A stretch of DNA of 64,000 nt from Siphonodentalium dalli (lineage: Eukaryota; Mollusca; Scaphopoda; Gadilida; Siphonodentaliidae). Below the pieces are notes generated by a model, which made no database searches, was not told where the DNA came from, and saw nothing but the letters and a program-made list of their open reading frames with translations. The stretch spans positions 90,187,980-90,251,979 of the forward strand of contig CP136063.1 in assembly GCA_032622095.1 (NCBI GenBank), in the 5' to 3' direction. Shown here in pieces: positions 1 to 64,000 of the stretch (the first letter of the stretch is position 1; each line of letters begins with the position of its first letter). A program made the position numbers and the translations under genes.

Positions 1-225
1 AGTTCCCAGGTTTTATACTGGTTGAATGTGATCTCTACGGCGTTAGCCAGAGTAGAGATTCATAGCATGATCTATCCTTCAGGATGTTCAGGCTTGTGGG
101 CTCCACTCCCTTTATTTCCCCCATCAGGAACAATTTAGTTGATTCTGAAATCAACAAATCGTGGTGTGAAGGACAAGTTAATTCAATCTTTTCGACTACT
201 TCGCCCAACTACACAAAACAAAAGT

Positions 226-423
226 AATGGGAGAATACGTTGGAATGGTCTATTATTCATTGGAGGGGTTTTCAGAAACAATAAGCAGATGGCAGATAAA
301 AGTTCAGAAGGATTCTTATTTATTGGAATGACATGTTCAAATACATGGTTGTTTAACTTATTAGCTGAACATGTTCTGAGTGATATCTACTCGTCAATGA
401 GTATTTAGTATAGATAGGGTTAA
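226..423. mobile_element. TTAA-type MITE, CCCTTTCTTACTAAAT family, truncated inverted copy
   Basis: The right end GAGTATTTAGTATAGATAGGG-TTAA is intact. The body (TATTGGAATGACATGTTCAA and so on) matches the other copies in inverse orientation. The 89-codon frame over it is incidental. Confidence 0.55.
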
Positions 424-787
424 ACTGGACAACTTGAGGTGGATAAAATAAATAGATATAAAAAACTAAATAGCTTTGAAAGCAAAGTTCCTTGACTGCA
501 AGAAAACTAATATTTTTCATGCCTGAAGCCAACGAAACATCTAGTAGGTGTCAAACCTGTGCGACAGTGTTTATCCCCCCCCCCCCCATTGTGAATCACC
601 CCCCTCCCTCCAGGTTATCTCCCTCTCTCTCCCCACCGACCATCCTGATCATCTCCCCCACCTGATTTTTTCTTACCTTAAAGGGGTCCTGTACAATAAA
701 TCTGACCATTTAATGGGACCATCTCCTATTATACACACCAGAATATATGCAACAAATGAATGAATGTGACCCATGGATGAGTGCAAA

Positions 788-1113
788 GCTCAGTGATCAG
801 ATATTGATTTTTTAAATTTGTTATTTCTCAAGATATGAAAATTTCTCGGCCTGAAAAATATTCGTCAAACCAACCAAATTGGGGATGAAGATGGGTAACT
901 CTAAAATCAAGTTGCTTTGTGTTGATAATGAGGCCAATTTCGTTGAACAACATGTTGATAAATAACACATTTTGGGAAATTTTATAACATACTAGTAGTT
1001 GACAGTGGTTAGCATTATTTTGTTGTAATTAATCGATCCTGATAACTAAAGCGAAATTTGAAGAAACGTTGTAACTTGATGATATGGGGACCATCTGACT
1101 GGATTGAGTACCT
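788..1113. mobile_element. TTAA-flanked MITE, AGGTACTCAATCCGA family, partial copy 3
   Basis: The right end ACTGGATTGAGTACCT is followed by TTAA. The body matches copy 2, including the GATATGGGGACCATC block. The left end is missing. Confidence 0.55.
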
Positions 1114-1260
1114 TTAACATCTAATGGCATGTTACTCTCATTTGATCATTCAATATGACTATGCGACTCAGAAAAACAATCATTGGTGACAAGGAGGCAT
1201 GTTTTTCTTTGACATAAAATGTTCAGGGGGAGATGTCATAGCAAACCGGATGGGGCATCA

Positions 1261-1477
1261 TTTACCCTTTGAGTGCCAGGGCGATTTTTGTATCAACCCA
1301 TATACCCTGTGCCAATGCATTCTCTTATATATGCGAGGCGACCATATGGCCTAACATTTTTTTTTTTTTTACAATTTTCTTTTTTACAATTTTGATAATT
1401 TATTCTTATATTCTTTAACAGACTTATTTTGTAGGTTTAGGGCCGATGAGATCGGCCCCTGGCACTCAAAGGGTTAA
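1261..1477. mobile_element. TTAA-type foldback MITE, CCCTTTGAGTGCCAGG subfamily
   Basis: Inverted ends ACCCTTTGAGTGCCAGGGCG and CCTGGCACTCAAAGGGTTAA. The inside contains GCATTCTCTTATATATGCGAG, shared with the larger TTAA family. A shorter sister copy is at 29473-29602. Confidence 0.65.
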
Positions 1478-1665
1478 AATGCTATGAAACAAATCAAGTA
1501 GTGCTGTTTTATCACACTTTATTGTTTCGCTGAAATATAACTCATTCTCAGAAAATACACAAACCAGACAATAACATTATTAGATCCCTTGATATGATAA
1601 TAAATGATAAAATCTGCATCAACAAATAACAAATATTAATTCACACTCCATATTTTGTAGTGTCA

Positions 1666-1882
1666 TACAGTAATTCCCTAAATAATCGACTCCTTAACCA
1701 AAGCAGAATTATTGCTAATTTATCAGGATTTAGTCGGAAATATGGCTAGTTGACATTCATCGGAAAGCTCTCACTGAGAGCTTTCCAATGAATGGCAATA
1801 AGCCATATTTCCGACTAAATCCTGAAAAATTACCCATAATTCTTCGGTGGTTAAGGAGTCGATTATTTAGGGCATTACTGTA
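1666..1882. mobile_element. pogo/Tigger-like palindromic MITE, copy A
   Basis: The element is nearly one hairpin: CAGTAATKCCCTAAATAATCGACTCC ends (Tigger-like CAGTAAT start) flanked by TA, with arms continuing through GGATTTAGTCGGAAATATGG to a short loop at GAAAGCTCTCACTGAGAGC. Ten copies or fragments in this window define the family. Confidence 0.8.
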
Positions 1883-1976
1883 CACTATTAGTTCGAGGCT
1901 CCTCCTAGTTGTCGATTGAGACATCAGGGCTAGTGTTCACCAACTGGGTTTATATATACATGTAGTCCAGGTAGTT

Positions 1977-2344
1977 TATCCCTTTCAAGACGGGAGCTGC
2001 GCTGGCGCAACATTAAAGACCCTGTGCCAATGCATTCTCTTTTATATGCGAATCGTCCATAGGTCGCCTCCATATATAAGAGAATGCATTGGCCTAAAAA
2101 AAAATTATAATTTTTTATAATTTTTCTTCAATTCTTTAACAATTTTTATCATTTTTTTATCATTATTTCTTACATTCTTAACAAATTTGTTATCATTTTT
2201 TCTTACATTTTTTAACATTTATAAAAAATAATATAAAATTTGTTCGGCCAATGCATTCTCCTATGGTCGACTCGCATATATAAAAGAATGCATCGGCACA
2301 GGGTTTTCGCAAAAATTCAGGAAACTCCAGTCATGAAAGGGTTA
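1977..2344. mobile_element. TTAA-type foldback MITE (CCCTTTCATGACGGGAGC family), copy 1
   Basis: The outer end CCTTTCAAGACGGGAGCTGC pairs loosely with TCATGAAAGGGTTA on the right. The inside has inverted GCATTCTCTTATATATGCGA / TATATAAGAGAATGC blocks. Confidence 0.65.
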
Positions 2345-2542
2345 TACTGGGCAAGGCTCAAAGTCAAGCTAGCTGTGGTCACCGATTGGATATAATATAC
2401 ATCACTGCGGTAAAGGATTATCCAACTAAGGGAAATTTATGGTGATTATAGATTGATCACTTGAGTTGATCGCATTCGTATAGCAGTATACATGCTTGGT
2501 TCATTTTAGTTATGAACAGGGTGTTTGTGTACTAACACCAAC

Positions 2543-2797
2543 AGTCTTTCATGACGGGAGCTGCGCTGGTGCAACATTATAGACACAGTGCATTCTCTTA
2601 TATATGCAAGTCTCCCACAGGTCACCTCGCATATATAAGAGTATGCACTGGCTTACAAGGTCAAGGTAAATATTGTTAGGCCAATGCCTTCTCTTATATA
2701 TGCGAGGAGCCCTATGATCAACTAGCATTTACAAGAGAATGCATTGGCACAGGGTTTTTCGCAAAATTTAAGGAAGCTCCAGTCATGAAAGGGTTAA
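2543..2797. mobile_element. TTAA-type foldback MITE, copy 2
   Basis: CTTTCATGACGGGAGCTGCG on the left and AGTCATGAAAGGGTTAA on the right, with the same internal inverted blocks and a GGCTTACAAGGTCAAGGTAA core. Confidence 0.68.
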
Positions 2798-3356
2798 AAT
2801 AAAGAGCCCTATTATACTGTTATTTGCCGATTTTATCCGGTTAGCATTCCGGTGGTGTCTATTGACAAATAGCAAATCTGATAGATTGGATAATCATATG
2901 GAAGACTGTGTACAAAATACATCGTTTTATTTCTTCAAAACGGGCATGTAAAAAGGGTGCAATGCACATGGGAGTGGCAAAATGACGCCCAAAAAGCTGA
3001 GCCCAAGATTATTTTTCATGTTTTCACCATTATGTCTCATGTTGGTTCAGTTGAAAACGCTGAGGAACCTCGGACTAATTATTAAGAAGGTATAGGTTTC
3101 CCTATAGAACATGGCATTGGTATTATGACAGGAATTCAAAAAAAACATCAAGGTGGGATGAAGTGAAATAGTAGCATGATCGTGACATGACGATCCAGGC
3201 TTCCTCCAAGTTCTATCATTGTGAATTATAGAGTTCAACAGTTGAACTGATCTAGGCTTTAATAAATTAATACAGACTAATTAAATGACTGCAGCTACAT
3301 CTGACTAGTTTGTTATAAAACACCAAATAGATTCCCATTCATGCATCAATGTCTAC

Positions 3357-3713
3357 CAAGCCTTGAAATAGTTTGTCTGTCATTTGCAGAATGAGGTCCC
3401 CAGAGGGTGAATTTAGTAATGCTATCATGCATGGGAGGCTAGCATCACAAAATTCACCATCTGGGAACCTCGTTCTGCTTAGGCCTAAACTGTTATGGGA
3501 AACCTATGATCAGATTGAAGTTCCCCAGATGAAGTCGGTGATGTTCACCCATTAGTCACCTCAATTATGCATTTTATCTTCTGCAAATTAGGGGATAGAG
3601 AAACTGAACAGAATGGAAAAAGTAACTAAAAATTAATGTAGGTGTAGCATCACTAAATTCACCCTCTGGGGACCTCATTCTGCAAATGACAGACACACTA
3701 TTTCAAGGCTTGG
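3357..3713. mobile_element. long-inverted-repeat MITE (GAATGAGGTCCCCAGAGGG family), copy 1
   Basis: Ends CAAGCCTTGAAATAGT and ACTATTTCAAGGCTTG, inner GAATGAGGTCCCCAGAGGGTG / CACCCTCTGGGGACCTCATT. The flanks share ATGTCTACC (3350 region and 3715-3723), a candidate target duplication of about 9 bp. Confidence 0.75.
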
Positions 3714-4352
3714 TTATGTCTACCATAGAACCCGATCTGGAACAATAAGGAAGCCTGGTTTATGTGTGGAATTTACACAAGGAGATGCATAGATGATGGT
3801 TGTGAATATCTTTCCAGTGACATGTGAACAGTGACATGAATAATAGACACAAAGGAAGAAAAGAGTGATTGCCGGTGGCATACAACATCTACACCAAATA
3901 AACTTATTTTTAAATTATATATAAATTTATTTAAGTTATAAATAAATTTGGCAGTGTGATACACATGGTTCACAAGCAATAGATTGGGTAATATTGTCTT
4001 TTGAAAAGACGAAAATACAAGTACTTAATATAGTCAATGTCATTAAAGTAAATAAACTTGGTCAGTAAAGGTATTTCCATTAGCAGTACCGGTATAACTT
4101 TCTTACAAGAGCGCACAATTTTATTGAATACCCAAAACTGATGTCACCAAAAAGCAATGCTGACACTGTCAATGATGTTTCAAACACCACTGCCCTATGA
4201 CTCACATAAACAGCACATGTCACCAGCTGTCTGGAAAAGATAAGGTGGGGGATGAGGATAATTCTCATTATACAAAGGCAACAAATACCTGGTGAGCATC
4301 TGCCATCGCTATGATATTTGGCCACCAAGATGATCAAGCATATAATTATATC

Positions 4353-4623
4353 TTAACCCTTCCATGACTGGAGCTTCCTGAAATTTTGCGAAAACGCTGT
4401 GACAAAGCATTCTCTTAAATATGTGAGTGTACCATAGGGAGCCTCGCATATATAAGAGAATACATTGCCGAAACAATATTTCAGTACCTTGACCTTGTAA
4501 GCCAGTGAAGTCTCTCATATATGCGAGGCACCCTATGGGACACTCGCATATATAAGAAAATGCACTGGCACACAAAATTTAATGCTGCACCAGCACAGCT
4601 CCCATCCATCATGAAAGGGTTAA
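4353..4623. mobile_element. TTAA-type foldback MITE, copy 3
   Basis: TTAA-CCCTTCCATGACTGGAGC at the left and CATGAAAGGG-TTAA at the right, with multiple inverted GAGAATGCA / TGCATTCTC blocks. The 88-codon minus-strand frame here is a by-product of these repeats. Confidence 0.72.
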
Positions 4624-5207
4624 TACCTTATATCTATGATATTTGCACATTATTAGAAAGGTTTTTGAAAATTGACAGATAGAGTTACGACTAAGTTTAG
4701 CTATTCATCATCGTATAATTCGTGTAGGGCCAAAAATTTGTTTTGCAAAAATGAGTTTTGCAGAACCTCTAATATTCTTCACATATCTTTGGTGTGCAGA
4801 TTTGAAAAGAGATAAAAAAAAAAACAATATGATACATGTACACATGTATACATTTTCCATACTCATGAGTAAATCCATAGTCATGACTTGATGTATATGT
4901 ACATGAAATAGTGACCTGTAAGTATAAATTTTTGGAAAAAGATCAAATAGTATTTGAATTGAAAAGCATAATCAAGTTAAAATTGAAAATAAAATTTTCT
5001 AATATAACAAAAACAGCCTGCTGCTATACTGACGACAAAGATACAAAATCACTATAAACATGATCAAGGGTTTTGGATAACAAATTTCAAAAATGTTCAT
5101 CAAAATATTGTCCCTTGATTTGTATATATTTTAATTTGACTAAGTCGATGGATCAAGAAGGTATGCAACCTTTAAATGGTGACATTTTAAAAATTAGTTT
5201 GGAAGCA

Positions 5208-5457
5208 TTAAACCTTTCTTTACTAAATACTCATTGATGAGTAGTTATCAACTAATGTTCACATAATAAATTCAACAAATGCTTGTTTGTTGAACTTATT
5301 ATCTAACATTTCCATCAAATAAATAGGACTCTTTCTCCACTTTTATTATCTGTCATTTGCTTGTTTTTCGTGAAAACCCTCCAGATGAATAATAGACCAT
5401 TCATATGTATACTTTTATAACTGAGTGGGAAAATCTATTTGGTATAAAAAGGGTTAA
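5208..5457. mobile_element. TTAA-type MITE, CCCTTTCTTACTAAAT family, copy 2
   Basis: TTAA-ACCTTTCTTTACTAAATAC to ATTTGGTATAAAAAGGG-TTAA, with the same internal layout as the 12.1-kb copy. Confidence 0.68.
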
Positions 5458-5695
5458 TACATAATGTTTCATATCATAATTCAGATGATCATACACTAGC
5501 ATGAAGCTGGAAGATCCAACTTGAAACACGATAGTCATCACATAATCAAAGAAAACGAATCTAAGGCAATTTGTTCATATACATTATGTTCTCGATATGC
5601 ATCAATACGAACAGATGATGGATGTTTCTTGATCATAATAATGAAAACGAAATGGCAAGATTATGAAAATTAATTTGGTTTTAAATGTATCTTAA

Positions 5696-6278
5696 AGGGG
5701 TACTGTACGCCACATGTTGTTGTTGGTTTCTATAGTCTCCGAGTCGGAGAATAAGGTAACAATTTTTCCATTATTTGAAAGTCTGTTGAGTACGAAGTCA
5801 TGTTACGGATGACAAATTTACCGGAATGCAAAAATACAAATTGTCGTTGTCGAGTAATTTTTGTAAAGTTTTCAACCAAATGAATCAAATAAAAGTTATA
5901 TTATATGCATACTAGTCCCATATAATCATTTAAGTTATTGTATCGTCGCTAGTCAGTGAGTGGCTTGAGTGTTCTCCCCGTATCATCATAATATTTTAAG
6001 CGATCGTGTGTGCGATCGGTTTAAAAATCCAGTATCCCTCAATTACTATTTTTGATTACGGTAATTCGTAATTTAATTGACGCCATTTTATGGCTCCAGT
6101 CATAAATTCAATTTATATCAAATTATTAACTTTTAAATTATTAAATTTTAAGATAGCCTATTAACCTGAGCGTTTACAGAATACATCTTCGACTCAAATT
6201 ACTTATGTTTCTATATATTATCGATATTAGATCGTTGTTGTCACCGGAAATTTAATGAAAATGGCGTACAGTACCCCT
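5696..6278. mobile_element. TTAA-flanked MITE with AGGGGTACTGTACGCCA ends
   Basis: Perfect 17-bp inverted ends AGGGGTACTGTACGCCA and TGGCGTACAGTACCCCT, with TTAA on both sides (5692-5695, 6279-6282). Fragments with similar ends occur near 680 (AAAGGGGTCCTGTAC) and 23272 (GTGTACAGTACCCCTTCAA). No coding capacity. Confidence 0.78.
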
Positions 6279-6689
6279 TTAAGAGTGAATTTACAGTAGT
6301 AATTTAACATCAGGTAAAAATCCCTTGAATAAATGTTCTTAGTATTCATGTATTCAAAAGTTCTATTTAAAAACCAGAACAAAATAGTTTCAACATTTTA
6401 TAAATATGAACAAAGGGAGAAAGTCTGCGAAGTGTTGATCCGAATAATATGCAGGAAGCAATTTACCCATTTAAATAGTCCTCTTCATGTCTCATGAAAC
6501 AACACATGTCATAGACCATATTCGTACCACATTTGTCAGTCGCTTCTGCAATACGTTTCCTTTGAGATAATAACTCAATGGGAGAAACCATTTAGTATAG
6601 AAAGGGTTATAAATTACTGGAGACTGACAGGTAGTTACTCGATTTCCCAGGATTAATAAATCTATTGGTTCCATGATTAGAGCGAAGTT

Positions 6690-7503
6690 CTTAATTCTTC
6701 CTGAAATTTTGCGAAAACCCTGTGCCAATGCATTCTCTTATATGTAGCCTCACATTCATAACAGAATGTATTGGCCTAACAATATTTACCTTGACTTTGT
6801 AAGCCAGTGGATTTTCTTACCGTATATATGTGAGTCTTTCCACAGGGAGCCTCACATTCATAACAGAATGTATTGGCCTAACAATATTTACCTCGACTTT
6901 GTAAGCCAGTGCATTCTCTTATATATGTGAGTCTCCCACAGGAAGCCTCACATTCATAACAGAATGTATTGGCCTAACAATATTTACCTTGACTTTGTAA
7001 GCCAGTGCATTCTCTTATATATGTGAGTCTCCCACAGGGAGCCTCACATTCATAACAGAATGTATTGGCCTAACAATATTTACCTTGACTTTGTAAGCCA
7101 GTGCATTCTCTTATATATGCGAGTCTCCCACAGGGAGCCTCACATTCATAACAGAATGTATTGGCCTAACAATATTTACCTTGACTTTGTAAGCCAGTGC
7201 ATTCTCTTATATATGCGAGTCTCCCACAGGGAGCCTCACATTCATAACAGAATGTATTGGCCTAACAATATTTACCTTTACTTTGTAAGCCAGTGCATTC
7301 TCTTATATATGTGAGTCTCCCACAGGGAGCCTCACATTCATAACAGAATGTATTGGCCTAACAATATTTACCTTGACTTTGAAAGCCAGTGTATTCTCTT
7401 ATATATCCAAGGCTCCCTATGGGAGACTCGCATATATAAGATAATGCACTGCACAGGATCTTTAATGCTGCACCAGCGCAACTCCCATCATGAAAGGTTT
7501 AAT
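6690..7503. mobile_element. TTAA-type foldback MITE expanded by tandem repeats, copy 4
   Basis: The left part (TTCCTGAAATTTTGCGAAAACC) and right part (GCACCAGCGCAACTCCCATCATGAAAGG) are the usual ends of this family, but the core has been amplified into a 96-bp tandem array. Confidence 0.7.
6746..7400 (+). repeat. 96-bp tandem array, about seven units
   Basis: Each unit starts CATTCATAACAGAATGTATT and contains CCTTGACTTTGTAAGCCAGTG and TGTGAGTCTCCCACAGGGAG. Starts recur every 96 bp (7046, 7142, 7238, 7334 and earlier). Because 96 is a multiple of three, a frame stays open across it and yields a 32-residue repeat; this is not evidence of a gene. Confidence 0.9.
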
Positions 7504-7529
7504 GTAGAGTGGGTCGATGGCAAGATTAT

Positions 7530-7870
7530 TCAAGATAAAGATAGGGCCTCTCTCAGAGACCAGCTTAGAAGTTTCAAATTGAAAGAAGTCACTTCTCCCT
7601 ATTTGATTATCAGGGAGAAGTGTGATGTCTGAAGTTCAATTTACCACCCTTCTGTGATCCAATAAGTATTGTCATGAAAGAGCCCATTTATTAAAATATT
7701 ATAATGAGTAAGTACACCATTATAATAAGTAAATATACTTTATGTATGCTGTTTTGGGACATATGCATAGCGGTTTATGAGAGAGAACTCACTTCTCCCT
7801 TGGACAAAAATAGGGAGAAGCAGCACAATTTAGGGAGACGATATCTCCCAAGTCATCCTCCAGGCTGGTC
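7530..7870. repeat. foldback repeat with GGGAGAAGTGA / TCACTTCTCCC blocks
   Basis: GTCACTTCTCCCTATTTGAT, CAGGGAGAAGTGTGATG, CTCACTTCTCCCTTGG and AATAGGGAGAAGCAGC are arranged as inverted copies. The same family is split by the element at 20124-21645 (flanks 20040-20123 and 21646-21845). Short plus-strand frames here are incidental. Confidence 0.55.
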
Positions 7871-7962
7871 CTTGGTCTCTCTTCTCGAACAACACTTCCA
7901 ATAAAATCAGAATTGTAAGTCAGTTTTATCATTAATGAGGTGGAGTGAACAAATGATGAATA

Positions 7963-8099
7963 TACAGTAATGCCCTAAATAATCGACTCAATGAGAGCTT
8001 TCCGATGAATGGCAACAAGCCATATTTCCGACTAAATCCTGAAAAATTAACCATAATTCTGCTGTGGTTAAGGAGTCGATTATTTAGGGCATTACTGTA
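7963..8099. mobile_element. pogo/Tigger-like palindromic MITE, copy B (left arm deleted)
   Basis: Both TA-flanked ends are present, but most of the left arm is missing: CGACTC jumps directly to AATGAGAGCTTTCCGATG. This looks like a deletion between arms of the hairpin. Confidence 0.8.
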
Positions 8100-8375
8100 C
8101 TGAATATACAAAATAAATTATAGGATTATATGGAACAGACTTTACAGTAATATTACAGGCAGTAGCAGATTGCAGCATAAATGTGACCTTGGCAGTAACA
8201 TGTTCATGACTAATCAAACATCCTCTGATACATGGTTCATGCTGTCAGTGGCAAACTTGGCTTATGGCCAATTTTTTTCCGAAAATGGCAAATGAAAATT
8301 TCATCTGGCCAAAAAGTTTTGAGTCTGCAGACAATCACCTCTCTAATTATCATCAGATCTCCACGAAAGCCTTAA

Positions 8376-8819
8376 AGATGTATAATCCGAATTAACGCTC
8401 CCAAATTACTATTTCTTTGGCTTCGGGGGTAAAAGATATTTGATTCAAGTCGAGTAACCAACCCAACAAAGCTCTAAGTCATCAGATATTGATTTTTGAA
8501 ATTTGTTATTTCCCCGAGATATGTAATTTTTGGCGGCCTGGCAAATATTCTTCAAGCTGAAGGTCTTGGACCAAATTGCGGATGAAGATGGATAACTCTA
8601 AAATCAAGTAGCTTTGGGTGTCAGATATTTGACAATCCAATTTTGTTGAAAAAAATGTTGATAAATAACATGTTTTGGCCAATTTTATACTATAGTTGAC
8701 TGGGGTTAGCATTACTTTTTGGCAATTAATCGATTCTGATAACTGAAGCGACATTTAAAAAAATGTTTTTGATGTTGGAATCCGATGATATGGGGACCAT
8801 CAAATCTGATTAAGAACCT
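8376..8819. mobile_element. TTAA-flanked MITE, AGGTACTCAATCCGA family, copy 2
   Basis: Degenerate ends bordered by TTAA. It shares internal blocks such as CAAATTACTATTTCTTTGGC and CAGATATTGATTTTTGAAAT with the copy at 59829-60306. The 82-codon minus-strand frame inside is not a gene. Confidence 0.6.
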
Positions 8820-8915
8820 TTAATCAAGTGACAATACTTGTTATGCTGTGTGGTTTAAAATAAGACAATGTAGGCAAATCAATGCCCATTTATGTTGATA
8901 TCAATTACCGGCTAG

Positions 8916-9349
8916 ACTGAGTTTAGTGTGCCTGTCATTTGCAGAATGAGGTCCCCCTGAGGGTGAATTTAGTGACGCTAACCAGCATTGGGCTAGCATC
9001 ACTAAATTCACCCTCTGGGGACCTCATTCTGATTAGGCCTCATCGGCAATGGAGACATAGACTCAAGATTGAATTTCCCAAATGGTGAATATTGTGATGT
9101 ACACCCATTGAGAACCTAGATTATGCAATCTGTCATCATATTTGGGGATATAGAGAAACTAAACTAAAAAAAAAAAAAATCTTTGTGAAGAAGTTTCTAT
9201 AGAAATTTGATAATAAAGAAACTTTCCACAGAAGATGAGGCCTAAGCATAATGAGGTCCCCAGAGGGTGAATTTAGTGATGCTATGCAGGATAGCGTCAC
9301 CTCCGGGGACCTCATTCTGCAAATGACAGGCACACTAAATTCAGGCTTG
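8916..9349. mobile_element. long-inverted-repeat MITE (GAATGAGGTCCCC family), copy 2
   Basis: Same core inverted blocks. The flanks share TTACCGGCTAGACT (about 8906-8918 and 9350-9363), the clearest long direct repeat around this family. The 65-codon minus-strand frame is inside the element. Confidence 0.78.
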
Positions 9350-9369
9350 GTTACCGGCTAGACTTGTTT

Positions 9370-11040
9370 CAGTTTTTCGAGGTTCACATCAGTGGACGTC
9401 TTCATTATTCATCTCAATCCATTTTGTTCAACTCAAAATTTATGAGTTATTTTCGTTCGTGTGTTATATATTTTAAATTTTGGTTTCAGTTTTCTGAATT
9501 TATCCCATATTTTCGATTTTTGAAAAATGGTCTGTCAAACAAACTCAGAAATGGCAAAAAAATTTGCCAAAATAATTTTTCGATCCCGCTTGAACCCTGG
9601 ATATAACATGGTCAGAGACAATTATCTTGGTGATAAGAATTCAGTGATTGAAGAATTATTATATATTGAAAAAATTAGAGGCGAGATGTACCTCAGCACT
9701 ATGGTCTGATGTTTAACTAGTGGCTCATGTTTGGTGTGGCTTCCAGTATTATTTTTCAGGGTTTCCGCTATTGACGCTGGGCGAGAATCTTAGTCCATGC
9801 AACCAACTGTGAATATCTAGTATTAGTAATCAGCCTATTATTTAAGCCCAAATGTATACAGTAATATAACATGGATAAAATCAAGGAATTGTAATTGAGT
9901 TTTATTTTTAACAACCCAATAGATTATGTAATTTAATGGTGTTTTCATTTTGCATAAAATTTATATTTTAGTTAAAATTTTAGCAGCAAAAATGTTAATT
10001 TAAATCTGCGAGTAAAATAAATGTCCTGACAATTTTTCGTTCTATCACGAACAATGGAAAAGGGAACTCTTTTAATGTGCATTTTATTTCTGTGTCAACT
10101 TCACCTAATTCATGAAAACATTTTTATACCATTAAATTTTCCTGTCAGATCAACCTTCACTGGCTAAAATCAGTAGAATCAGTATACGAGCATGTGTTAT
10201 TTGACAACATAATCGCGACATATAAACGAGGCAATAATTGTCATGTGTCTACCCTCAAAGAAAATTAATTTTCTGTAAAATAGTTCACTGGTTATCAGCT
10301 GAGATTTAAAATGATCTTTGTTCATCATTCTCTGTTGGTGCAGCCCTCAAAATTAGGAAAACTCTCCCTCGGCAAATTTTAAGCTGTGGCATGTTAGATT
10401 CCACATTTTTCTATGGCATTTCCCACGACATTGCTTATTACCTTGTGTCGAGGACTGGTTGGTGTTACGTAGCAGGAGATACACATGTGTTTTAGGCATT
10501 AGTCTGTGAATCGGGCAAAGGAAAGTGTCTCAGGGGAAATATCAGTCTCTTTGAAAAGCCGATGAAAATTCAATATATGAATTATGTCTCCAGAAGTCTC
10601 TATTAAAATTAGGTTCTGTTTCATTGGAGAGTGGTGCAGACTGCACGTGATTTCATTGGTTTATGGCATAGCAGATCACATCATAGGTCAATGACCTGTT
10701 GACAATTTTCCCAGGCATTGTCAAACTCAACTATTGTTGGAAAACTGAATACATTCATTTTACTCATCACAATATAGAAGACATAATCTGAGTTTTTTTT
10801 ATTAGAGAACGATATTTATGGCTGATTATTCTTTCACATCTAGTTGTATATATAACTATTTATAAAAACTACGATTCTCACAAACATTTACTTCTCCAGC
10901 AATGCACTCCATATTTGGAAACGGTTTATTGTGTCATTTTGGGAATGCAGTGTCATCATAGAAATGAAATATTATGGACACTTCTGGAGACGTATTTCCG
11001 ATATAGGATTTTCCTCAGCTTTTCATAGAGACTGGGGAAA
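9370..11040. other. AT-rich sequence without recognised features
   Basis: No exon-like frame with splice sites, no clear repeat family and no palindrome seen. Short plus-strand frames near 9364-9709 have no recognisable product. Confidence 0.5.
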
Positions 11041-11257
11041 TACAGTAATGCCCTAATTAATCGACTCCATAACCACAGCAGAATTATGGGTAATTTTTTC
11101 AGGATTTAGTCGGAAATATGGCTTGTTGCCATTCATCGGAAAGCTCTCAGCAAGAGCTTTCCGATGAATGGCAACAAGCCATATTTCGACTAAATCCTGA
11201 AAAATTACCCATAATTCTGCTGTGGTTATGGAGCCGATTAGTTAGGGCATTACTGTA
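11041..11257. mobile_element. pogo/Tigger-like palindromic MITE, copy C
   Basis: Full-length copy, TA-CAGTAATGCCCTAATTAATC to GGGCATTACTG-TA, with a GCTCTCAGCAAGAGC loop. Confidence 0.82.
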
Positions 11258-12092
11258 TAGGCTGGTAGAAAGGCACCAGCTGTACCTCTAGCGGAAACCC
11301 TGTATTGTTATAATGCCTTACCACAATTTAGCCTACATTACAGAATTGTGAATAATGAGGGGGAAATCACCACTCACACAAAGCAACAACAAAGAGGGCA
11401 TCAATCATACATAAACATAATATCACAGACTTCAATTTAATATGACAAGTATTAATTATAACCTGATATAGACACCTTTTTAAGCCTGGAAATAACTGTC
11501 CGGTCACGGTCAATGACCAGCCGAAAAGCCCAATTGACTGGTGCATGTTTACTTGTGCCTACAATTATGACCAGTGTTGATATATGTAATTCTAAAAATT
11601 TACAATTTTTGACCAGTCTATAAAATATTAGTAATAGTTTAAATGGAACTATGCTGGAAATTTGGTCTGTTAGTCATAAAAAAATACTGGAATTTTACGT
11701 TGAAAAATGTGTACAAACCCTGATAGAAGCAGCCAATACCACTGGGGAGTGCAGTAACGAGTTATAACAAAAGCATGTGCCATGTTTTTCAAGTTTTCAT
11801 TTCAATTTCAATTCGTGCAGGAAGAATTTTTTATTTTAAGTGATGTATTTTTTTAGTGATTACTAGCACTCCTTTTAATTATAGAAGTCACATTTTGCAC
11901 ATTCAAGGAAATAATTAGATATAGTAGTTCATTAGCTAGAAGTTGGTTTGAAACAAATTAGAGAACTACATTTTTTGCAAGTTTTTTTCCAATTTCAACA
12001 CTAATATTTTTTTTTTATTAAATTCTGCAATTGTCCTGTAACACATAGCATACACTAAACTGTTGTGAAAAATTATGACAGGCACAAAATTA

Positions 12093-12363
12093 TTAACCCT
12101 TTCTTACTAAATAATCATCGATGAGTAGTTATCCCTTAGGAAATGTTCATATGATATGCTCAACAAATGACCATTGTTGAACTTATTATCTGAACATTTC
12201 CCACCAAATGAATATGAATCATTCTGCTCTTGTATTATCTTTTTGTATGTATTTTGCCTACTTTTATTTATTACATGAACACCTCTCCAAATGAATAACG
12301 GACCGTTCCAATATATACTTTTATAACTGAATGGGATAATTCATTTAGTATAGAAAGGGTTAT
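12093..12363. mobile_element. TTAA-type MITE, CCCTTTCTTACTAAAT family, copy 1
   Basis: TTAA-CCCTTTCTTACTAAATAA at the left and TTCATTTAGTATAGAAAGGG at the right. The inside has inverted TGTTCATATGATATGCTCAA / TTGAACTTATTATCTGAACA blocks. Fragments of its end occur at 6575-6607 and 19357-19383. Confidence 0.7.
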
Positions 12364-12450
12364 TGACTGGCACAAACCAACTGAGTTATTTCCAGGCTTA
12401 CATCTTTTCTGGTGTAAGAATCATCAGGATTAATATTATTACCCAACAGA

Positions 12451-12653
12451 TACAGTAATGCCCTAAATAATCGACTCCTTAACCACAGCATAATTATGGG
12501 TAACTTTTCATGATTTAGTCCGAAATATCACTTGTTGCCATTCATCGGAAAGTTCTCACTGATGAATGGCAACAAGCCATATTTCCGACTAAATCGTGAA
12601 AAGTTACCCATAATTCTGCTGTGGTTAAGGAGTCGATTATTTAGGGCATTACA
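12451..12653. mobile_element. pogo/Tigger-like palindromic MITE, copy D
   Basis: Near full length; the loop is shortened (GTTCTCACTGATGAATGG) and the right end reads GGGCATTACAG. Confidence 0.8.
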
Positions 12654-12814
12654 GATATACAGGCACCATTTTTGGTGGGATCAGCAGGATTAACATTACC
12701 CGACAGATATAGAGCCACCATATTTGGTGGGATCATTGGGCCATTGAAAAATAAAACCCCCGTGTTCTCAAGCAACATTAGCAATTTTAACATTGTCAAC
12801 CATGATTTGTAACT

Positions 12815-12950
12815 TTAACCCTTCCATGACTGGAGCTTCCTGAAATTTTGCGAAATCAATGTGCCAATGCATTCTTTTATATAACAAGAACAGGATCGCA
12901 ATGGCCTATTGCCTCACTCTGAATTTACCCTATAGGCAGGAGAGGGTTAA
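12815..12950. mobile_element. TTAA-type foldback MITE, rearranged copy 5
   Basis: The left end TTAA-CCCTTCCATGACTGGAGC is typical, but after TGCATTCTTTTATATAACAA the sequence diverges to a different right end (GGCAGGAGAGGGTTAA). Confidence 0.55.
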
Positions 12951-13007
12951 TATCATATGAAACATACTTCAGCCTTGCTTCATTATCTACAATGAGTGGG
13001 ACCCATG

Positions 13008-13972
13008 CAGTGTTCGCGCTGGACCGAAAAAAACTTTAGCCAAATGAAAATTTCATTAGCCAAATGAAAAAAAATTTAGCCAAATGATTTTTGGCCAAAT
13101 TAAAAAAAAACTATGGCCAAATTAAATCATCGTTTTCTGGTCGGTTCACAATTAATGACTAAAACGTCAAATCTAACAGACACCGGTAAAATACACAATA
13201 ATTTAACTAATTTTGACGAACTAAAAATATTTTTATATATATCGTTTAATAAAAATTTATTAATCTTTATGTGAAAGAGTGAGTGGGGAAGGGGGGGGGG
13301 GGGGGGGGGGGGGGGGGGTAACATGGGATCGTCCTTCTTAATTTCATTATTTTTTTTTTATTATATCAATATCTTTTTTTTAAATCATTAAATATTAATT
13401 ATCCTTGCGAAAATATCTAAGTGACTTCTGTAAACTAATAACTTAATATTGTTACGCCATTATCAAATTACAATCTGTCATAAAAGCAAGCATATTATTT
13501 TGAATGTATCGGTATTGACAACAAATAGCCACAAAATATCTGTCGTGATTCACATTTGGCTGATTAAGCTATTGTCTTACACTTGGTGCTCATAAACCTT
13601 GACCGTCATAAATACAATGTCATCACAAACATGCATTGTGCAGGAGCCCTGTGAGTGACCAGACAGGGATTAAAATGGGGGATTAGCGGATTAAATGTCA
13701 AATAATGACCTTTTGCTGTTTCGTGCAGAGTGCCGGGTTTCCCTTTGTACTGTCCGCGATCGGGTTTCCCTTTGTACAGTCGGCGATATAATCCCACTTA
13801 CGATGTTTTGGTACTAGATCATTCACATCACAGAATTGAAAACCCACTTGCCAAAAATTTATGTTTTCAGTCTCCATTTGGGGTCAAACGTTTAGCCAAA
13901 TGAAATTTTTATTAGCCAAATTCGAAAAAGATTAGCCATTGGCTAATTTGGCTACCGACAGCGCGAACACTG
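13008..13972. mobile_element. non-autonomous hAT element with exact 8-bp TSD GACCCATG
   Basis: Terminal inverted repeats CAGTGTTCGCGCTG and CAGCGCGAACACTG are perfect over 14 bp. Both sides carry GACCCATG (13000-13007 and 13973-13980). An 8-bp duplication and CAGTGTT ends are the hAT signature. Subterminal AGCCAAATGAAA / TTAGCCAAAT repeats flank a unique core with a 28-bp poly-G run. No transposase frame is seen. Confidence 0.9.
13291..13318 (+). repeat. 28-bp poly-G tract
   Basis: Uninterrupted G run inside the hAT element at 13008-13972. Other homopolymers are poly-C at 575-587 and at about 33233-33250. They yield poly-Pro frames that are not genes. Confidence 0.95.
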
Positions 13973-13980
13973 GACCCATG

Positions 13981-14348
13981 CAAGCCTGAGTTCAGTGTGC
14001 CTGTCATTTGCAGAATGAGGTCCCCAGAGGGTAAATTTAGTGACTCTATACCGCATAGCGGGCTAGCATAACTAAATTCACCCTCTGGGGACTTCATTGC
14101 TTAGGCCTCATTTTTTTCTGGAAAGTTTCTTCTTTATTATCAAAATTCTTCATATAGATTCTATTTTTTGTTTAGTTTAGTTTCTCTATATCTCCAAATT
14201 GGCAGATGACACATTGCATAATCAAAGTTTCCAATGGGTGTACATCACAATATTCACCATTTGATAACTTTAAACTGAGTCTATGTCTACTAAATTCACC
14301 CTCTGGGGACCTCATTCTCCAAATGACAGGCACACTAAGCTCAGGCTT
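13981..14348. mobile_element. long-inverted-repeat MITE (GAATGAGGTCCCC family), copy 3
   Basis: CAAGCCTGAGTTCAGTGTGC to CACTAAGCTCAGGCTTG, starting directly after the target duplication of the hAT element at 13008-13972. Confidence 0.76.
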
Positions 14349-14594
14349 GGGCAGGATAGAGTAATACGAAACATACTTCCGCCTTACTTCATTATCTACA
14401 AATTACAATGCTTGGGACCCATGCATGGAACTTTTTATCACTTTGGTAATTCCAAAGTATTGTTCATATATAAGTACTGTATTTATTTATAGGTCTCTTT
14501 TGATCCCAGAAGCAAGACAAGAGGCAAAAAGCATGCCACATTCAAATTTAGATTTGAACAATATATGTAGCATTAACCCAGACATAGGCATAAG

Positions 14595-14800
14595 TACAGT
14601 AATGCTCTAAGTAATCGACTCCTTAACCACAGCAGAATTATGGGTAACTTTGCAGGATTTAGTCGGAAATATGGCTTGTTGCCATTCATCGGAAAGCTCT
14701 CGGGGAGAGCTTTCCGATGAATGGCAACAAGCCAGATTTCCGAAAAGTTACCCATAATTCTGCTGTGGTTAAGGAGTCGATTACTTAGTGCATTACTGTA
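14595..14800. mobile_element. pogo/Tigger-like palindromic MITE, copy E
   Basis: TA-flanked ends, GCTCTCGGGGAGAGC loop, and a short deletion in the right arm (AAATCCTG missing). Confidence 0.82.
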
Positions 14801-15492
14801 CCAGCGCCAGTGTTAAACTAACACACAATCAGGTACCCAACGTTGTGAGATAATAAACCGATGAAGACAGAAGAAATCACTTCAGTGGGCACTATACATG
14901 TACATCCTGTGCAGACTTCATGTTGATCCTGAAATAAGATATTCAAATCATTTGAAACATTTGAATCAAATGATGTACAATATGTGGAAGAATCAGAAGT
15001 AACTCTACACAGTGGGTAAATGTGCAAAAAATAATATGATCATACAAAAATGTAATTTGCAGCCGCATGTTAAGTTTCATGGGAATTTTTATCCTTAGAA
15101 GGATTTGATGATAAACCGTAACAGGACATAAGAAAATCATATACCGGTATGTAAATGATACTACATAACGTAAATGTTGCCAAATGTAATATAAATGTAA
15201 ATGTAAGTCACAGCTGTCTGGCCATTGATGCAGTCCTTCTGGAGTGATGTCATGATGTATGTCGTGATGTCATGAAGCCTTTAATGGTTTCCAAGAAGAA
15301 ATCTTAAAAGGACTTTGCGATCTTTCAATCGGAACTTATAGTTTCAGTTTGTAGGCTTTGAACATTGAGAATATTCCATCAATCTTTTAGGTGGAAATAC
15401 CATTAGAAAATGGAAGAAAATATCTAAATGTCCAGTAAGGTCGCTAGAATCCTCTTTCAGGGCAAACATTTAAATAATTATTTATATTCGCA

Positions 15493-15536
15493 ATGTTAGT
15501 TATACTTCATTCTATATAATGAAGTATAACTAACAT
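15493..15536. repeat. 44-bp perfect palindrome in the putative 3' flank
   Basis: Nineteen-bp arms ATGTTAGTTATACTTCATT and AATGAAGTATAACTAACAT around CTATAT. It lies just beyond the candidate polyadenylation signal of the EFCAB14-like gene. Confidence 0.85.
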
Positions 15537-15552
15537 TTGCTGAAAAGAGTTA

Positions 15553-15558
15553 TTTATT
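15553..15558 (-). terminator. candidate polyadenylation signal AATAAA
   Basis: AATAAA on the minus strand about 360 nt after the exon 12 stop codon. The interval (15559-15920) holds no other convincing exon and would be the 3' UTR. AATAAA is common in AT-rich DNA, so this is only a plausible 3' end. Confidence 0.35.
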
Positions 15559-15920
15559 TCTGATTTTGGTTAAATATAAGCTGAGTTTTCAAAATCAGAT
15601 TACATTTTAGTTTTCGTGATCACATTGTGAACTCAAAAAACAAATTCAAACATGAAAAGTCCAAAGAGAAGTATCTTTTGAAAAAAATCTGGCCCAGATG
15701 TTTCAGTTCAACTCATCAACAATATTTGATGTCACTAACAAACATTGGGGAGAAAAAATCAGATCATGTTTATTTGAGTTACAGAGACCAGTCAACTATT
15801 GTCAAATCATATGTTGACACAACCCAATTCATGAGACACTGGTGAGGTTTTAAAACATTTACACATAAGCTATTTTAAGTGGAGTGCTCTATATACTAAC
15901 CTTGGTATATAGATGTAACA

Positions 15921-16036
15921 TCAAGGAAACTCAAAATCGTCAGTTGTAGTTGAAGGAACAGTGGAGGATGTGGATGCTGGTGCCGTACTAGGTGTCTGTG
16001 TATCTGTTTCTTCTGTATTTTGTTCTACATTTTTTG
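15921..16036 (-). CDS. EFCAB14: EFCAB14-like exon 12 (terminal, Ser/Thr/Pro-rich tail, stop)
   Basis: Acceptor AATATTTTAG/CAAAAA. Two leading bases complete an Ala codon begun in exon 11. Residues 458-494 begin KNVEQNTEETDTQTP, run through a Ser/Thr/Pro/Ala-rich stretch and end DDFEFP followed by TGA. Low complexity makes it weaker than the other exons, but the acceptor, phase and stop all fit. There is no EF-hand loop, and no good donor precedes the stop. Confidence 0.72.
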
Positions 16037-19000
16037 CTAAAATATTCAGTGTGAAATATTTTTTTATTAGGCCATACAAAGTAAATTTTCAGTTACTCAT
16101 GCCAAAATATTTTGAGAAGTGTGTGCAAGCGATTTTTAATTAATTTTTTATTTCTTGGGCACACACCAACTAAGCATTCCACCGCTGCATCGGCTATACA
16201 GTAATGCCCTAAATAATCGACTCCTTAACCACAGCAGTATTATGAATGGCATATTAATATGACTTGTTGCCATTCATCGGAAAGCTCTCACTGAGAGCTT
16301 TCCGATGAATGGCAACAAGCCATATTTCCGACTAAATCCTGAAAAGTTACCCATAATTCTGCTGTGGTTAAGGAGTCGATTAACTAGGGCTTTACTGTAG
16401 CTCTAAGTTAAATTTCAGTTGCACATGGCCATTATTTCCTGTACAGATGTCCATAAACAGGCAAGTTGATTCCATGTGATTTATTTCATCAATGTAAGTG
16501 TGAATGAAACTGTAGCTCAACATGGAGAGGGGATAATATCAAACATTACAGTCAATGGAGCAATGAGGAATGGAGAAGGTTTAAATATTTAAGTAATAAC
16601 AGAGGTCAACCATATAGCCATATGAAGGATGAGATCAATTGGTTGAAAAATTTTGGTAGTAGGGCATGCCGTATTATTTAGTGATGCAAAGAGTAAAATC
16701 AAAGATGCTTGCCAGCAGCCATGTTTTTGACTGAATACCGTTCAAATTTGATAGCTCACATCTAGAAGTGATCATGAAAAAGCCTGTGAATTTAAAAAAA
16801 ACATTTCTCCAGTAAATGTCAGTTCCAGGGTGAGCTGATGGAATTAAATGTGAAATCCAAGATGGCCACTAGCGGCCATGTTTTTTAACACAATTTGGTG
16901 TAAATTTGATGGCTTCCATCTAGAGGTCCTCCGAAAATCCATATAAAGCATTTAGTGACAACCAGATGAGGGATGCGACCTGTAGGTGATGGTGAAGGAT
17001 TTAGTGATGCAAGGATTTAGTGATGCAAAGAGGTAAAATCCAAGATAGCCACTGGCCGCCATGTTTTTCAACTAAATTCGGAATTTTTTTATAGCTCCCA
17101 TCTGGTGGTCACACAGAAGATACATATGAAGTTTGGTGACAAATGGATGATGGATGTGATCTGTAGGGTGTGCCAAAGGATTTAGTCAGGCAAATAAGGA
17201 TTTACTACGGTTTTATTGCAAATCACCGTAAATTGTATGTGCATGTTCTAAATAAGATGATGCAATAGTATGTTATCTCAATAGCATTACGCAGAACAGA
17301 TAGCTTGTTTATCATTATATCACCATTTCCTTCTGTTTATTATATATTTTCATTGCTACCTAGCTTTGCCTTATTTGAAATCTGTTGTGCAGTTTGCTCC
17401 CATTTTTCTCGACCGGAACCAGCTTGACTGAGCTTTAAATAAATTGTTATCGTGCGAACACGTGGTTGTTTTTCAATATTAGTGGAATTCAACAGTTACC
17501 TTTCTGACTATCTGATGAGATACAAACCAAAAGTGTATTTTGTGGATAACATCGCATTATACTATCATTATACTTTACTATTAGTATATTCTTGAGGATT
17601 TTCATAATTTTTATTTCTAAATTATAACCTACAACCAATGCCTTCATTGCTTGAAGGAATTGTTTTCATTAAAAAAAAATCTACAATAAATGTCGATTGG
17701 AGCGTGTGCCCTATAGCTTTCAAATGTGAAATTTTAACAAATTTAGGAAAAATCAATGGCTCCCACCTAGATGTCACCCTGAAGATCCATATGAAGTTTA
17801 GTGATGATCAGATGAGGAATGTGGCCTGTAGGCCATGCAGAAGGATTTAGTCTTGCAAAGAGTAAAACCCAAGATGGCTGCTGGTGGCCATGTTTTTCAT
17901 CTAAAGTCATTCAAATTTGTTAGCTCCCATCTAGAGGTGACCCTAAACATGCTTGTAAATTTTCAAAATATTTATCCAATAAATGAGAGCTGTAGGGTGT
18001 GCCGATGGATTCAAATTTGAAATACAAAATGGCTGCTGGTGGCCATGTTTTTTTGTTGAATTTCAATAAAATGGTAAACTCCCATCCAGAGGTCACTGGA
18101 GGATTCATATAAAGTTTTGTGATGGTCAGATGAGGGATCTGGCCTGTAGGGTGCGCCACGGAAATTGTAGACAGATGCACACATTCATGGATGACAGACC
18201 CCAACCCTTGGCAATAGCTCAAACTTGACTTTGTCAAGTAATGACACATTTCATTATGATCCGACCAAAGGTACGACATGTAGCCCGCACACACAGACGA
18301 AGAATACCAAGCCATGGCAATAGCTCAAATTTCCAAGTAAAGTTGAGGTAAAATTAAACCCACTTTCACCATGTCAAAGAACAACCATACCCAATGATCC
18401 ACACCTGAGTTACAAGGCGATATGTTTGTATGGACAGCTAGACGGAGCCCTCGACTGTATGCTCCAAAATTGCTTCTTGAGTCGGGGGGCATACTAAGTA
18501 TGACGTTCTATGTGACATAATTTGTTAATATCTCCACATACCTGGTGTCTTGTCATCAGGTGAAGTTCGAGATAAACCTTCGACTTTTGTTGCTAAATCC
18601 ATGACACTCTTCTTAGTGGAACTGAGATTATTCTGTAGTTTATCAATGTTTGTATTCACTTCCATAAAGCTACCATTTAGAAGCTGCAGAAGAAGAGAAA
18701 TCAGTTTACATTTGGCATTCTGATGTTCAATATGAAACAGTTGCAGCGAGATGTATGAAGCTTGTGTATTATACACATATGTATCCTGGGGTTATACACA
18801 AGCAAAACTCTCATGTCACGTTTTTTGGGTGATCAGTCGTCCGTATCAGTTGATAACACATTCATCGTCTTATAGGCTTGCATGCTGTGGGCGTGTTATT
18901 ATAATGCAGGGTCATGTTAATTGACTGTTTTTAAGATCTATGTTACAATACCATAAATCAGAAAACTCCGCCAAAATGATTCAGATTCAACTCAAAATCG

Positions 19001-22000
19001 CAGGTGTGCAGGTTGCCATGCTGGTTGATATATGTGCCAAGTTTAAAAATAATTGACCAGAAAATGACAGAATACATGCTCAGACAAAGTTCCGGACAGA
19101 CAGACACATGGACGGATAGGATAGGATAGGATAGTTTATTTACAATACACACGAATGATACAGTGGCAGTAATACATAATAAAGTAAAGCAGTGTATTGT
19201 CGGGGGTAGCCTAGCCCTATCGGGCTGTCTTCCTGCTACCCCCTAAAACAAGTATAACTATAAGTAATAGCATAGATGCGACGGACGGACGAACGAGGGT
19301 CATTACTATAGTCATCCAACGGAATGTCGAGGGACAACAAACGACCTATAGTCATCAATGAGTATTTAGTATAGAAAGGCTTAACAAACCTTGATATCCT
19401 GGTGGTAATGACTGGACAGATTCTGGAATGCTGCCATGGTAACGTAATTGGAATCGGCCGGTGTTATCACAGATAGGTTTTTCATCTCAGCATTCATCTG
19501 AAAAATGGACACCACACCACATGCAAGTCTGAGTTCACTATGTCTATCATTTGCAGAATGAGGTCCCCAGAGGGTGAATTTAGTGATGCTACCCTGCACA
19601 GTGGGTTAGCATCACCATATTCACCCTCTGGGGACCTCATTCTGATTTGGCCCTTATTTTCTGGGAAATATTTATAGTCTCAAATTAACATTGTTTTTAG
19701 TTACTTTTTCCCTTCTAGTAAGTTTCTTATCCCCTAATTTGCAGAAGATAATTGCATAATCAAGGTGACTAATGAGTGAACATCACCAACTAGAACTGGG
19801 GAACTTACAATATGATCTTAGGTCTCCCACAGCAGTTGAGGCCTAAGCAGAACGAGGTCTCCAGAGGGTGAATGTTGTGATACTAGCCCACTATGCATGA
19901 TAGCATCACTAAATTCACCTTCTGGGGACCTCATTGTGTCAGACACACTAAACTCAGGATTGACACCACACCAAATGTCAGCAACTCAAAACGCGAAACT
20001 AGAGGTATGACAGTCCTGCAGGGACCAGAATAGAGGGTGACTTAGGTGATGTTCTCCCTATAATGTGCCACTAAAATGTGCCCCCTGATTTTTGTCCTAG
20101 GGAGAAGTGACTTCTCTCTTCTATAGAGCGTTTGCAATTACGTGATTGGATATGGGACGCGCCACCATGTTGGAGGTATAGACATCCATGGATAAGAAAG
20201 CACTGAGTTAATACGATTAATTAAGAAAGCTACTTTTAAAACCTCTCGTTATGGCTTCGACGGAATTAGTTGCAATATTTGCCAACGCTATTAATAATCA
20301 ATAACAACAGTTCTCAAAGAATACATCAAAATGTTAGATAAACTTACTATAGGGTGCGATATTAGACTCGGAACTGTCGCCAAACGTTACAGATCCATAC
20401 ATACACCATTACATTCGTGTTAATCACAGTTATGTTTTGAAATAAAATTACTAAGGCTTACCTAATTAATTTTCAATGAATGGTAATGTAGTCCATGTAT
20501 TATCGAAACAAATGAGCTCACCGGTGTTGCATTTAGGCATATATGCGATTTTTGACCATTTCCGATAACCAACAAAGATTATTGCTGCTTACGTGAGAAT
20601 CAAATTGCGTAACAAATGCCATTACATGACTTCAATATAGAATAGGCTATCTAATATTGGAACAGTGCTAATTTATAGCTCACACCTTGATGAAATAACT
20701 TGAAGCCGATCGGAGGTGTACATACCGTAATTAATCTATAATCTCTCATTTGTCGAACAGTACACCCTCGGGCTTCAACTTTAAAGTTGGCAAAAATAAA
20801 TACAATGATATACATAACTGTTCCCCGTAGCTTGGCTGAATCACATTAAAGGTGTCAACAACTTTGCGACCGGATGCAAAGGATTATTAAATAGCGTTTT
20901 TTTTTAATTCCACATCTTATTCGGCCATCATTAAGTACATGAAAGGAAAACGCCGATGATGGAGCCAGTTACTTGTCATGTGGCAACAATAGCACAAAGT
21001 GAACTCGTTCGACGAATATTGCATGTAAACAGCGCGAATCACGTGCAATGTGTTAAATTTCTTGTCATTCTCTTGGAAAACTTGTTGATTCCCATTTACA
21101 TGCGTGTATTGTCGCAGTCATGTGGAGGAAGCTTTAGATTCTCAAACGGATTAACTTCGATTAAGTTAAACGTTCGCAGAAGATCATAGCCTATACAGGT
21201 TAGCATGGCATCTATCCATTCTATGCGACATCTATAGACCTGTGTAGGCCCTATTTGTACGGAACTACTTGTATAATTATCTAAATATGCATGTTTAAAG
21301 TTTAATAGCAGAAATTCGAAGTCAATATCACCATGGTGTTATAGCATATTCATGTACATATATAACGAACGAACACTTCACATAAAAAGTAGGCCTACTC
21401 GCGGCGCAATTAATATTCATAACATATAATCGATCGGGACTATACTATTTTGATTTTTTAGTTTGTAATTTTATATGTGCGCACAATCATTAACAAAACA
21501 ATTGAGAGGCATGATATATACGAAAGAGTTACGATTGATTATAGTGAACTCCGCACACACGTGTGTTTGTTTATATTCGTTGCTACCTCCAACATGGCAC
21601 CCGCAGTGCATGCTGGGATTAGTGACGTCACATGCAAACGCTCTATACCAGTATGATTATTTAAAGCAGCAGATTTGAAGTGTATTTATTGATTATAATG
21701 TACTTATCCATTATAATGGTATTATAAATGGGCTCTGGTATTGCATAATAAATTTTGATCACAAATAGTTGAAAATATATTAAATTGAACTTCTCGCTGA
21801 TAACAGTCCATTTCTCCCTAAAATTCTCCCAATTTGAAATTCTCTAGCAAAACATAAACCCACCTTTGTTCTTTGCAGGGCATAAAGAGCAACCAAGGTC
21901 ATATTTTTTTATAATGGGGAACAGAACATCAGTTTTGTTTGAACTTAAATTTTGTTCTCATAGTTTGATAATATTTGTTGATTTTGGTCCTATTGAAGAG

Positions 22001-25000
22001 GTTTGTCAGTATTTAATTAGTTGTCGTAAACTAACATAAATTTGTAAAATTCAAGTTCAAGTAAAAAAATAATTATTATGTGATGTTTACCTACGGTGCA
22101 GAGTTTATTGGAATCATGGTCACCGAAGAAATTCCACCCTGTCTTGCAATTGGAGATTCTACTAAGCTATCTTCTGAATCACAGTTTGTGGCTGCCTGAC
22201 ACAAACATCATATTTTTCGAAGTAATTCTCTTCCCTGCTATTTCTTTCAGGCTATATTGAATGCATAGCTATTCTAGGTCTGAAGCCTGTCACAAACCAC
22301 CTGAGATAATATAACATGTAAGACGCACCTGATCTATATCCCGCCACAGCTCCGATATGGAGTCGGACATATTTTCCACTTTTGCTGAGATAGTGGGAGA
22401 CAGCGTGTCCTGTGCACTGGTATTATTGCTAATCTGAAAATGAAATAACAAGTCTTATATTTTTCAGCACACACCTAACATAAAGTTGAGATTCTTGAAG
22501 CAGTATTGAACTCAATTAAATTTCCATTCGAGCCTTTTACTTGTTCAGATCATGTACTTTTTATAGCAGTTATTCATTTCCACTCAATTTGTATATTTGC
22601 TGAAAAACACTGTCATCTTTTTGACATGTTTATTGTTGTATAATATACTTGATGACGTCTTCATATCACATAGATTCCTTCATGTGGTGTACTAGCTTAA
22701 CAATTAATTAGTTTTCTGTGTATGTCCATCTAAACTTTCCACCTTCTGACGTAGCTCATGCGTGGAAACCCCTTAATTTATTCTGAAGCAAAAGGCATTA
22801 TCTTCATAGGTTTTGCTGAGTTATCTATCGTGGAAATGTCAATGTACAATATCACCAACCATCTGCACTGCCTTCACAAAATTTGTTTTTTTATAAATAT
22901 GTTTCTTCTTGTAGTTCCTATCTCATCATTAATATACATATAATTTAATTACACAAACTAGAAGAATATACAACATTTACCACACTATGTATCCGGGGGA
23001 ACTAATAAATATAACTAGAGGTGGGTTGTTCCAATGTGATTAAGGATACCAGCTTATGGAAGAGATATTTTACATACTCAAGCTATGCTCTGGAAGGGTA
23101 AGTCGGACGCACACATATATGGACAGACTGACATACAGATTTGAGGGTTGTGAAAAACTTTAAGTCGAAAAAGTTGGTTAACTGCCCAAAACAAATTCAT
23201 ATCACAGATTCCCTTGGTACTAATTATCATTTGACTTCTTCAACCAAACCCATAAATGGTCGCATTAGTGTACAGTACCCCTTCAATCTAGACTAATATG
23301 TCCCTAAAATACAGGAGACTTCGTGGTGACCTGATAGATGAACAAAACAAAAAGAGGACAGTATAATATCATCCATGATACACTATTCCCTGCTGTGACT
23401 TATACAGCAATGAGATGTCATGATCAAAATCTGATGACCGCAACAGTAGCAGAGACCTAAGAAAGAACTTTATCACCCATAGAATCTGACCAGCGTGGAA
23501 TGCTCTTCATAACCATACAGTTAATGCTGAAACCTCGGACCAATTTAAGGAATTTGAGGACTATCACTTCACCAGTATTAGGTATCAAACAGATTTCACA
23601 TAAACATGTTACTTAATTCTTATTGTAAAACACGTAAGCACCAGAACTAAGAGTCGGTCAGACTTGTTCCATGAAATTTATGATGTGATATTATAGTCAT
23701 GGAATATGCTTTGTTAGGATATAAGGCGCGTGACTCAAATGACAACTCACCAATCCTCAAAGAAATCTAATGTGAATACATATTTGTTTAAACTCACAAG
23801 ATCTAATGTGAACTTTTTGAGATCGTTTTTCATCTTCTCGAGATCATCGTCGCTGACTGTATTTGTCGTCGGCATTATAGGTTCACTTCCTGTTCCTGTT
23901 GACCCCGACATACTCAATCTTTCTATTGATGTCTGCATGTTGTTGCCCATACTCTCCAGGTCATTAATTCTCTCCTGAATAATATAAAGACAGATACATA
24001 GAGGATCTCAACACGATAAGTTGGGAAAAAAGATTTTATTAAACAAGTTTCTGTTTTTATTCAGTGCTATAGCGGTTTTTGTGTTTTTTGCAATCATATA
24101 AACATGCACAAATCATGCCATATTCTGTGTTATTTTAACCAAATAATTATCCTAGAAATAAGATGTTCACACATTGGAGAGAAAAAGCATTATTTCCGAC
24201 TAGTCACTTCGCTGGCACAGCCAAGTTCCGGTTCCATTGCTTTCTATTGAAGGTCAGATATACAACATTTTAGCACTGAAAACCACTGGTACAAAATAAA
24301 TAGATTCATTGGTCCACAGTGGAGATAGGACAATATAGCACTGTCAAAAAAGTGAGTTTTTGAGATGGAACAGATTTACACAGCCTCTCATTCAAATTTG
24401 GTATATGACAGACATGATATCTGGTGATTTTCAGACAGGAAATCCCACACCGAATCGAAAGATACCAATATCTCATTTTCCAGCCAAAAGTGAAATAGAA
24501 TAGTTTAGTTCTGATGTGACGTCACGATTTGCAAAGACTATCTTCACCAATTTCATCCTCTGGGTACCTCATCTGCTATGAGAGACCTAGACAGATTTAA
24601 GCTCCCATTGGGCACCTCGATTATGCATTGTGTCATCTTCCAATTTGGGGATATAGAGAAATTAAACTAAAATGAAAGAGATATTTTACAAAGAAGTTTC
24701 TAAAGAAAAATCTTGTTAATTTGATGATAAAGATACTTTCCAAAGAAGATGAGGCCTAAGCAGAATAGGTACCCAGAGGGGTGAATTTAGTGATGCTAGC
24801 CAGCTAAGCAGGGTTCAATAGGTCTTTTTGAAACATTACCTCAAACCATGATAAAAGCCACATGGTGTTTGCACTTCAAAATACACCTAATAATATTAGC
24901 TTTTGAACTTTTCACAGTATCGAAATATGTCATGTCAATAATTACCTGAGTTACCTTTCTATTCTATGAGCTTTATATGTCCCAGAAAGACGCGTTGACA

Positions 25001-28000
25001 GCAAAAAATATAACATTGAACATTAGACCCTGAGCAAATATTGCGATATTTTAATTCATTGCAACTCTGGAATCAGATATTGAATAACATTGATTGCCTG
25101 GAAAAGGTATATTGCATTATCTTAACATTATACTATTTTATAACTTCACATACTGCTTTCTCTTTGTTTTAATAATCATATAAGCGCTATAAACATTTCA
25201 GAGTGAAGACAGCTCTAGATTTTTTCCCCAAGGTCTACAGGGATAATTTTTATGTCACTGCTGATAAGAATATTCAAACCGGCACAAACAAAACAATCTC
25301 AATTTATAAAAAAAATATAAGAAACAAAACATGTATTTTCAGTGCTATATCAACAAATTTGTTGGAAATCTTCAGCGTAGGTATTATTTGAGATAGCCCT
25401 TGGGGTTCTAATGAGCCAAGTCCATTTAAATACAGTAATGCCCTAAATAATCGACTCCTTAACCACAGCAGAATTATGGGTAACTTTTCAGGATTTAGTC
25501 GTAAATATGGCTTGTTGCCATTCATCTCACTGAGAGCCAACAAGCCATATTTCTGACTGTTGATGGTCAGAGAATGTCAAAACAACTTAGAAGCAAATTA
25601 TTTTAGGTATTGTGATGAAGTAGGCCCTTACTTACTTACACTTACTTACCTCATGATGTTTTATTTCTGATGCTACAGATGTCAGATTTGCTTCGACCGA
25701 CTTGCTCATTGCATCTACAGTATTCTTGAGATTCATAAACTGAAATAAATAAATAGCAGAGATATAAGCCATCAATACGGCAATGAGACAAATATGACTT
25801 AAACTTCAAGCTACGTTTAACTTTTGGCCATGCTGTATTTGATATGGGGACCAAGCCAATGCATAACAAACATATTTACCTGTAAAATCAGCTGGGTATC
25901 TAAACATTTATCCTTCTACATATTCTTTATTGTTTGATCGTTACATGCTCTTTATTGCTCGATGCGTAGGATGATGCAAATGTTATTATTATAATAACAT
26001 TTGAGATTAAAAATTTAATCTTTTCATCTAAATATCATAAAATAGTGATCTTGCCTTTTTAATCTCAACAGTTATTTAACCTATAGATCCAGTCCGGTGA
26101 TTACTTGTAATCAAGCCTGAGTTTATGTGCCTGCAATTTGCAGAATGAGGTCCCCAGAGGGTGAATTTAGTGACGCTATCCCGCATAGCGGGCTAGCATC
26201 TCCAAATTCACCATCTGGGGACCTCAATCTGCATGGCCTCATCTGCTATGGGGGACAGACTCAGATTGAAGTTCCCAAATGGTGCACATTGTGATGTACA
26301 CCCAATGGGAACCTCGATTATGCAATGTGTCGCCTGCCAATTTGGGGATATAGAGAAACTAAACTAAAAATGAAATAGAATCTATGTGAAGAAGTTTCTA
26401 TAGAAATTTGATAAAAAAGCAACTTTCCAGAGAAGATGAGGCCTAATCAGAATGAGGTCCCCAGAGGGTGAATTTAGTGATGCTAGCCAACTATGTGGGA
26501 TAGCGTCACTAAATTCACCCTATGGGGAACTCATTCTGCAAATGACAGGCACACTAAACTCAGACCTGATCTTGCCTGAATATTTGGAGCTATATTAAAG
26601 AACTAAGTTTCAATATATTTCAATTATTCTATTCATGTGTTTATATTCAAGCTTCGAAATAAAAATAAATTCTCTGAGAAGCCAATTAAATATATTTGAG
26701 TAGGGAGGGTTTTTTGGGGGTAGGTAGGGAGAGGGGAAACAATTTTTTTTTTAATTTTGGACTCAATAATCTGCACAGCATTACCTGCTGCTGTAACTGC
26801 ATCCCATCTTTCAGCGATTGGTGTGGAGAGACTGTGGAGGACTGCTGCGCCTGGTGAATGAGAAAGGATAAAATTAATAGTCTGGCAAAAATATATGGAA
26901 TAGGAGATATAGAGCTCTTTCCATCAACGTATCACATTATTATAATCAATAAATTTGAAAAATGATCAAGGAAATATGGGTTGATACAAAAATCGGACTT
27001 GGCACTGAAAGGGTTAATCTAAGGATTGTGAGGTACCTGTATATGTTCCACTTTGAGACTCAGCTCCTCTATTTGGTCTGCTTTGGTCTGAAAATCTTGA
27101 ATCTTAGCATCAATCTCAGTGTGCCATCCTTTAATGGCGTCGACATCACTACCAATACTAGCAACACTCTGAAAACAGATAAAGAAATGAGAAAAATCGG
27201 CATGAGATGTCTGCCAATAACCCCTGACCATTAACCCTGCATTAAAGATCCTGTGCCAGTGCATTCTCTTATATATGTGGGAGCCTCACATATGCAGTAA
27301 AACCTCTCCAAACCGAACACCTTTCGGTCCAGCCATTCTGTTCGGATTAGGGAGGTGTTTTGTTTATAAAAAATAGCACTACAATTTTCTGTATTGAATG
27401 CACTGGCTTACAAGGTGAAATATAAGTTTGAAATAGTGAAATAAGCACATAATATGTCTCTAAAGGCACCATGAGCTAGAACATAAATTTAATAACAGGC
27501 TGTAAAACAACTATGAAAGTGTCAATGACACTGTAGCAGTGTCAATGACACTGCAGCTCAACTTGGAAAGCGAATAATTTCATGTTTTACAGTCAATGGA
27601 GTGATTAGGATTGTGGAAAGATGAAAGGCCTAGTTATGCATAGAGCAATAAAATCCAAGATGCATGTTTTTTTTGCTGAATGACCCCAAAAAGACTCGTT
27701 TCCATTTACATGTCATTGTTAACATCCATCACAAATTTCATGATGATCTGACAAAAGATACAACCTGTAGCCTGTGTCAAAGGATTTAGTCATGTAAAGA
27801 GTAAAATACAAGATGGCTGCTGGCTGCCATAGTTTTTGGCCGAATGACCCCAAAATGACTCGTTCCCATCTACATGTCATTGTTAACATCCATGACAAAA
27901 TTCATGATGATCCGACCAAAGCTAAGACCTGTATCCCGTGCCAAAGGATTTAGTCCTGCAAAGAGTAATATCCAAGATGGCTGCTGGCGGACATGTTTTT

Positions 28001-31000
28001 TGGCCGAAAGACCCCAAAATGACTCGTTCCCATCTACATGTCAACATTAACATTCATGACAAATTTCATGATGATCAGACGAACAGTACGACCTGTAGCC
28101 CCTGCTAATGGATTGAATTTGGAAATCCAAGATGGCACTGGCAGCCATGTTTTTTTGCCGAATGACCCCAAAATGACTCGTTCCCATCCACATGTCAACA
28201 GCTGTGACAAATTTCATAATGATCCGACCAAAGGTAAGACCTGTATCCGTGCCAAAGGATTTAGTCATGCAAAGAGTAAAATCCAAATTGGCTGCTGGCG
28301 GCCATGTTTTTTGCCCGAATGACCCCAAAATGACTCGTTCCAATCTACATGTCAATATTAACATCCATGACAAATTTCATGATGATCAGACGAACAGTAT
28401 GACCTGTAGCCCGTGCTAATGGATTGAATTTTGAAATCCAAGATGGCCGGTGGCAGCCATGTTTTTTTTGCCGAATGACCCCCAAAATGACTCATTCCCA
28501 TCTACATGTCAATGTCAACAGCCATGACAAATTTCATAATGATCCGACCAAAGTTACAACCTGTAGCCCATGCTAAAGGAAATTGTTGACGAATCACGCA
28601 CACACACACGCACGGATGACGGATACCAAGCCATGGCAATAGCTCAAACTTTACAAAGTAAAGTTGAGCTATTCAGAAACACTACGAGTATATTTTTTTT
28701 ATGCCACAATCTTTACAATGCGATGGATAAACACTTTTCATTTCAATTTGTATGGAGAAAGTTTAATCCACTCTGAGAAGTTTATGCCACGATCTTTACA
28801 ATGCGAAGGATAAACACTTTTCCGTTCAAATTGTATGGAAAAAGTTTGATCCACTCTGCGAAGTTTAATCAACAGCAGGCACGTTTAATCAACAGGTGTT
28901 GATTAAATGTAAAATTTAAGCAGATGGCTTTATTTATATAGTAAGATAGGCGATCGTGGTATAAACTGTGAGTGCTCAGGGACTTTTGCCAACTGAAAGA
29001 ATGTAACAAATATTACAGAAAATCCCAACCATTTTGATTGTACTATTTCTGAAAATACAACGTCTAAACTATGCACTATTGTAAACATTTATTCATTTAT
29101 TCTATTAAAGAGACCCAAGACACCCGTAGTGGGTAATGTTAAAAAAATACACAAGTTTGTAAAAACAAACACTAAAATGATCATGGATAAATAAAAAAAC
29201 CTTTTTCTTAAATTAATTTTTCATTGTTCTCCAATAAAGAAATTTTGCATGATGAAACCATTTTTGCATGTGTATAAACAAAACTGTTACAGTGATTTGG
29301 CAACAAACATCGCTAATCATGTAGTAAATTAAAATATTTTAGTCTAAATATGATTTTCAGAATATTTTTCAATGCTTTGACCTTATCCAATGTTTACCAT
29401 CAAGATTTGATAAACTTGGTATCCTATTAGACTAATTGGACTCTAATCGGTATTTCCACTGTAACAGTAATGTTAACCCTTTGAGTGCCAGGTCGATTTT
29501 TGTATCAACCCATATACCCTGTGCCAATGCATTATCTTATATATGAGAGTCGACAATAGGTTTAGGGCCGATGAGATCGGCCCCTGGCACTCAAAGGGTT
29601 AACATAAGAATGGTGTTGACATGCAAAATCTCATTATTGGAGAGTTATTAATAATGAAAACAAGAACAAAGTCAATCTATTTTTTTCATGTACTTGTTGA
29701 TGATAGTTGTTTTACAGACTAATATTTTATTTTGCTTAAACCCACTTCGAAGGCCTTGAGTCCCTTTAATGTGGGATACAAATGGGGGTATACAAATGGC
29801 AATGATTTCGCCAAATTGAGTCCCATCGTAAAATTCATATATAAGAACAAAATTCATGAAAATAGCCACTCTATTCTCTATTCCACATAACTTTTAACAG
29901 AGCTATTGAAAATATTTCAAAGGCAACCAAACTAGTTTTTCCCCATACTCCCTTATGGGATACTATTACCATGTAGAAAGAGATTCCAGTTCTAAATTAT
30001 CAAAAGGATATGGAGACTTGATTGGAAGTTACAAATTGTTTATTGAATTCGATGAGGAAAGTCTCTTCCTGACAAAATTTGCAAAGATATTACAACTACA
30101 ATTCAATGAATGTTTCCTTTATAGATTACGACTTATTAAATAATATGTCCAAATTAAGAACTCATCTGAGAATGTAACGTTTGTTCCATAGCTATTTTCC
30201 TACAACTTTCAAATATATTATATATATATATCTTTATTGTCCTCCCTTCACAGAGAGATATATACAGACAATTTAGGTTAACAAATGTTGGGAGCTGGGC
30301 TGGTGCGTAACTATTTTCCTACAACTTTCAAATATTAACCCTTTCATGATGGGAGCTGAGCTGGTGCAGTATTAAAGATCATGTAAGCCAGTGCGTTCTC
30401 TTATACATGTACAGTAATGCCCTAAGTAATCGACTCCTTAAACACAGCAGAATTATGGGTAACTTTTCAGGATTTAGTCGGAAATATGGCTTGTTGCCAT
30501 TCATCGGAAAGCTCTCAGGGAAAGCTTTCCGATGAATGGCAACAAGCCATATTTCCGACTAAATCCTGAAAAGTTACCCATAATTCTGCTGTGTTTAAGG
30601 AGTTGATTACTTAGGGCATTACTGTATATCTGAGTCTCTCATAGGAAGCCTTGCATATATAAGAGAATGTACTGGCTTACAAGGTCAATGTAAATATTGT
30701 TAGGCCAATGTATTCTCTTATATATGCGAATCACCGTATGAGAGACTCACATATATAACAGAATGCATTGGCACAGGAATTTTGCAAAATTTCAGGAAGC
30801 TCCAGTCAAGGAAGGTTTAAAAATCCCGTAAGCCAGTTCACTCTCTTACATGTGTGAGTCTCCCACATGGAGCCTCACATCTTTAAGTGAATGCACTGGC
30901 ATACATGGTCAAGGTATATATTGTTAGGCCAATGTATTCTCTTATATATGTGAGGCTCCATGTGGGAGACTAGCATATATAAGAGAATGCATCAATAAAT

Positions 31001-34000
31001 GGTTTTCGAAAAATTTCAGTCATAGAAGGTTAACAGAACTGATTCATCCATTGTGTTACTTTAACAGATTCCACCCACTAAAGTAGACGAATTTGTGATA
31101 ATACTTACATTTTTCAGCGAATTCACAACATTTGGCAGATCTTTAATATCATCAGCTGAATGCAATCCCTCCTTCATATTTGTTGTCATTGTTGTGAGTT
31201 CCTTCACCTGAAATTCATAATGTTTTAGCTAAAAGGCCTATAACTCCACCAAACCTCGTTGGATCAGAAGTATACGCACAATCATCGTTTGATGGTACCT
31301 ATCGCAGCAATAACGGACCATCAGCAACTGTCAGATTATCTTATTAATTAGCTATAGGCTATCGGCCGCAATAAGTAGAACGCTGCCCGCGTCATAAGTA
31401 ACAAAAAGTCGACCAATAAGTAGAAAACGCAGCCAATAAGTAACAAAAAGTCGGCCAATAAGTAGAAAACGCAGCCAATATGTCAAGGACACGTAAATGA
31501 CGTCATATGCAATTAGCTCGATCGGAAAAGAATATTGGGTCGACGGAAGATAGATTGCAGTTGATTTCGAATAAATTATGGACAGTCACTGTTTTTGGGA
31601 GTAAATATACATGTACGTGGATGAACTACATGTATCTGTATCAATATCATTCCCATGCAGTGGAAACTGAAAGTACTGTGAAATCGCTGTTCTTCACAAA
31701 GTTCACAAGAATAAAAATTGCTGGAATAATTGTTAATTTAATAAAACACACAATGGTATATCTATGTTAATATATTCATCCTGTGAAACAATTATTACAT
31801 TGTTGCTAATTAATAAAATACTTATTAATTGGTTGTTTCCACATTGACCGAGTTATGAGGCCTCGGTCCGTCGTATTAGCCTTCGGCCTGCGGCCTCAGG
31901 CCAATACGACAGACCTCGGCCTCATAACTCGGCCAATATGCAAACAACCAATTAATAACATATATTAATGACTCTATAATACACACACGAAGTAGCATGC
32001 TTGTGAGAGGACTATGTAGATGGTCGGTTCAGTTTAAACAACTTTCAGCAGCTACCGCTACATGTATGGCAATCTCACACCACTGACAGTTTTCAGCCAT
32101 TTCTTAAACTTAATACCTATTGGCAGCCCTGTAAATTAGTGCTGACCATACCAATGCAAAAAATAAATTCTGTCAGCCAATTTTAGCCAAGACAAATTTC
32201 AGCAGCTGCCAATATATTGTGTAAAATTTAATCAAATTGCTGCAGGTATTGTACATGTATTACTAAAATTGTGGCAAGTACATGTACAGGGTATTGTATG
32301 CAAACAACAAAAATGGATTTTTGAAAGTATGGCTGTTACAACAAGAACTAGCTAACGAAGACTTCACTATTAATGCCAGTAAATGTATGTAGAGCATGTC
32401 ACTCTGCGGATCCTATGTTTTACACTGTAGTCAAACTAAATTTTACTAACCTTAGCTGAGATCTCAGTAACATTGCGGGCTACACTATCGATACCACCAC
32501 CTCCCGTTTTCAGATCTTTAAGTTTCTGATGGATATCCTGCAGCTCTGTATTAACCCTCTGCAGGTCATCATTGGATCCTTTGCCTGATGATTCAACTAC
32601 AATTAAAAGCAATTTCCAACATTTATTCTCAATAAGAAACAGCAGATAAAATAATTAAATTAAACAGTCGGCAACAAAACACATTGTACATTTCAAAAGT
32701 CACTTACATGTACATGTACAAAGCTACCGGTGCATGTAATTCGTAATAAGCAAGCATACAATCAGTGTCGCTCTGCCATTTCCATTGCAAAAATAATTCA
32801 CACTTGGCAAATTTAATATATTTTCATTTGGCAAATCACTTTTAAATTCCTCACGAAAGTTGAAAAATACCATTAATTTCAGGAAGCTCTAACTTGATGT
32901 TATAAGGTTAGGAAACTTTAATGCTGTACATGTATATAGAAGCCACAAAGGGGATCTGATAGAATGCTTTAAAATATTCAACGGCTAGTATGATGTAGTA
33001 TCTGGAAGTATTAAATACCCTAACAAACAAGACAGTCAAAGACTGTGGGGTCGCTCACCAGACTGCAAAGATTGATAAGACTGGGACTATGGAGACCACA
33101 ACAGTAAGAACTTTTCATAATCACTTTAAAAGAATTAGATCTACACAGGATATGTGGCTAGAGAGGCTTCATGTATGTAGATCGGTGAATATCTACCCTG
33201 AAATTACCAACTGTACACGACTGATCACATACACCCCCCCCCCCCCCCCCTCCTCCAGCTCAACAAGTACCGTTCTGACCGGGCTCCAGACTCCCAAGTC
33301 TTAGGTTGGAATTTCACAACCGACATATCAAACTTTCTCAATTGTTGGAAATTTCCAATCTCACAAGCACCTTTTTAATAAAAACCATTTAGACATGTTT
33401 GAAGCCAGATTATCCATGGACCCAAAACACCAAACATGTATCTCAGATTAATCAGTCAGGTAGTTCCAAGGGAGATGTTTTAATGAATTTCGTATTTTAA
33501 TGATTTTATTAGACACAAAAATGTTAAGTCCCCATAGCCCCGTCATTTCCAGGTTGACCTCATGTTAACAAATCTGAATCTCAGTCACTAAAGGATCCTC
33601 CATACTATATGTCAGCTAAATAGTCCAACCTCTCTTGAGAAGACATTTTAAGTATTACTATAGAGACACACATTTATGTCCCACCATATTTAACCTGGTG
33701 ACCCCATCTGAATAAATTTGAATCCCAGACACCAAAGAACCCTTCATACTAAATATCAGTAAAATAGACCTGATGGTCCTTGTGAAGGAAGCATATTAAG
33801 AGGAAAACTGTCCTTCGCTTGGCCCCTATTTGACGAGGTTACCCCATTTAAACAAGTACCACAAGGACCCTCCATACTACATATAAGCTAAATAGGACTA
33901 ATGGGTCTTGAGGAGGGGCCATTTTAAGAATTACTATGGGGGAACGGTTATGTCCCTGGTCGCACCCCTATTTGACCTGGTGAACCCATTTCAACAAATC

Positions 34001-37000
34001 TGAATCCCAGTCACCCAAGGACTCTCTATACCAAAATGTATGCTAAATATGCCAAATGGTTCAACTAATGTGGGAAAGAATTATGTCTGTAGCCCTGACC
34101 ATATTTGACCCAATTCTGAATCAAATCTGAATCCTTGTCACCCATACCAAATATAAGCTGAATAGGCCTGATGGTTCTTGACATTTTAAGAATTACCATG
34201 GATGGACAAGTTATGTCCCTGGCTCCGCCCTTATTTGTTTTTAACACATCTGTATCCCTGTCACCCAAGGACCTTCCATACCAATTATAAGCTAAATAGC
34301 CCCGATGATTCTTGAGAAGATGTTTTAAGAATTACTATGGATGGAAAGACTTAGGTCCTTTACTATGTCACTTTATTGACCATGTGACCCCCATTTGAAC
34401 AGAACTGAATCCCAGCCACCTAGGGACCATCCTGACAAAATATGTCTCAATTCTTCATTTCTGGTAAGCTAAGAAAAATGCCTCCTTCTTTCTCATCCAG
34501 TTTCCCATATGTAATTGCCTGAGAAACAGGTATTTAGTTTTACTGGCCTAACTGTCAGATTCATCATTCACAATCTGTATCCCTGTCACCCAAGGACCTT
34601 CCATACCAATTATAAGCTAAATAGCCCAGATGATTCTTGAGAAGATGTTTTAAGAATTACTATGGATGGAAAGAGTTAGGTCCCTAATCATGCCACTTTT
34701 TTTACCATGTGACTCCCATTTGAACAGAACTGAATCCCAGCCACCTACATGTAGGGACCATCCTGACAAAATATGTTTCAATTCTTCATTGCAGGTAAGA
34801 TAAGAAAAATGCCTCCTTTTTTCTCATCCAGAGTTTCGCATATGTAATTGCCTGAGAAACGGGTATTTAGTTTTACTGGCCTAACTGTCAGATTCATCAT
34901 TCACAAGCCCTTGGGAGTTATTATAAACCATGGGTCATTTATATACAAACAGGCAGAGCATTTTAGGGTATTAATCAAACTAGCTGTCATTCCAATCAGA
35001 TTTTGTTAACACTGCCATTTCATTCATTACTTTATAAGCAATGTGACTTCTATATGGTGTATATCTGTGATTGCAGACAGCTTCCTGGTACTGTATCTCA
35101 TAGAGCTCTGAGTATCTACTAGCTGTTTGCATGTTCTTGATTTTAGACTGATTTAAAGCAAATTTGGTTGAGTCACCCTGGTGGATATTATAATGGTGTT
35201 ATTTTTTTTTTCAAATTGAGCAGGAAATTAATCTCAATTAAAATAAAAAAAATGAATTTGAAAAATATTTTTTTATTTTTTTTTTTTCAAATCAAACATT
35301 TGTTGTTTTGTTTTGTTTTTGTTTCTGTTTTGTTTTGTTTTTGGTTAAATTGAACAAGGAGTTCAATTTAAATTTTTTTTAAAGAGTTGTGTCCCTGGCT
35401 CCGCCCCTATTTGACTCAGTGACCCCATTTGAACAAATCTGAACCCCAGTCACCCAAAGACCCTTCAAACCAAATATAAGCTAAATCGGCCCAATGGTTC
35501 TTGAGAAGAAATCATTCTAAGAATTACTATGGATGAATAGAGTTATGGCCCTGCTTTCGCAACTATTTGAGCTAGTGACCTCATTTGAACAAATCTGAAT
35601 GTTAGTCACCTAGGGAACATCCATACCAAATATGAACCCATTTGGTCCTATGGATTGGAAGAAGATGTTTAAAGAATTGTTGACGGATGGACGGAAGGAC
35701 GGACGGATGGATGGACGGACGGACGACGGACGAGGAGTGATGACTATAGCTCCACCGGAGACTTCGTCTCAGGTGAGCTAAAAACACTGAATCTTAAATC
35801 CTGAGGCCACAATTACCAAGAAGGATGCAACTATGATGTGAGGAAATATACATTCAGCCAAAGAGTGGTCACTACTTGGAACAATCTACCAAACGAAGTG
35901 GTACAGTGTATATGCTGCATAATGCTGAAAACATAAACCAATTCAATACCAGACTGGACAGCCACTGGAATAATCAGGAGGTTAAGCATGACTATCAAAG
36001 GAATTGGTGACGGACCCACAACCACAAGTCCCCAAAACAAAAATTGACCACACCAATTTGTTCTGGGGACCTGTGCCCACAACCATATAAAGAAAATTTT
36101 ACTAGAGATGCGGCCAAATACAGTGAAATAACACAATACGAAGTGGAAAGGCAAAGTAAGGTACAGTAATGCCCTAAATAATCGACTCCTTAACCACAGC
36201 AGAATTATGGGTAACTTTTCATGATTTAGTCGAAATATGGCTTGTTACCATTCATCGGAAAGATTTCCGACTAAATCATGAAAAGTTACCCATAATCCTG
36301 CTGTGGTTAAGGAGTCGATTATTTAGGACATTACTGTACTAGTATGTATGATGGTGGTGTTTATATAGCTAATCCTCATTGTTTTTACCCTGCTGGACAA
36401 AACAAAGCGTTGCCACGGCGGCCGAAATGCAACTACACCGCAGCTCCACCGGCTAACTACAGTTGGGCCACGGTTTACTTGCCATTTGGCATGGTGTAGT
36501 TGCCGCAGTGTACTTTCATTAAACTGAAAAAAGATGATACAAACCAGAAATCTAACCACGGTGTACATGTCATTTGGCCGCGAGGGTAGTTGCCGTTCGG
36601 CCGCAGTGAACTTGCCGTTCGGCCGCAGTGTACTTGCCGTTCGACCGCGGTGCTCAACTGCAGTTACAAACTCTGACACCGCGGCCGAACAGCAAATACA
36701 CCGCGGTGCCAATGGATGATGAAGCAACCCTTTTACAAAGTTGTTTTTTGTTTGTTTTATGATACACTACAATAGAGAGGCGAAAATCTATTTATACAAG
36801 ACAGTCAATGACTGTGGAGACGCTCACCTACTGTAAAGACTGAGAAGAAAGGGACTTTGAAGACTAACACAGTCAGTACTTGTCAAAATAAGTTAAGACA
36901 AGTAGTTCTAAACATGGACATATACATGTAGCTCGGGATTTGCTGATGAGCCGGGCTCTTCACCTTGAAATTTCAAAGTGCACACTACTGTCAAATCTCC

Positions 37001-40000
37001 AACCCCCTTTTAAACAAGATAATCTTAACCATTCCATAGTCCTAAGTTCACAAAATTAATTTTGCACACCCCTCTTATGTTGAAATTTTATAACTGGAAT
37101 GGGTGCTTCAAGCTCTCAAACTTTTGGGAATTTCCAGCCTGACATCTCCCATAAAGTCAAAATTTGTGCCCCATTACAACAGATTAACATGAAGTCGGCA
37201 AATATGGACTGTTGGTTTAAAAACATACTAGTTGGAAATTAAAATCAAATTATGAGAACTATTCATATAGTGAGTCTAAGTGTGGTTTAAGGATGTCTTA
37301 TTTTTGGTGTGAAAATCTAATCTACAACTAATGTTGTATCAGAAATGAAATTTTCAAGAGGAATCTATATATTATTATAACAGTAGCATACAACATAGAT
37401 ACAGGTAGTGTGGGTGGGGGAGCTATAACTTTTACCTCTGCCCCTAGTTGAACAAACATGAATCCCCATGTATGAGATCTATTCATCTAGTAATTTTAAA
37501 CAGTGGCTTTTAAGAGTTGAAGTTAATTGATTTTCCAAAAAATGACCCCATTTGAACAGATCTGAACATGCCGCCCATGGACCCTGCATACCAAATATAA
37601 GCTAAATAGACTTGAAGGTTCTTGAGAAGTAATAGTTGTTAGAATTACTATGGAGGGAGAAAGTTACGGCCCTGGCATCCCTCCCATTTGAACGTGAGTC
37701 GCCTACAGGTAAGGATTTCATATGGATTGTTGACGGATTGGATGGACAGACCAATGGATGGAAGGACTCTCTGACAGACCGACAGTTTAAATCCAACAAC
37801 AGCAATATACATGTACCTCGATTGTTTGTTCATAATTAGGTATAATGAGTTCACATAGATAAGTGGTTGTTAAGAAAATATTGGAACAGCCAAGCCTGAA
37901 TTCAGTGTGTCTGAAGTCCCCAAAGAGTGAAACTAGTGATGCTATTCTGATAGGTGGGATAGCATCACCAAATTCACAATCTGGGAACATAATTTTACTT
38001 AATCCCCAACTGCTATGGGAGACCTAGGGACAGATAGAAATTCTCCAGCTGAAGTTGGCGATGTATGCACACCCATTGGGCACCTCAATTATGCATTTTA
38101 TCTTCTGCAAATTAGGGGATATAGAATCTGAACAGAAGGAAAAAAAGCAGCTAAAAATGTTAATTTGAGACTCTAGATACTTCCCAGAAGATGAGGCCTA
38201 AGCAGAATGAGGTCCTCAGAGGGTGTATTTGGTGATGCTAGCCTGCTGTGTGGAGCAACATAATTAAATTAACCCTCTGGGAACCTCATTCTACAAATGC
38301 CAAGCAGTCTTAATTCAAGCTTGGAGAAAAAGAAATTAATCTGATTTTAATGACCACTGAGTGATAATGTAAACAACAAGGGTGCTTCATTGATAACACC
38401 ATTAATCTCATTTAAATTATGAATGACATGAATTACACTCTCTGGGGATAGAGAGCACTATGGCATAGCAGTTGTTATCTTGTTTTATAAACATGTGTCC
38501 ATCAGAGCACATGGGTGGCTTGCTGTAGTGAGAATACAAGGATATTAAAGTAATTTACTGAACATTTCGGTACATCTGTCTGTTCCTGCTTTCTCCCAAA
38601 CCCCTGATTTCAACCAAATATAGTGGAGTGACTAGAGGTACCTCCCCTTCCCTCCCAAAGATGTAATGTCATAGGTTCTTCAAAATTTTAATGAGTTTTT
38701 TTTTTATTTAATTTAAAATAAATATAGGTTATCACCACCATGTGTGTTTCTGAGATCCGTATTCAAGTCGAGCTGCCTTCTCTGGGCAGTCTATCGACGA
38801 GTCCGTAGGACGAGTCGATAGACAGCCCAGAGAAGGCAGCGAGACTTGAATACGGATCTCGGAAACACACAGGGTGATGATAACCAATTTATCTTACAAT
38901 TCGTCCCATAAAAATGCAATAAAACTCAATTTAAAACAGGAACTATTTTATTACGCGCAACACACACAACGTACACAATTCTCAGCACGCGACGTTGTGA
39001 TAAGTCAAATTCTGAGAAATTCACGTCACTATTCAAATTCACTTTGGCTGGAATCCGATTCAATGAAGAGGCGACGATATTTTCGTTTCATATGTTCGAC
39101 ATAATTGTCACTTTTAACAGGATAATTGTATTATTTTATGGTGCAATCTCCTTGGATAGTGATAGTGTTAGGGAGATGCATTGCCGGAGAAGACTGTCCA
39201 TTCAGAGTTTTGGTGAATTTTGAACTTTCCGACACTTCCGACAATATAGTTCTGACTCGCACTAAAAAAATAAAATAACCCATTTAGAGGAAATGCAATA
39301 AATCACGGACTTTTCGTAAGTATTCTGTTTTATATCCTTAACATAAGATAAAATTAATTTGATTTTCCCTTCTGTATTTTATCGAATAAAAATGCGTTCA
39401 GTAGCTTTTGATCAAGACCGTACTGAATTACGGGGAATTCCCTACTTCGCTGAAATAGAAATTGTCAAAATAGTCCGTATTCGTGCGCGCTGTAAACAAT
39501 GTGTAAACTTCGTTCCTTTTTCGATTTCCAAACATTTTTGGGTGGTTATTTTGAGCTTTTCGGGCCCTGTCTCCACATTTTGTCAACTTTATTGAACTAA
39601 TTATTGATTATTTTACATTCGTAGCACACGAGTATATTATTTTACGACTTTTAGTTGGTTATTTAGACGTTTTGTTTTGAAAACAAGCCAGTTGTCGAAA
39701 CGCACGTGCACCAGCTGTTGCCATCGAAGATATCCTTGTTGCCATCCAGGATACAAGATCGGAAACCGCCTAGTCGTTTTCGCGTGTATTTGATGAAATA
39801 TAGCTATATTGTAAGATAAAATATTTTATCTAATAAAAAAAAAATATTTATTAAAAATAAAATATATATATATATAAATTTTTTGGGTTAAATTGAGCAA
39901 TAAGTTAAATCGAAAAAAGAAAAAAAAATTCAGATTTATGTCCATAGCCCCACCCACATTTGACCCAGTGACCTCATTTGAACAAATCTGAACCACAGTC

Positions 40001-43000
40001 ACCCAAGGTACCCTCATACCAAATATGAACCCAATCGGCCCGACAACTTCAGAAAAGAAGTCGTTTTAAGAATTACTATGTGGAAAAATAGTTATGGTCC
40101 TGACATCAAAACTATTTGACTCGGTGACCTCATTTGAACAAATCTGAATGAGAGTCACCTAGGGAACATCCACACCAAATATGAACTAATTTGGTATGAT
40201 GGTTTCAGAGGAGAAGATGTTTAAAAAAAAAGTTGATGGACGGACAGACGGACAGACAGACGGATGGACGGACGGACAGACGGATGGACGGACGGACGGA
40301 CGACGGACGAGGAGTGATGACTATAGCTCCACCGGAGACTTCGTCTCAGGTGAGCTAATAAAACCCATCAACTGTGTGTGTATGTGTGTTTGTAACTTTC
40401 AGGTGTTTACCTGTATAACTTTTTACCCACACATCCTTTTTTTGCCCAAATTAGGACAACATCCTGAGGTGTATCTTAGAAGACTACACAGAAAATTTTA
40501 CATCCATTAGTAAAAGAAATCTGTGACAAAATGTTTTTTCTGAAGGCTGTAAAAGTTATCTTTTGTCATTTCAATCGGAGCAGGTGCCAACAAGGACACA
40601 CCAAATATGATGATCAGCTGCTGATCAGCAGTTTACATACTAAAATGCTGATTAGCATATTCAACTGAACTCAACTGTCTCAATTAAAACGAAGCAAATC
40701 GATTGGAGATTGTGCATGGGAAGTGGAATTGAGGAAGTATACTCAAAAACTTCGAGGGAAGGGTCAGTTTGACTGCCCGCCATGCACATTCAGCATTCAA
40801 AATTCCATTTGAAAAGCCAAAATCACTGTCAGCACTAGCTACTTTTTCTTGGAAGGACTGGTAACATCAATTGCATTACAAAGGGGCTGGGTAGAAAAAA
40901 TCCTGAAAAGGTTCATTTCAATTTTGTTACAAATTGCATATGGATATTAAGGAGACTAGATCAAACCAACGAAAACGACTGAAAATGCCAGCACACACCA
41001 AAAAGTAATAAAGAACATTTAGTGACCCATCATTTTTATGTTCAATCCCCAAGTTACTAATAATTAACTGCTTTCCTATCGATAACTACCCGAAAATAAT
41101 TAAATCAGCAATTGCCAAATATAAAACTTAATGTTGTAAAAACATTTAGCATTTTGCAACTTCTAAAATAAATTGGCAAAAATTATTTTCATTTTGGCAA
41201 AAAATGTGGCAAAAGTAAATTTCTGACGAGAAATTTCACATATATAAGTTATCAAAATTAAAACCCACCACCAAGTTTGAAGAGATACAGTAATCAAGCC
41301 TTTAAATTTAAGCTGGAAAAGGTTGTACCCAAAATATGAAATTGTGCCCTAACTATTGCAGATGTAACAGCAGATGAAGACATGCTCTCTTCGTTTGAAT
41401 TTGAATATTTTTGTTTATTTGAGCAGGAGAATTTTTTTTTTTAGTGTTTCTTGAAGAAGGAATTGGGTTCCATAAACGAAAAAATAGGAATTTTTAATGT
41501 TAAATATCAAAATGATATAACTGCTTGATGGGTTTGTGATCTACCACAGTGTGCCAAAAATAAAGGGAATCTACAGGCCTGCAGTAATACTAGAACTAGT
41601 ACCTTCACAACATCTATTCATGTCAAAAGAATATTATGTTGACCCATAGAAATTTCTCTTTCATGACTCATTGTTCATGTTTTATCAAATATAGAGATAT
41701 ATACAGTAAGGTTCTAAATAATATTATATTCGACTCCTTAACCACAGCAATTCTCTACTCTGTAAGGTCAGTCATTCAAATAATGGTTAAAAAACATCAG
41801 CAAAAGAGCTGGACAGAAATAAAATCATGAAATAGTGACAAACTAAGGGTCATAAATCAGGCAAAACTAGAATGGAAAATGTCAACGTCATTTGCCCCTC
41901 TTTTGTGAACCTCCATACCAAATTTCATTCAGATCTGATAAGGCTGAGATATAGCCCGGATGGATGGATGGACAAACAGATGTACATGTACACAGTCAAT
42001 CCAGTCCTTTTTTTTTTTAAGTTGGGGTATAACCTTTAATTTAGACATAGGATTTAACCCTTTCTGGCTTTCATGACTGGAGCTTCCTGAAATTTTGCGA
42101 AAACCCTGTGCAAATACATTCTCTTATATATGCGAGTCTCCCATTGGGAGCCTCGCATACTGGTATATAAGAGAATGCATTGGCTTAATAATATTTACAT
42201 TGACCTTGTACTATAAGTCAGTGCATTCTCTTTATATATGAGAATATATACTGCCTATGGGAGACACGCATATATAAGAGAATGCACTGGCACAGGATCA
42301 TTAATGCTGCACCAGCACAGCTCCCGTCATGAAAGGGTTAATGACATTAAACTTTTATATATCCAGGTAACAAAAAACTACCGAAAAAAAATTACAGAAG
42401 ACACTGCATAGATAATGTATAGAAAACTATCATCCAATTACGTTTCAGGGTCTGTTTTAAAATGCTTACAGGACACATTGTGATCTCCCAAACCCTTGAC
42501 CTTGTAAAACAATCTTTAGCAAACAAATCTTGAGAAAAGTAAACAGAAAGGAGAAATAAGAGGCTTAAATTTTGCTCCAGGCTACGAATTAAAATAAGTT
42601 AACAACAATACAGATTATTCACAAGACTCATCTTTTGAACCTCACTGTGATAAATAAAATTGTTACATGTACCAGGTATTCACCAGCAAACAACAATGGC
42701 AAGATTGACCAAGTTTGTGTATTGTACATGTTTATCAAGTCTTCAAATAGTGTGTCTGTCATTTGCAGAATGATGTCCCCAAAGGGTGAATTTAGTGACG
42801 CTTCCCCACACAGTTGGGTAGATTCACTAAATTCACCCTCTGGAGACCTCATTGTGTAGGCCTCATCTTCTGGGAAGTATCTAGTCTCAAATTAACATTG
42901 TTATTTGTTACTTTTTCCCTTCTGTTTTCTTTTCTATTTGCCTTATTTGCAGAAGATAATTGCATAATCGAGGTGACTAATGGGTGAACATCACCATCTT

Positions 43001-46000
43001 CAATTGGGGAAATTGAATCTGAGCCTAGGTCTCCCATAGCAGTTGAGGCGTCAATAGAATGAGGGTCTCAGAGGCTGAATTTAGTGACATTAGCCCATTG
43101 TGCAGGGTAGTGTCACTAAATTCGCCCTTTGGGGACCTCATTCTGCAAATGACAGACACACTATTTCAAGGCTTGATATTTATTTCTCTCATTGATTGTC
43201 TTTACTTGATGTGCACAGGGATGTGATTGTTTGACATCTAACCACAGCTTTTAGATTGACGATGGGATTAGCACTTTCATTTTGAAATTTGCATTGGGTA
43301 TTGATTTCCTCAGGCACAACCTGATCTGTACCACACATCTTCTATTTTGCTTTCATCATTTTAGACCTTGACAACTACATGTACAAAGACTCTGGACTCA
43401 ATAATAACACTGCTGTGTTAACCCCACTATGTTGACCCCGCTCAGTACAGCCAAATAAAACAAACTGACATGGACGGATGATTTCCCAAAAAATGTAGTG
43501 AGTAAACTGTGACGACAGGACATGGCTTGTAAATTTCTTGGGTATATTGCTCTAGATACCCATCTAATAGTCACAACCAGTTTAAATGGCACTATTATAA
43601 CGAAAGTGTCAATTACACTGTAAATTATGCCATACATTATAGTTTGGTCGGAAAAGCTACATTTGTGGAATACTAGAACCCTAGAGGCATTTTTGGGGAA
43701 AAGCATGAAACTAAGTTTTCTAGCATAATTCAAGTATGCTGAATCCAATGAGGGTGCCTGTCGCTGCCTGTGACCCATATTTCACCCATAAAATCAACTT
43801 AAAGTCACATACTGTTTTTATTGCCGCGAAAATACAGTAAGTCAATATCGAGACATATATCACACTCGTTATACATATAATCTCATGAACATGGAAATAC
43901 TTTGTTATTTGAATCACCCCTCGTGACCTTTCTGTCATAACTATATCATCATCTGCTATACATATATGGACAAGTATGTTATTTAATAAATAAACGCTCT
44001 TCATGAAATCACACCCGGTTGAAAGTTCTGTGAATCAGGATTAAGTTGAAAATATGACGTTTTTTCACAAATATCTTCTAGACCAGTTCATGCTGTTTGG
44101 AACTGCTTGAGTAATGTGACTTTATATTGTGTTTTGTATATTAACTGATCATTGGAGCAATTAAATATGCAATTATTGGAACACGGTATAAAATTTCACA
44201 AATAAATCACAATTGGGATTTTAGTCATATTTCAACAAGAAATGAACAGAACTTTGTAATGTAAGTGAGGCATATCATTACCTTTGAATATTCCAACTCA
44301 TTGGAACCAAAATTCTTACTTTGGCTCAAAATGGCTGCCAAAATGGCCGCCAAAATATGGAAAATGGTAAATATTGCCCCAGCGTGTCCTGCAATCGGTT
44401 ACAAGTTGTGGTTGGTGTAGTGTTCAAACGATTAGTCGACAAATAATCGTCGACGCTGGTTTTTCGGGTAATCGACTCTAACTTCCACAGTCGACTAGTC
44501 GAAATACAGTATCTAATCTCATCAGCTGGCCTTGACAATGCATGGTTTCACTAAATGTGGGTCAGAAAAGCAGCAAAGATAGCTAGTCTATGTTCAAGAA
44601 GCTTTCCAAAGTCCAAACATATGTCCTAATGTCGAGCTTGACATAGAACTACGCCGAAATTCGCCAATGCGATAATTCAAGTTAACCATTATCATTACAA
44701 GAGCAGTAACTCTATATTTGACTTCTAAAAAGTACGTGGTCCATAAACAGTAAATATTAGGTCGAGGCGTACTTGACCGACGTCTCACGCATGTTCCAGG
44801 TTAATGCCACGTGGTCTTTGCATTGCGTCATTTAGTTTCTATGCTCGCGCACATTTCATACTCCCTATACCGCGGACGCAAAAATTCGTAGTGCGCATTT
44901 CTAACCAACACAGGTAAAGAGGGAGGGGCTTCCACAAAAGTGTTCGTCGACACTAACTGAGTCTAACTCTCTGCTTGCTACGTACGCCTTACGGAAGTTA
45001 TGGCAACTTACAAAGTAGGCCTATGTTACACATCGTATATATAATCATTAATAATTATAATGTGTGTCACACAGTATGTGTGCCACACAGTGTGTGTGCA
45101 CGTTTTCTTTTGTTTTGTTTTTTATTTTGAGCTGACTCTGAGACTGAGTATCGTTTATTTTCTATACACTGGCAGGGAAGTATTTATTTGATTTCATGAT
45201 TAACAGAAAATCCCTCAATTATTTATTCTCATTATCATCGTAGATTCGTAGGGAACTTATTTGCGATCAGTGGGTTTCTAGAGCACCGGTTCATTTGCAA
45301 CAAAACCACGTGACGTGTCACGTGATTCAAAAAAATTCTCCGATCACAGTAGAGTGTAAATAGTGTGATGATGGCACGGAATTTGTAATTTTCTTTCACA
45401 TGTGCTTCATTAGTATAAGGTTGGTGATGTATTTGGCCGACTAGTCGACGTCGACTCGACTTTTGGTGTTCGACTAGTCGACTCCAGAATCCCAGAGTCG
45501 TTTGAACACTAGGTTGGTGTATAAAATTCTGCCTCCTATACATTGAATACTAACATATCTGATGCACCATGGTTAATTATTACTATTGTTACCACTGACA
45601 TCACCAAAAATATTGGACTTTTCTCTCAAACACTTGACATAAATATCGGCAAAAATTAACTTTTCAGGTATAGACCATTTTTTCAAGTAAAATGCAACTA
45701 TCATTGGTAAAATGTAACTGTCTCTGGATTCAAATGTGTTTATTGTTTTGGTCTATCTTAAATGTGTCACACTACGGTATCTATAGACCAAATTGCTCAA
45801 GATGGCTTCCAAAATGGCAACCAAATTTGTAAAAAAAATTTTTTACATATATCCTGAACATTATTCTGTGTGTTATCCGAAAAGGTAGTAAATTGTGACT
45901 CACTTGTTTATTATACGTGTTAGTTAATTAACTGACAACTATATGTTATATTCTGGTTGTCCCAGTTCTGTATGGGGCATGACAATTTCAATTTAAAGTA

Positions 46001-49000
46001 TGGAATTTTGCCGAGAACCTCTTTTGTGATTCTGGCCATATCATTGAATGGAAATGGGCAGAACGTTGAGACGGAACAGAGATGAACCATAATCTGTGGC
46101 TATTCTGGTCCATTATGGTAACAAAAAATATCAACTGGATGCAGGGTGGATGCCAAGATGGTAGTCAGGGAGTTACTCTATGATCATAGTTGAGGTGAAT
46201 AGGTATACAGGGAGTTATTGTATGTCATGAATGATGTGAATAGGTATACAAGGAGTGACTATATGGTTATGTGTGGGTTGTCCATTGTAAGATGTATAGG
46301 ATACAGGGAGAGGTCAGGATCATGTGTGAGGTGAATCGGTATGAATGGAGTGACTATGTTGTATGGTTGTGTATATCCAGTACGGGTGCACCCGATGTGC
46401 CTGTATGAACATTAATGTGGTGTATGAATATAGTTACATGGTCATCTATGTGTTGATTATGTATATATGGAGTGAATGTAAGGTCATGGGTGGGATGTAC
46501 ATGTGTTGTCTGTATGATCATGGATGGGGTGTGTGGATAATAGGGAGTTATTTTATGGTTACGGGTAATGTGCATATGTATACATGGAATGACTGTACGG
46601 TCATGATTAAAGTGTATATGCATACCTGGAGTAAGCTGGGTGGACATTATCGATCGTGTGGGTATATAGGGAGTGTCCTTGTGGTATATATTTATATATC
46701 TCGTGGATGTATTATCATTGGTGGGTTTATAGGGATTAGCTGTATGATCATGGATGGCGTGTATGATTATACAGTGAGTTGCTGAATTGTCATGTGTGAG
46801 GTGTATATGCAAGTATGGAAGGTATGAGTGGTCGTGTGTGCAGGTTTTTTGTATATCTGGAAGGGCTGAATGGCCGTTGGTGAAGTGTATATTTATACCT
46901 GGAGTGACTCTATGGTATAGGGTAGACCCCGAAGCCACGACAAATAGTTTTCATGGCTGGCTCAACCGATTTTCGTGGCTGGTTAGCTAGCTAAGCCGGC
47001 TCAGTCACGACGTTCGTGGCTGATGAAATATGGCGGCTCAGATGTTATCATTCAGCGTATTTTCGTTTCCGAAATGTTCCTAATCCCCTGTTACCGGTTA
47101 TAGACGCCGTTTTTTTTAGCGTTTGTGGTGAACCCGTAGAATTCCATTCCACACGTAATCTTTTGATGTTGGGCTTTTCCATTATGGCGAAAATTCACGA
47201 AGGACTGGCATGGCTATATATAGTTTCCCATCTAATCGGCATAATTAGTTACATTGGGACTTCTGTCGACTTCAGACTGCTATCATCACTGCCATCTTGC
47301 GATATATGCATGCATCATTGAATGATGAACCCGATAGTAATGACATATAATATTTCAAACTATGTTCTATTCTTATGTGTGGGCCTATATATTGACAAAT
47401 GCCAGCGATGTCTGAGACTGGGTGTTGTCGATATAAACAATTTATATTTTAACCCTTTCAATACCGAATGGATGCGCCCATTCAGTTATATGAAGGCATG
47501 CATTGGCATAGTCTATTCCACATTAAGGGGCCCGGTGTTCTGATAATATAGCAACCATGCCGTGTCCAAGCGAGTATATGCCAATATTAGGCAATGCGGT
47601 TTAGTTCTTTGCGATACACAGTACAGTTGTGCTTGACATATAAGCCCATTCACACGGCTCAGCCATTTTACAATTCCAGCGGCGGAGATTTTTAAATGTG
47701 GCTGGCGTTAGAGATAATATGGCTGGCGGCGGCTTGTTGCCAATATGGCTGGCGGCGGCGGCGTGCGATGGCGGCTTCGGGCTCTAGTATAGGGTGGGCT
47801 GCATATGTATATATCGAGTGGTTATATGAATATGTGTGTTGATTAGGTATACATGTAGTAACTGTATGGTCAATGGTCATATGAGTACATGTAGGTATAC
47901 AAGGAGTGACTGTATGATCATAAATGTAATGACTATCTATACAGGAAGTAACTAAATGGTCATGTCTCAGGTGTATGAGTATACCTGGTGTTCCTGCTTG
48001 GTGACTCGTGGCGGTATGGTCATGTGTAGGTTATACGGGTATACACACGTGTTGCTAATATGGTCATGGGCGAGGGGTATGTGTATATAGCGAGTGGCTA
48101 TATGGCCATGGGTGAGGTGCATATGCATACATGGAGTGACTTTTCTGACATAGCTGGGGTGTATTAGTATATCTTGTGTCGCTATTCGGCTATGGTGCGA
48201 CACATAGGGATACATGGAGTGACATGGCCAATGGTCAGGTGAATATGTATACAAGGATTGACCATGATCATGTATGAATGTTTTGAATAGGTACACACGG
48301 GGTGACTATATGGACATATGTCAGGTGAAGGAGTATACCAGGTGGCATGGGTGAGGGTATGTGTATGAAGCGAGTGGCTATATGGCCATTGGTGAGGTGC
48401 ATATGTATACCTGGAGTGACTCTATGGTCATTGTTGTGGTGTTGATATATATATTGAATATCTATTTGACCATCTGTATGGAGAATATGTATACAGGGGA
48501 TTACCGTATGGCCAATCGTGAGGTGAATGCATGGGTATACACGGAGTGACTATATGGTTATGGGTCATGTTTAGGAGTATACCCGGTGGGCCTCCATTGT
48601 GACTCATGGATGTATGGTCATCCGTGGTAATGGGCCAGGTGTACGTATAAACATTGGGTCACTATATTGTTGTGTCTGTGGTGTTTATGTATTAATGGAA
48701 TGACTGTGTGGTAATGGGTGGCTAACGCTTTCCACATTTAACGTTTCCCCCATGTACTCAAAACACCATCAAGATAGAGAACTCTCTGACATGACCTCTC
48801 TATTGATTAACATATCCTTGAGTTATTGTGGAAAGCGATAGCCACCCAAGGTACACATGGGCTCTTTCACGTTAAAGGTTGACCACAAGTGGCCAAACAG
48901 GGTGAAAAAAAAATGTTTGTCAAATTACTTTTTCTTCGTTAATTCATGTTAGGAACATCATACTGGATCGTGAACTAAGTTTCAGAGCAGTTGCAAGTGT

Positions 49001-52000
49001 ATTTTGATTTTTCAGGTTTGGTCTATGCAGGATTCCCTCAAAATTGAAAATAATGAACAACTAATTTCTAATGTCTGAATTTTAATTATTATGCATCTCT
49101 TTCCTGAACGATATCACACGACGTTGAGCATTGAACAATCCGAGAACATATATGGCAAAATTACTGAAACAATCTTTGAATTTCGATATTTTTCAAATTT
49201 ATATGTAAATTATGAAATCTTAATATCCATATTCCCTAATGGTTATTCTCTGATAATAGAAAGATGATTTAGTTGTGTAAAGATTTTACATCTCAAGGTG
49301 AAGTGCATGCTTTAAGGATTGTAATGTTGAAAACATTATCAAAATCGGACAACAATTGACTCAACAAGAGCATTTTTTTAAATCGCCAATTTCCACTGAC
49401 TTATTCTCGGAGAGGACACCCTTTTTTAACATTCATTCTCTGTAGACATCAGTCTTGTAACTAGATTATAGAAAGATTACTGATTTTCATTGCCTTGTAA
49501 TATATTTTATAGAACTTGAATAGACCTTTCAAACTGAGAAACGTGAAGATAAACATATTGAGACTCTTGGAAACATGGCAAATGATATTTTGGGGCAAAA
49601 TCTGTTGTCCCATAAGGCCATAACCAGTTTTTATGTATGGTACACATAGTTTCGGTCCAGCTTGACTACTCATTGTCCGTCCGTCTGTCTATCCATACAT
49701 AGAAATTTTACGCATGATGCAATAGCTCAAACATTTTCTATGCAATCGGAACTGAATTTTGAATGAGTTTCTCAGCTCAAATTGCAGTATGAGTTTGAAA
49801 ATGGGTTTGATCTGATTTTTTAATACATATAGGTATAGGTATGGGCCACTTCGACTTAGAATTCATGCATGCTGCAATGTTTTATCTGATCGGAACCAAA
49901 TTTGGTAATTGGTTTGTGATTTCTCAGCCCAGAATACAGACCAAGTTCCAATATGGGTTCCAATTTTTTTTTAATGGAGTTATTGCCCTTTTTCGACTTA
50001 GAATTATTCAGATGTGAGGTTTCCTGATTAATACAGGCTTCACTATATAAGAGACAAGAGACACCTACAGACAACGTGAATCTTTGAAATAGAGTTATTT
50101 TTAAGCTATCATATGTTAGCCCTATTATAATCTGTAATGCATTGGCATTCATAAATGAATGGAGTCTCCAATTCAATTCTAAAAGTATAAATTAGAATAG
50201 TCCATTGTCCATTGGTAGGGATTTTTTCTTCAGAATATGAGCAGACAGCGAACCCACATTTAATGTAGTAGTGCACTATTTAAAATTCAAAATTATTTGC
50301 AGTCTCACTGGGTGGATTTCCATAATACATGTACTTTGTATGGATCATTGCCATAAGACATAGTTTATAATTTGTTCATGGTTGAGTGGATTTTAGGGGA
50401 CACCGATGGGGTGAGAAGATTAACATTGAGGACTATGGGGTTGTCATGGATTTCATGTTGAGAACAGAAATCAATGCTTTTCTATGAATGAAACAAATCT
50501 AAAAGGGGCTAGCGTTATCTTCAGGTTATCATGTCAGGAGCTTCAGGGGGTTCTAGTCAGGGGGCATTAAAGGGTCAGATAACTCTAAATAAGTACTTCA
50601 AAAATTTATTTATCCAGTCAACGAAGGCAGATGAACATTGTTAATACTTGGTATGGATTATTGTGATGAACAATAGTTTCCAAGTTGTTCATCTTGTCAT
50701 GGTTGATTGAAATTTAGGGGCCACAGAGTGAGCACAGAAGATTAACATTGAATATTATTGATTTTAGCGTTCAAGGTAATTATAAAACATTGTAATGTGT
50801 GAAATCATTCTATTGGGGGCTACTTACTGTCTTTAATATGAACTATGGTAATCTGTACTGAGTGTACTAAGGGTCATAGGGGCAGAATCCTCATCATATT
50901 ATGGTGTATAAACATTGTATAGATAATACATTTGTTACTTGTATGGTCTCAACTATTTTCTTGAGAGCTATACTGACTACCAGGGTATGAACTTTGTTCA
51001 TTTATCTCAGGTTGAAGGTCCTAGGGTATTCCAATATTATAATATGCATATCAATGTCAATTTGTCAAAGTGAGACTACTAATGAAAATTGGCACAAGGA
51101 CCAACAAATTCCAATAATTTGAGAATTTGTGTTATTATGTACATTTGTCTATACTAAATTAGTACATAACAAAATATATAACTCTCTATAAGTCAACATT
51201 AAAACTGTAGATTATGATTCCAATCATAGCTTTTTACTATCGCCGAGGGATGGGTTAAACATCTGCCGATCATGATCAGCCTCTGGTTAATAATCGGAGA
51301 TTTGTGAAAAAACGATTATTTTAATATATGTACTTGTACTAAATATCACTTCCATATTATAAACAAATATCTTTGTTTACAATGCTAAATTTATCCAGTT
51401 AAAAAATAACAACTTATAGTATACTTAGAGAAGACAACTTTAATTTCAGTTTTGTATGTCTTAGTCTTGTTGTCGTTTTCTCTGAGAAAATTTACATAAA
51501 TAACACATGGATTATTCCTTTAATATTGTAAGTAAGTACAGATACTCTGTAATCTGTTAAAAAATATGTCCTCTCTGATAATTCAAGACATTTATATTTA
51601 ACTATTGAGAAACACATGTTTTATGAACAACACTTCCATCAAACCACATGTAATCACTGACATGATTATAAATAATCAAGAAATTCTTCAGACACAATGA
51701 CTCCAAACACAATGACAAATGCATCATTTTCCCTCCTATCCGAAAAATTCATTTTGTCAACCTTTAACGTGAAAGAGCCCACATGTACAATCCACCATTA
51801 CCTCAGTCACTCCATATGTACATAAACACCACATAAATGACAATATAGTCACCCACTTTATACACGTACACCTGACCATACAACCTGATTATACTTGGTT
51901 ATACCTGTACATACCACAAATGACGATACAGCCACAATTCACCATGCATGAACACCAGGTGTACTCCTACACCTGGCATATGCCCATATAGTCACTCTAT

Positions 52001-55000
52001 GCATACATATGCACCACATGCACGATCATACATTCACTCAGTGCATACATATTCATCTCAATATGAACCATACAGCCACTACATGTATACATATTCGCCA
52101 TACCCATGACCATAGGGTCAATCCAGGTATACATATACACCTCACCAATGGTGAGCCCTTCCAGATATACGAATACCCACACACACGACCACTTATACCT
52201 TCCGTACTTGCATATACACCTCACACATGACAATTCAGCAACTCACTGTATACTGTATTCATACACGCCGCTCCAATGATCAGTTAATATACAAAACACA
52301 ATATAAAGTCATATTACTCAACCAGTTCCAAACAATATGAACTCATCTAGAAGATATTTGTGAAAAAAAACGTCATATTTTCAACTTCCGGTGGCCATTT
52401 TGGCGGCCATCTTGGAAGGTGAGTTTCAATTTTGCGCCAAAAAAGTGTCAATTTGTCTTTGCTTCACGAAAATATATACATTTGTATACATTTTACCAGA
52501 TTTTCTCGCTATAATTTGCATAAAACTGACTTAGGGTCTGATCTGAAAAATGGCGGCCAGGATGGACGCCATCTTGTCTGAAGTCTACACGGCCACTTTT
52601 TTTTCTTATTAACATTGCTTAAACGTTGAAGGACATAATAAGGAACAAAATGAGTGGGGTGAAGTTATGTCCCATGGGGCGGGTACAAGGGTATCCATAT
52701 TGGCTCCCGGACTATAAGAGAATTCTTACGAGAATAGTCGATAAATATACAAAACAGCAATGTCTTACCGTAGGTACCTGATTAATATGATGTTAATGTT
52801 TCAGAATTATTACTGTGATGATAGTATCATGATACAACGCGGCTTTGAACGTTCCCCGAGGAGTGTATAAGTTTGAGTATGTTCAAGGCCACTTACGTGA
52901 TTTCATATGACGTTGTACGGTGCCGTATCAACAACCCTCCAGCGAAGAAAACACGAAGATTTTAAAAGCCTTTTATTGAACCCTATGTTCATCCAATCGG
53001 GCGACAGGCAGTCTATTCGTGTTCGGCACCTTCGAATTATGGTAAAAAAGTTGGTTTGACACTTTTCCGCGGAAATGCTTCTAGAAATGTCTTTTCTGAG
53101 AATTACGACTAGACTATTAGAGTCTATGGAGCGAAAAGGAATATGGAAAGTTTAAATGTTTAAGTAATACAAGAGGTCAACCGGAAGAGCCATGTGACAT
53201 TTGAGATTAACTAGATGCAAAACGTTGGCTGTCGGGCATGCCAAAGTATTTACTGATGCAGAGAGTAAAATCCAAGATGGCTGCCGGCAGCTATGTTTTC
53301 ATTGAAAATCATTCAAATTCAATAGCTCACATCTAGAGATGATCCTAAAGATGCATGTATATTTTGAAACAATTCTCCAATAGATGCAGCTGAAGGGTGT
53401 GCCGGTGGATTCAAAATTGAAATCCATGATGGTTGATGAATTTTTAATGAATTTCGGGAAAAATCGATGGCTCACCCCAAAGATCCATATGAAGTTTGGT
53501 GATGATCGGATGAGAGAAATGACCTGCAGGGTATGCTAAAAGAAATTGTTGACGGACACACGCAAGAACACATGATGGACGCCAATCCATGGCAATAGCT
53601 CAAACTTGACTTGTTAAGTTGAGCTAAAATGAAATAATTTTGTAAGAAAAAGCCGAAAGCATCCACAAATACTGACGAATTAAGATTAACTAACATTTCT
53701 ACAACGTTTCACTATCTTCAACATGTCTTCAAGACAATTAGTGTTGTCTGTCTAAACCAGCCAATATTACTACAATATATACAGGAAATAATATTATCGA
53801 TTGACATATAACAATGGTACATGTAGATATTTTAGCACAAGTCGTTGACTAATGAATATTTTACATATTGAAGACTAAGAAGCCATGAATCCGTCTTTAA
53901 TATAAAATGTCATTCGTGTTTACAAGTTACCGAGGTATGCCATATCATTTTCTAATGTTTAGCAGCATTCTAGTAAGATTGGTTAATTTTGTAAAGCATT
54001 GAAAGTTCTTTGCAATGCCACAAATGATTCATAACATTGTAGTGGATATGGTTACATTTTAAAACATTTATTGCACACCCATTCATGGTGTATTTTTGAG
54101 AAATACCAAAGATTTCAAAACGATCAATAAATAGAGGATCTCCAATGAGTCGCAATTCTAGACAAAGTTTATTAAACCAGGTGCACTAAATTTGATTCGA
54201 GCCGAGCTTTAGCGAAGCTCGAATAAAATTTAGTGGACGAGGTTAATAAATTTTGTATAGATTTGCGACGAATTTGAGATACATAATCACATTTTAGCAA
54301 GGAAAAAAATGATATCGAAATGGCTGGGGTTAAAAAAAATTATTATTGATTTCCTTATCACAACAGACACATTCAAGAATAAATATAGTTCTATTTTAAA
54401 TGTGTCTTTTTAGGTTGACAGAATTGTTTAACCACCCTTATCACCCATGTTTTTCTCAAAGTCAACACCAAATAACCCAACACAAATTGAACATCATAAT
54501 TATATTCTAATTAACATAATAAAATCATCGATTGATGTCATTGTGCTATAAAGCTCTTAAGTCACATACGTGCCGATAATACATGTGTGTCTTACTAAAA
54601 TAATTAGGCCGGGTTTAGGGGCTAATTATGTGATAAATAAATTTGTCTTGTACTTAGAGAATACAAACCGATTATGTTGACATAATTTACAATGTCAACT
54701 GTAACAGAAATTGTCTAAACTAAATTGTTAGGTACACATATAGTCTACATAAATCACAAGATTATTCAATTAAATAAAGCAATGTCCACCTAAATTTCAG
54801 TATATTAATATACTGCAACATACAAATTGATACAATCTTCAGGGTGTGCAATAAACAGAACACAATTGTGTGAACATGTTAACGCTACTGCATTTGTTTG
54901 TCATACCGAGAGGTACATGTAAAACCTGAATCTACAGTTCACATTTTACCATCCAATGACAACAAACTCGTGCAATAACATTAACCAGTTCACGCATTTG

Positions 55001-58000
55001 TATCGTTCTATCTACCGGTATAACATACATGTATCTTTAAAAATAAATAGAATGAAACATAATACATTCAGCAATGTTAGAAAATGACTACAGGTAGAAA
55101 TATCAATTTGTTGCCCATGTCATATCTTTAACCTAGGAGAGATTATGTGCAGAATATAAAATATAGAGAAAATTGAAAACACATTCAAGATATGAACTAA
55201 AAAAAAAGACCACACCAAAATTACCAAGCTCAGGTGAAAATTACCTGTAGCAAGTCTGTCCTTTAAGGTAGTTATCTCCTGCTTCAGCTGAAAGTGCATC
55301 CATATGAGTCCAACAACAGTTATTACACATGCCAGGAGAAGGCAGAATGAGATCACAGTCATACAAGATGAACAAACACTCCGATAACCATGTCTAAAAG
55401 AGTTAAATTAACAAATAGTTTCGTGGACGAATCTAACTCCTCAAGTGTCCACTCATACCAGTATACCGGTTGAGGGTGTGTTTAAAAAGAGGATGCTATT
55501 GAAATGTTAAACAGTATTAAACAGGTTTAAGTAGCGTTTCACCGGGTTTTGACTTTAAAAGACTGGAGGGATTAATACTGCCAAGTCAGATATTTGACCT
55601 TTTCAGGCACTTGAGTAAAAAGTGGGTCAAGATACTACAAATTGTGATACACCAGTAAAAGTACCATAAATCCCAAGCTAGTTTTGTTAAATTTGGAAGG
55701 CGATTTCATTTTCGCCTTGCAGACATCCTTGGGCAAAGTCGCCGACTCAAAGGCGGAACTTCAAGTTCTGCCTTCGAGCTGCTTCCTTGCTTGGGGCCTT
55801 ATAATCGTGCGGCTGGTTCAATTGAGGCAAGGGCCAGTCTAATTCACGAAGTTTGACAACAACTATCCTACTTAGTATTTTGCAGAAGTAAATGTAGTTA
55901 ACTCTTTCGCAGCCACTCAGCACCACAGACGATTTAACCACTGCCAAGCATACAATACATTAGATCATGCCATGCATCTCTACTCTGTCTAACGCCCGTA
56001 GACAGAGTAGAGATTCATGACATGATCTAACAATACATGTATACAAGCATTATGGGTGTATATGAGTAACATAGTGCATCTCAAGTATCGCTCGGAATAA
56101 TGTGTTAAAACTTCATATGTGATCAGACATAGGCATTGCAATTTCATAGCCACTCATGCCACCACCGTATAGGTCACATGACCTTGGCGGCCATCTTGGT
56201 TCACACACTAATGTCTATGTTTGATGCATATTCATGCATATATGGGTGCTATCAATGCAGAAATTGGTAATTCTCAACATTTATTTTTCACTTTACCTTC
56301 ATAAAGGGACATTCAGGGAGGGACCCATAACCGGCCAAAATGTGCTATATATACCCACATTTGAATAGGTCACGTGACCGTGATGATTACCATGAACTTC
56401 TGAGGTCACTTATACCATGTACATACATGTATAGGTGCGGGTAATGCATTAACCTTTCAATATATCGACTTTGTCTTATGTTGTTGGACTTATAACTATA
56501 TAGACATGTTGACATTGGCCCTTTTTACACAGGACGAGCGATAACCTACACTGATGAATAACAGATTGCAAGGAATCCTGTACTTGGTGCATGAATAAGG
56601 CATGATCAGTATTTCGGACCACGTGCACAGTTGTCTACACACTCCTTGGTAACAAAGCCTAGATTTCTGTCTATAAGTCCTAACTTTCTGACCCACTGTT
56701 TCCCCTCAAAATGCGCATTATACATCGGTATATAAGTCATTAGGGGGTTGAATTCTGGGCAACAACCATGAAGACAGGCGAGGTCTGGCATTCGCTGCGC
56801 GTCGAACAGTGCAGACATTTTACCTCAAAAGGTCTGTATCAAAGAAATGTTTAATTAAAAATAAAACAATTAAAATATTAATAGTTCTCCAATTAACACA
56901 AAAAATATCCATTATGAATCCAGCATCAGGTCATCTCTGTCTGAGGAATGGCTTTTGATTTTACACCAAATTGTTTTGATTCAGTGGTACTGTGAACAAT
57001 ATACAAAGGAAACACGCAGAATGTGCATATACTAGTAGTAGCCTAGACGTGGAATGACTTTTCAAAATAATCTTTGTATTTGTCACCCTATACTGTTATT
57101 CCGCCCCGTACTGTTATTGTGTTTGAAAAAATGTGCCGCCCTGTACTGTTATTCCGCCCCGTGCTGTTATTGGGTCTGACAAAATATGCCGCCCTGTACT
57201 GTTATTCCATATGTATGCTTATTTGGACCCCGAGAGTAGCACGTGACATGAGCTCTGCTCATGATGTCACACTGGTTTACTGCTAGAGTACATTTGACAC
57301 AGAGTGACAATGTGTCTTTTGCCAACCGCTGTGGTTCCTTTGATGTCGGCTTAAATTGCTGTTATAAAAGTCATTGTATCCACTGTATATTGTGGTGCTT
57401 ACATGCTTTTAGTTCATTAACTTGAGATCAATGAAAGACGATCTGTTTTAATTTGGCTTCTTTTCGAAGCTTCAATGTTTCTGCTTGTTGTCTCAAGTAC
57501 AAGGAAATGGCTACTTTTCAGTGATAAACATTCAATTTTTCTCCCGATAGGGCACCGGGTATGTGCTTCCCAAATACGGCCACATTCTCCAACCCCTACT
57601 GGAAACCCTGCTATAAGTTATAACCTCAGTGCAGACGACGATCTACCACAGCAGCCCATCGACAACTTAAATTAATGTCAACCATTCGTTCATATCAAAC
57701 TTCGTTCATTTCAAACTTCGTTTGTATAATACTTCGTTCATATTATATACTTCGTTCATTAAACTTCATTTTAAATTTTGTTTTTAAACTTTGTTCATTA
57801 AACTCGAATAAACGTATTATAGTTTGAAAATTATTATCGTATAATTAAGTTATATCACATGTGTATATTATTACCGTACATCAAATAAAAATCAATAAAA
57901 TACATCCTAGTTTCTTTAAACAAACATCTCATAATCCCCTCACACCCAATTACCTTTGTAATTTTTAGGCGGGCGGGTTTGCCCGGGGCCTGGATGTCAC

Positions 58001-58347
58001 ACAGTGAAATGGGCGGGTTGACTCAGGGGCAGGTAGTCACGGACCCAATATAGGGATGGTGGTGTCACTGATGATTGTAATTTAGCCCTTGGCCTTGGCT
58101 TGTCATGAAGTTGTCACAAACTTGTGACTATTTTTTTTTGGACATATAATCAATGCCTTTCGCTAGGCTCGAAATTGTACAAAATAATTTACTTTTTAAT
58201 GGAAACTTTATCAGAATCTAGACTAAATGAGTCCAAATCAGAGGAGTCAGATTCGTCATTTGAGCGAAGGAGTTCGTGTCCATTTTTAGTTTTTCTTCTT
58301 GATTTCCCATTTCCAACGAGAGCGTCAAGTTGACGCCGTTTTTTCAT
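15921..58347 (-). CDS. EFCAB14: EFCAB14-like single-pass membrane coiled-coil protein, 12 coding exons
   Basis: The span covers twelve exons that join in frame to 494 codons plus TGA (1485 nt), close to the roughly 495 residues I recall for the vertebrate protein. Exon phases: 1/2 splits a codon 2+1, 2/3 splits 1+2, exons 3-11 join in phase 0, and 11/12 splits 1+2. Residues 1-52 are basic then Ser/Asp-rich. Residues 63-84 are a hydrophobic anchor ending GLIWM. Residues 85-456 are mostly heptad-like, polar coiled coil with sequons NVT, NLT, NNT, NMS, NLS and NGS, which fits a type II protein with a lumenal or extracellular C-terminus. Family assignment rests on three blocks resembling my memory of EFCAB14: the N-terminal KKRRQLDALVG, the anchor, and the LPNVV..SVASIG stretch. 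The vertebrate protein ends in EF-hands; here it ends in a Ser/Thr/Pro-rich tail and DDFEFP without a calcium loop. The family's biochemical role is poorly known and none is asserted. No other exon pair in the window competes for these splice sites. Confidence 0.88.
16197..16399. mobile_element. pogo/Tigger-like palindromic MITE, copy F
   Basis: Full right arm; the left arm has a diverged stretch around AGTATTATGAATGGCATATT. It lies in the intron between exons 11 and 12, about 160 bp upstream of the exon 12 acceptor. Confidence 0.8.
16550..18345 (+). repeat. degenerate tandem noncoding repeat (AAGATGGCNGCTGGNGGCCATGTTTTT)
   Basis: Units of about 180 bp with AATCCAAGATGGCCACTAGC / GGCCATGTTTTT, then AATTTGATGGCTCCCATCTAG, then GATGAGGGATGTGACCTGTAGG and GGATTTAGTGATGCAAAGAG. 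The end CCATGGCAATAGCTCAAATT is shared with the arrays at 27.6 and 53.1 kb. It lies between exons 12 and 11. The 131-codon minus-strand frame at 17920-18315 is a by-product. Confidence 0.8.
18542..18683 (-). CDS. EFCAB14: EFCAB14-like exon 11 (last coiled-coil segment)
   Basis: Acceptor TCTTCTGCAG/CTTCTA; donor ACACCAG/GTATGT. Residues 410-456 plus one base. The helix MEVNTNIDKLQNNLSSTKKS continues into VMDLATKVEGLS and ends in a polar stretch (TSPDDKTP). It aligns by eye with the region of vertebrate EFCAB14 just before its Pro/Ser-rich linker and EF-hands. Confidence 0.9.
19114..19262 (-). mobile_element. LINE 3' tail with CCTAT repeats
   Basis: On the minus strand: a GC-rich stretch (AGCCCGATAGGGCTAGGCTA), then TTGTAAATAAACTATCCTAT, then TCCTATCC repeats. 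A polymerase-less 3' end with short tandem repeats is typical of heavily 5'-truncated CR1/L2-type LINEs. Confidence 0.6.
19390..19497 (-). CDS. EFCAB14: EFCAB14-like exon 10
   Basis: Acceptor CATTTTTCAG/ATGAAT; donor ATCAAG/GTTTGT. Thirty-six codons, residues 374-409, phase 0. Visible blocks are MNAEMKNLSVITPADSNYV and AAFQNLSSHYHQDIK, with two NLS sequons. A long-inverted-repeat MITE is inserted only about 25 bp upstream of the acceptor (19523-19961), so this intron holds an insertion unusually close to a splice site. Confidence 0.87.
19523..19961. mobile_element. long-inverted-repeat MITE (GAATGAGGTCCCC family), copy 4
   Basis: CAAGTCTGAGTTCACTATG to CACACTAAACTCAGGATTG. The flanks share ACACCACACCAMATG, so the target duplication may be up to 15 bp. 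It sits about 25 bp upstream of the exon 10 acceptor. Confidence 0.78.
20124..21645. mobile_element. 1.5-kb TA-flanked DNA element, TAGAGCGTTTGCA ends
   Basis: The left end TAGAGCGTTTGCAATTACGT and the right end TGCAAACGCTCTA form inverted repeats that extend with gaps to a shared CCATGTTGGAGGTA block about 40 bp inside. TA borders each side. It has interrupted an older repeat whose halves (AGGGAGAAGTGACTTCTC type) lie at 20040-20123 and 21646-21845. The 60-80-codon frames inside look like chance. The superfamily is uncertain. Confidence 0.65.
22091..22195 (-). CDS. candidate alternative exon with in-frame stop (between exons 9 and 10)
   Basis: Acceptor TTTGTGTCAG/GCAGCC; donor CCGTAG/GTAAAC. 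It is 105 nt, begins in phase 0 as exon 9 requires, and only that frame is open. It reads AATNCDSEDSLVESPIARQG, then a further 14 residues, then TAG as the last three exon bases. If spliced after exon 9 the product would stop at about 407 residues with a new 34-residue tail, or the message would be a decay target. An upstream donor (CACC/GTAGGT) would shift the frame instead. It may also be an exon lost through a nonsense change. The protein-like composition and good splice sites support it, but there is no homology evidence. Confidence 0.42.
   Translation of the reverse strand, partial: AATNCDSEDSLVESPIARQGGISSVTMIPINSAP
22329..22433 (-). CDS. EFCAB14: EFCAB14-like exon 9
   Basis: Acceptor CATTTTCAG/ATTAGC; donor GATCAG/GTGCGT. 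Thirty-five codons, residues 339-373, phase 0. It begins ISNNTSAQDT (overlapping sequons) and continues as an amphipathic helix (ISAKVENMSDSISELWRDID). A second candidate exon of the same length, in the same phase, lies only about 130 bp downstream in the transcript sense. Confidence 0.9.
23798..23974 (-). CDS. EFCAB14: EFCAB14-like exon 8 (longest exon)
   Basis: Acceptor TTATTCAG/GAGAGA; donor GATCTT/GTGAGT. Fifty-nine codons, residues 280-338, phase 0. A short helix (ERINDLESMGNNMQTSIERL) is followed by a Ser/Gly/Thr/Pro linker (SGSTGTGSEPIMPTTNTVS) and another helix (DDDLEKMKNDLKKFTLDL). The vertebrate protein likewise has a Pro/Ser linker interrupting the coiled coil. Confidence 0.9.
24541..24812. 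mobile_element. long-inverted-repeat MITE (GAATGAGGTCCCC family), eroded copy 5
   Basis: Core blocks (TTTCATCCTCTGGGTACCTC, GATGAGGCCTAAGCAGAATA, GGGGTGAATTTAGTGATGCT) remain, but both ends are eroded. Confidence 0.6.
25431..25559. mobile_element. pogo/Tigger-like palindromic MITE, copy G (right end lost)
   Basis: The left arm is intact from TA-CAGTAATGCCC; after the loop only GCCAACAAGCCATATTTCTG remains. It lies about 90 bp from exon 7. Confidence 0.75.
25650..25739 (-). CDS. EFCAB14: EFCAB14-like exon 7 (coiled coil)
   Basis: Acceptor TTATTTCAG/TTTATG; donor CATGAG/GTAAGT. Thirty codons, residues 250-279, phase 0. FMNLKNTVDAMSKSVEANLT has regular hydrophobic spacing and contains a sequon (NLT). 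A different frame stays open across part of this stretch but does not fit the neighbouring exons. Confidence 0.88.
26112..26567. mobile_element. long-inverted-repeat MITE (GAATGAGGTCCCC family), copy 6
   Basis: CAAGCCTGAGTTTATGTGCC to GGCACACTAAACTCAGACCTG. It lies in the intron between exons 6 and 7. The inner hairpin GCTATCCCGCATAGCGGGCTAGC is well preserved. Confidence 0.78.
26785..26850 (-). CDS. EFCAB14: EFCAB14-like exon 6 (short, Gln/Ser-rich)
   Basis: Acceptor CATTCACCAG/GCGCAG; donor CAGCAG/GTAATG. Twenty-two codons, residues 228-249, phase 0: AQQSSTVSPHQSLKDGMQLQ then QQ. The length is a multiple of three and both borders are phase 0, so it could be skipped without breaking the frame. 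It probably forms a flexible linker between coiled-coil segments. Confidence 0.82.
27037..27168 (-). CDS. EFCAB14: EFCAB14-like exon 5 (SVASIG motif)
   Basis: Acceptor TGTTTTCAG/AGTGTT; donor ATACAG/GTACCT. Forty-four codons (residues 184-227), phase 0. It starts SVASIGSDVDAIKGW and continues as an amphipathic helix (IDAKIQDFQTKADQIEELS). The opening hexapeptide matches the vertebrate EFCAB14 motif and anchors the assignment in the middle of the protein. Confidence 0.92.
27232..27415. mobile_element. TTAA-type foldback MITE, truncated copy 6
   Basis: ATTAACCCTGCATTAAAGATCC followed by GTGCATTCTCTTATATATGTG, then a Tigger-like fragment, then GAATGCACTGGCTTACAAGG. The right end is absent. It lies just upstream of exon 5. 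Confidence 0.55.
27294..27405. mobile_element. fragment of a second pogo/Tigger-like element
   Basis: It starts CAGTAAAACCTCTCCAAACC, a typical Tigger-type end, and continues with CGAACACCTTTCGGTCC. No matching right end was seen. It is embedded in a truncated TTAA-type repeat (27232-27415). Confidence 0.5.
27640..28670 (+). repeat. tandem noncoding repeat, about 175-180-bp units, five to six copies
   Basis: CCAAGATGGCTGCTGGCGGC, CATGTTTTTTGCCGAATGACC, CCAAAATGACTCGTTCCCAT, ACATCCATGACAAATTTCAT and GGATTTAGTCATGCAAAGAG repeat in order. The array closes with ACACACACACGCACGGATGA and GCAATAGCTCAAACTTTACA. Units are more alike than in the 16.6-kb array, so this expansion is younger. Confidence 0.87.
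29473..29602. mobile_element. TTAA-type foldback MITE, CCCTTTGAGTGCCAGG subfamily, short copy
   Basis: Bordered by TTAA on both sides, with ends CCCTTTGAGTGCCAGG and CCTGGCACTCAAAGGG. An isolated right-end fragment with the same ATCGG..TTGGCACTGAAAGGGTTAA logic is at 26977-27018. Confidence 0.7.
30211..30290 (-). mobile_element. possible retroelement 3' tail with TA repeats
   Basis: On the minus strand, CTCTGTGAAGGGAGGACAAT is followed by AAAGATATATATATATA. The layout resembles other truncated retroelement tails here, but the evidence is thin. Confidence 0.35.
30335..31033. mobile_element. TTAA-type foldback MITE, long copy 7
   Basis: TTAA-CCCTTTCATGATGGGAGC to ATAGAAGG-TTAA, holding several inverted CATTCTCTTATATATGCG blocks and a nested palindromic MITE (30410-30626). 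It ends about 75 bp from exon 4. Confidence 0.68.
30410..30626. mobile_element. pogo/Tigger-like palindromic MITE, copy H, nested
   Basis: Full-length, near-perfect hairpin inserted into a TTAA-type foldback repeat (30335-31033), interrupting TTATACATGTA/TATCTGAGTC. It is therefore younger than its host repeat. Confidence 0.84.
31109..31207 (-). CDS. EFCAB14: EFCAB14-like exon 4
   Basis: Acceptor AATTTCAG/GTGAAG; donor AAAAAT/GTAAGT. Thirty-three codons (residues 151-183), phase 0 at both ends. It ends DDIKDLPNVVNSLKN, which leads directly into the SVASIG of exon 5. The pattern LP..V..L.+SVASIG is also how I recall the vertebrate protein running. Confidence 0.9.
31823..31958. repeat. 136-bp palindrome with GC-rich centre
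   Basis: Arms run from TATTAATTGGTTGTTTCCAC to CAAACAACCAATTAATA and are GC-rich inside (GAGTTATGAGGCCTCGGTCC / GACCTCGGCCTCATAACTC), centred near 31890. Confidence 0.85.
32451..32596 (-). CDS. EFCAB14: EFCAB14-like exon 3 (coiled coil)
   Basis: Acceptor AATTGTAG/TTGAAT; donor GCTAAG/GTTAGT. Residues 102-150. Two leading bases complete a Val codon begun in exon 2. The stretch DDLQRVNTELQDIHQKLKDL is heptad-like, followed by a short TGGGG linker and a sequon (NVT). Intron 2 upstream is 22.6 kb, by far the largest of the gene. Confidence 0.9.
33029..35781 (+). repeat. long noncoding repeat with degenerate 150-bp units, closing CAGGTGAGCTAAA
   Basis: It begins with AAGACAGTCAAAGACTGTGG and GTCGCTCACCAGACTGCAAA, runs through units containing CCCATTTGAACAAATCTGAA, CCCAGTCACCCAAGGACC, AAATATAAGCTAAATAGGCC and TTTTAAGAATTACTATGG, and closes with GGACGGACGGACGACGGACG and CTATAGCTCCACCGGAGACT. 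Related copies at 36.8 and 39.9 kb share both borders or the closing block. No coding frame. Confidence 0.8.
34250..34906 (+). repeat. recent direct tandem duplication of about 325 bp
   Basis: 34250-34573 and 34574-34906 are nearly identical: both run from TCTGTATCCCTGTCACCCAA to GTCAGATTCATCATTCACAA. Differences are scattered point changes plus a few short indels (for example an ACATGTAG insertion in the second unit). It lies within the larger repeat at 33.0-35.8 kb. Confidence 0.92.
36162..36339. mobile_element. pogo/Tigger-like palindromic MITE, copy I
   Basis: TA-flanked ends are present; the central loop part is deleted (GGAAAGATTTCCGAC joins the arms). Confidence 0.8.
36395..36715. repeat. 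GC-rich islet of short GCCGTTCGGCCGCAGTG repeats
   Basis: Much richer in G+C and CpG than its surroundings. TTGCCGTTCGGCCGCAGTG and GTTGCCGCAGTGTACTT occur in several imperfect forms on both strands. A minus-strand frame of 134 codons and smaller ones on both strands stay open because of the repeat, and I do not consider them genes. Confidence 0.7.
36800..37770 (+). repeat. second copy of the CAGTCAATGACTGTGG repeat, truncated
   Basis: The left border AAGACAGTCAATGACTGTGG and GACGCTCACCTACTGTAAAG matches the 33.0-kb copy. The inside is diverged, the last unit (GAACATGCCGCCCATGGACC) is recognisable, and it ends in a GGATGGACAGACCAATGG run without the usual closing block. Confidence 0.65.
37891..38323. 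mobile_element. long-inverted-repeat MITE (GAATGAGGTCCCC family), copy 7
   Basis: CAAGCCTGAATTCAGTGTGT to TCTTAATTCAAGCTTGG, with the core diverged but recognisable. Confidence 0.72.
38727..38885. repeat. 159-bp near-perfect palindrome
   Basis: Arms of about 75 bp from GGTTATCACCACCATGTGTG to CACACAGGGTGATGATAACC, centred near 38806 (GACGAGTCCGTAGGACGAGTC). Only a few mismatches. It would form a cruciform or hairpin. No flanking duplication recognised. Confidence 0.88.
39930..40361 (+). repeat. third copy of the repeat, closing part only
   Basis: Two units (CCCACATTTGACCCAGTGAC, CCCAATCGGCCCGACAACTT), a GGACGGACAGACGG microsatellite, then the closing block CTCCACCGGAGACTTCGTCT and CAGGTGAGCTAA, identical to that at 35.75 kb. 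Confidence 0.78.
40362..41700. other. intron 2 sequence without recognised features
   Basis: AT-rich, no coding signal. GGCAAAAATTATTTTCATTT and CCAAAATCACTGTCAGC fragments hint at old repeats, but I could not group them. Confidence 0.45.
41702..41755. mobile_element. pogo/Tigger-like MITE relic, copy J
   Basis: Only a left end remains: TACAGTAAGGTTCTAAATAA, an ATTATATT insertion, then CGACTCCTTAACCACAGCA. Confidence 0.55.
42054..42341. mobile_element. TTAA-type foldback MITE, copy 8
   Basis: TTAA-CCCTTTCTGGCTTTCATG on the left, CCCGTCATGAAAGGG-TTAA on the right, with the core as in the other copies. Confidence 0.7.
42735..43175. mobile_element. long-inverted-repeat MITE (GAATGAGGTCCCC family), copy 8
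   Basis: CAAGTCTTCAAATAGTGTG to CACACTATTTCAAGGCTTG, closest to the 3.4-kb copy in its end sequence. Confidence 0.75.
44418..45511. mobile_element. non-autonomous hAT element with exact 8-bp TSD GGTTGGTG
   Basis: Ends TAGTGTTCAAACGA and TCGTTTGAACACTA are perfect 14-bp inverted repeats. GGTTGGTG occurs immediately outside both (44410-44417 and 45512-45519). Subterminal GACTAGTCGA-type palindromes are clustered within about 100 bp of each end, as expected for transposase binding sites. No transposase is visible, so it is non-autonomous. Confidence 0.9.
46150..48717 (+). repeat. degenerate 42-bp minisatellite (ATGGTCATGGGTGAGGTGCATATG type)
   Basis: Units such as GGAGTGACTATATGG + TCATGGGTGAGGTG + CATATGTATACAT recur at about 42 bp, with many point changes and small indels. 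It is split by the hAT element at 46923-47786. Because the unit length is a multiple of three, a 194-codon minus-strand frame is open at 46354-46938 with a 14-residue His-rich period (HIHLTHDH); I regard it as a by-product. Confidence 0.82.
46923..47786. mobile_element. non-autonomous hAT element with exact 8-bp TSD GTATAGGG
   Basis: Ends TAGACCCCGAAGCC and GGCTTCGGGCTCTA match at 13 of 14 positions. GTATAGGG flanks both (46915-46922 and 47787-47794). Clusters of GTGGCTGGC / ATGGCGGC lie near both ends. The element splits a 42-bp minisatellite; the inverted copy of that minisatellite near 52.1 kb reads straight through the site, giving an empty-site control. Open frames inside do not resemble a transposase. 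Confidence 0.88.
48890..51750. other. spacer between the inverted arms, intron 2
   Basis: AT-rich and low in recognisable repeats. A copy of a CAATAGCTCAAACATTTTCT motif linked to GTCCGTCCGTCTGTC lies at 49673-49760. No exon-like frames. Confidence 0.5.
51756..52387 (-). repeat. short arm of the inverted repeat pair
   Basis: It starts GTCAACCTTTAACGTGAAAGAGCCC, runs through about ten 42-bp units, then ATGATCAGTTAATATACAAA and CGTCATATTTTCAACTT. Read in reverse it matches 44044-44160 joined directly to 46750-46922 and to the inner end at 48883, without the hAT or foldback insertions. It therefore preserves the empty sites. Confidence 0.75.
52400..53110. other. intron 2 sequence with AAAATGGCGGCC patches
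   Basis: TTTTGGCGGCCATCTTGG and AAAATGGCGGCCAGGATGG patches resemble those at 44.3 and 56.2 kb and suggest a diverged repeat family. No exon. Confidence 0.4.
53120..53630 (+). repeat. short copy of the AAGATGGC / GGCAATAGCTCAAACTT repeat
   Basis: Two degenerate units (ATCCAAGATGGCTGCCGGCA; GGTGATGATCGGATGAGAG) followed by the family's closing block GACGGACACACGCAAG..GCAATAGCTCAAACTTGAC. Confidence 0.75.
53640..55230. other. intron 2 sequence near exon 2
   Basis: Apart from the palindrome at 54149-54269, this is AT-rich DNA without coding frames or clear repeats. Confidence 0.5.
54149..54269. repeat. 121-bp palindrome
   Basis: GTCGCAATTCTAGACAAAGT at the left pairs with ATTTTGTATAGATTTGCGAC at the right; the centre is GAGCTTTAGCGAAGCTC. 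Mismatches are more frequent than in the 31.8- and 38.7-kb hairpins. Confidence 0.78.
55245..55393 (-). CDS. EFCAB14: EFCAB14-like exon 2 (transmembrane anchor)
   Basis: Acceptor CTTTTAG/ACATGG; donor CTACAG/GTAATT. Residues 52-101. After a Cys/Ser-rich juxtamembrane stretch (HGYRSVCSSC) comes a hydrophobic helix at about residues 63-84 rich in Val, Ile and Leu, ending GLIWMHFQ, then the start of a coiled coil (LKQEITTLKDRLA). The 2+1 codon split with exon 1 restores a Lys codon. This is the exon most diagnostic of the family. Confidence 0.92.
55960..56030. repeat. 71-bp palindrome; one half also at window start
   Basis: TTAGATCATGCCATGCATCT pairs with AGATTCATGACATGATCTAA around GTCTAACGCCCGTAGAC. 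The right half recurs at about 45-75 (GCCAGAGTAGAGATTCATAG then CATGATCTAT), so it belongs to a dispersed family. Confidence 0.75.
56606..56818 (-). CDS. unrecognised 70-codon ORF inside intron 1
   Basis: An intact ATG-to-TGA frame on the same strand as the EFCAB14-like gene. Its composition is more protein-like than surrounding noise: it begins MSALFDAQRMPDLACLHGCC, has PEFNPLMTYIPMYNAHFEG in the middle, and ends VTKECVDNCARGPKY, with five cysteines. I do not recognise a family. No splice sites in a compatible phase make it an exon of the host gene. It could be a small single-exon gene, a relic of a mobile element, or chance. Confidence 0.28.
   Translation of the reverse strand: MSALFDAQRMPDLACLHGCCPEFNPLMTYIPMYNAHFEGKQWVRKLGLIDRNLGFVTKECVDNCARGPKY
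57085..57212 (+). repeat. short tandem repeat, about 64-bp units, two copies
   Basis: ACTGTTATTCCGCCCCGTRC, TGTTATTGKGTYTGA and AAAATRTGCCGCCCTGTAC occur twice in order within intron 1. A nearby CTTCGTTCAT repeat occupies 57685-57790. Confidence 0.75.
58193..58347 (-). CDS. EFCAB14: EFCAB14-like exon 1 (start codon, cytosolic N-terminus)
   Basis: The ATG at 58347 opens residues 1-51 plus two bases of codon 52. It begins MKKRRQLDALVGNGKSRRK, then a Ser/Asp-rich stretch (DESDSSDLDSFSLDSD). Vertebrate EFCAB14 starts with the same basic block followed by an acidic Ser-rich stretch, which fixes this start. The donor is AAAAA/GTAAAT. Just upstream, TTGATTTTAG/GCC looks like an acceptor, so a separate 5' UTR exon may exist. 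Confidence 0.87.
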
Positions 58348-58920
58348 CCTTTTTGATGGCCTAAAATCAACATTTATTCTCGTTTGTTTATCCAGCTTGA
58401 TCAGCTAAACCGGCTACGCGGTTAGAAAGTGTTGATACTCTTCATGAATAGGATAAAACGTCAAAATACTCCATCGCAATTATAAGAGAAAATCAATAGC
58501 GGAAGTATTACGATAACACGAAAATAGGAAAAGTTGCCAGGTGTAGATGATTCTGATTGGACAGGTGCGCGAAATCAAAAGTTGAGACAGGAACGGGAAC
58601 ACATTTCTAGGAGATAAATCAAAAGTTGTACAAAGGAACCGGACGATCACGATCGACAGATGTTTAACCCATCCACTGTCGATAGTAAATTACTATATTC
58701 GGAATCATAATTTGAGTTTTGATGTTGAATTATTAGAGTATACTGTTATGTACTATTATAGAACAATGTACATAATAACACAAATTATTGGAATTTATGG
58801 GTCAAATAATATGGAGGCAACACATATACAACTTAAGAGAATGCACCGACACAGGATATGTAATGCTGTACCAGCGCAGCTTTGGATTAAATGTGAAAAG
58901 GTGACCTGGACATATAATAC
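58348..58920. other. upstream region of the EFCAB14-like gene
   Basis: Holds the presumptive 5' UTR and promoter. No TATA box at a convincing position and no other start. A TTAA-family fragment (GAGAATGCACCGACACAGG, GTACCAGCGCAGC) lies at 58838-58880, so the transposon cluster begins within about 500 bp of the start codon. Confidence 0.45.
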
Positions 58921-59828
58921 GGTATCCAGACGATTGGGAACCTTGGACGATTGGGACCTTAAGTTAGACGATTGGGACCTCGGGACGATTGGACGATTGG
59001 GACCTTGAGTCAGGACGATTGGGACATTGAGTCAGGACTATTGGGACCTTGTGTAATTCCTTATTCAAGTGATTATATTTATTGTGTATATACTTTATAT
59101 TCATAATGCAGACCATTCCTATTAAATAATTATTACATTATATAGATAGATAGATAGATAGATAATTTTTTAATGGCTAAAAGATGCAAAATTTGCAGAC
59201 ATATGAGCATAAGCATATATACAAAAGAGTAACACAGAGTGTGACATTCATATAGTATAAATATAAAAAGTATAGATATATAAATATAACAAGAATGCAG
59301 CTTGACAGTTCTGTAGAGGGACAAGATAGTGAATAAACCTAGCTTAGTAATGACTACAAAATAGATACTCGTACCTTTATATATATACAAACATGAAAAA
59401 TCAACCCGTGCTATATCCCACCCTCCTCCCTCAACAGGACTGTCATGTTGCTTAAGAGATACTAGTAAGAGAACCAACAGCTCTTCGCCACCTGCATATA
59501 CACACTGCTGCCATGTATGGCCGGCTTTAGACTGGCATGTCCATGACCGAAAGATGGAATCCCTAAATACAGGCAGCAGTGACAATATATGCAGCTGGCC
59601 AAGTACTGTCATCGTACATAGAAAGATAGAGAGGAAAATAGAGTAGTAGAAGAGAAATATACATATGAATATGCTCGTCTGACAAGTCATGCTATCGATT
59701 GCCATCAAGGAGCGCACAGGAAAGCAAGCCAAAGCTTGCTTATTTCCACTGTGGTCCTTAATGGTAACCGACCACATGACTGACCAGGCCACAGCACAAG
59801 TTCTCATAAGGTCGTACGGTATTATTAA

Positions 59829-60306
59829 AGGTACTCAATCCGAACAGGGTCCCCATCTCAATAGATTCCAACAACAACAATCCGACCAGAGGGTCCCATA
59901 TTACTATTTCTTTGGCTTTGGGGGTAAAAAATATTTGATTCGAGTCGAGGAACCCATCAAACAAAGCTCAGAGTTATTAGATATTGATTTTTGAAATTTG
60001 TTATTTGCTCGAGATGAGTACTAATAATTGCCATCAATTTTGTAACCTGCTCGAGATGTGTACACCAAAACACTATTCAAACAGACAAGGATGGATAACT
60101 CTAAAATCAAGTGGTAATAATAACGCAATTTTGACTGTCTTCTGGGCCAGAAAGTATTCCCGATAATGAAAAATAATAGATTTCTAAAATCCATATCTAA
60201 CAAATCTGAGCTTTGATGGGTGACTTCCTCGACTCGAATCAAATATTTTTGACCCCCGAAGCCATTGAAATAGTAATTGAGAGGAGTTTTATCGGATTGA
60301 GTACCT
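59829..60306. mobile_element. TTAA-flanked MITE, AGGTACTCAATCCGA family, copy 1
   Basis: Inverted ends AGGTACTCAATCCGA and CGGATTGAGTACCT, each bordered by TTAA (59825-59828 and 60307-60310), indicating a TTAA-duplicating transposon (piggyBac or Kolobok type). It sits within the LINE 3' UTR, so it is younger than the LINE. Related copies are at 8376-8819 and 788-1113. Confidence 0.72.
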
Positions 60307-60327
60307 TTAATAGCATGATTCACACCA

Positions 60328-61258
60328 TTAATAATATACAAAGTCAGATTCCTCAGTACCTAAAATTTTATCGAATAATTCCTGTTTTATTAGGTGATTC
60401 CATGTAGCCAAGTTGCAGTTAGGTTCAATATATTTTACATAATTATTCCACAACGTGATTCCTGTGTAGAAAAAGCTATTGTAACCAAATACCCTAACAT
60501 GAGGCACAGATAATCTAAAGATTCCAGACCGGAGATTATATTTACAATGAGTGTTCGAAAATTGGAATCCATCTCTTAGGTAGGTAGGAGCTTTCCCATC
60601 TGTTATATTTTTCATGATAGTCAGCTTTCTTTGGGAAACTCTGGATTCAACCGGAAGCCATTTAATGGTTTTAAACTCTTCATAACCTATATGTGAAAAT
60701 CTATCCAAGCTCAGAACAAACCGGATTAATATGTTTTGAAATATTTGTAGTTTATTTTTGGTAGTTGTACTCAAAGAGCTATACCAAATAGAGGATGCAT
60801 AATCGAGGTGGCATTGAATTAATGAGTTAGCAAGTAGTTTCTTTGTGAAAGGGGTTAGAAAGTCAGCCTTTCTATATAAAAATTTGAGACGAGCAGTTAC
60901 TTTATTTAGTACCTGTTTGGCCATTTGTTCCCCAGTGAGACTTTCATCGAGACAGGCACCCAGATATTTCACCTCCTTGACGGACTGAATATTGATACCG
61001 TTGCAGCAGATTACAAGTTCGGGACATTTATTAATTTTGCGTTTGGAGCCAAATAAGATGGATTCTGTTTTGCCTAAATGAAGTGACAATTTGTTGTCGA
61101 CTAGCCAGTGGCTTAGTGATGTTAATTCAGTACTCAGTTGATCTGCTATCACTTTTGAATCATTTCCCGAGACTATCAAAGCTGAGTCATCTGCGTACAG
61201 TAGTAACTAGCAATTTGCGGCTGCAACGGCATCATTCACGTATAATAAAAACAGAAGA
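60328..61258 (-). pseudogene. non-LTR retrotransposon reverse transcriptase, C-terminal part, broken
   Basis: An open frame of 283 codons (from 61179) covers the end of the RT palm, thumb and C-terminal region of a jockey/CR1/L2-type polymerase. Just upstream, the same frame reads PLLFLLYVNDAV, then a TAG, then LLLYADDSA, so the catalytic YADD is present but a stop lies about seven residues before it. Other typical blocks are HLGKTESILFGSKRK, VKYLGACLDESL, IQCHLDYASSIWY and HIGYEEFKTIKWLPV. Everything N-terminal (endonuclease, fingers) is missing, so it is 5'-truncated and inactive. Confidence 0.88.
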
Positions 61259-61669
61259 GGTCAAGCAGTGGGACAGCTATGACTTAAAAGAAATTTCGTC
61301 GTCATCACTACTCAAAGAAATTTCCAAACTATATGCACCAGTTCGACAGAACGAGAAAGACAACGACCAATAATTGAAGATGTTACAGTTAAATGCATGC
61401 TCGTTAATCAAATATCGTTATTATTGATTTTCATTAAATAATTATTATATTTATTAATTCCATTACACAAATAAAATTTGATTTTAAACTAATATACTTG
61501 TACTATGAAAAAGCAATTACGCAAGGTCCCAATCGTCCTGACTCAAGGTCCCAATCGTCCTGACTCAAGGTCCCAATCATCCAAGGTCCCAATCGTCCGA
61601 GGTCCCAATCGTCCAAGGTCCCAATCGTCCGAGGTCCAAATCGTCCAAGGTCCCAATCGTCTGACAATC

Positions 61670-62685
61670 TATAATACTTGGGTTAATAGAATCCAATTTA
61701 AGTCTAAAATGATAATGTATCAAATTCTACCAACAACACAGCCACCACACTGCTGATCCATTAATATCAATTATATAGCAGAGCTGTCAACTAATCACTG
61801 GTTTTGTTTATGCTGAATCTTGGCATCTGTATTAATTTACTATTAAACCTATGAAATGTATAATGACCTCAGACCATCTGTAGAGTGATATACTCAGATG
61901 ATGTAGTCTACTGTTAATAGAAATCCAGGTGTATTGTTGACACATTTTTTTTGGCATAAGAGAATCAGAAAATGATACAGCCATTGTAATAGCTAAGTAA
62001 TCCAAAGGCATGGGATTAAATTGGTGAATTAATTGGGTTTAATATCGCTCCAAACAAATTTACCAGTACATAACACAACATTTTGGAATGATTTAAACCA
62101 AATTTGGTGTGGTGACTCGGGGTACCCTGACTGAGTTATAAATGGTGTTAGTTTATAAAATTTTGTTAACTTTAAAAAAAAAATTATATTGAACAAGGAG
62201 CTCAATCTAAAACTGAATTAAAAAAAAGAAGTGCAATTGATGGTGTCCTATAACATTATGGACTGATGATATGGAAATAACCTACCAATTCAGTGGTGTA
62301 AGTTTGTAACAATAATTATGCTTCAGCCCAATTAATATGAATCAAGCTGAATTGGGATTGAGAGCAATTAGATTGTGCTTCAGTGCAATTGGATTGAGCT
62401 TCAATGCAATTGAATTGTGCTTCAGCACAATTAAATTGCGCTGAAACTCAACTATTAATATATGTGAATTTGGCCTCCCATATGAATCGGGGTACCCTGA
62501 GGGATATTATAATGGCGTTAGATTTTCAAAATGTATTTAAAAGCAAATTAACTTCATTTAAATTGATGTGAAACACTCTGGTAGGGTGATCAAATAGAAA
62601 TGGAGAACAATCATCCTCAGAGTAGTTATTTTTACAAATATTATGATTCAAATTGACAACACACATCCACACTCTTATATATTAA
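61670..62685. other. 5' flank, AT-rich, no gene
   Basis: A loose series of AATTGNATTGNGCTTCAGNNC units at 62330-62450 and paired GGGGTACCCTGA blocks at 62119 and 62490 suggest an eroded repeat. No coding frame. Confidence 0.45.
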
Positions 62686-62689
62686 CAAG

Positions 62690-63765
62690 CAGTCGCAGAC
62701 GACGGTATCCCCCACCAAATTTTGCAGTTGGGGAAGTGCATTCTCAATAATGTTTGCGTTCTCAGTATGTGCTAAACAAGAGGTGGGATTTTGTCAAAAA
62801 GCCTGGCTTGCGAACTCATTTTAGGTACTGACATTTGTGGAAATTAGCCATGTGACATCGTCCATTTGCACCAAAATTAATAAACAAAATCCAATAACTC
62901 TGCTGAAAATATCGGCCTGACCTGGTTTGCGAACTCGTTCTAGATACTGGTCATGTGGACTCATATACCAAAAATCTTTGAAATCCGTTGACATTTGTAG
63001 AAATGAGCCCTGTGACATCGTCCATTTGCACACGAAAAAATAAACAAAGTCCAATAACTCTGCTGAAAATATCCGGCCGGACCTGGTTTGCGAACTCGTT
63101 CTAGATACTGGTCATGTGAACTCATATACCAAAAATCTTTGAAATCCGTTGACATTTGTGGAAATGAGCCCTGTGACGTCGTCCATTTGCACACAAAAAA
63201 ATAAACAAAGTCCAATAAGTCCACCTAAAATATCCGGCCGGACCTGGTTTGCGAACTCGTTCTAGATACTGGTCAATTGAACTCATATACCAAATATCTT
63301 TGAAATCCGTTGAGATTTGTGTAAATGAGCCCTGTGACGTCGTCTATTTGCTATTTGGTAAATTTGACAAAAATAATAAACAAAGTCCAATAACTCCGGT
63401 AAAAATATCCTGCCGGACCTGGCTTGCGAACACTTTCTAGGTAATGGTCAGGTGAACTCATATACCAAATATCTTTGAAATCCGTTGAGATTTGTGGAAA
63501 TGAGCCCTGTGACGTCGTCTATTTGCTATTTGGTAAATTCGACAAAAATAATAAACAAAGTCCAATAACTCCGGTAAAATTATCCGGCCGGACCTGGCTT
63601 GCGAACTCATACTAGGTAATGGTCAGGTGAACTCATATACCACAAATCTTTGAGATCCATTGACATTTGTTCAAGTTATGACTCTTAAAATTCAGGATGG
63701 ACGGACGGACAGAACCTATTCCTATATCCCCCCCGCAAATTTTCAATTTGGCGGGGGATAATTAT
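62690..63765 (+). repeat. 160-177-bp tandem repeat flanked by inverted TATCCCCC / GGGGGATA ends
   Basis: Units carry GACCTGGTTTGCGAACTCGT, CTAGATACTGGTCATGTGAA, CCAAAAATCTTTGAAATCCG and GAGCCCTGTGACRTCGTCCA. Starts near 62941, 63102, 63262, 63438 and 63613 give spacings of about 160, 160, 176 and 175 bp; the longer units contain an extra TGCTATTTGGTAAATT stretch. The outer parts GGTATCCCCCACCAAATTTT and AATTTTCAATTTGGCGGGGG form inverted borders. Confidence 0.85.
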
Positions 63766-64000
63766 ATGCAGTGTCCCTTGATGGCGAAATTGTTTTCGTT
63801 TGTTTATCCCTGACAGTTGCGTCCTGACTCAAGAAGTAAATATTTACAATTAAGCGTAGTTCAGACAAAGTTTTCTATGGAATCGTATGATTGATTTCTT
63901 TAATTTTCGGCGATGTTAGTAGAATGTTACATTTATCCAGTTGGCTTAGCACCGGAATACTAACTTATCAATTTCACGCACCCAAACAAGTCCATAATAT

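Follow-up and report, generated by a model that had tools for sequence, protein, structure and literature searches.

Why some transposons carry minisatellite arrays as their ends is an old question, dating from the FB elements, and it is raised again by a locus in the window, the whole stretch of 64,000 nucleotides of Siphonodentalium dalli DNA analysed here. Two tandem arrays face each other at this locus, and a word-based scan of the whole window found facing arrays at practically this one site. Our results indicate that the locus is very probably a decayed, non-autonomous DNA transposon of the Mutator superfamily (MULE) with foldback-type ends.

The whole foldback MULE copy lies at 58921-61669 on the plus strand and is 2749 bp long. 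Its outermost letters are GGTATCCAGACG... at 58921 and ...CGTCTGACAATC at 61669, and it is flanked on both sides by the exact 8-bp duplication TATAATAC (58913-58920 and 61670-61677), which was generated by the insertion. The element starts with the left tip GGTATCCA (58921-58928, plus strand) followed by GACGATTGGGACC, and it ends with the mirror of GATTGTCA followed by GACGATTGGGACC, the right tip itself reading TGACAATC (reverse complement GATTGTCA; 61662-61669, minus strand). The two tips are asymmetric, with GGTATC at the left end and GATTGT at the right end, and each is common to the ends of its side genome-wide. The preliminary description had correctly placed an element here, but its limits, 58928-61662, fell 7 bases short at each end, because the asymmetric tip of each side and the duplication TATAATAC were overlooked. 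The units of the left array (58929-59054, plus strand) are spaced 17, 21 or 22 bp apart and include one truncated unit, and the reversed units of the right array (61522-61661, minus strand) are spaced 16 and 22 bp apart. In both arrays the outer units are 16-17 bp long, the inner ones are 22-bp GAGTCAG units, and GTAATT closes the array. The same units were present at both ends in opposite orientation, and the claim that their variants follow one order from outside to inside was borne out as well. The two arms align along about 130 bp with a score of 182, compared with a maximum of 25 among 500 shuffles. Other repeats were observed elsewhere in the window. At 36590-36652 a 22-bp unit, TTGCCGTTCGGCCGCAGTGAAC, is present in three copies; no inverted partner for it was found within the window, and the same unit adjoins a MULE fragment at another locus (L067). 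Longer tandem arrays occupy 6746-7406 (period 96 bp), 27663-28580 (164 bp) and 62829-63670 (175 bp).

In the 2.2-Gb genome, the outermost unit was found 657 times in forward and 678 times in reverse orientation at two mismatches or fewer, while the reversed control gave no hit. In the portion of the genome where the lists of both exact ends are complete, 36 of the 47 exact right ends had a facing exact left end inside 8 kb, where 0.08 pairs were expected by chance. The paired ends span 574-4811 bp, and no right-right pair occurred among the 47 exact right ends. We examined 24 copies, namely the window copy and 23 that were fetched, each with one left and one right end in flanking sequence that differs from copy to copy. 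An exact 8-bp duplication was present in 17 of them, a length within the 8-11 bp of the MULE superfamily; two more had one with a single mismatch, five had none, and no duplication of any length other than 8 bp was seen among the 24. The genome search suggested by the preliminary description thus returned numerous inverted pairs around a common interior. Since the ends are paired and bordered by 8-bp duplications, the outcome that it had named as counting against a transposon, arrays lying independently and never in pairs, did not occur. Apart from the better-preserved copies, most are internal deletion derivatives of a single interior. One copy (L039) contains a stretch at element coordinates 476-942 that is absent from the others. 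Both strands of this stretch have open frames (138-147 codons), and it is possibly captured sequence.

At one mismatch, 228 left and 140 right ends were counted in the genome. At least part of the excess of left ends is due to two further repeats that carry this end, one a tandem array on C3 and the other palindromic. The array (G000:C3:69410346-69451464, L056) has a period of mostly 2484 bp and a family left end in each unit. Large palindromic repeats with AAAACGCAGAACG words (L054, L055 and also L020-L028) contain the left end at a constant place in their interior, and L054 also contains an apparent further foldback element with GACGTTTCGGCT units. The divergent minus-plus pairs at L020-L028 were considered as inside-out elements and rejected, as they are this palindromic repeat.

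The proteins encoded inside the pairs gave Pfam matches above the cut-off to the MULE, FLYWCH and PHD domains only. A copy of 3474 bp (L051; duplication CTTGAAAC) has predicted exons that encode a FLYWCH and a MULE transposase domain, and its MULE match between the paired ends (PF10551, 1.3e-13) is above the cut-off. FLYWCH matches (PF04500) also exceeded it, at 3.3e-5 in L051, 1.4e-5 in L077 and 9.2e-6 in L100, and a PHD finger (PF00628) was found upstream in L048 (2.1e-5) and L058 (1.2e-5). The translations show DGTF, DFE and NNDVEGWH stretches, as expected for a MULE catalytic core, and L058 has an uninterrupted MULE exon with arrays to either side. In L077 a single open frame of 332 codons takes in both FLYWCH and the beginning of the MULE region. 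In L100 FLYWCH shares its frame with a stretch that by eye resembles the end of a PHD finger. These shared frames support a single protein. Judged from these predictions, the better-preserved copies carry exons of one PHD, FLYWCH and MULE transposase gene. The short residual frame in the window, VKQWDSYDLKEISS (61262-61373, plus strand), which had been suspected to belong to the element's own protein, matches ...IFKLWDSYDSKEISSSLLLKEISKLYAPVRQNERSSDQ of L051 and is the remnant of the host transposase C-terminus with its stop.

Two remnants of the host interior are left in the window, both on the plus strand: 59055-59139, with blastn matches to four other copies (L045, L088, L089 and L096), and 61261-61521, which is 86-91% identical to other copies. 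Between them lies a 5'-truncated LINE on the minus strand (59140-61260, limits approximate), with an ATAG run at its 3' end (59142-59164) and a reverse-transcriptase fragment that includes an LLLYADD box (60331-61206, minus strand; a weak RVT_1 match, under the Pfam cut-off). Since the window copy is missing the host interior that its relatives have between the two remnants, the LINE's own duplication is unreadable. Within the LINE sits a palindromic MITE of 478 bp (59829-60306), with TTAA at 59825-59828 and 60307-60310. The nearest host copies are about 82-91% identical to the window, the LINE is 96-99% identical to its siblings (40 of 40 scored matches for each LINE half, the window itself excepted), and the multi-copy MITE is 97-98% identical to its other copies. 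The LINE halves to either side of the MITE are separated by 504 nt in the window, but by 22-28 nt, mostly 22, in at least seven sibling LINEs. The usual difference of 482 equals the 478-bp MITE plus one TTAA duplication, so the sibling LINEs have an empty MITE site. The three generations of insertion proposed for this locus were therefore found, with host copies about 10-15% apart, LINEs 1-4% apart and empty MITE sites in the siblings, and the identity levels together with the empty sites establish the order host, LINE, MITE. The LINE, and later the MITE, would have entered a copy that was already dead.

Among 365 units in the 24 copies, positions 1-14 form a core, GACGATTGGGACCT, conserved at 97-100%, while positions 15-16 are conserved at 73-88%. 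The unit spacing was 16 bp in 215 cases, 22 bp in 54, 21 bp in 23 and 17 bp in 20. An arm holds 1-11 units, typically 5-10, and in the general plan an 8-nt tip is followed by units of 16 bp, of which 14 bp form the core. The left and right arms each have a unit order and pattern of their own that is kept across copies, so the arms are inherited as separate ends and are not constantly homogenised. The linker differences mostly reflect two inherited unit types. As the family is young, part of the core conservation reflects recent shared ancestry and not selection.

Searching with the transposase revealed other MULE families, a few of which were compared with the window's family (A); the end positions of families C, D and E were placed by eye from their duplications. 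Family C (L097-L100), whose MULE domain is 46-59% identical to that of A, has GACGTTTCGTACC units, the tips GGCTTCTA and GGGTACAG, and the 8-bp duplications GACATAAT, TTACGATT, TTAAATCT and GAAAAATA. Twenty of its copies are identical across 148 bp and scattered over contigs (e.g., G000:C9:134768157), so this family was probably active recently and may still be moving. In family D (L086, 43%) the units read GAAGTCGGCCCC, the arms are 98.8% complementary and the duplication is ATATGCAT. Family E (L084, L080 and L085, 40-47%) has GACGTTTCGGCACC units and, in L084, an inferred duplication with one mismatch. The GCTAACTGGGACC units of L077 (70%) were read at one end, and L073 (45%) has a 21-22-bp array at just one of its sides. 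Wherever the ends were readable (families A, C, D and E, and L077), the array opens with a unit that starts at position 9 from the tip. The MULE domains of A, C, D and E are 37-59% identical to each other, and all four families have arrays on both arms with spacings of about 15-17 bp. Decayed MULE copies at L062, L067 and L072 occur together with a 41-bp repeat (ACTCATACTGAGACCTCGCCTCAGA...) that is present about 10-15 times.

The element could be as described and its arrays still be by-products. In that case a short repeat at the end would have been enlarged by slippage, and the additional units would contribute nothing to transposition. The wide variation in unit number between copies fits this explanation, and the arms of the nematode element Tm1 vary in unit number too. 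However, families A, C, D and E keep their two-arm arrays and the register of the first unit at such low MULE identity, and the left and right arms hold their own unit order across copies. We therefore consider by-product arrays unlikely, though not negligibly so. The repeated word is most likely the binding site of the transposase, with the tip setting the cut. The transposase would bind the repeated cores, and the position of the first core would direct cleavage to the tip, 8 nt away. The enzyme would also move deletion derivatives in trans by cut-and-paste, and slippage or unequal exchange would change the number of units over time.

The preliminary description had likened the element to both FB and Galileo of Drosophila. 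FB elements are moved by a MULE-type enzyme and are grouped with the Mutator elements. Compared by description only, their inverted ends are likewise built from tandem repeats, with unit lengths and sequences unlike those found here. Galileo is a foldback element of the P superfamily with a P-type transposase. Although Galileo also has long, repeat-bearing inverted ends, a P-type, Galileo-like mover is very improbable and was ruled out by the transposase domains, since MULE and FLYWCH lie inside the pairs and no protein inside the pairs matched a P-type or THAP domain in Pfam. In its enzyme, the element thus resembles FB and not Galileo.

Even weaker is the idea that two independent minisatellites, or one inverted satellite, mimic transposon ends: the left end does recur in the 2484-bp-period array on C3 near 69.4 Mb and inside another palindromic repeat, but the far-above-chance pairing, the copy-specific flanks and the exact 8-bp duplications rule this out. 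A hAT-type element is equally hard to credit, for although hAT elements typically make 8-bp duplications and the ends as first delimited open with CAG, the real tips lie outside CAG and the transposase is a MULE.

The published systems most similar to this MULE include foldback elements of nematodes and mosquitoes, and the discussion in PMC3169594 groups some foldback elements with Mutator. As treated in the cited parts of that paper, Tm1 is an element of root-knot nematodes (Meloidogyne) in the Phantom subclass of Mutator. Like the window family, it has short asymmetric tips, a FLYWCH and MULE transposase, mainly non-autonomous derivatives, and inverted arms of tandem units (13-15 bp) in variable number; its published ends, with motifs A, B and C joined, have GACGATT 8 nt from the tip. 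It differs in its 9-bp duplications, its unit (CGATTCAGTATCCGC), its histone-hairpin derivatives and the absence of a reported PHD finger in those parts (PMC3169594). In Aedes aegypti, according to the relevant sections of PMC5225508, short subterminal tandem repeats occur in 10 of the 12 MULE families with long ends, and 13 of 14 MULE transposases contain FLYWCH. Muta1, which transposes in yeast and is classed as a type 2 foldback element, has 12-bp units with 3-4-bp spacers. Compared by description and not by end sequences, Muta1 and Muta5 resemble the window family in their 8-9-bp duplications, FLYWCH, and a terminal motif with nine subterminal repeat copies at a period of about 15-16 bp; unlike here, the terminal motif of Muta1 is a 10-bp imperfect palindrome, and those sections mention no PHD finger (PMC5225508). 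Rehavkus shares the PHD-finger transposase and a minisatellite near an end, but it has 9-bp instead of 8-bp duplications, its minisatellite is reported before the 3' end only, and FLYWCH is not listed for it in the pertinent part of the survey (Dupeyron et al. 2019, PMC6446971). That part of the 2019 survey assigns PHD to Rehavkus, FLYWCH to Phantom and minisatellites to both, and it contains no MULE group with PHD and FLYWCH together (PMC6446971).

The window element has FLYWCH, inverted arms of 12-16-bp tandem units and short asymmetric tips outside the arrays, as do foldback elements of the Phantom/Tm1/Muta type. Since Tm1 and the mosquito Muta elements show the same anatomy, its kind is already known; judged by domains and end structure, the element represents a new family of this type, which nematodes and mosquitoes also have. 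What is new is the family itself and the presence, side by side, of families with different words in one fixed register, and the combination of PHD and FLYWCH in one transposase appears to be new relative to the cited parts of the literature. We tentatively suggest that foldback MULEs across phyla may share one end plan, with 8-nt tips that differ between the ends, then an array near GACGNTT..G..CC from position 9, the word changing with the transposase. If so, the repeated unit would be the binding site of the transposase, and a single genome would hold several natural pairs of enzyme and word. With at least four MULE families that have different transposases and array words in the same register, the binding-site idea becomes directly testable by swaps.
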